From positions 1 to 35,526 of IMG/VR virus record IMGVR_UViG_3300037245_000883: a DNA stretch of 35,526 nucleotides; one strand, given 5' to 3'. Of the stretch, positions 1-35,526 are shown in pieces (within the stretch, counting starts at the first letter, position 1; each line of letters starts with the position of its first letter). A program made the translations under genes and the position numbers. The notes under the pieces are model-generated. The model ran no database searches. It was given only the letters and a program-made list of their open reading frames with translations, and had not been told where the DNA came from. This DNA comes from a virus.

Positions 1-100
1 AAATCCCTGCTATCAGTAAAAGTGATAAACCCCAAACTCCGATTGTTACGCCTAACATAAGCCAATTCTTATTGTAGCTTCCTTTAAATAATTTTTCCAT
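1..100 (-). CDS. Small membrane protein, 5' part (runs off the left edge)
   Basis: An ATG at 98-100 opens a frame that stays open to base 1, giving 33 residues. After a short polar N-terminus (MEKLFKGSYNKN) comes a long hydrophobic stretch ending LSLLLIAGI, so this is an inner-membrane protein. If the window is circular, the frame continues without a break at 35526 and ends at a TAA at 35495-35497, giving a 43-residue protein with a hydrophobic tail, 6 nt ahead of the next start codon. The function is unknown. It could be a small holin-like or membrane-targeting peptide, but nothing in the sequence decides this. The start is clear and the end depends on circularity. Confidence 0.55.
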   Translation of the reverse strand, partial: MEKLFKGSYNKNWLMLGVTIGVWGLSLLLIAGI

Positions 101-204
101 AATCTATTTTTTTAATTATTCTTGATTCGCGAATTGCAAAACGCTCTCTAACAGCCACTAAAAACCATTTAAAAACGGTTCTTAGTTTGGTGTTGTGTGT
201 AATG

Positions 205-501
205 CTACCACTCGAACACCTCATAATCTGTGAAGTCCTCATAAGACAAATGATGGTTAGATGCCTCCCATAAAGGTTGCCCGTTTTCAAGTTGTTTGTT
301 TTCTCTTGTGAAATTAGCCTGTAACAAGGTAGATGGTTTTGGATTTTCACCATAAATATCACTTACCATTTCAGGGCTTACTCTATATTTCAATGCACCA
401 GACCAATGCTTACATCTAACCATCTTACCTTGCATCATTTGTTTTTTAGCCCATTTCCAAGAGCCTTTTAATCCGAAAGTTCTAATTATCCAATTTTTCA
501 T
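205..501 (-). CDS. Small protein with DUF2829/Tad2-like pattern (tentative)
   Basis: 98 residues starting MKNWIIRTFG. Residues 14-35 show a W-A-x(5)-QGK-x-V-R-x(3)-W pattern, and the C-terminus (PLWEASNHHLSYEDFTDYEV) ends with an acidic/aromatic motif. This layout, a basic 'QGK.V.R..W' segment near the N-terminus and an 'A(S)...EDW.V' type tail, resembles the short DUF2829 family. That family includes Tad2, a phage protein that sequesters Thoeris signalling nucleotides. The resemblance comes from motif reading only and the spacing differs, so the call is weak. The gene is preceded by about 125 non-coding bases and followed by about 100 before the next start. An overlapping 92-residue frame (84-362) was rejected because its composition looks random. 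Confidence 0.5.
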   Translation of the reverse strand: MKNWIIRTFGLKGSWKWAKKQMMQGKMVRCKHWSGALKYRVSPEMVSDIYGENPKPSTLLQANFTRENKQLENGQPLWEASNHHLSYEDFTDYEVFEW

Positions 502-626
502 TTTATCTATTTATTTAAGTTATTACTGTTTAATCCGCACTACACACAACAATATGTACAGTGCATTTTCGTACCTCAAACGACACCATACACGAGCCGT
601 TTGCCTTACTCATCTTATTCAAACCG

Positions 627-815
627 TTATTTATTTTTTAATGCTATATCTATATACTTTCTATTGCTAATTCTACATAGTTCTAAGCTGTCATTTTTTA
701 ACTCCATTAGATTTTCTATGCTTTCGTTTTTCTTTAGCGCTTTCTGCTCTTTATCCTTTAAAGTAATAAGACAAGAAATTAAAAAGGCTATTAATAAAAA
801 TGTAATTAGTTTCAT
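627..815 (-). CDS. Small membrane-anchored or lipoprotein-like protein
   Basis: 62 residues. The N-terminus MKLITFLLIAFLISC is a classic hydrophobic signal segment ending in a cysteine in a lipobox-like context (LISC), followed by a charged, helical remainder. It could be a tiny outer-membrane lipoprotein, or an inner-membrane protein with a cytoplasmic or periplasmic coil. A small lipoprotein in a phage can be a spanin component or a superinfection-exclusion protein, but there is no partner gene beside it and a better spanin candidate lies at 8438-8908. It follows the 863-1066 gene and is probably in the same transcript from the promoter near 1109. Confidence 0.55.
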   Translation of the reverse strand: MKLITFLLIAFLISCLITLKDKEQKALKKNESIENLMELKNDSLELCRISNRKYIDIALKNK

Positions 816-838
816 TATTTATAAGGTTTTAAATGGAG

Positions 839-864
839 AGGAGTTTAACCCCCTCCTTTTTTTT
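839..864 (+). terminator. Hairpin with plus-strand U-run
   Basis: AGGAG (839-843) pairs with CTCCT (853-857) around a 9-nt loop and runs into eight T on the plus strand (857-864). In that orientation it has the form of an intrinsic terminator, yet no rightward gene exists. On the minus strand the hairpin is preceded, not followed, by the homopolymer. It may block antisense transcription or act as an mRNA stabiliser between two minus-strand genes. Confidence 0.35.
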
Positions 865-1066
865 AAAAGTTTCTTTGTAATTCTGTATGCTCTGTAGAGT
901 TGTAGTAGTTGTTATAGTGCTTAATAAAACCATTTTTTAAACTTTGTCTTAAAGCTTTTCTAGCTTCTTTTAAAGTTTCGAAAGTTTCTGTTTTTAAAGT
1001 TTCGTCTGGAGTTTCGAAACCGTCTGTTTTGCATCCTAATTTTACTGTTTCAATTTTAAAGCTCAT
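863..1066 (-). CDS. Small protein, first gene behind promoter copy 1
   Basis: 67 residues from the ATG at 1066. An earlier in-frame start at 1111 would lie on the promoter itself (the -7 element is at 1109-1116), so the internal Met (MSFKIETVKLGCK) is preferred. The protein is charged and has a short internal repetition (FETPDETLKTETFETLKEAR) followed by a basic helix. No family is recognised. The leader from the promoter at 1109-1139 is about 35-40 nt and lacks a clear Shine-Dalgarno sequence, as is usual for Bacteroidota. It shares its control element with the genes at 4238-4459 and 7998-8300, which suggests a common timing, probably early. Confidence 0.6.
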   Translation of the reverse strand: MSFKIETVKLGCKTDGFETPDETLKTETFETLKEARKALRQSLKNGFIKHYNNYYNSTEHTELQRNF

Positions 1067-1108
1067 GTTTTTTTTAATTTTAACCTTAACAACTTCGTTA
1101 AGACTTGA

Positions 1109-1139
1109 CAAATATATGAATACATTTGTAAATACACAA
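1109..1139 (-). promoter_or_regulatory. Promoter/operator copy 1
   Basis: On the minus strand, TTG (1137-1139), exactly 20 nt, then TATATTTG (1109-1116), which matches the Bacteroidota -33/-7 promoter pattern (TTTG and TAnnTTTG). The spacer holds a palindrome with TACA/TGTA arms (1121-1130). The same three elements with the same 20-nt spacing occur at 4500-4530 and 8340-8370, and the sequence just downstream (AAGTCTTA) is also shared. It reads into the small gene at 863-1066. Confidence 0.7.
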
Positions 1140-1201
1140 CAATAGAAGTTTTTAAATTTATAATTTAATGTAACTATCTGAAAATCAGAAAGAATAATTT
1201 T

Positions 1202-2017
1202 TTATTTTCTAAGTGAAGAGCCCTTAAACTCTATAATATTAAACATTTCAAAAAGTCTGTCAAAAACTCTAGGTCCGTATCTAGTACCAAATTCATCTAA
1301 AGCCCTGGAGACTAGTTTTTCTTTGTCGTCCAACATATAGTTACAGGTTATGTAGGTTTTAGCGCCTCTATTATAGCGTTCTTCTAATATATCTTTTAGC
1401 AGGTTATGCTTTCCATAGTTCGAAGCGTCTTTTTCTGTTTTAACGTCATCAAAATAAGCAGTCTTTGTTTTGGTCCTGTTAATATATTCTGTTCTTTCGC
1501 TTCCGTTCTGGTAGCTCTCGAAAGTAGTAACTATATTGTTAGTGGTAAAGCTTTTAAAAGTTAAATTATGACCATTAAAAAGAGCTTTAAAAGCCTCCAT
1601 TATTGAAGACTTACCACAACCAAAGTCTCCTATAATTAAAATTCCTTTATTAAATGAAGGTTCAGAAATAAAACCTCCTTTAGAATTTCGGCAAAGTCTA
1701 GGATTATTTAAAAAATCTTTATTCTTAGAAAAGTATTGAATTAGAGACATTAAATTCTCTAGTCTACCCTCTCCAGGGTCAAAGTCTACAGCTCGAACAT
1801 GTTTAAAAGCTTTGTAAAACGATTTTAAGAGCTTCTCCTGGTCTATTTCTATTTCCTGGTCCTTTTGTATAGCGTGTAACTTTTCGAAGTATTTCTTTTG
1901 CTCCTCTGTCTTTTTAGGCTTTTTGTCGTTTTCGTATTCTACAACCTTAATTAATTCTGTTTCTGTTAATGATTTATCCAGCATTTTTAGCGCTTGGTAT
2001 TCTCTTGGTCCTATCAT
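1202..2017 (-). CDS. DnaC-like AAA+ helicase loader
   Basis: 271 residues. An N-terminal helical, charged region (about 1-100) is followed by an AAA+ ATPase core. The Walker A motif is G-D-F-G-C-G-K-S-S at about residues 130-138 and Walker B is A-Y-F-D-D-V at about 187-192. A sensor-like stretch (YITCNY) and a C-terminal arginine-rich element (GPRVFDRLFEMFN) follow, as in DnaC/IstB-type proteins. By family knowledge it loads the host replicative helicase DnaB at the phage origin. It starts one base past the stop of the DnaT-like gene (2019-2624), a pair typical of phage primosome modules. It is the last gene before promoter copy 1. No phage helicase or polymerase gene was found, so dependence on host replication enzymes is inferred. 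Confidence 0.85.
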   Translation of the reverse strand: MIGPREYQALKMLDKSLTETELIKVVEYENDKKPKKTEEQKKYFEKLHAIQKDQEIEIDQEKLLKSFYKAFKHVRAVDFDPGEGRLENLMSLIQYFSKNKDFLNNPRLCRNSKGGFISEPSFNKGILIIGDFGCGKSSIMEAFKALFNGHNLTFKSFTTNNIVTTFESYQNGSERTEYINRTKTKTAYFDDVKTEKDASNYGKHNLLKDILEERYNRGAKTYITCNYMLDDKEKLVSRALDEFGTRYGPRVFDRLFEMFNIIEFKGSSLRK

Positions 2018-2018
2018 T

Positions 2019-2624
2019 TTAATATCTATTATGTGAAAAACTACCGTTTCCAGAATTATTATTAGAATCGCTAATATTATTTAACCATTCACTTTTAAAA
2101 CTAATCCAGCTTTTTTCTACTACTAATTTTAGAACTTCGTTTTTATCTTTACCAGATTTTTCTACCTGGTTAATAAATCCTTTATAAGCTGTTTCTGTAT
2201 TAGATGCTTTTTTTTGTTTTCTAACCATTAACCAGTCGTCTATCAATTCTGAATTAAAACCAAAATCTAAAAGAGCTTTTCTAAATACAAACTTTTTTTT
2301 ATTTTCTACTTTCTCTTTTACTTGTACTTTCTCTTTCTCTTTCTCTTCTACTTGTCGGCTAGGGCTATTTACCCCCCCTTCGGTAGGGGTTAATTTAGTC
2401 CTTGTCTTGTCCTCGTAGCCCTTTACCTGACTATCTATAGAGTTAACTTGGCTAATCCAAGCGAATTTAGCCATACCTTCTAGTCCTTCTGGCTTAACTC
2501 CTAAAAATTGTCTATCTAATAAAGCTTTTATAAATGTTAATTTGTCCTCTTCTGGTAGCTCGTTAAACACATCGTAATAGCTCCTAAAGAAATTAAAACC
2601 TTTTCTTTTTGTTTCCTTAAACAT
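2019..2624 (-). CDS. DnaT-like/DUF6291 replication protein
   Basis: 201 residues from the ATG at 2624. A TTG 24 nt upstream is in frame, but the ATG has an outstanding Shine-Dalgarno sequence (2629-2636). The N-terminal 65 residues (FRSYYDVFNELPEEDKLTFI and the following ALLDRQF segment) match the DUF6291 type found in phage and mobile-element replication initiators. A lysine/glutamate-rich linker follows, then a C-terminal helical domain with AYKGFINQVEK and WISFKSEWL, reminiscent of DnaT/DnaD-type primosome proteins. Together with the adjacent DnaC-like gene it probably bridges origin recognition and helicase loading. The linker is encoded by a run of seven C on the plus strand inside a GC-rich hairpin, unusual in this AT-rich genome. 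The 5' end overlaps the HNH gene by 8 nt. Confidence 0.75.
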   Translation of the reverse strand: MFKETKRKGFNFFRSYYDVFNELPEEDKLTFIKALLDRQFLGVKPEGLEGMAKFAWISQVNSIDSQVKGYEDKTRTKLTPTEGGVNSPSRQVEEKEKEKVQVKEKVENKKKFVFRKALLDFGFNSELIDDWLMVRKQKKASNTETAYKGFINQVEKSGKDKNEVLKLVVEKSWISFKSEWLNNISDSNNNSGNGSFSHNRY

Positions 2625-3096
2625 TTCTACCTCCTTCTCTATAATCAATTATTTTATCTGACTTTTTAGAATTACAACTAATACAAAGAGTTTGTAAATT
2701 AGACAAATTGTTAGCTCCTTTTTTATTTACTGGTATTATATGGTCGATACTTAAAGAGTAATTATTTCCACAACATAGACAAATATTATTATCTCTATCA
2801 AATATAAATTTTCTTACATTCTTTTTTCCTATGAATTTTTGAGCAATTCTTCTAGGTTCGTTTCTTAATTTTTCTTTAAACTCAAAAAAGCGTCTTTTTC
2901 CTAAATTTGCTATTTCCATAACAATTAGCCTCTCCTCTATTGTTATTAGATTGTGCTTTCTTAAAACAGATATATTTCCAACTATTCTAGAAACTTCTTC
3001 TGGATTTAAAAAACACCTATCAAATCTATCATCAAAAAGCCAATTCATATCTAAAGTATTATTCCAAATTTCCTTTATTTCCTCATTTCCTAACAT
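2617..3096 (-). CDS. HNH endonuclease
   Basis: 159 residues if started at the ATG at 3096. An upstream ATG at 3129 would place coding sequence across a terminator-type hairpin, so the later start is chosen. The C-terminal third carries a zinc-bound HNH fold: C-x2-C (CLCC), then the catalytic SIDHIIPV, the Asn-containing NLSNLQTLC, and a second C-x2-C with CNSKK. The N-terminal 100 residues are helical and not recognised. Such nucleases in phage replication regions may be homing-type free-standing nucleases or participate in DNA processing. The gene sits between the DnaA/AP2 fusion and the DnaT-like gene, overlapping the latter by 8 nt. Confidence 0.8.
   Translation of the reverse strand: MLGNEEIKEIWNNTLDMNWLFDDRFDRCFLNPEEVSRIVGNISVLRKHNLITIEERLIVMEIANLGKRRFFEFKEKLRNEPRRIAQKFIGKKNVRKFIFDRDNNICLCCGNNYSLSIDHIIPVNKKGANNLSNLQTLCISCNSKKSDKIIDYREGGRNV
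2629..2636 (-). promoter_or_regulatory. Strong Shine-Dalgarno sequence
   Basis: The minus strand reads AAGGAGGT four bases before the ATG at 2624, a full match to the anti-SD of 16S rRNA. It lies inside the last codons of the HNH gene (Glu-Gly-Gly-Arg). Few other genes in this window have such a site, in keeping with weak SD use in Bacteroidota, so it helps choose this start over the upstream TTG. Confidence 0.7.
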
Positions 3097-3109
3097 AATT
3101 TTTCTGCAT

Positions 3110-3154
3110 AAAAAAAAGGACTGGTTCATCGATGCAGCGAATCCCCAAGTCCTT
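3110..3154 (-). terminator. Intrinsic terminator or attenuator before the HNH gene
   Basis: On the minus strand AAGGACT (3148-3154) pairs with AGTCCTT (3116-3122). Inner GG/CC and GAA/TTC pairs extend the stem with small bulges, and eight U follow (3110-3117). The HNH start codon is only about 14 nt further on, so the hairpin could act as a terminator for the upstream unit or as an attenuator controlling HNH expression. With a possible -7 box at 3198-3205 it could also bound a short RNA of roughly 80 nt. Confidence 0.65.
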
Positions 3155-3197
3155 AAATGTGTTTGTTATAAATACCCTGCATGGTAATAACTTATGT

Positions 3198-3205
3198 CAA
3201 ATATA
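3198..3205 (-). promoter_or_regulatory. Possible -7 promoter element
   Basis: The minus strand reads TATATTTG, identical to the -7 box of the three repeated promoters. No TTG lies at the expected 20-nt distance. The position is occupied by the 11-bp direct repeats instead, so it is a weaker candidate or one that depends on an activator bound to the repeats. Confidence 0.35.
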
Positions 3206-3207
3206 CA

Positions 3208-3240
3208 AAAATATATTTAAAATGTATTTAAAATGTATTA
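3208..3240. repeat. Three tandem 11-bp direct repeats (iteron-like)
   Basis: Plus-strand units AAAATATATTT (3208-3218), AAAATGTATTT (3219-3229) and AAAATGTATTA (3230-3240) follow one another without gaps. Their period is close to one helical turn. They lie directly downstream of the DnaA-domain-IV/AP2 gene and upstream of the replication genes, as expected of an origin iteron array or an operator for that protein. AT-richness alone could produce similar words, but three exact-phase units in a row are unlikely by chance. Confidence 0.6.
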
Positions 3241-3284
3241 GATAATTTTTCGAACTCTTCTAAGTCCTCGCTTTGAAAATCCAT
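3228..3284 (-). CDS. Candidate 18-residue acidic microprotein
   Basis: The stop of the DnaA/AP2 gene overlaps an ATG in the TAATG arrangement used at several other gene junctions in this genome (20546, 25475, 33832). It opens the short frame MDFQSEDLEEFEKLSNTF. The peptide is strongly acidic. Its stop codon lies inside the 11-bp repeats. Expression is plausible by translational coupling, but a frame this short could be accidental. Confidence 0.3.
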   Translation of the reverse strand: MDFQSEDLEEFEKLSNTF

Positions 3285-3823
3285 TATTTTTTACTTTCTA
3301 GTTCTTTTTTTGCTATTTGGTATGCTATGTAAGCATCATGTTCTAATTTGTAATAGCCTACATGGTAGTTTTCGCCTTTTTTAATGTAAATTGTAACCCT
3401 CCATTTTTTATTGCTATTATTCCAACTAACCCCCCTATAACCAGAAGTTTTAGCCATTAAAGTATCTTTAATTTCTGAATTATCGCCAAAGCTATATTTT
3501 ACATAATCCATTAGAGACTCTAAATTTTCCTTAATTGTAGGATTGAATTCTTTTAGGTCTTCAATAGTTTTTCTAGCGTGAATAACTGTAGAATGTTCTT
3601 TTCCAAAAATAGCTCCAGCTTCTTTAGTTCCATAATTACAATATTTAACTAATAAGTAAAATATAATATATCTTGATTCTACTAAGTTTCTATGTCTAGT
3701 TTTGCTTTTTAACTGCTCTAAACTTATATTTCTAATCTTACAGACTCTTTTTATTAATCCGTCTAACAAGTCTTCTTTATCTACATTTGTAGTTTTGAAG
3801 CTAGGCATGCACCAATAATTCAT
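3284..3823 (-). CDS. DnaA domain IV - AP2 domain fusion protein
   Basis: 179 residues. Residues about 19-92 resemble DnaA domain IV, the helix-turn-helix part of the initiator that reads DnaA boxes. The family signature is visible as AGAIFGKEHSTVIHARKTI (about 70-88). The AAA+ motor of DnaA is absent. Residues about 127-175 form an AP2-type DNA-binding domain (SGYRGVSWNN, KWRVTIYIKKG, then the YYKLEHDAYIAYQIAKKEL helix). AP2 domains in phages often accompany HNH nucleases, but here no HNH motif is in the same protein. Two DNA-binding modules without an ATPase suggest an origin-recognition or repressor protein, possibly for the repeats at 3208-3240. It lies between a coiled-coil ORF and the HNH/DnaT/DnaC genes. 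The domain calls are firm; the role is inferred. Confidence 0.82.
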   Translation of the reverse strand: MNYWCMPSFKTTNVDKEDLLDGLIKRVCKIRNISLEQLKSKTRHRNLVESRYIIFYLLVKYCNYGTKEAGAIFGKEHSTVIHARKTIEDLKEFNPTIKENLESLMDYVKYSFGDNSEIKDTLMAKTSGYRGVSWNNSNKKWRVTIYIKKGENYHVGYYKLEHDAYIAYQIAKKELESKK

Positions 3824-3828
3824 AATTT

Positions 3829-3984
3829 TTATTTAAAAAGTTTATACTGTTTTTTATTTCTTTGCTTCTCTTCTAGTTCCAGGATTAATTCCCTAACCTT
3901 TTTTAACCTCTCTAAAGTTCTGTTATGCTCTTTAGAAAGCTTATTCTCCTCTATTCTAAGATTCGATAATTTTGTAAACTCCAT
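3829..3984 (-). CDS. Small coiled-coil protein
   Basis: 51 residues, starting MEFTKLSNLRIEENKLSKEH and ending in a lysine-rich tail. The middle has regularly spaced leucines (RTLERLKKVRELILELEEK) typical of a short coiled coil. The start overlaps the 3' end of the HTH gene by 29 nt and the stop lies 5 nt before the DnaA/AP2 start, so it fills the gap between two real genes on the same strand. The function is unknown. It may dimerise or modulate its DNA-binding neighbours. Confidence 0.6.
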   Translation of the reverse strand: MEFTKLSNLRIEENKLSKEHNRTLERLKKVRELILELEEKQRNKKQYKLFK

Positions 3985-4186
3985 AAAAAGAACTGTTTCC
4001 GAATCTATTTTTAAAAACTACATTTTCTGTAGTTATATTATAACCCTCTTTTCTTAATTGGTGTATTATTGAGGACAACCTTGTAATTCCGTAATAATTA
4101 ATAGCTATTATTGAATTAATAAAACCTTTTCCTCTTAGATGTATTAAAACCTGCTCTTTTTGAGTTTTTCCTTCGCGTAATAACAT
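3956..4186 (-). CDS. Small helix-turn-helix protein (HTH_39-like)
   Basis: 76 residues. The pattern Q-x-x-V-L-x-H-L-x-x-x-G-F-I (residues about 12-24), followed by AINYYGITRLSSIIHQLRKE and GYNIT, is that of the small winged-helix family common in phages and prophages (HTH_39). In that family the ITRL...I..LR segment is the recognition region. It probably binds DNA as a regulator or replication accessory. It lies downstream of a terminator (4210-4231), so its transcript needs read-through or an unseen promoter. The ATG at 4186 follows an AT-rich leader without a Shine-Dalgarno sequence. Confidence 0.75.
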   Translation of the reverse strand: MLLREGKTQKEQVLIHLRGKGFINSIIAINYYGITRLSSIIHQLRKEGYNITTENVVFKNRFGNSSFYGVYKIIES

Positions 4187-4209
4187 TTTTTTTATTTTAA
4201 ATAGTTTGT

Positions 4210-4231
4210 AAAAGGGGCTTTTTAAACCCCT
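4210..4231 (-). terminator. Terminator after the 73-residue gene
   Basis: On the minus strand AGGGG (4227-4231) pairs with CCCCT (4213-4217) and an AT-rich inner extension (TTT/AAA), followed by TTTT. It ends the unit that starts at promoter copy 2. The U-run is short, so it may be leaky and allow some transcript into the HTH and DnaA/AP2 genes. Confidence 0.6.
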
Positions 4232-4237
4232 GTATTA

Positions 4238-4459
4238 TTATTTTTTAATTCCTACTAATCTGTCGTTTTTTAGTCTTCTTTCAAAAAACTTTCCGCTTTC
4301 AGATTTAATTTTTAAAACTCTAGTTTTTGCAGTAACTTTTAAAACCTCTATAATCTCTTCAGTAAAACCAAAGTTCCAAACAGTAACGTCTCCTACTTTT
4401 AAATTAATTGCTTCTGTAGCTTCTACTTTTCCTATTGATTGTAATTGTATACTTTGCAT
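4238..4459 (-). CDS. Small conserved-type phage protein, first gene behind promoter copy 2
   Basis: 73 residues. It contains KVGDVTVWNFGFTEEIIEV, alternating beta-strand pattern residues, and a basic end (FFERRLKNDRLVGIKK). The layout, a short beta-barrel with a 'GD..VWNFG.T' core and 'RR...RLV', recalls a group of small hypothetical phage proteins that may adopt an SH3-like fold. No enzymatic motif is visible. It is the only gene between promoter copy 2 (4500-4530) and the terminator at 4210-4231, so it may be made as a separate, abundant early transcript. Confidence 0.65.
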   Translation of the reverse strand: MQSIQLQSIGKVEATEAINLKVGDVTVWNFGFTEEIIEVLKVTAKTRVLKIKSESGKFFERRLKNDRLVGIKK

Positions 4460-4499
4460 CTTTTTATTTTTTTGTCTGGGTTATTTCCTTAAGACTCTA

Positions 4500-4530
4500 C
4501 AAATATATAAATACAGTTGTAAATACACAA
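4500..4530 (-). promoter_or_regulatory. Promoter/operator copy 2
   Basis: On the minus strand, TTG (4528-4530), 20 nt, TATATTTG (4500-4507), with palindromic TACA/TGTA arms at 4512-4521. The 18 bases TATATTTGTAGAGTCTTA are identical to copy 3 at 8340. It lies 12 nt downstream of the terminator at 4543-4568 and reads into the gene at 4238-4459. Confidence 0.75.
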
Positions 4531-4542
4531 GTATAAGACAAT

Positions 4543-4568
4543 AAAAAAACCACTTATTTTCGTAAGTG
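4543..4568 (-). terminator. Terminator of the recombination operon
   Basis: On the minus strand CACTTA (4563-4568) pairs with TAAGTG (4551-4556) across a 6-nt loop and is followed by seven U (4543-4549). It lies 30 nt past the stop of the NinG gene and closes the operon that begins at promoter copy 3. Confidence 0.75.
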
Positions 4569-4598
4569 CTTGATTTTGAGATAGAATAATTTAACTAT

Positions 4599-5168
4599 CT
4601 ATTTAAAATTCTTTAAAATCTTTTTAGTTTTATCTTTAAAATGCTTCTTTAATTCTATTAATTCTGGTATTGAATACTTAGAAACTAAGCGCTGCGCGTC
4701 CTGGTCTAGTTGTTCCACTTCTGCAGCTCCAATTTTAGCTATAAGTCTAGGTCTATATTCGTGTAAATTACCAGACTTATTTTTATTACAGTTATACCAG
4801 CATTGACTATGCGCGTTTCTTTCGTCTAAAGCTATGTTTCTATAAGTCCCTTGTGGATAAAAATGTCCAGAAGTTAGTCTATAAGTTCCTGGTGGTTTAT
4901 CGCAACTAATGCAGGGTTCGTTTTTATCTCTTGCTCTAATATAGGAGTTAAAAGCCTTTAGTGTTTCCTGGAAATAGTCCTCCCTAGTCTTTAAGGCTTC
5001 TTTTCTGGCTTTCTTTTCCACCTTCCAGGCTTTAGACTCTTTCTCCTGGTCTCTTTTCTTTTTAAGCTCTAAAGCACAAGGAAAAGAACAGACTTCTTGA
5101 ACTGCATTATATGAAGGAGCAAATTTTTGTTTGCAATTTTTACAGGTCCTTTTAGCTGGGTTTCTCAT
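4599..5168 (-). CDS. ninG: NinG/Rap-like recombination nuclease
   Basis: 189 residues. It opens with a zinc-type cysteine cluster (CKNCKQKFAP, then a second Cys pair in the CSFPC segment). A charged coiled region follows, then CISCDKPP, SGHFYPQGTYRNIALDERN and AHSQCWYNCN, the arrangement of the lambda NinG family. Lambda NinG (Rap) is a structure-specific nuclease that resolves branched recombination intermediates, so a role in late recombination or DNA packaging substrates is likely. It is the last gene of the operon with ERF and a NinB-like gene and overlaps the latter by 4 nt. A perfect DnaA-box sequence at 4852-4860 is explained by the codons for Tyr-Pro-Gln. Confidence 0.85.
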   Translation of the reverse strand: MRNPAKRTCKNCKQKFAPSYNAVQEVCSFPCALELKKKRDQEKESKAWKVEKKARKEALKTREDYFQETLKAFNSYIRARDKNEPCISCDKPPGTYRLTSGHFYPQGTYRNIALDERNAHSQCWYNCNKNKSGNLHEYRPRLIAKIGAAEVEQLDQDAQRLVSKYSIPELIELKKHFKDKTKKILKNFK

Positions 5169-12261: not shown

Positions 12262-14790
12262 TTAAGCTTTCTGTTTAATAGGTCCTTGTGTTTTCTTTTT
12301 ATAAGTTCCGTCTGTTTTCTTCTTTCCTTTACCAACAGAGCCTCCAGAATCATTAGGCGAGCTGTAGACTCTGTAAGATAAACAAACTTTATTAGCAGAG
12401 ATTAAACTAGTATCTATTAAAGCTTTACACGTTAAAACATTAGTTCCAGAACCTGCTACTTCTATTTTTGTATTTCCTGCAGTTGGTTTTAAAGGGTTTG
12501 CTGCTATGTTTCCCTGGTCTAAAACGCTAGAGATAACCCACCTGTTACCACTTTCGAAGTCTTCAACAGTAAACTCTACCCATTCATCCGCAAAAATATT
12601 AACCCATGTAAAAATAGATTCTATTTCTATTATTTCATTAGCTACTAACGCTGTAGGGTTTGTTCCATTAGAAAGTACAGTTAAAGTCGTAGACTCTACT
12701 ACGTCTATGTCGTCCTCGTATGGTCTAATTTTAAAAGAATAATTATTAAAGTCTTCAATTCCTTCTAGGTCTGTATAATAAGAAAGTCTAAGAAGCCAGT
12801 CTCCAGTATAGAATTTTTGCCAATTTTTATTCCTTCCGTTATTTGGCTCTAAAGGGTCGTAGAAAAAACTATCTACATTAGACTGTAAAAGCCAATAGCG
12901 CCAATCGTTTAAAAATCCATAATTCAGCTCATAACCAGCAAAACCTACAGAATCTAAAGAAGGTTTTCTTTTTATGGAAATTTCGTTTCTATCTGTAGTT
13001 GGTGGTAAGTTAAAATTCCTACTTATACTTTCATTAATTTGCATAACTCCAGACTGGATAGCTACATTTCCAAAGCTTAAATAGTTGCTTTCTAGTTCAA
13101 ACTCTTCTAAAGTTACAGGATTGAAAGCAGAAATTTTAGTTCTCATACCATCGTAAACTACTCCAGTAGGAAGTAAAAATTCTGATTTATAAAGAATGTC
13201 GTCTTCTGTAGTTGTGTTATCTACAGAATTGTCTGTTATTAAGTTTAGGTCGTGGTCGAAAAGCTCCTCGGAAACTATTCCTGGAATTTGAACTCCAACT
13301 ATAGGAGCGTCTATATTGTCTTCGTTAAACAACAATAAAGAAACTTTATTATTAGAATGAGGAGTTTGTACTACTCCCAAAAAAGCAGGGTCTGTAGATA
13401 TGCTTAACCAAATAGAAGTTTTTCGTCCTCCGTCTGGAATACTGCTAAAATATCCTTGGTTTCCTGCTTTTGGAATAACTTTTCCTTCTATTTCTATAGT
13501 AGTTCCTACTATGTCTATTTTAATTTCTGAAAAATCAAAACCAGAATTATTAGCGTTTACGCTAGCCTCTCCAGGGTAGACTGTAGGGTCTAAAACTCCG
13601 TCTGGTCTAAATAGGTTTTCTGGCGCGTTAATCATTAAATTATTCCCTAATGAGAAGTTAGAAGTGTTATAAATAGAAGCGTCTTCTGGTCTATAAGCTA
13701 GTCCTAATTTATAACCATGTAAAGGAGTCTGAGTTCCTCCAGTCTCTACTATTGCTTTAAAACTAGATTCTGCAGAGTAATCTAAAGCAGAAATAGAAGC
13801 TCCTAAAGAATTAAACCATTCAACACTAACAACGCTAAAAGGGTTTTGTCCTCCATTATAAATCTCGTTAAAACCTCCTGTATTTCCTAAATTGTTAGAA
13901 GTGTTTGCTTCTAAAATTCCGTTAGGATTTCCGCTGTTTGCGTAAACTTTTAAATTTCCAATAGGAGCTAAACAGTCTGCAGCGTTATAATAATCTGGTT
14001 CTGCGAAACCATCCTCTACTAGTCCCCATTGTAAAAACTCGTAATTAATTTTCCATTTAGTAGTAGCTCCTAAGTCTTCTATCTGTTGTATTGTTACGTT
14101 CTTAAAATAACCTCCAGACGGGTTATTTAATTGAGTCATTGAATTACTACTAAAGTCTGCTACTATTGGTAAAATATGCTTAAACCTATTAACTTGACCG
14201 TTAACTACTGAAGCCTGCGCTGTACTTGAATTTGGCGCTAAATTAAAAAAGAATTCTATCTCTGCAGGTCTATTTAGTTTTCTAATAGAGGTTTCCTGGT
14301 ACTCATACCTTAAAGGCTGCCCTCCAGCGCAATTACTAGGACTTATTCCAGAAGAACCAGGAAAAGCTATTATAGTTGCAAAATTAGCAAAAGGTATAAC
14401 AGGGTAATTAGTCGAAGCTCCAGGAGCTAAAGCTAAAGGACCAGTTAAAATAACTTTTTTAGGGTCGCTATCTATGTAGGCTATTGTTGCTATATATTTA
14501 GTAGTTACTCCAGGAACAAAAGTTGCTCCACATAATCTAGATAAAACTACTTGTATTTCTATTTCGTCCCCTTGTGAGAAACCTTCTGCTTCCCAGTCTC
14601 CGCTAGACCACTCCAGCTCGTAAACTCCAGCTCCATTTCCTGTCGCGTCCCTATAAAACATTTTATTGTTTTCGCTTGCTGCATGCTCTACAGTTGTAGA
14701 GAATTCTAACTCTCCTTTTACCCAGTCGCCAACATTAGCCGACAAACTATTAGAGAAATCGTATTTTTCAGAACTTAAATTAATTGCCAT
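12262..14790 (-). CDS. Large baseplate- or tail-tip protein
   Basis: 842 residues, beta-rich throughout. The N-terminal half opens AINLSSEKYDFSNSLSANVG. The protein ends with an unusually basic tail (VGKGKKKTDGTYKKKTQGP), which could contact DNA or a partner. It resembles long tail-tip proteins of Bacteroidota siphoviruses in size and in its position between tape-measure/baseplate genes and the fibre, but I do not see a named domain. It could include Ig-like or fibronectin-like modules. Its start lies 1 nt from the stop of the 89-residue upstream gene. Confidence 0.6.
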   Translation of the reverse strand: MAINLSSEKYDFSNSLSANVGDWVKGELEFSTTVEHAASENNKMFYRDATGNGAGVYELEWSSGDWEAEGFSQGDEIEIQVVLSRLCGATFVPGVTTKYIATIAYIDSDPKKVILTGPLALAPGASTNYPVIPFANFATIIAFPGSSGISPSNCAGGQPLRYEYQETSIRKLNRPAEIEFFFNLAPNSSTAQASVVNGQVNRFKHILPIVADFSSNSMTQLNNPSGGYFKNVTIQQIEDLGATTKWKINYEFLQWGLVEDGFAEPDYYNAADCLAPIGNLKVYANSGNPNGILEANTSNNLGNTGGFNEIYNGGQNPFSVVSVEWFNSLGASISALDYSAESSFKAIVETGGTQTPLHGYKLGLAYRPEDASIYNTSNFSLGNNLMINAPENLFRPDGVLDPTVYPGEASVNANNSGFDFSEIKIDIVGTTIEIEGKVIPKAGNQGYFSSIPDGGRKTSIWLSISTDPAFLGVVQTPHSNNKVSLLLFNEDNIDAPIVGVQIPGIVSEELFDHDLNLITDNSVDNTTTEDDILYKSEFLLPTGVVYDGMRTKISAFNPVTLEEFELESNYLSFGNVAIQSGVMQINESISRNFNLPPTTDRNEISIKRKPSLDSVGFAGYELNYGFLNDWRYWLLQSNVDSFFYDPLEPNNGRNKNWQKFYTGDWLLRLSYYTDLEGIEDFNNYSFKIRPYEDDIDVVESTTLTVLSNGTNPTALVANEIIEIESIFTWVNIFADEWVEFTVEDFESGNRWVISSVLDQGNIAANPLKPTAGNTKIEVAGSGTNVLTCKALIDTSLISANKVCLSYRVYSSPNDSGGSVGKGKKKTDGTYKKKTQGPIKQKA

Positions 14791-14791
14791 T

Positions 14792-15061
14792 TTATACTTT
14801 TTTTTCCGTTTCTTCTTTCGATAATTCCATTAAATCTACTATTTCCTGCTGCTTCTTAAAAAGCTCTGCAGGGTCTGTTAGTTTCATTTCTAGAATTGAT
14901 TTAGATTTGTTAATTAACTCTATTTGTGTAGGAGTCATTTTTTCTAATAATTCTGGAGTAATCATTTCTTTTATGTAAGAGCTAGATTTCTCCATTGCAC
15001 CTATAGCGGAGTCCATAACTTTATTCATGTTTTCTAAATCTTTCAATAATTTATTGTCCAT
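14792..15061 (-). CDS. Small helical protein of the tail module
   Basis: 89 residues, mostly helix (MDNKLLKDLENMNKVMDSAI, then SPEL-type turns and KQQEIVDLMELSKEETEKKV). It overlaps the end of the 590-residue tail gene by 11 nt. No family is recognised. Its acidic coiled-coil character and its position suggest a small tail assembly factor. Confidence 0.6.
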   Translation of the reverse strand: MDNKLLKDLENMNKVMDSAIGAMEKSSSYIKEMITPELLEKMTPTQIELINKSKSILEMKLTDPAELFKKQQEIVDLMELSKEETEKKV

Positions 15062-16823
15062 GTATTTTTATAGTTTTAGTGTTAGTAGGCTCTATAGCTG
15101 CTTCTGCATATTCTATTAAAGCTTTTTTACTTTGGTTTGTCCAATCAAAAGAAAGTATTTCTAGTAGATTTCCTTCTTTGTCGTAAATATAGTTATTGTT
15201 TTGTAAAGCTTCAAAATCTCTAGAGGAAAAAGGAATTTCTGCAGAATATATTCTTTTCAAATTTATATCTACTTCGTTTATTTTATGGTATTTTAAATAA
15301 AGAAAATTAGCGTTTAAATAATCCTTATAGTTAGAAGGTTGTTTTTTTCCTATTTGATAAAGTAGTTTTGTTGTGCTAAATTGAGCGTTCGAAATTTGCA
15401 TAACTCCAATTCTACCAGAAACTTTACTAGCTAAATTAGCGCTAGCTCCAAAAACTCCAGCTACTTTGTCTACTAAAACACAAATAGCTTTCCAGAACTC
15501 CTCTGGAGGAGTTAAGCTATTTTTTCTACTACCAAAAGCAAAAGGAATAGAAACGTCTACTAGTCCTTTAATATTAACTAAATCTGAAGAAACAACGCTT
15601 AAAGGCTCTGTAGAGTATTCGCATTTTGTACCTCTAGAGTCGTCTGTAGTATGCATGTCTGAAAAATCGAGCTGGTAGTGCATGTAGTACCTTTTCCATG
15701 TGTCCCCTGTGTTATAGGTCCATTGGTTTTCTCTTTTATCCTGTAGGTTTAAAGTATTTCTAGAACTTCTAGAGCTTGTTAGTTGCCAGTTGTCCCTTCT
15801 TTCCAGTCTAACTACATTTCCATCTATAAATAACTTTGCGTTAAACATATCTAGAACAGCATCAATTAAAGCTCCTAATGTAGAAACTGTATCTATTGCT
15901 GTAGGATAGCCTTTTGTATATCCTGGCTGTATTGGTGGTAATAGAGCTTCTAAAAATATACTTTTTGTTTTAGTGTCAACTATTGGAACTGGTAAAATAG
16001 TATGCGCGCTAGAAGAGTTTAATATAGAAGACTGGAAAGCAAAACCTAACTTTTCGCAGCCCTTTGTTATTAGTTGGTGCATTGTTGCAGCTTTCAACTC
16101 TCTAACTCTAGGATAAATTATTTGCGTTATTTGTCTAACCATATTAATAAAAGCTAAAATACTAAGCAATAAAAAAGCAGCCTGTATTAAAGCTTTTGCT
16201 ATAGCCCATGCTACAGCTCCAGGTTTAACAGAAACAACTACTGGAACAGGTCCTGTAGCTCCAACTCCTACTCCAAAGTTAGGAGAGAAAGCTTCTGCTA
16301 AATCTCCTACAGACTTAATTAAGGACCTGGTTTGCTCTGCTATAGAAACTACTAAAGTATAAGAGGCTAATAATGAGGTTATAATAATAACTCCTTGGTT
16401 ATCTCTAACTATTACGTACTCAGTTTGAACTGTATTTATAGGATTTGTTCTGTTTACTGCTTCAAAGCTTAAAACGTCCGCGTTAGTCTTAAACCATTCA
16501 AAAGACTTTCTCTTTTTAATTTTAACCTCTATAGAACCGTCTCCTTCTCCAGATATTCTAGGACTTTCTGTTAAGTCTATATAATAATCTAAAACAACAT
16601 TTTCGACCTTAATAGAATATGGTATTCCTTGAAATATTCCTGCTCCGCTTTCTATATGGTCCAGGACTATTTTCCTAGCTTCAGTAACTAAAACTATATT
16701 ATCTACATTAATTTCTCCTACAGTAACACCTTCTGCTCCTGTAAAATCCAATTTAAAACCAATATCTTTAGCGTTTAGAGGTTTTATTTCAATTCCATTA
16801 ATAGAATGTACTGCTTCAATCAT
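15051..16823 (-). CDS. Tail hub/baseplate-like protein with an internal hydrophobic helix
   Basis: 590 residues. The first 160 residues are beta-rich (ITEARKIVLDHIESG-like strands). Then comes a Gly/Val-rich segment (NFGVGVGATGPVPVVVSVKP) and a strongly hydrophobic stretch (about 203-230, AWAIAKALIQAAFLLLSILA). The C-terminal half is mixed alpha/beta with many aromatic residues. The position right after the tape measure fits a distal-tail or hub protein. A membrane-type helix in such a protein could insert into the host inner membrane during DNA entry. Start and stop overlap the neighbours (4 nt with the tape measure, 11 nt with the 89-residue gene). The exact family is not recognised. Confidence 0.62.
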   Translation of the reverse strand: MIEAVHSINGIEIKPLNAKDIGFKLDFTGAEGVTVGEINVDNIVLVTEARKIVLDHIESGAGIFQGIPYSIKVENVVLDYYIDLTESPRISGEGDGSIEVKIKKRKSFEWFKTNADVLSFEAVNRTNPINTVQTEYVIVRDNQGVIIITSLLASYTLVVSIAEQTRSLIKSVGDLAEAFSPNFGVGVGATGPVPVVVSVKPGAVAWAIAKALIQAAFLLLSILAFINMVRQITQIIYPRVRELKAATMHQLITKGCEKLGFAFQSSILNSSSAHTILPVPIVDTKTKSIFLEALLPPIQPGYTKGYPTAIDTVSTLGALIDAVLDMFNAKLFIDGNVVRLERRDNWQLTSSRSSRNTLNLQDKRENQWTYNTGDTWKRYYMHYQLDFSDMHTTDDSRGTKCEYSTEPLSVVSSDLVNIKGLVDVSIPFAFGSRKNSLTPPEEFWKAICVLVDKVAGVFGASANLASKVSGRIGVMQISNAQFSTTKLLYQIGKKQPSNYKDYLNANFLYLKYHKINEVDINLKRIYSAEIPFSSRDFEALQNNNYIYDKEGNLLEILSFDWTNQSKKALIEYAEAAIEPTNTKTIKIHGQ

Positions 16824-19800
16824 CTTTTAACTTTAAAGTTATTACTAGTAATTCTGTTTCCTTTTTTAGTTCTCTGAACAATATTAAAGCTTTCTTGTGT
16901 AATTGCTCCTAACTCTATGTTAGTTTCTGGTTTATTAATTATAGCTTTCTCTATAGATTCTAGTCTGTTTTCAAGTCCAGACATATCTACTACTGCAGCT
17001 GTTACGCTCATATCTGAGCCGATTAAATAACCTAGTCTATGGTTTTCTACTATTCCAGCTACTTCTTCGTTAGAAACATTTCCTATTTTCTCGTTTTGCT
17101 CTTTAGTTAAAACTCTTTCGTTAGGATGCAATATAGCGTGGAAACCTCCTTTTCCGTCTACTCCTTCGCCATGGTTGCCAGTATTTTCTGTCCCTTCTAA
17201 AAATGCTGGTAGAGCTGAAGCAAATTGAGTTAAAACAGTAGTACTAGTAATAGCTCCTGCTAAAGCTTGACCAGCGTCTTTTCCAGCTGCTAACTCAGAA
17301 TTAAAAGCAGATAAAATAGCGCTAACTAATAATATATTTTGTTTTTTCTGTTCTAATTTTTCCTGCTTTACCTGCGCCTCTTCTGCTAGCTGTTGTTCTT
17401 CTGCTAAAGATTCTTTAGCAGTTATATTTCCGTCCCTTGCTGCCTGCTTAAATTCGTCTAGATTATCTCTATAAGCCTGTTCTTCTTTTTCGGAAAGCTC
17501 TATTCTCTTATCAAAAGACTTAACTACTAAAGCTTCTGTAAACTTTATAGCTTTCTCTATAATATCATAATTAAACTCTATAGCCTTTTCGAATGAATTA
17601 AGACCTTCTAATTCTGCCTTAAGTTGTTCTACTCTTAATTTATCCTCTTCTCTAGAATAGAACTGCAAAAGGTCTAATTCTGCCTGCAGTTGATTTCTTT
17701 TAATAGCTTTAAATTGTTCTGCTTTCTCTTTTTCGAAGTCCTCCTCTGTCTTAAATCCTGTTCTACTTTGTTCTACTTTTGCTTTTGCCAGGTCTGACTC
17801 GAACCTTATAGAGGATTTAAGCTCTTTTATTTGTTGCTCTTGAACAAAACCGTCTAACCTTTTATTTTCTTGTGCTATTAGCTTTTCTTTGACAGCTGTT
17901 TCTGCTCTAGAATTAGTTTCTATTTGCTTAATTAATCTGTTACTTTTTTCTATCTCTTTTTCTATTGTTTTTTCTGTAGTGTCTTCTATTAAATCCAGCT
18001 CTATTTTTTGAATTTCTTCTAAACTAGAACTAACTATTCTTTTAAGTCTAGAAAGCTCTTCTTTTTCAGCGTCTAATTCTAAACTTAATTTTATTATTAA
18101 CTCTTCTGTTTGGGCTTGCTTAATTTCACTATTTAAGTCTGCTACTACTTTAGATTGTTTTTCTATTAATCCTGTTAGAGTTCTTGTTTTAGAGGCGTTA
18201 GTTTCTTTAGATTTAGAGTTACCTATATTTATTTCTGTGTTTTTCTCAGTCTCTAGAGAAAGCTCTTTTTCCGCGTCTGTTCTCTCTCTTATGTATTGCG
18301 TAAATAATAAAGCAGCGTCTGTTCTGTCTTCTCCTAGTAAATCAATCCACCCCTCCCTTACTTTATCTACATTTTTTGCTATTTTTTCGAGTGGTATCTT
18401 GTCGAATTCTTTTCTTATCTTGTTAATATTTACCCCAGTCTCAGTTACCCAGCCACCGTCTAAAGTTCTAGAAAGCTCTTCGTCTCTAAAGTCTATAAGC
18501 CCCCTAAAAGTACTTTTTGCAATAAGGTCTAAATTCATAAAGCCAGTTATAGCTTCGCCTAAAAAAGTTGTAATACTTCTTGTTGCGTTACCTATAGCGC
18601 TGTCTCCACTATCTAAAGAAAGAATAAACTTTTCCCATGTAGAATCTAAAATCTTTAACTGCGCGTCCATAGATTTAAGCTGCTCCTGTGTAAGCTTCTC
18701 TAATGCTCCTTCTGAAAGGTTTTCAAATTCTGCAGTAAGTTCTGCAGTCCTGTCTCTATTGTTGGCTAAAACTAAACCTAGAGCTGCAGATTGAACACCG
18801 AAATCTTTTTCTGCAATTCTCAAAAGCTCTGCTCCTGTAGCTCCTCTTTCCTGCGCAGCGTTAATTCTATCTAAAGAACCTTCTAGAGTCTTTCCTTCTT
18901 TCGCTATCTTAATAAAAGAACTACTCAAAAGTCTACCAGCTCTAGCAGATTTTATTCCGTTATCCTGTAAAACACCAATTAAAGCTCCTGTTTCCTCTAA
19001 GGAAAGGTTTAAAGCGTTAGCTGTTGGAGCTACAAAACCTAAAGCGTCTTTTATTCTCTCAAAATCTAAAGAAGTAGAGGTTCTTATTTTTGCTATAATG
19101 TCTGCAAATCTCTCTCCTTCGTTTGCGCTTTTTCCAAAAGCATTTAAAGTAGAAACAAGTAGCTCTCCTGCTTCATCTGAAGTAGCGCCTAATGCTATAG
19201 ATAGGTCGTTAGTAGGCTTTAATAATTTCTTTACTTCGCTCTCAGTTTTACCTAAAGCGAATAATGTAGTAGCAAGTTTTGCGACTTCGTTAGAGGTCCT
19301 GGTAGAACCCCCAGCAACTCTTTTGATAGCTTTTTCTACACCTCCTAAATTTTTTCTAGCAATTCCAGAAATACCTGCTAAATTTTGCATTTCCTTATCG
19401 AACTCTCTAACCCTTTCAAAAGCGTTTCCAAAAGCTCTAGCTACTCCAAAAATTACAGTAGCTATTCCTCCACCTATTAATAGAGTTTTTAAAGAACTTC
19501 CTACTCCTTGAAGGGCTAAACCATAGCGTCCTACGTCTCTTCGTCCGTCTCTAGCTGTTTTATTTATGGACCTTAATCTATTATCTAGTTTTCTAAATGT
19601 AGCTAAAGCTTTAATAGCTCTTTTGTCGTTTTCTCCATATTGAGCAGCTAGACGTTTAAATCGAGCTTGCGCGCTATTAACTTGACTAGATAAAGTTTTA
19701 AAAGCGTTTGCTTCGTCTATAATTGCTTTTCTACTTCTAATAGTATCTTTTATTTCTTTTTGTCTTTTCTTCTCGAATCTATCAAAAGCTTTTTCTCTTT

Positions 19801-20098
19801 GTTTTTCTAGCCTAATAGCGTCTAGTCTAGCCTTCTGTAGCTTCTTTTCTACACCTACTTTAGCATTTGCTAAAGAATTAGATTTAGCCAGTAATTCGTT
19901 TCTTTCCTTTATGCTAGAATTATCTTTAGGAGTTCCAGTTGCTGCTCCAGATTTAACCCTTTTAGCAGTTTCTACTACTGTTTTTAAAGTAGTTTCTAAT
20001 AATAAAACCTCCGCTTTTGCAGACTTCGCGCTTTCCTGGATATTTCCGAAAATATCCTTTTCTGATATTTCGTTCTTGCTTATTCTAGTTTTTGCCAT
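16820..20098 (-). CDS. Tape measure protein
   Basis: 1092 residues. The N-terminal region is a long charged coiled coil. A hydrophobic segment (LLIGGGIATVIFGVARAFGN) lies near residue 210. It is followed by a TP901/PhageMin-type core with repeats of the pattern 'NDLSIALGATSDEAGELLV' and 'LSLEETGALIGVLQDNGIKS'. Long coiled-coil blocks then alternate with a second hydrophobic stretch near residue 890-930 (NILLVSAILSAFNSELAAGK). Tape-measure length sets tail length: at about 1.5 angstrom per residue this predicts roughly 160 nm, consistent with a siphovirus. It overlaps its neighbours by 4 and 14 nt. This is the best anchor for the tail module. Confidence 0.9.
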   Translation of the reverse strand: MAKTRISKNEISEKDIFGNIQESAKSAKAEVLLLETTLKTVVETAKRVKSGAATGTPKDNSSIKERNELLAKSNSLANAKVGVEKKLQKARLDAIRLEKQREKAFDRFEKKRQKEIKDTIRSRKAIIDEANAFKTLSSQVNSAQARFKRLAAQYGENDKRAIKALATFRKLDNRLRSINKTARDGRRDVGRYGLALQGVGSSLKTLLIGGGIATVIFGVARAFGNAFERVREFDKEMQNLAGISGIARKNLGGVEKAIKRVAGGSTRTSNEVAKLATTLFALGKTESEVKKLLKPTNDLSIALGATSDEAGELLVSTLNAFGKSANEGERFADIIAKIRTSTSLDFERIKDALGFVAPTANALNLSLEETGALIGVLQDNGIKSARAGRLLSSSFIKIAKEGKTLEGSLDRINAAQERGATGAELLRIAEKDFGVQSAALGLVLANNRDRTAELTAEFENLSEGALEKLTQEQLKSMDAQLKILDSTWEKFILSLDSGDSAIGNATRSITTFLGEAITGFMNLDLIAKSTFRGLIDFRDEELSRTLDGGWVTETGVNINKIRKEFDKIPLEKIAKNVDKVREGWIDLLGEDRTDAALLFTQYIRERTDAEKELSLETEKNTEINIGNSKSKETNASKTRTLTGLIEKQSKVVADLNSEIKQAQTEELIIKLSLELDAEKEELSRLKRIVSSSLEEIQKIELDLIEDTTEKTIEKEIEKSNRLIKQIETNSRAETAVKEKLIAQENKRLDGFVQEQQIKELKSSIRFESDLAKAKVEQSRTGFKTEEDFEKEKAEQFKAIKRNQLQAELDLLQFYSREEDKLRVEQLKAELEGLNSFEKAIEFNYDIIEKAIKFTEALVVKSFDKRIELSEKEEQAYRDNLDEFKQAARDGNITAKESLAEEQQLAEEAQVKQEKLEQKKQNILLVSAILSAFNSELAAGKDAGQALAGAITSTTVLTQFASALPAFLEGTENTGNHGEGVDGKGGFHAILHPNERVLTKEQNEKIGNVSNEEVAGIVENHRLGYLIGSDMSVTAAVVDMSGLENRLESIEKAIINKPETNIELGAITQESFNIVQRTKKGNRITSNNFKVKR

Positions 20099-20546
20099 CC
20101 TTATCTATTTTTTTTCTAGCTTCTGCTTCTGCAGTATAAAGTTTAACCATTTTATAAAACTCTCTAACTGTAGTTTCTTTTTTGTCTATTCTGTAGCCTA
20201 TCCATTTAGACAAATGAATTAGAGTAGTTTCTACATCTCCTTCTACAGGACGCTCTAAAATGTCTTTTAATTCTGCTTCTAAATGTCTAATCCTGTTTAA
20301 AATAAAATCGTTATTCTCTATTATCCAGTCTAATTTAGCTTCTGCAATATCTTTATAAAGCTCTAATATTCTAATATATTCGTTACTTATTCCAAACTCT
20401 TTATAGTAAGATTCTTTAATAGAATCTACGCTTTCCAGGTCCTTTTCTTTAGTTCCATTTTCTAATTCTGTTCTGGAAAATTCCAGGTCTCCAGACTGTA
20501 TTTTTAACCAGTTATATAAAGGAATATCTATATCTAAATAATACAT
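20085..20546 (-). CDS. Tail assembly protein candidate
   Basis: 153 residues from the ATG at 20546 (an in-frame TTG lies 9 nt upstream). The start overlaps the preceding stop as TAATG, and the 3' end overlaps the tape-measure start by 14 nt. The sequence is helical (KEFGISNEYIRILELYKDIA, LNRIRHLEAELKDILERP) and ends with a basic coil (RKKIDKDGKN). Its place directly before the tape measure is that of the tail assembly chaperone in many siphoviruses, although no G/GT-like frameshift site was recognised. Confidence 0.6.
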   Translation of the reverse strand: MYYLDIDIPLYNWLKIQSGDLEFSRTELENGTKEKDLESVDSIKESYYKEFGISNEYIRILELYKDIAEAKLDWIIENNDFILNRIRHLEAELKDILERPVEGDVETTLIHLSKWIGYRIDKKETTVREFYKMVKLYTAEAEARKKIDKDGKN

Positions 20547-20992
20547 TAAGCGCAAAGTTTTAAATGTACGTATTGAATAATCCTGGGTCTAATCATTTCT
20601 ATAATTATCTGCAGACTTTCGTCCGTTAGTCCTATAATATCTTTTCCATATTTAGCAGTTAGTGGTATGTCGTAGTCTGCAACATCATTAGCAGTTATGG
20701 TTATTTCTCCCCTGTCAGAAGTTACTTTAAAACTATTGTAAAAGCTTCCAGTATCTTTTAGGGTTACATGGTCGAACCTTTCATTTTTAAAAATCTTTGT
20801 TTCTATTGTGAAGTCAGAATAAAGACCTAAAGAATTGTCTTTAGAGTCTACTCCCTGCTCGTAAAGTTGTCCAATAGTATTAAGCTCTATAATTTTGTTT
20901 GAAATCTCAGAGTTTAACCCAAAATCAAAAGACAAACCAACGTCTAGAGCTACAGCATTGTCTAAAATTTTTATAACATTATCTAAAAACAT
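20546..20992 (-). CDS. Neck or tail-completion protein candidate
   Basis: 148 residues from the ATG at 20992; the TTG at 20998 would only add two residues. It contains IGQLYEQGVDSKDNSLGLYS and FDHVTLKDTGSFYNSFKVTS, a segment I associate with a small phage family found near tail genes of Bacteroidota phages and likely part of the head-tail or tail-completion apparatus. No enzyme motif is seen. The start codon lies only 4 nt past the U-run of a terminator-type hairpin, so its expression may be attenuated. Confidence 0.55.
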   Translation of the reverse strand: MFLDNVIKILDNAVALDVGLSFDFGLNSEISNKIIELNTIGQLYEQGVDSKDNSLGLYSDFTIETKIFKNERFDHVTLKDTGSFYNSFKVTSDRGEITITANDVADYDIPLTAKYGKDIIGLTDESLQIIIEMIRPRIIQYVHLKLCA

Positions 20993-20996
20993 AATC

Positions 20997-21032
20997 AAAA
21001 AAAAAGAACTTTCTACAGTTAAGCGAAAGTTC
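20997..21032 (-). terminator. Terminator abutting the next start codon
   Basis: On the minus strand GAACTTTC (21025-21032) pairs perfectly with GAAAGTTC (21006-21013) around an 11-nt loop and runs into nine U (20997-21005). The next gene starts at 20992, so read-through or a transcript that begins within the hairpin is needed for its expression. It separates the small membrane-protein cluster from the tail genes. Confidence 0.75.
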
Positions 21033-21059
21033 CAATAAATTTTCTACTAATTTAAGTAT

Positions 21060-21254
21060 TTATACTATTCTATTTTTTTCTTTCTCTACAAATAATAAAA
21101 ACTCATTAACTCCAGCACCTAAAGAAAGAACAGCTAGAGAGATATAAGGATGATTTTCCGTTAATATTAAAGAAGCACCTACTACTCCTGTAACTCCTTT
21201 TACTACTAAAGCTATTAATAATAACCTCCTGCTATAAAATCTTTTATTACTCAT
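21060..21254 (-). CDS. Small two-helix membrane protein, holin candidate
   Basis: 64 residues. After a basic N-terminus (MSNKRFYSRR) come two hydrophobic segments: LLLIALVVKGVTGVVGASLI and ISLAVLSLGAGVNEFLLFV, separated by a short polar turn, and a charged tail (EKEKNRIV). This class II holin-like topology fits a pore former, though many phage membrane proteins share it. It is adjacent to two other small membrane proteins (21259-21669 and 21666-21833). Confidence 0.6.
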   Translation of the reverse strand: MSNKRFYSRRLLLIALVVKGVTGVVGASLILTENHPYISLAVLSLGAGVNEFLLFVEKEKNRIV

Positions 21255-21258
21255 TTCT

Positions 21259-21669
21259 TTAATGTCTTAAAATACTATTCCTGGCGCGTCCGTATTTCTT
21301 AGAGTTAAAAATACACTCTTCGCTAGTTATGTAGCTTTTAGTAGGATTGCTTTTAATTATTCCTGCTAAAGAATCTATTAAAGCTTCCTTATTCATTCCT
21401 GTTTTATGTACTAAAGCAGCGCTAAATTTTATTTTACTGTTCTCTTTATGCAGCTCCGAGTCTCTCCACGCGTTTTTTTGGTTAATTTGATAGTCTAGCA
21501 TGTAAGGACTTTTTAAAGCCTTCTCTAACGTCTCTGGAGAGGTTATTCTAATATCTATTCTTTTATTAACATAGTCCTCTAGAAAAGGCTCTCCAAAGAA
21601 CCACAAAGCAACAAAAATTCCAACTATAGAACCTAATATTTTAGAAATATCTGTTAAGTGCTTTTTCAT
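21259..21669 (-). CDS. Single-pass membrane protein of the lysis-like cluster
   Basis: 136 residues. The N-terminal helix (about 11-29, ILGSIVGIFVALWFFGEPF) is followed by a soluble charged domain (about 100 residues) that should face the periplasm or cytoplasm. The C-terminus is basic (FNSKKYGRARNSILRH). It could be an antiholin, a holin regulator or an entry-exclusion protein. The start overlaps the stop of the 55-residue holin candidate (ATGA), suggesting coupling. No family is recognised. Confidence 0.55.
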   Translation of the reverse strand: MKKHLTDISKILGSIVGIFVALWFFGEPFLEDYVNKRIDIRITSPETLEKALKSPYMLDYQINQKNAWRDSELHKENSKIKFSAALVHKTGMNKEALIDSLAGIIKSNPTKSYITSEECIFNSKKYGRARNSILRH

Positions 21670-21833
21670 TTCTTAGACTCTTTTAACCATTTATAGGTAG
21701 TGTAAGCTATTGCTAGAAGTATAGAAACGGTAGTTAGTGCTGTATTTACGTCTGCTAATTTAATTGCTGTTGCTCCTATTGCAGCGCCTGCTACTTTTGT
21801 CGTATCTAGTAAAATCTGGCTTTTTTGAGACAT
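21666..21833 (-). CDS. Small holin candidate, 55 residues
   Basis: A short frame starting ATG at 21833 (another in-frame ATG at 21842) and ending TGA at 21666-21668, overlapping the next gene's ATG. The protein MSQKSQILLDTTKVAGAAIG continues to a hydrophobic helix (ALTTVSILLAIAYTTYKWL) and a short lysine-rich tail (KESKK). A small protein with one or two membrane helices and a basic C-terminus is typical of phage holins. The ATGA overlap with the next gene and good AT-codon use support it as real. Without this ORF, about 200 bases between two genes would be unexplained. Confidence 0.65.
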   Translation of the reverse strand: MSQKSQILLDTTKVAGAAIGATAIKLADVNTALTTVSILLAIAYTTYKWLKESKK

Positions 21834-21869
21834 TTTTAACATTTTATTATTAAGTTGCTAAGTTATAAA

Positions 21870-22295
21870 TTATTTTAGTTTGTAAGCTATATAGGAAACT
21901 AAACCTACAGAAGTTTCTATTTTAACCCTATTAGAAACTAGTAAATTTCTCCACTTGTAGAACATAATCCAGGCGCAACGAACCCCTAACCAGCGCCTCC
22001 TAGCCTTCCTAACATTTAAGCCTTCTAAAATCCAAATATCAAAAACTATTTCGTCTGAAATTGGACCTCCATATCCGCACCTCCAGAGAAAGTCGTGTAT
22101 AAAACAGGCTGGCGAAGGGTGTAAAACGTCCTGTACTAAAGTACAACCGTCAAAATCTAAGACTGGATTCCATAAAGAATTATTAAAAGCCTCTTCTATT
22201 AGAAGTAAAACCCATGTAGGAGAGTTAATTGCTGCAGCGTTACTTATTAATAACTCTTTTAACTTTTCGTTTTCTAGATGTTTGTAAGGTTTCAT
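21870..22295 (-). CDS. DUF1353-like protein with HD-type motif
   Basis: 141 residues. The core FDGCTLVQDVLHPSPACFIH, followed by HDFLWRCGYGGPISDEIVFD (shared His), resembles DUF1353, a family of small phage proteins with 'P.s..HD.LY...' motifs near tail or lysis genes. The His-Asp pair also recalls phospholipase A2-like sites, but cysteine spacing does not support that. A second motif (RRRWLGVRCAWIMFYKWR) follows. It sits just upstream of three small membrane proteins, which supports a lysis or host-envelope role. The function of the family is not settled. Confidence 0.5.
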   Translation of the reverse strand: MKPYKHLENEKLKELLISNAAAINSPTWVLLLIEEAFNNSLWNPVLDFDGCTLVQDVLHPSPACFIHDFLWRCGYGGPISDEIVFDIWILEGLNVRKARRRWLGVRCAWIMFYKWRNLLVSNRVKIETSVGLVSYIAYKLK

Positions 22296-22302
22296 TTATT
22301 TT

Positions 22303-22695
22303 TTAATAATTATTTAATATATAATCATTAATATAGTTAACTAATTCATTTTTAAAATCTTGGTTAAAAATACTGTCTACAGTTGTATTAGAAAGTATAT
22401 AGGAAGCTGTCATCCAGTCGCCTAATATTATTTTTAAAGTTACAGGCTCTATTTTTTCTTCTATATGAAATATTTCATTTAAAGAAATTATTCCTTCAGA
22501 GTAATCTGTAACTAATTTAACCCTTATAGAATTAAAATACTCTCTACCGTCTATTTCTCTTTTTGAGTACTGCTTACTAATAAGCTCTTTTATTTTTTCA
22601 GAATCAGTTAAAGGAATAAATCCAGAAGGCGCTTCTAATTCAAAAACAATAGCTGGAATTTCCTCTTCCTGCTCTATATAAAAATTTCTTGACAT
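22303..22695 (-). CDS. Hypothetical protein downstream of a fibre gene
   Basis: 130 residues. Acidic N-terminus (EQEEEIPAIVFELEAPSGFI), a basic middle (KELISKQYSKREIDGREYFN) and mostly beta/alpha alternation. No known family. It is directly behind the 547-residue fibre-like gene (22716-24359) and ends 7 nt before the next start. It may be a fibre accessory or tail protein. Confidence 0.58.
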   Translation of the reverse strand: MSRNFYIEQEEEIPAIVFELEAPSGFIPLTDSEKIKELISKQYSKREIDGREYFNSIRVKLVTDYSEGIISLNEIFHIEEKIEPVTLKIILGDWMTASYILSNTTVDSIFNQDFKNELVNYINDYILNNY

Positions 22696-22715
22696 AATTA
22701 TTATTATTTATTTTT

Positions 22716-24359
22716 TTATCCTATTCTATTGTATGGTCTCCACCTTTGGCTAGTATGGTCGTACCAGAATAAAGCTGTTTCATTTGGTTTTATAGATTTC
22801 TGAGTGTTGTCCCTAAGCAAAAATCTATTAGGAGCTAAACTTGTTGCTGCATTGTTTATAAATCTAATATCATTTCCAGTTAAATTTATGTTCGTTATTC
22901 CTACTATTCTATTAATTCCAGGATTAGGAGATATTAAACCTCTAATTTCTCTATTATTTGCGTTAATATCAACTCTAATTATATCTGTAGTTTGTGAATA
23001 TCCAGAAGGATTCCAGTTGTCTACGTTAGCATTTAAAGTCGGATTAGTAATTATTCCCTGTATTGTAAAGCCTTGACTTTGCGAAATGTCTGAAGTTAAA
23101 GCTACAATTCCTGTTTTATCTTGTAGAGTTTGAACTTTGTCTACTAATGTCGTTGGAGTGTATTCTATTCTGGTTTCGAAATCCGAGCCTTTATTAAACG
23201 CTATTCTGTTTAAATATAAAGATTCGTTAGTTTTAATTTTTGCGCCAAAAACAGCAACAGCTGCAGAGTTAATTACTCCTGTTTCAAAGGTACAACTATT
23301 TGAAGCTATAGCAACAGGCAAAGAGTCCCTTCCGAAATAGTTTGTAGAATGTGGGCTTAAATTGTTTTTAATAATCTCAATAGAGCCCCTCAAATCTACT
23401 GGACTAGAGACTGTAGTATATAGTCCAACAGTAAAGCCTTGGTCGTTATCGACAAATAATCCAGACTGGTCTCCTGTAGCATTTAAGCCAGTATTAAAGG
23501 CTAGAAAATCTGGAGCAGACATATATAAATATCTATCAGAATGAATGTAGTTTACAGAAGGGTCTGCTTGACTTTCAAACATGTATAAGCTATTGCTTCC
23601 CATGCTCCAGGCTTCCCCAGGAACTGTAGTTCTACCTAAAAATCCGTTAGAAATAGTATTAATATCTGAATTAATACCAGCCCATTGTATTTCTGTAGTT
23701 CCTCCGAAACCTCCTGTATTTTGAACTGCAGTTACAATAAATGTTCCATCGTTAACTCCTCCAGTAGTTCCTGTTACTTCTATTTCTTGACCTATTGGAA
23801 AGGAGAAAATCTGGTTTCCGTTCATTACATAGCACATTGTAGAGCCTGGAATAATAGTAGAAAGCCTTCCTTCTAAAATCTGAGCAACAAAAGGAATATT
23901 AAACCTTTGGAAAGCAGGGTCTTCTATATTGCTTTCCAGAATAATTCGTCCTCCTGGTCCGTAAGAGCTCTTAATAATGCTGTTATCTGTTATTAATATA
24001 TCTTTACCTCCTGTAGTGTTTCCAATACCTAAAACCGTTTCCAGGTCTGCTCCGCTACCTCCCGAAGCTGCATTAAAACCCATGTTTAACCTACAGAACC
24101 CTCTAAAAGAAGCGTCTGTAAAAACTACGTCTAGACCATCTACTACATTAGCTAAAGGAGCTTTAAAGACTTCGCTGTTTCTTTTTGCTGTTCCGTTAGT
24201 GTCGTAAATTGCTATATTTCCTTCTCTCAGTTCTTCAGCATTGAAAAACATATCTCTTTTAGGGTGCTCGCTCTCTATAAACCCTTTAGTTACATTAGTA
24301 ATAACTAAAGCTTGGTCTATAATTTCTAGCTTAAAATCGTCTGTAGTGAATGGTGGCAT
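22716..24359 (-). CDS. Tail fibre-like protein
   Basis: 547 residues. Beta-rich, with the repeat-like segment ADLETVLGIGNTTGGKDILI and ITDNSII, a signature often met in fibres of flavobacterial phages. The C-terminus (ETALFWYDHTSQRWRPYNRI) also matches the ending of such fibres. It could be a side or short tail fibre distinct from the larger fibre at 9707-12220. It lies between two hypothetical tail proteins on the same strand and starts at an ATG with an AT-rich leader. Confidence 0.65.
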   Translation of the reverse strand: MPPFTTDDFKLEIIDQALVITNVTKGFIESEHPKRDMFFNAEELREGNIAIYDTNGTAKRNSEVFKAPLANVVDGLDVVFTDASFRGFCRLNMGFNAASGGSGADLETVLGIGNTTGGKDILITDNSIIKSSYGPGGRIILESNIEDPAFQRFNIPFVAQILEGRLSTIIPGSTMCYVMNGNQIFSFPIGQEIEVTGTTGGVNDGTFIVTAVQNTGGFGGTTEIQWAGINSDINTISNGFLGRTTVPGEAWSMGSNSLYMFESQADPSVNYIHSDRYLYMSAPDFLAFNTGLNATGDQSGLFVDNDQGFTVGLYTTVSSPVDLRGSIEIIKNNLSPHSTNYFGRDSLPVAIASNSCTFETGVINSAAVAVFGAKIKTNESLYLNRIAFNKGSDFETRIEYTPTTLVDKVQTLQDKTGIVALTSDISQSQGFTIQGIITNPTLNANVDNWNPSGYSQTTDIIRVDINANNREIRGLISPNPGINRIVGITNINLTGNDIRFINNAATSLAPNRFLLRDNTQKSIKPNETALFWYDHTSQRWRPYNRIG

Positions 24360-24374
24360 TTTTTTTATTTTAAA

Positions 24375-25235
24375 TTATCTATAATAAGATTTGTCTTCTA
24401 GTTTTCTGTCTCCAAATGTAGCAGAAATTTTCGCTCTCCTGTCGCTTTCTATGTATTCTATTTTAGGCTCTTCAGTAATAGCTACTTCTTTGTCGAATAT
24501 CTGGAAATCATGGTTGTATCTGTTATGGTCCGAAATTAGAATAGAATCCTCGTTTAAAAAATGAAAGTCTATTAATTGTTTAGACATGCAAATCTCTATA
24601 GGGTCTGTTCTTAAAACGTATTTATTTACATTTTCTCTAGTTACTTTTACAACTTTTCGACCTTTATCTATTAAGTTGTTAATCTCTGTTCCTGGCTCTC
24701 TATTTCCGAAAAATCCATTAAATCTAACAGAGTCTTTAAAATTTGAGTCTGTAAAATCTATATTATCTTTTTGGAAATAAGAGTTGAATTTTGAGTAAAT
24801 CCTAACAGAATTTTTAACACTCTGCAGGCTGTATTCCTTTAATTCTAAAACTCTAAAAGTATAGCCTCCTGCAATTCCTGCAATAGTAAACTCTACTTTT
24901 ATAATGTAAGTTCCTGTTCCATGAGCTAAAAGGATTTGTTTCCAGTCAAAAATATAACCTACTGCTAAATTATCATTAGGGAAAACAGCGTCCTCTCCTA
25001 AATTTGGAATAATATTTCCTTTACAGTCCTCTAGACTGAAGGCTGCAGTATCTGTTTCTATTCCTTTTTTAATGTAAACTCCTGTAACATCATTTTTAAA
25101 AGTATCATTACTTAGAGAGCTAGCTATAACAACCTGGTTAGAACAGCATTTAGAACAGACTTTTCCTCTATTCTCATCTATTAAAACTTCTGGTAGTTTT
25201 ATTATTGGTAAACATTCTTTTTTCCTGTAGTTCAT
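24375..25235 (-). CDS. Tail-module protein with an N-terminal cysteine cluster
   Basis: 286 residues. Near the N-terminus it has KVCSKCCSNQ, a possible metal site or disulfide cluster, preceded by another Cys (Cys8). The rest is beta-rich (YIIKVEFTIAGIAGGYTFRV) and ends with a basic stretch (FGDRKLEDKSYYR). No family is recognised. It is the first gene after the terminator behind the major tail protein and precedes the fibre gene by 15 nt, so it probably belongs to the tail-tip or fibre group. Confidence 0.58.
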   Translation of the reverse strand: MNYRKKECLPIIKLPEVLIDENRGKVCSKCCSNQVVIASSLSNDTFKNDVTGVYIKKGIETDTAAFSLEDCKGNIIPNLGEDAVFPNDNLAVGYIFDWKQILLAHGTGTYIIKVEFTIAGIAGGYTFRVLELKEYSLQSVKNSVRIYSKFNSYFQKDNIDFTDSNFKDSVRFNGFFGNREPGTEINNLIDKGRKVVKVTRENVNKYVLRTDPIEICMSKQLIDFHFLNEDSILISDHNRYNHDFQIFDKEVAITEEPKIEYIESDRRAKISATFGDRKLEDKSYYR

Positions 25236-25248
25236 GCTGTAAAGTTAT

Positions 25249-25281
25249 AAAAAAAAGGCTAGAGTTTTAAGTCTAGCCTTT
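25249..25281 (-). terminator. Terminator after the major tail protein pair
   Basis: On the minus strand AAAGGCTAGA (25272-25281) pairs perfectly with TCTAGCCTTT (25254-25263) around an 8-nt loop and is followed by a U-run (25249-25256). It closes the unit holding the major tail protein and the 61-residue gene. Confidence 0.85.
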
Positions 25282-25289
25282 CCATGATT

Positions 25290-25475
25290 TTAGTCTTTTA
25301 AATAGTTAGGTTTTGTTAAACCGTTTGCTATTTTCCAAACCTTTTTAATTGAGCTTTCGCTAATATTAGAATTAACTTTAATTGCATGTTCTAGAGTTAC
25401 GTTCTTGAACCAACTAAGCTTAAATTCTTTTTTACTAGCGAAAACATAACCTTCTCTAGCTTTGCTCGCTGCCAT
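25290..25475 (-). CDS. Small basic protein after the major tail gene
   Basis: 61 residues. Basic and helical (MAASKAREGYVFASKKEFKL, SESSIKKVWKIANGLTKPNY). Its start overlaps the stop of the major tail gene as TAATG, so it is translationally coupled. The position is reminiscent of small tail accessory proteins. No known family. Confidence 0.6.
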   Translation of the reverse strand: MAASKAREGYVFASKKEFKLSWFKNVTLEHAIKVNSNISESSIKKVWKIANGLTKPNYLKD

Positions 25476-26458
25476 TATACAGCAAAACTAGCTACAGGCA
25501 CATCGTAACCAGGTGCATTAGTTTCTACAGTCCAATCTCCAGAAGCCATTGCAGCGTCCATTGTTATAGTATAAGTTCCAAAACCGTTAGCGTCCTCTAC
25601 ATAAGTAGTAGCTGCAGCATGAGGAAAAACTGTTCCAGTAGAATCTTTAACAATAAAAGAAGCAGTAGTTAAACCTACTATGTCCGTTTTGTTTCCAGAA
25701 GTTCCAAATCCAGCCCAAATTTTAGCCTCTATAATTTCTGTAGTAGTGTTATCTGCAGAAGAGTCTCCTTGTATTAATGGACGAATATCTGTAAACTTTT
25801 TTCCATACTCTCCAGCTGTCATTACCCACGCTTTTTCTTCACACTCTAACGCGTCTAAATCCCATGCTAAATTGATTTTCTGCGAAGTAGTATCTGTAGC
25901 ATACTGTAGAAAAGCATCGAAGCTCTCTGTGTCCATTTCGTAGCCTCTCATAGTTCCACTAGTAGAGTCGTCCATAATACCCCAAATGTTACCAGCTACA
26001 TCTACATAGTAAACATCTAAATCCGAACAACCAAACTTTTTATAAGCTCTTAAAACACCATGAGCAGCGTCAGAACCCCATAACTCCATTAACCAGCTCC
26101 TAATTCCGCCTACTCCGTCTATTTTAATCTTACGTCCAGAAGGCGCAGTTTCATAAACAGTATCTGTTCTAGGAAAAGTAGCATTTTCTACTCTTAATCC
26201 AGGGTAAATTCTGTCTAAAGGGTCTGTAGCAGTTACTAAAGAGTCTATTACTTCCTGTAAGGTAGTAAAAGAAGTTCCGTATTCTGCATTATAAGCAACT
26301 AAACCAGCTGCATTAGTTGGTAAAAAGTTTCTAGTTCCATTAGCTCTATATCTCGGTTGGAAAATAGGGAAAGCTAAAGTTTTTTGAATAATAGCGCAGT
26401 TTGGTCTACCAACATGTCCAAAACTTGGGTTATCACATTCACAAATTATTTCACTCAT
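25475..26458 (-). CDS. Probable major tail protein with C-terminal Ig-like domain
   Basis: 327 residues. The N-terminus has a Cys-rich segment (IICECDNPSFGHVGRPNCAI). The core is mixed alpha/beta, and the last 80 residues (TTASFIVKDSTGTVFPHAAA to the end) look like an Ig-like fold often appended to tail-tube proteins. The context fits: it comes after head-tail connector genes and before fibre genes, with a hairpin upstream and a strong terminator downstream, as expected for an abundant structural protein. Assignment is by context and general features rather than by a conserved motif. Confidence 0.6.
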   Translation of the reverse strand: MSEIICECDNPSFGHVGRPNCAIIQKTLAFPIFQPRYRANGTRNFLPTNAAGLVAYNAEYGTSFTTLQEVIDSLVTATDPLDRIYPGLRVENATFPRTDTVYETAPSGRKIKIDGVGGIRSWLMELWGSDAAHGVLRAYKKFGCSDLDVYYVDVAGNIWGIMDDSTSGTMRGYEMDTESFDAFLQYATDTTSQKINLAWDLDALECEEKAWVMTAGEYGKKFTDIRPLIQGDSSADNTTTEIIEAKIWAGFGTSGNKTDIVGLTTASFIVKDSTGTVFPHAAATTYVEDANGFGTYTITMDAAMASGDWTVETNAPGYDVPVASFAV

Positions 26459-26473
26459 TTTTTTTTATTTTTT

Positions 26474-26492
26474 AGATAGGTTTTAACTATCT
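26474..26492 (-). other. Hairpin upstream of the major tail gene
   Basis: AGATAG (26474-26479) and CTATCT (26487-26492) form a 6-bp stem with a 7-nt loop, 16 nt before the ATG of the major tail gene. No U-run follows on the minus strand, so it is not a normal terminator. It may stabilise the mRNA 5' end or modulate translation. Confidence 0.45.
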
Positions 26493-26515
26493 GGTTATTA
26501 ATTAATTAATTTTTC

Positions 26516-27211
26516 TTAACACTTACAAAAGTCTAAATTATATAATTGTAAGCTTATGTTTAACTCTACACCACTTAAATCTTCGTTAATTATTTTTTTG
26601 TCGTCTCCTTTGTTAGTTCTATCTACTCCAAACCTGGTATGAGGTTTAATTCGATAATTTTCGGGTCTTCTAAAAGAATAATCTTCTTTAATATAAGCTA
26701 CTACCATTTTAGCTAGGTTTTCCATCGGTTTAATAACATATTTATTATGTTCGTCATTATTCCACTCCTGGACCTTTGTCCAATCTAAAAAGAAAATCCT
26801 AATTCCATTAAATTCTGCAGCGAAAGCGCTTTCTGTATCTTCTCCTGTATATTCGTAATTCTCATAAACCCACGAAAAAGGAGTTTTGTTTCTTGTGTAT
26901 TCATCCTTTAAGCTATATTCGTTATTAACAGAAGAGGGTTTTCCATGAAAATAAGTTATTTCGTGCTGTATAACTTCAGTAGTATCTAAAGCTACTGGTG
27001 TAGAATGGTTAAAAGGTTCTACTGTTAAGCTAATATTATTTTCTATACTGTTAATTTTGTACTCTAAAGCATTTATAGAAATTACTTTTCCAATAGTTAG
27101 CCATCCTGTAGTCTCGCAAACAAAAAGCGTAGAATCAACTACATTAATTATTTTTAATTCTCTAGGAAGTTTATCTATTATAGTTCTAACTATATCTACT
27201 AAATTGTCCAT
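26516..27211 (-). CDS. Neck or tail-completion protein candidate
   Basis: 231 residues from the ATG at 27211, one base after the preceding stop. An earlier in-frame start at 27250 would overlap that gene and add hydrophobic residues with no clear role. The sequence has VYENYEYTGEDTESAFAAEF and ITYFHGKPSSVNNEYSL segments and ends LDFCKC, two cysteines at the very C-terminus. Its place between the connector and the major tail protein fits a head-closure or neck protein. No family is recognised. Confidence 0.55.
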   Translation of the reverse strand: MDNLVDIVRTIIDKLPRELKIINVVDSTLFVCETTGWLTIGKVISINALEYKINSIENNISLTVEPFNHSTPVALDTTEVIQHEITYFHGKPSSVNNEYSLKDEYTRNKTPFSWVYENYEYTGEDTESAFAAEFNGIRIFFLDWTKVQEWNNDEHNKYVIKPMENLAKMVVAYIKEDYSFRRPENYRIKPHTRFGVDRTNKGDDKKIINEDLSGVELNISLQLYNLDFCKC

Positions 27212-27212
27212 T

Positions 27213-27746
27213 TTAAAACATGTGATTAAAAGGTAAATCTTCGCCTGCAAACTCTGGATAGTCAGCGCATTTGTTAATTTCTACGATAAAATATTGAATA
27301 GCTTTATATGTCTCTATTCCTTTATTATATCTAGCGTTCAAGTCGTGTTTAATTCCATTCACGTTCTCTGAGTTCATACCGTCAGTAATTTTAATTCCTG
27401 TAGTATGTATTCTAGAAATTCTGTCTCGCATAGATAAGAAATAGGTCAAACCTAATATCATTTGTTTAATTCCACCACTATATAAAATAGCGCCTCTTTT
27501 ACCTATACAGCCTATTAACTCCTGCTTCGAAAAGCTTTCGAAAATCTCTGTAAATCTTGCTGTTTGAGGCTCGCCTTGCGCGTCTAAATCAGCTATAAAA
27601 AGGTCGTAAAGTTCAACTCCTAATAATTTTGGTAAATATTCATTTTCTACTTCATCTATATAGAACTGCAAACTGGTCTCCTGGTTTTCGTTCTTTGGTA
27701 TATAGTAAGCGCCTAATGTAAAATCTACTGGTTTAACTATTGACAT
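27213..27746 (-). CDS. Head-tail connector-like protein
   Basis: 177 residues. Helical, with SLQFYIDEVENEYLPKLLGV and GIKQMILGLTYFLSMRDRI. This all-helical architecture and the position right after the capsid genes suit the gp6-like head-tail adaptor family of Bacteroidota phages (DUF6712-like by general pattern). It probably forms a ring below the portal. The ATG follows the alanine-rich gene by 12 nt. Confidence 0.62.
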   Translation of the reverse strand: MSIVKPVDFTLGAYYIPKNENQETSLQFYIDEVENEYLPKLLGVELYDLFIADLDAQGEPQTARFTEIFESFSKQELIGCIGKRGAILYSGGIKQMILGLTYFLSMRDRISRIHTTGIKITDGMNSENVNGIKHDLNARYNKGIETYKAIQYFIVEINKCADYPEFAGEDLPFNHMF

Positions 27747-27758
27747 AATATAAATCTA

Positions 27759-28151
27759 TTATTTTTTACCTTTTTGTTTTTCTATAGCTAAAGCTTTTTG
27801 TATTTCTACATTTTTAGCTCTTTCTGTAGCCTCTACTTCTCTAGCTTTTAAAGCTTTTTTGTCCGCCTCTCCAGCTTCTTTTAGCTCTTTGTCTAGTTTA
27901 GCTTTAGCTTCAGCTTTCTTTTTAGCTTTAGCTTCTTCTGCAGCTTTCTCTTCTGCAGCTGCTTTAGTTATAGCTTCTTTTACAGCTTTGTTAGTTTCTT
28001 TTTCAGTAGTCTCTAATGCTTTAGCAGTAGATTCTGGATAGGAAACTAAACCTTTTTTAACTAGAGATTCGGCTGTAGATTTGTGCATTTTTAAAGTTTT
28101 ACCTTTTTTATGCTCTCCGAATTGTTTTTCGACTTTTACTTCTATATTCAT
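27759..28151 (-). CDS. Ala/Lys/Glu-rich head-module protein
   Basis: 130 residues. The first 40 form a small basic domain (QFGEHKKGKTLKMHKSTAES, then LVKKGLVSYPES). The remainder is a long Ala/Lys/Glu coiled coil (EEAKAKKKAEAKAKLDKELK). It lies immediately after the major capsid gene, behind its terminator hairpin. The place suggests a head decoration, scaffold or connector accessory. The low-complexity coil is similar in kind to that of the 352-residue protein at 5586-6644, but there is no evidence of a shared function. Confidence 0.58.
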   Translation of the reverse strand: MNIEVKVEKQFGEHKKGKTLKMHKSTAESLVKKGLVSYPESTAKALETTEKETNKAVKEAITKAAAEEKAAEEAKAKKKAEAKAKLDKELKEAGEADKKALKAREVEATERAKNVEIQKALAIEKQKGKK

Positions 28152-28166
28152 TGTAAAAAGTATTAA

Positions 28167-28197
28167 TAAAGAGGGCTAGACCAGCTAGCCCTCTTTA
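28167..28197 (-). terminator. Strong hairpin after the major capsid gene
   Basis: A 13-bp stem: AAAGAGGGCTAG (28168-28179) pairs with CTAGCCCTCTTT (28185-28196), plus one more A-T pair outside, around a 5-nt loop. On the minus strand it is followed by an AT-rich tail that reaches five U a few bases later. It lies just after the capsid stop and would give the capsid mRNA a stable 3' end. Confidence 0.8.
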
Positions 28198-28209
28198 ATT
28201 GGTTATTTA

Positions 28210-29496
28210 TTATACTGCTATAGCAGCTTTAATAGTCGCAATGTTATCATAAACTAAAGAGTTTTTGTCTAACTCTCTAACGAAAGCGTGGAATCTAGAC
28301 TCTCCTACCATTGTGAACTCGTTTGTTATAAATTGGTCGTTAATCCATCCAATTCTAACAGTAAAGCCTTTATAGTTAGAAACCCACATTTTAGAAACGT
28401 CTCCTACAAAAACGTCTCCTGCAGTAATTTCTTCAGTTGGAACAATTACTACTCCACCAACTACTACTCTATTAAATAAAGAAGCCATAGGATAAAGAGG
28501 TAAACCGTTCCCATCCTTTGCAGCTACAAACTCTACAAAAAAGTCTACAGGGTTAACAAAAACAACATTAGCCATGTAAGGAATTTCGTCCTGGAAATTG
28601 TGAGTAGTATAAACGTCTGTAATAACAGCGTTTACAACGTCCATCATGTTAGGAGTATCTACTTTCCCAGCCATTGCACCAGCAACAAAAGTTCTAGCAG
28701 TTGGAATTAAACCAAAAGTAGGGTCTGTTAAGATTAACCTTTGTTTTTTAATGTCGTGCTTGTCCTTTAAGTAACCTCTAGCAATAGACTGTAGTCCTGG
28801 AATATCGTCTACAGACTCTTCTGTTAAACAAACATGTCCAGCAACTTTACAAGGGCTAGCGTATCTAGTTTCCATTGTTAAAGTTAACTCTGGCTTAGTT
28901 CCTTTCTCTAAAACCTTTTCCATGTCTCCAGCTCCTGCTATTGACTCCATATAAGCGTAGCTCGCCTGGTTAGTGTTAAAGTTTGTAACTAAACTGTCTA
29001 AAAATGTCTGCTTCATTCTAACAGGCTGCGTAGGAGCTTGAACCATAGCAGCGTCTAATGGAGCTGGAACTGGAACACTTAATAGGTCTGTTCCCATTCC
29101 TTTAGTCTCGAACTCAATAATACCAGAACCTGTAGCTTTGATTTCTTTAATCTTAGCAGCGTTGTCTTCGATAAATTTATTAACCTCGTTAATTTCAGAA
29201 GCAGAAGGTCCAGCTGTTAATTTGTCTAATAAAGACTTAATAGCTTTTCCTTGTTCAGAATTAACCTCGTTTAGAGCTTTCATTTCTCTATCATGAGTAG
29301 TTTTTAACTCTGCTTTTAAAGCTTCTAACTCTGTTTTAGAAACCTTAGAGTCTACGTTGTCTTCGATTGCTTTAATAACAGCTTCGTTTTCCGCGTTATG
29401 CTCTTTTAACAGAACTAATTGTTCTTCTTTTGTTTTAGCTTCGAATGCTTCGTTAGAGATTCCTTTAGCAGCTAAAAATGCAATTAATGTTTTCAT
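28210..29496 (-). CDS. HK97-type major capsid protein
   Basis: 428 residues. The first 110 or so residues are a helical, coiled-coil 'delta' scaffold region (LKAELKTTHDREMKALNEVN). The capsid fold begins after about residue 125 (FETKGMGTDLLSVPVPAPLD). It includes the strands and spine helix typical of Phage_capsid (PF05065), for example CLTEESVDDIPGLQSIARGY, GAMAGKVDTPNMMDVVNAVI and the C-terminal FHAFVRELDKNSLVYDNIAT. The neighbouring S78 protease would remove the delta region during maturation. The leader contains two hairpins of a shared form (29550-29612), and a strong hairpin follows the gene. It is probably the most abundant late protein. Confidence 0.9.
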   Translation of the reverse strand: MKTLIAFLAAKGISNEAFEAKTKEEQLVLLKEHNAENEAVIKAIEDNVDSKVSKTELEALKAELKTTHDREMKALNEVNSEQGKAIKSLLDKLTAGPSASEINEVNKFIEDNAAKIKEIKATGSGIIEFETKGMGTDLLSVPVPAPLDAAMVQAPTQPVRMKQTFLDSLVTNFNTNQASYAYMESIAGAGDMEKVLEKGTKPELTLTMETRYASPCKVAGHVCLTEESVDDIPGLQSIARGYLKDKHDIKKQRLILTDPTFGLIPTARTFVAGAMAGKVDTPNMMDVVNAVITDVYTTHNFQDEIPYMANVVFVNPVDFFVEFVAAKDGNGLPLYPMASLFNRVVVGGVVIVPTEEITAGDVFVGDVSKMWVSNYKGFTVRIGWINDQFITNEFTMVGESRFHAFVRELDKNSLVYDNIATIKAAIAV

Positions 29497-29549
29497 TCTT
29501 TTACTTTTTAAATTTTGTTTCGGCTTTATTGCCTTTTTTTTCAGTTAAT

Positions 29550-29572
29550 CTAGTGAGTTTTATACTCGGCTA
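29550..29572 (-). repeat. Tandem hairpin copy A before the capsid gene
   Basis: Plus strand CTAGTGA (29550-29556), a variable core, then TCGGCTA (29566-29572). On the RNA strand it folds as UAG-CC-GAGU...ACUC-A-CUA: an outer UAG/CUA stem, an asymmetric CC/A internal loop, and an inner GAGU/ACUC stem. It has the same flanks as copy B but a different core that still pairs. Confidence 0.55.
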
Positions 29573-29590
29573 AATGTTTATTTAATTTTT

Positions 29591-29612
29591 GCTAGTGATA
29601 AAATCGGCTAGC
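29591..29612 (-). repeat. Tandem hairpin copy B before the capsid gene
   Basis: Plus strand GCTAGTGA (29591-29598), TAAAA, TCGGCTAGC (29604-29612). The outer stem GCTAG/CTAGC is 5 bp and the inner stem is GAT/ATC, with the same CC/A internal loop as copy A on the RNA strand. It lies 18 nt from the protease stop and is the first structure in the capsid leader. Confidence 0.55.
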
Positions 29613-29629
29613 GGTGGATTCAAAAATAG

Positions 29630-30403
29630 TTAATAATATAAGCTAATGCTAGACTTAGTATTATTTTTTTCTTCTTTATGGTCTTCTATAACTAATTCGT
29701 CTGCAGGTTCTGCTACTTTTTGGTCTAACATTCCTGTTAAATCATTAGAGCCAGCTAAAACGCTAGAAACCTCCAGGAGCTTTCCTTCTCTACAAACCCA
29801 AAAGAAACCTTTTTCGTCTGCTAATTCTGGATTCCCTAAAGAGCTATAGAATTCGTTCCAAACTTTAAACTCTTCTTTTTCTTCTGGGTTGTTAATTGCT
29901 AAATCTAATTTAACATAGTAAAATCCTATAGAATGCTGGTTAACTTTTCCGTTTTTGTACTGAGTAAAAACGCTTGCGTTATAAGCTTTGTAAATATCTG
30001 AAGCCATAACTAAAGCTGTAGTAGTTCCAGGAATATCTAGACCAGCTTCTTTCCATGTTATTTCCTTTTCCTCTAAATTAGTAGGCTCTCCTACTTTAGA
30101 ATTTACCTGGAATTTATGGTCTGTTAAGTGGAAAACCTTGTCTGCTCTCTCATTAATGGACTTAGTAAAGCAGCCTTTTACATGAATGTCTCCATGGCTA
30201 TCTATATAGTTGTATGTATTAGCTAAGAAAGTTTTATTTAAAACGTCCTCTACAGTTTCTGCTTTAGCTTGTGCTTTATTCTCTTTATTAGCTTTAGAAT
30301 TTTTTAAAATAGTTACTGCATTATCTGCTAATTTAATAGAAATCTTTTTCATTTCTTTAGCTGCAGATTTGTCTTTTAAAATTGCTTTTAGTTCTTCGTT
30401 CAT
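29630..30403 (-). CDS. Prohead maturation protease (S78 family)
   Basis: 257 residues. The S78 layout is visible: DSHGDIHVKGCFTKSI (about 68-83), FHLTDHKF (about 91-98, catalytic His92 or nearby), then VNQHSIGFYYVKL (Ser158 as probable nucleophile) and LLEVSSVLAGSND. An extra charged helical extension precedes the domain (about 1-50) and another follows (VIEDHKEEKNNTK). By family knowledge it cleaves the capsid delta domain and scaffold during head maturation. It is located between portal and capsid as in HK97-like phages. Confidence 0.88.
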   Translation of the reverse strand: MNEELKAILKDKSAAKEMKKISIKLADNAVTILKNSKANKENKAQAKAETVEDVLNKTFLANTYNYIDSHGDIHVKGCFTKSINERADKVFHLTDHKFQVNSKVGEPTNLEEKEITWKEAGLDIPGTTTALVMASDIYKAYNASVFTQYKNGKVNQHSIGFYYVKLDLAINNPEEKEEFKVWNEFYSSLGNPELADEKGFFWVCREGKLLEVSSVLAGSNDLTGMLDQKVAEPADELVIEDHKEEKNNTKSSISLYY

Positions 30404-30405
30404 GG

Positions 30406-30495
30406 CTATTTTTTTATTAGCTTTTTGTCGTTTAACTTTTTAGCTTTTTCAGCTTTTAGTTTCTCTATAGCTTCTTTATTTATTTTCGTTTTCAT
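30406..30495 (-). CDS. Tiny lysine-rich ORF between portal and protease
   Basis: 29 residues (MKTKINKEAIEKLKAEKAKK and a similar end). The ATG lies within the last codons of the portal gene and the stop is 2 nt before the protease ATG. It bridges the 72-nt gap between them, so translational coupling is possible. It is highly basic and helical. It may be accidental in an A-rich region, so the call is modest. Confidence 0.35.
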   Translation of the reverse strand: MKTKINKEAIEKLKAEKAKKLNDKKLIKK

Positions 30496-31735
30496 CTTTA
30501 GAGTTTTTATTATTAGAACCCCCTAGTAGAGTGTTTCCATTTTCGGTAGATTCTAGTCCAATTATATTTCTAGCTTCGTCTAGTGTTAAAGTTTCCATTA
30601 CACGCGATGCTACATTTGTAGGAAGGTTGTTTAGTCTGTTTGCTACTTCGTTAGTAGTAGATTTTAAAACCTCTATTCTAGTAATATCTACTATTATTTT
30701 TTCATCTACTTTCAACAGTTTAGAAAGCTCTTTACTAAGCTTCTGGTCTACTTTGTTAGCTATTGGTATATAAGCGTCTAAATAAGCGTCTATTTTGCTT
30801 TCTAGCATATTATTATAAGTAGAGTTATCGTTGTCGTTACAGAGTACGCTAGGTAATTTGTAAGCTCCAGAAATAATTCTTAAATTATCTACATTACCTT
30901 CTAAAAGTTTTAAATCGGAAGGACTCATTCCTGTTTGAATAAAACCTAAATTATTAGGCGAAACGTGCATTCTGTTTGCTTTGTGCGCGCCTCCTGTATC
31001 ATGGTTGAACTGTTCCTGGACTCTTTTCCTTTCTTTCGGTAGCATTGGAACTTCAGACTTATTAGTAACTATTCCTATAGTCCCTTTATTTTTCCAGATA
31101 ACACCTCTAGCAGTTAATAAGTCGTCCGAAGCCTGGACAACTTTCCAAAGAGATTTTAAAGGAGTTAGTCCCCAATATTTATTCTCTTCAGTACCTGTTA
31201 AAGAGCTTGCTAATTTAATATGGATAACTTCTTCTAGTGGGTAGTCTGTAATTTTACCTACATTATTAGTATATCTATATCCAGCTAAACCTCCAAATTT
31301 ATCTATTAAAATCTTTGTATTTTGAGACTCTAGGACCTCCAAAGTATAACCAGCTCCAATTCCTTTAATTACTCTAATAAAAGAATTTCCAGATAAAGCT
31401 AAAAACTCTATTACCTCCTGCTCGAACTCGATTCTGTTTTGATAGTTGTTAGGGTTATCTAGTATAACTTCTATTTTAGAATTAGAAACTTCTTCTTCTT
31501 CGCTGTTCACTACTTTTTTTGGTAGTGTTGCAGCATTGGTAGCTATTTTATTTACTACAGTAAAAACTAAAGGATTGGTTTCGTAACTAGAAACAAATTT
31601 TAGAGTATTTCCAAAATCTGAAGTCTTATAGTTAAGAAAGTCGTTTATTTTACTTAATATTTCAGAGGATATTGTTGTTTTTTGTACGTGTTCAGAACCT
31701 TTAGCTGCTCTATTTATACTAAATTTAAACTCCAT
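30476..31735 (-). CDS. Portal protein (HK97/Phage_portal family)
   Basis: 419 residues. The family layout is seen: SSYETNPLVFTVVNKIATNA (about 50-69), LDNPNNYQNRIEFEQEVIEF, YWGLTPLKSLWKVVQASDDL (about 186-205), and a C-terminal helix with VASRVMETLTLDEARNIIGL. A portal ring of this type is the DNA gateway, the site of terminase docking and the connector base. It is the first structural gene after the large terminase. The C-terminus is asparagine and lysine rich (GGSNNKNSKDENENK). Confidence 0.85.
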   Translation of the reverse strand: MEFKFSINRAAKGSEHVQKTTISSEILSKINDFLNYKTSDFGNTLKFVSSYETNPLVFTVVNKIATNAATLPKKVVNSEEEEVSNSKIEVILDNPNNYQNRIEFEQEVIEFLALSGNSFIRVIKGIGAGYTLEVLESQNTKILIDKFGGLAGYRYTNNVGKITDYPLEEVIHIKLASSLTGTEENKYWGLTPLKSLWKVVQASDDLLTARGVIWKNKGTIGIVTNKSEVPMLPKERKRVQEQFNHDTGGAHKANRMHVSPNNLGFIQTGMSPSDLKLLEGNVDNLRIISGAYKLPSVLCNDNDNSTYNNMLESKIDAYLDAYIPIANKVDQKLSKELSKLLKVDEKIIVDITRIEVLKSTTNEVANRLNNLPTNVASRVMETLTLDEARNIIGLESTENGNTLLGGSNNKNSKDENENK

Positions 31736-31817
31736 AATTTGCGTTAAATGAAAAATATTTGTTTCAAAAATAATGTTTTTAATAATACCCTATACATAAA
31801 AAGCAATAGTATGTATT

Positions 31818-33134
31818 TTATTCGTCTTCCTGGTCCTCCTCTCCTTCTGTTCTGTAAATAGTAACAGTATAGCGAAGCTGGTCTATAAAATGGTTGTAAT
31901 TATCTACAGGAACTACTTTTGTTTCTCCTTTGTTGTTTACGACTAGAATATAATGGTAATTGTCAAATTCTTTAATAGCGTTTTCGCTGTCTTCATGTAC
32001 GAAAAGCTCCATAGAGTTAAGCTTCTGTATTCCTGCTTTAATACTATCTGGACCTTTTTTGCATGGAATAATAGGAACTCCTAAAATAGAAAGCTCTGCT
32101 ATTTGATTTTTTCCAGCGCTATCTGCTACTACATAGTTTTCTCCTTCTGGTTCTAGATTGAAATAAGCAGCTGCTATTTTCTTGTTTGTTAAGTTGTTTT
32201 TATAAACATGTTCTTTACAATAGACTTTATTACCATAGACTCTAGTCTCTCCTATAACTGTAGGGTCTGGAGACATTCCAAAATCCATTCCGTATAGGTG
32301 GTAATCTGGTTCTTTTGCAGGAAAGTCTTTAAAAGTTTTATATTCATCTATGCAAAGGTTATCTACTTGACTATTCCAATGTCCTAAGACTTTATATTTA
32401 TAAAATTTCCATTGCTTTAGGTCTGACTTGCTGCATTGGCTTTCCCTTTCCTCTATATTAATTTCCTCTACTTTTTCGTAGATAAGTCTAGCTTTTTCGA
32501 ATTTAATCCAGTTCTTTTTAGCTACGTTCTTTTTTCCTATATCTAAATAGCAGGACCAGATATATAGAACACCGTCTACAATTCCGCAAAACTCGTTCGG
32601 AATTTTGTTTGGTTCAAAGAATTTTTTATAAGCAAAATGAGAAACGTCTGTAGGATTCATTACAATAACCGTAAAAGGGCTAACGTCCTTTGCTCTTAAA
32701 GAAAGCTCTATAGAGTCGAATTCGTCCTCATTGGTCCACTCCTCGAACTCGTCCGCTATCAAAACAGAATAGTCTTCTAATGATTTTAAATTTGCTGTCT
32801 GGTTTCCAGAACTTGTTTTAATTCCTGCGAAGTCTACCTTTCCAATTCCTACAGTAGACTCTATGCTTTCTTTATTAATCTTTGCGAATCTATCATAACC
32901 CATTAAAGCGAGCCTATTATTAAAGGCTGGAATAATAGACTTTCCTGCGCTTTTCATTGTATAACGCGTATAGAGCATTCTATGGTGGTGGTTTATTAAA
33001 CCGTCCCCTGCAGCCAGTCCTACAGTAAAAGTTTTTCCACTCTCTCGACCTCCAACTATTACGCAAGTATGGACTTCTGGCAACTTTCCAGCGAATAAGT
33101 CGAAAAGCGGTTTATATTTAGGGTGTATTCTCAA
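31818..33134 (-). CDS. terL: Terminase large subunit
   Basis: 438 residues. Walker A is GGRESGKT (about 28-35), Walker B is VLIADE (about 124-129) and the coupling motif is VIVMNPTD (about 156-163). The C-terminal RuvC-like nuclease has MDFGMSPDP with D284, VVADSA with D338 and NHFIDQLRY with D418, the expected three acidic residues. It matches the Terminase_3 family, which packages DNA into proheads. There is no in-frame ATG before Walker A; the start is a TTG at 33134 that gives MRIHPKYKPLF, as in related proteins. It overlaps a 44-residue ORF by 17 nt. Headful or cohesive-end packaging cannot be decided from the sequence. Confidence 0.93.
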   Translation of the reverse strand: MRIHPKYKPLFDLFAGKLPEVHTCVIVGGRESGKTFTVGLAAGDGLINHHHRMLYTRYTMKSAGKSIIPAFNNRLALMGYDRFAKINKESIESTVGIGKVDFAGIKTSSGNQTANLKSLEDYSVLIADEFEEWTNEDEFDSIELSLRAKDVSPFTVIVMNPTDVSHFAYKKFFEPNKIPNEFCGIVDGVLYIWSCYLDIGKKNVAKKNWIKFEKARLIYEKVEEINIEERESQCSKSDLKQWKFYKYKVLGHWNSQVDNLCIDEYKTFKDFPAKEPDYHLYGMDFGMSPDPTVIGETRVYGNKVYCKEHVYKNNLTNKKIAAAYFNLEPEGENYVVADSAGKNQIAELSILGVPIIPCKKGPDSIKAGIQKLNSMELFVHEDSENAIKEFDNYHYILVVNNKGETKVVPVDNYNHFIDQLRYTVTIYRTEGEEDQEDE

Positions 33135-33252
33135 ATCCAGATATTGCTTCTATAGTTATTTCTACAGATTTTTCAATTTCAATATTTAAAGCGCTACTTA
33201 AATGATTCGAAGATTCGTATATTTTTAGCCATTGAGAAAATGTAAAATTCAT
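33118..33252 (-). CDS. 44-residue ORF between the terminase subunits
   Basis: Starts ATG at 33252 and ends TAA at 33118-33120, 17 nt inside terL. The peptide begins MNFTFSQWLKIYESSNHLSS and is acidic toward the end. Overlap with terL suggests coupled translation, and the start lies 10 nt past the terS stop. The codon just before its stop is CCC followed by TAA and A, a context that can favour +1 slippage, which would fuse it to TerL. That possibility is speculative. Confidence 0.5.
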   Translation of the reverse strand: MNFTFSQWLKIYESSNHLSSALNIEIEKSVEITIEAISGFENTP

Positions 33253-33262
33253 AATTATTTTT

Positions 33263-33832
33263 TTAGTCGTTTGTTTCGTCTTCAGAAAAAAGAATAGAAA
33301 AAGGTTTATTAATGTCTAAAGTTTTCTTGTTGTCCTTCTCGTAAAAATCTATATGTTTATTAATCTTTTCTATTGTCCAGTCCTTCCCATGAAGTTTTAA
33401 CTCTATACCATGCGCTCCCATTTTTACGGACTCTATACAGCTTTTTTGCTCTTCTGTTAAGTCCTCGAAAGCTTTAAATTCTAACTTTTTACAAGGAACT
33501 TCTTTTCCTTTGTCGTTTACGTAAGTACTTTTAACTATTTCTACATAGTCATTAATATTAGCCTTTCTAAACGTGTTTAACTGTTCTAAAATCTCTTCTG
33601 CGCTAACTCCTATCTTTTTAGAGCGTTCAGCCTTTAAATGGGCTATATAGGCTGCTACGTTAGTATAAGTTAACAATAAAGAAGCCTGTTCTTTAGCTCC
33701 CTTAATACTATATCCTGCTTGCCTTGCTGCTTCTGCTCCGTTTAATGTTGCTACGTAATACTCGGAAAAATATTTCTGTCTAACGTCTGTAAAGCTCTCT
33801 ATAACTTCTTCTATTGTTTGTTCCTGGTCCAT
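33263..33832 (-). CDS. terS: Terminase small subunit
   Basis: 189 residues. The N-terminal segment (YFSEYYVATLNGAEAARQAG, then YSIKGAKEQASLLLTYTNVA) matches the DNA-binding helix-turn-helix domain of Terminase_2. It is followed by a coiled-coil oligomerisation part (EEILEQLNTFRKANINDYVE), where the Terminase_2 pattern is clear. The C-terminus may contact TerL. It recognises the packaging site and stimulates TerL. The start overlaps the stop of a 43-residue gene as TAATG. Confidence 0.85.
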   Translation of the reverse strand: MDQEQTIEEVIESFTDVRQKYFSEYYVATLNGAEAARQAGYSIKGAKEQASLLLTYTNVAAYIAHLKAERSKKIGVSAEEILEQLNTFRKANINDYVEIVKSTYVNDKGKEVPCKKLEFKAFEDLTEEQKSCIESVKMGAHGIELKLHGKDWTIEKINKHIDFYEKDNKKTLDINKPFSILFSEDETND

Positions 33833-33963
33833 TATAATTCTTTTCTATTAGGATAGCGTTTATTTAATTTTCTAAAGTGAGTTATATACATATCTCTCCA
33901 GCTATAGTTTAAACTATTGAAATATAAAACTTTTCTTTTTCTTCTGCTTCTGGGTTTCTTCAT
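33832..33963 (-). CDS. 43-residue basic protein upstream of terS
   Basis: Starts ATG at 33963 and ends TAA at 33832-33834, sharing one base with the terS ATG. The sequence starts MKKPRSRRKRKVLYFNSLNY and is strongly basic throughout (about 15 Lys/Arg of 43). It fills the gap upstream of terS. It may be a nucleic-acid-binding accessory. No family is recognised. Confidence 0.55.
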   Translation of the reverse strand: MKKPRSRRKRKVLYFNSLNYSWRDMYITHFRKLNKRYPNRKEL

Positions 33964-33967
33964 TTTT

Positions 33968-34270
33968 TTAATGTGTTTTCTTTCCTTTCTTTTTTCTGTT
34001 TTTTTTCTTTCTGTTGTTTTTCCTTTCTTTCCTTACTGTTGTATTAACATTATCAATAAAAGAAGTATTATAGTTTTGAACTAGAATTTTTTTTTCTTCG
34101 TTTTTAATATCATTATTACAGCTTCCTTCAAATTTAGAAATATCTTTTGCGGAACATGATTTTCCAGCACCACCAGCTAAAACTATTAAAACTTTAGTTT
34201 TCGGATTATCTAGAAAAGTTCCTGTATTCATTCCAAAATCAGCTCCTATTAATATTACTTTCTTTTTCAT
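33968..34270 (-). CDS. Hypothetical protein with a very lysine-rich tail
   Basis: 100 residues. The N-terminal half has a short beta-strand pattern and a glycine-rich turn (KVLIVLAGGAGKSCSAKDIS), which superficially resembles a P-loop but is not complete. The last 25 residues are nearly all Lys, Arg and Asn (KKNRKKKGKKTH). The function is unknown. It begins 1 base inside the membrane-protein gene upstream and ends 4 bases before the next start. It could be a DNA-binding or packaging accessory. Confidence 0.5.
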   Translation of the reverse strand: MKKKVILIGADFGMNTGTFLDNPKTKVLIVLAGGAGKSCSAKDISKFEGSCNNDIKNEEKKILVQNYNTSFIDNVNTTVRKERKNNRKKKNRKKKGKKTH

Positions 34271-34674
34271 TAGTAAGGAAATATTAAAAGAGCTATTATT
34301 AAGAAAATAGTTCTAACTGTAAAATTAAAAGAAAACCTAGAGTCTGTTAGGTCGCTCTGGTCTATAAAATATTTTGGATAATTTCCTTTTTTTAATATCT
34401 CTCTAGTTGTGTAGTAAAATCCATCATGTAAAAACGGAAAAGAGAATAGAAAAATAAAACCCATTAAAAGGCTCTCTAGAAATCCTACTTTAAGCCAGAC
34501 AATTAAACACAAAGGAATAGAAATTAAGGTTCTAAATCCTGTTATAATTGTTTTAACAGAATATCCTTTAAACTTTTTCTTTTCGTGGTTCTTATTGAAA
34601 TAGAAAGCTTCTAAAATTCCTGCTATAGAAGCAAATGTTAACCAGGTTAAAATTATTTTATATTGTAATTCCAT
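34270..34674 (-). CDS. Multi-pass membrane protein
   Basis: 134 residues with three to four hydrophobic segments: IILTWLTFASIAGILEAFYF, IITGFRTLISIPLCLIVWL, GFLESLLMGFIFLFSFPFL and a C-terminal TIFLIIALLIFPY. Short basic or acidic loops lie between. It resembles small phage inner-membrane proteins of unknown role (superinfection exclusion, lysis control or membrane remodelling). It is the first gene after a strong terminator (34700-34728), so it may have a promoter in the short gap or be read through. Confidence 0.6.
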   Translation of the reverse strand: MELQYKIILTWLTFASIAGILEAFYFNKNHEKKKFKGYSVKTIITGFRTLISIPLCLIVWLKVGFLESLLMGFIFLFSFPFLHDGFYYTTREILKKGNYPKYFIDQSDLTDSRFSFNFTVRTIFLIIALLIFPY

Positions 34675-34699
34675 AAAGTAAATGTAATAAATTAAAATT

Positions 34700-34728
34700 A
34701 AAAAAGCCTGTAGTATTAGTACAGGCTT
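34700..34728 (-). terminator. Terminator after the 67-residue gene
   Basis: On the minus strand AAGCCTGTA (34720-34728) pairs perfectly with TACAGGCTT (34704-34712) around a 7-nt loop and runs into six U (34700-34705). It separates the small-protein group at the right end from the membrane-protein and packaging genes. Confidence 0.85.
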
Positions 34729-34746
34729 AGTTTAGTTTAGAAGTTT

Positions 34747-34950
34747 TTATTGCTTTTCTACTTCTTGACTATCTTTTGTTTCTGTAACAGGTTCTAGTTT
34801 TTGAACTACAGCCTCTGGTTTTAATTGTTCGTTTCCTTGCTGCATTAATTTAGATATTAAAGCGTTACTAATTTTGTGAGGTAATTCCTGTAAAGCTCTA
34901 AGGATTAAATCTCCTTCAGCTGTTGTTACTTTTAGCGTTAAATTTTCCAT
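34747..34950 (-). CDS. Small helical protein
   Basis: 67 residues. It reads ENLTLKVTTAEGDLILRALQ, then HKISNALISKLMQQGNEQL and an acidic C-terminus. Its short beta strand plus helix recalls small conserved phage proteins with the pattern 'a.GD.IL.AL..LP...s..LI..L'. No function is known. It ends just before the terminator at 34700-34728. Confidence 0.6.
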   Translation of the reverse strand: MENLTLKVTTAEGDLILRALQELPHKISNALISKLMQQGNEQLKPEAVVQKLEPVTETKDSQEVEKQ

Positions 34951-34963
34951 TTTTATATATTGA

Positions 34964-35116
34964 TTAATTATTATTTCTATACTGTTCTAGCTTTTCATAG
35001 GTCCACTCTATAGAGTCTTTTTCTCCTTGTAAATAACCTACTTCGTAGAATATCCACGAAAATAGTAATACTATTATAATAGCCAAAATTATTTCTACTA
35101 AATCTTTATTTTTCAT
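34964..35116 (-). CDS. 50-residue single-pass membrane protein
   Basis: Starts ATG at 35116 and ends TAA at 34964-34966. After MKNKDLVE comes one hydrophobic helix (IILAIIIVLLFSWIFYEVGY), then a charged tail (LQGEKDSIEWTYEKLEQYRN). It fits exactly in the gap between neighbouring genes on the same strand. A single-helix protein with a charged tail may be a membrane anchor or a lysis accessory. No family is recognised. Confidence 0.6.
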   Translation of the reverse strand: MKNKDLVEIILAIIIVLLFSWIFYEVGYLQGEKDSIEWTYEKLEQYRNNN

Positions 35117-35200
35117 AATTTTTTAAATTACTGATTTACAATGTTTTAGTCTACTTCCTGCAGTAGTAAAACAAATACTTTATTAGTGCCTTAATTAATT

Positions 35201-35488
35201 TTAATCTTTTAATAATGCGTCTATTGATTTGGTTAATATTGTTTCACAATTTTTAGAATCAAATAATTGGCTTCTAATATCTTTTAAAGATTCTTTTAGC
35301 TTGGTGTTTTCTTCTTTGTAAACATTAAACCTATCAACTACTGTTTGACTCCATTCGATATTATCTTTTAATTCCTCCCTCAACTCTTCGTTCTCTTTTT
35401 GGAAGGTGTCAAGTTGTTTTCTTTGATGCTTCAATTTTCTATCCATTGATTGCATTGCTTGAACTGTATATTTACTTGGTTTACTCAT
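35201..35488 (-). CDS. Coiled-coil protein
   Basis: 95 residues. The middle is a long coiled coil (LDTFQKENEELREELKDNIE, KLKESLKDIRSQLFDSKNCE) with a basic N-terminus (MSKPSKYTVQAMQSMDRKLK). No membrane segment or known domain is visible. If the window is circular, it lies 6 nt downstream of the small membrane-protein gene that spans the junction. It may be an Rz-like or scaffold-like coil, but this cannot be shown. Confidence 0.55.
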   Translation of the reverse strand: MSKPSKYTVQAMQSMDRKLKHQRKQLDTFQKENEELREELKDNIEWSQTVVDRFNVYKEENTKLKESLKDIRSQLFDSKNCETILTKSIDALLKD

Positions 35489-35494
35489 ATCAAT

Positions 35495-35526
35495 TTATTT
35501 TAACAATAGCAAAACCATAATATTTA
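35495..35526 (-). CDS. 3' end of the junction-spanning membrane protein (if circular)
   Basis: Read from 35526 downward in the frame of the gene that enters at base 1, the sequence adds LNIMVLLLLK and a TAA at 35495-35497. The continuation is hydrophobic, as expected for the rest of a membrane helix, and the stop is 6 nt before the ATG at 35488. This supports joining the two window ends, but a short open stretch could also be chance. Confidence 0.4.
   Translation of the reverse strand, partial: NIMVLLLLK

Follow-up and report, generated by a model that had tools for sequence, protein, structure and literature searches.

A single open reading frame in a virus record of 35,526 bases (GC 32.7%; the whole record is referred to here as the window) encodes a 179-residue protein in which DnaA domain IV and an AP2 domain are connected by a flexible linker (Table 1). 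Both domains with their folds, the absence of an ATPase, the placement within a replication module and the kinship of each half were observed directly. A preliminary description had read this frame as a motor-less fusion of two DNA-binding domains. Pfam profiles and the folds of an AlphaFold2 model agreed on both domains; each half had a profile match, that of AP2 scoring below the gathering cut-off, and the helix-turn-helix domain and the AP2 sheet were both modelled, confirming that the observation is real. Pfam gave no AAA+ match, and domain III of DnaA is absent from the protein. The model, built from an input of 16 sequences taken from the window and fetched loci, had a mean pLDDT of 85 and comprised two confident domains with a floppy stretch between them: a helical domain (residues 16-112) and a three-strand-plus-helix domain (residues 126-178). 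The two halves of the gene are alike in GC (27% and 30%). An in-frame ATG lies at codon 123, inside the linker and just before the AP2 part; an AP2-only product could start there, although this is a guess.

Table 1 Features of the fusion gene and its surroundings in the window.
Feature	Position	Strand	Basis
DnaC-like helicase loader	1202..2017	minus	PHROG
O-like / primosomal protein, DUF6291 N-terminal	2019..2624	minus	Pfam, PHROG
HNH endonuclease gene without AP2	2617..3096	minus	Pfam, PHROG
Hairpin then eight T, terminator-like, 3' of fusion gene	3113..3160	minus	sequence read directly
11-bp tandem array, 2.9 copies (AAAATGTATTT), candidate binding site	3208..3239		95% matches
18-codon acidic ORF (MDFQSEDLEEFEKLSNTF)	3228..3284	minus	ATG overlaps fusion-gene stop (TAATG)
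Fusion gene: DnaA domain IV - linker - AP2, 179 aa	3284..3823	minus	ORF, Pfam, AlphaFold2 model
AP2 domain, residues 125-178, core SGYRGVSW	3290..3451	minus	Pfam, PHROG, alignment, fold
Flexible linker, low pLDDT, residues 113-124	3452..3487	minus	AlphaFold2 model
DnaA domain IV, residues 16-112	3488..3778	minus	Pfam, 1J1V alignment, fold match
N-terminal peptide MNYWCMP of fusion protein	3803..3823	minus	alignment of phage DnaA-C proteins
Winged-helix protein (HTH_39)	3956..4186	minus	Pfam
NinG	4599..5168	minus	Pfam, PHROG
NinB	5165..5596	minus	PHROG
ERF single-strand annealing protein	6901..7515	minus	Pfam, PHROG

The DnaA half matched the Bac_DnaA_C profile (PF08299) over residues 23-87 with E=1.8e-15 and 57.1 bits, above the gathering score of 31.5. 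Comparison of the model with E. coli DnaA domain IV on the DnaA box (1J1V) gave a Z of 16.1 and an rmsd of 1.5 over 93 residues. In an alignment with 1J1V, R43, R51 and H77 of the fusion protein fall at the positions of E. coli R399, R407 and H434, and E76 and S78 replace D433 and T435 with similar residues. R407 and H434 are known as base contacts in the 1J1V structure. Across an alignment of 19 phage DnaA-C proteins, only R43, R51 and H77, together with the initiator methionine, never varied. On the DnaA box, R399 inserts into the minor groove, and the major groove is read by the helix 434-451 (PMC5742627). The fusion protein shares the domain IV fold and the base-contact residues with bacterial DnaA but has neither its domain I nor its AAA+ domain III.

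A short N-terminal peptide was common to 8 of the 19 aligned proteins (the window, L063, L065, L072, L106, L022, L094 and L020), in the forms NYWCMP, SYWSAP, NYWSAP, NPYAFAG, SPYVFAG, NPWAFAG, NYFCYPG and SYMAAPG. In the window protein this peptide was modelled as disordered, and it is possibly a docking peptide for a partner protein.

The AP2 profile (PF00847) matched residues 127-176 with E=1.2e-5 and 26.0 bits, below the gathering score of 33.3; the AP2 domain of an endonuclease from a related locus (L077) likewise scored under this cut-off, at 24.7 bits. PHROG families of HNH endonucleases covered the AP2 part only (phrog_99, 2.9e-11, residues 125-175), and neither an HNH motif nor NUMOD4 was found in the fusion protein by Pfam. 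In the model, strands within residues 132-158 form a three-strand sheet packed on a helix (residues 161-178). The second domain matched plant AP2 folds with Z values (7wq5, 8.0; 7et4, 7.6; 1gcc, 6.9) in a range that is not decisive alone, and sequence, motif and fold were concordant. None of the core residues typical of AP2 (YRGV, W, G and A) is missing.

The preliminary description had regarded the missing motor as unusual. This did not hold, as many phage replication modules proved to encode DnaA domain IV proteins without an ATPase. Searching for relatives of the O-like protein yielded 80 loci representing homologous phage replication modules, and 26 of these carried a small stand-alone DnaA-C gene, in every case (26/26) on the same strand as the O-like gene, with 21 upstream of it and 5 downstream. 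Where at least 3 kb of upstream sequence was available, the DnaA-C gene lay within 3 kb upstream of the O-like gene in 18 of 60 loci. Cultured phages (phi18:3, phi19:3, Gundel_1 and HTVC100P) also have DnaA-C genes in or near their recombination and replication genes; in Tenacibaculum phage Gundel_1 the order is NinB, DnaA and two replication proteins, and Cellulophaga phi18:3 is similar. Many entries of a viral fold library are titled 'Chromosomal replication initiator, DnaA C-terminal'.

Like the stand-alone proteins (phi18:3 gp012, Gundel_1 gp36, Pelagibacter phage HTVC100P gp21), the fusion protein has domain IV without AAA+ and is encoded in or near a replication/recombination module; in contrast, none of them has an AP2 domain, and identity in our alignments was about 18-33%. 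The stand-alone proteins of L065 and L063 align end to end with residues 1 to about 106-118 of the fusion protein, so AP2 is an addition to a complete family member. The tree of DnaA-C proteins was poorly resolved. Highly divergent DnaA-C-like ORFs on long branches occur in L047 (6967-7380), L130 (6961-7431) and L139 (1935-2267), and in some of these the usual DH(A/S/T)T recognition motif is gone. Five fecal GenBank records that matched the query and are labelled Bacteriophage sp. (MT838945, MT835965, MT835859, MT837670 and MT835476; L003, L004, L005, L009 and L010) encode DnaA with its AAA+ part, and their DNA looks bacterial.

The source of the AP2 half was suggested by genes adjoining DnaA-C in related modules. 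In L077 and L082, a NUMOD4-HNH-AP2 gene starts 9 nt past the DnaA-C stop and in frame with it, and L139 has another HNH-AP2 gene, flanked by a DnaA-C gene on one side and downstream replication genes on the other. The AP2 domain of the window protein is 44-46% identical to those of the L077 and L082 endonucleases. An HNH_3 match was found in 48 of 63 related viral AP2 proteins, and a DnaA-C match in none of the 63. Judged from these neighbours and from the frequency of HNH_3, the AP2 half most likely derives from an HNH-AP2 homing-endonuclease gene. A simple route to the fusion could be a lost stop codon or a deletion where DnaA-C and HNH-AP2 adjoin. The architecture and neighbourhood on which the two-domain reading was based stood, and the HNH-AP2 homing endonucleases of the same modules account for its AP2 domain.

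The AP2 tree did not point to a donor: the branch of the window protein lacked resolution and fell outside the clade of L077, L082 and L139. The top AP2 similarity, to L134 and L135, leads back to the same contigs as L077 and L082 and is biased, as those sequences shaped the search patterns. The fusion protein shares the AP2 domain with NUMOD4-HNH-AP2 and IPA-HNH homing endonucleases, but nothing is left in it of their HNH and NUMOD4 parts. Small AP2-only ORFs without HNH were also seen, at 6832-7050 in L037, directly after a DnaC-like gene, and in L041 and L042.

Each half is of a kind already known, and what is new is their joining. A survey for this architecture, which the preliminary description had called unusual, returned the window only; no other fusion of DnaA-C with AP2 was found in IMG/VR, GenBank phage or plasmid records by the searches used, which reach close relatives, exact patterns and the neighbours of related replication genes. 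A pattern scan of IMG/VR for the AP2 core at 120-150 nt behind the DnaA helix motif, with patterns that took neither CAC as the histidine codon nor alanine as the residue after it, gave six matches, all due to chance as judged by translation. No relative was obtained in a whole-protein scan of IMG/VR and 84,980 genomes with short exact peptides, which reaches close relatives only, or in a scan of the genomes for the O-like protein. The fusion is likely, though not proven, to be rare. It is carried by a single metagenomic contig, and the joined frame is possibly an assembly error.

The genes around the fusion bore out the replication neighbours given in the preliminary description, with the O-like primosomal gene and the DnaC-like loader downstream. 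The minus-strand order is ERF, NinB, NinG, winged-helix, fusion gene, HNH gene, O-like primosomal gene and DnaC-like loader. A relative of the winged-helix protein is encoded directly upstream of the DnaA-C gene of L063. Going by the relatives of the phage, we infer that its host is a member of the Bacteroidota. The small acidic ORF that overlaps the fusion-gene stop extends into the tandem repeats. The terminator-like hairpin beyond it was not flagged by the terminator scan, which had a loop limit of 8, and Rfam gave no match. In L085, too, the O-like gene is immediately preceded by a gene of the same family as the window's HNH gene (4275-4769); from these two cases, this HNH gene may be a resident of the spot. 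It was also considered as the lost half of a split HNH-AP2 gene, which is unlikely since its HNH class differs and its relative precedes the O-like gene in L085.

The 'iteron-like' repeats of the preliminary description are real as one short tandem array of 11 bp; binding of the fusion protein to this array is conjectural. Sites resembling the DnaA box (TTATNCACA, at most one mismatch) occurred at chance across the window (36 versus 36 expected), and the boxes around related DnaA-C genes formed no cluster beyond chance. With no cluster of DnaA boxes, neither the origin-recognition nor the repressor role put forward earlier gains support from the sites.

We favor, at about an even chance of being right, the reading that a phage DnaA-C protein, belonging to a recombination/replication module of Bacteroidota type, gained an AP2 domain of the HNH homing-endonuclease type and so became the fusion. 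In this reading a DnaA-box-like site would be taken by the DnaA head and a second site nearby by the AP2 head, which a flexible tether of about 12 residues would let reach it. The two heads together would tag the origin or the early control region of the phage, where the O-like and DnaC-like proteins would be helped to act. As the fusion protein has no motor, ATP-driven melting of DNA as carried out by DnaA is impossible for it, and melting and helicase loading would have to come from other proteins. The occurrence of a DnaA-C gene in about a third of the O-like modules (18/60) indicates that it is not an obligatory initiator, and argues for an accessory part. The protein probably acts at the phage origin or at early promoters. 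A stronger version, in which the fusion is a bivalent, ATPase-less origin recognizer whose captured endonuclease targeting domain adds specificity, such that two unrelated folds read the phage origin at once, appears improbable to us.

The fusion may instead be a transcription regulator with a recycled DnaA-type domain and AP2 as its second DNA-binding domain, a reading that is possible but doubtful. The model for it is GafA, the activator of the Rhodobacter gene transfer agent RcGTA, in which an N-terminal DnaA-like domain is needed for promoter activation and is accompanied by a second DNA-binding region (PMC9638019). GafA resembles the fusion in combining a motor-less DnaA-like domain with a second DNA-binding domain, but its own second domain is sigma-factor-like, with no evident homology to AP2, and GafA binds the omega subunit of RNA polymerase. 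In the literature searched, no functional study of a motor-less DnaA domain IV protein of a phage was found, and GafA was the nearest studied case. DnaA itself also regulates transcription (PMC8203912), and DNA-binding domains of homing endonucleases are proposed to have given rise to plant AP2 factors and to the phage-satellite protein CapR (PMC10448857). The winged-helix gene that adjoins the fusion gene fits a regulator as well. However, it is primosome genes that the fusion gene accompanies, not a lysogeny switch, and the analysis turned up neither a binding site nor a target promoter.

That the AP2 tail is a passive, functionless remnant of a homing endonuclease reading into the DnaA-C gene is unlikely. 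The HNH-AP2 genes that directly follow DnaA-C in L077 and L082 could be fused to it by such a stop loss or deletion, and the fusion was seen just once. However, decay would be expected of a tail that serves no purpose, whereas the AP2 core residues are kept and the domain is confidently modelled; nor did the tree resolve a source endonuclease. Competition with host DnaA, in which the fusion would occupy host DnaA boxes (TTATCCACA) and block chromosome initiation during infection, is very unlikely: the base-contact residues are kept and the motor is missing, as in a dominant-negative, and the prophage protein YfdR offers a precedent in binding DnaA (PMC4776307), yet the gene lies among phage replication genes and the AP2 head would be superfluous.

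Under the preferred reading of a phage DnaA-C protein that gained an HNH-type AP2 domain, the fusion would be a further case in which the targeting domain of a selfish nuclease is put to new use; plant AP2 factors and CapR are cases proposed earlier (PMC10448857). Motor-less DnaA domain IV proteins are recurrent in phage replication modules and little studied, and the fusion with an endonuclease domain hints that phage DnaA-C proteins may work by placing something on DNA.
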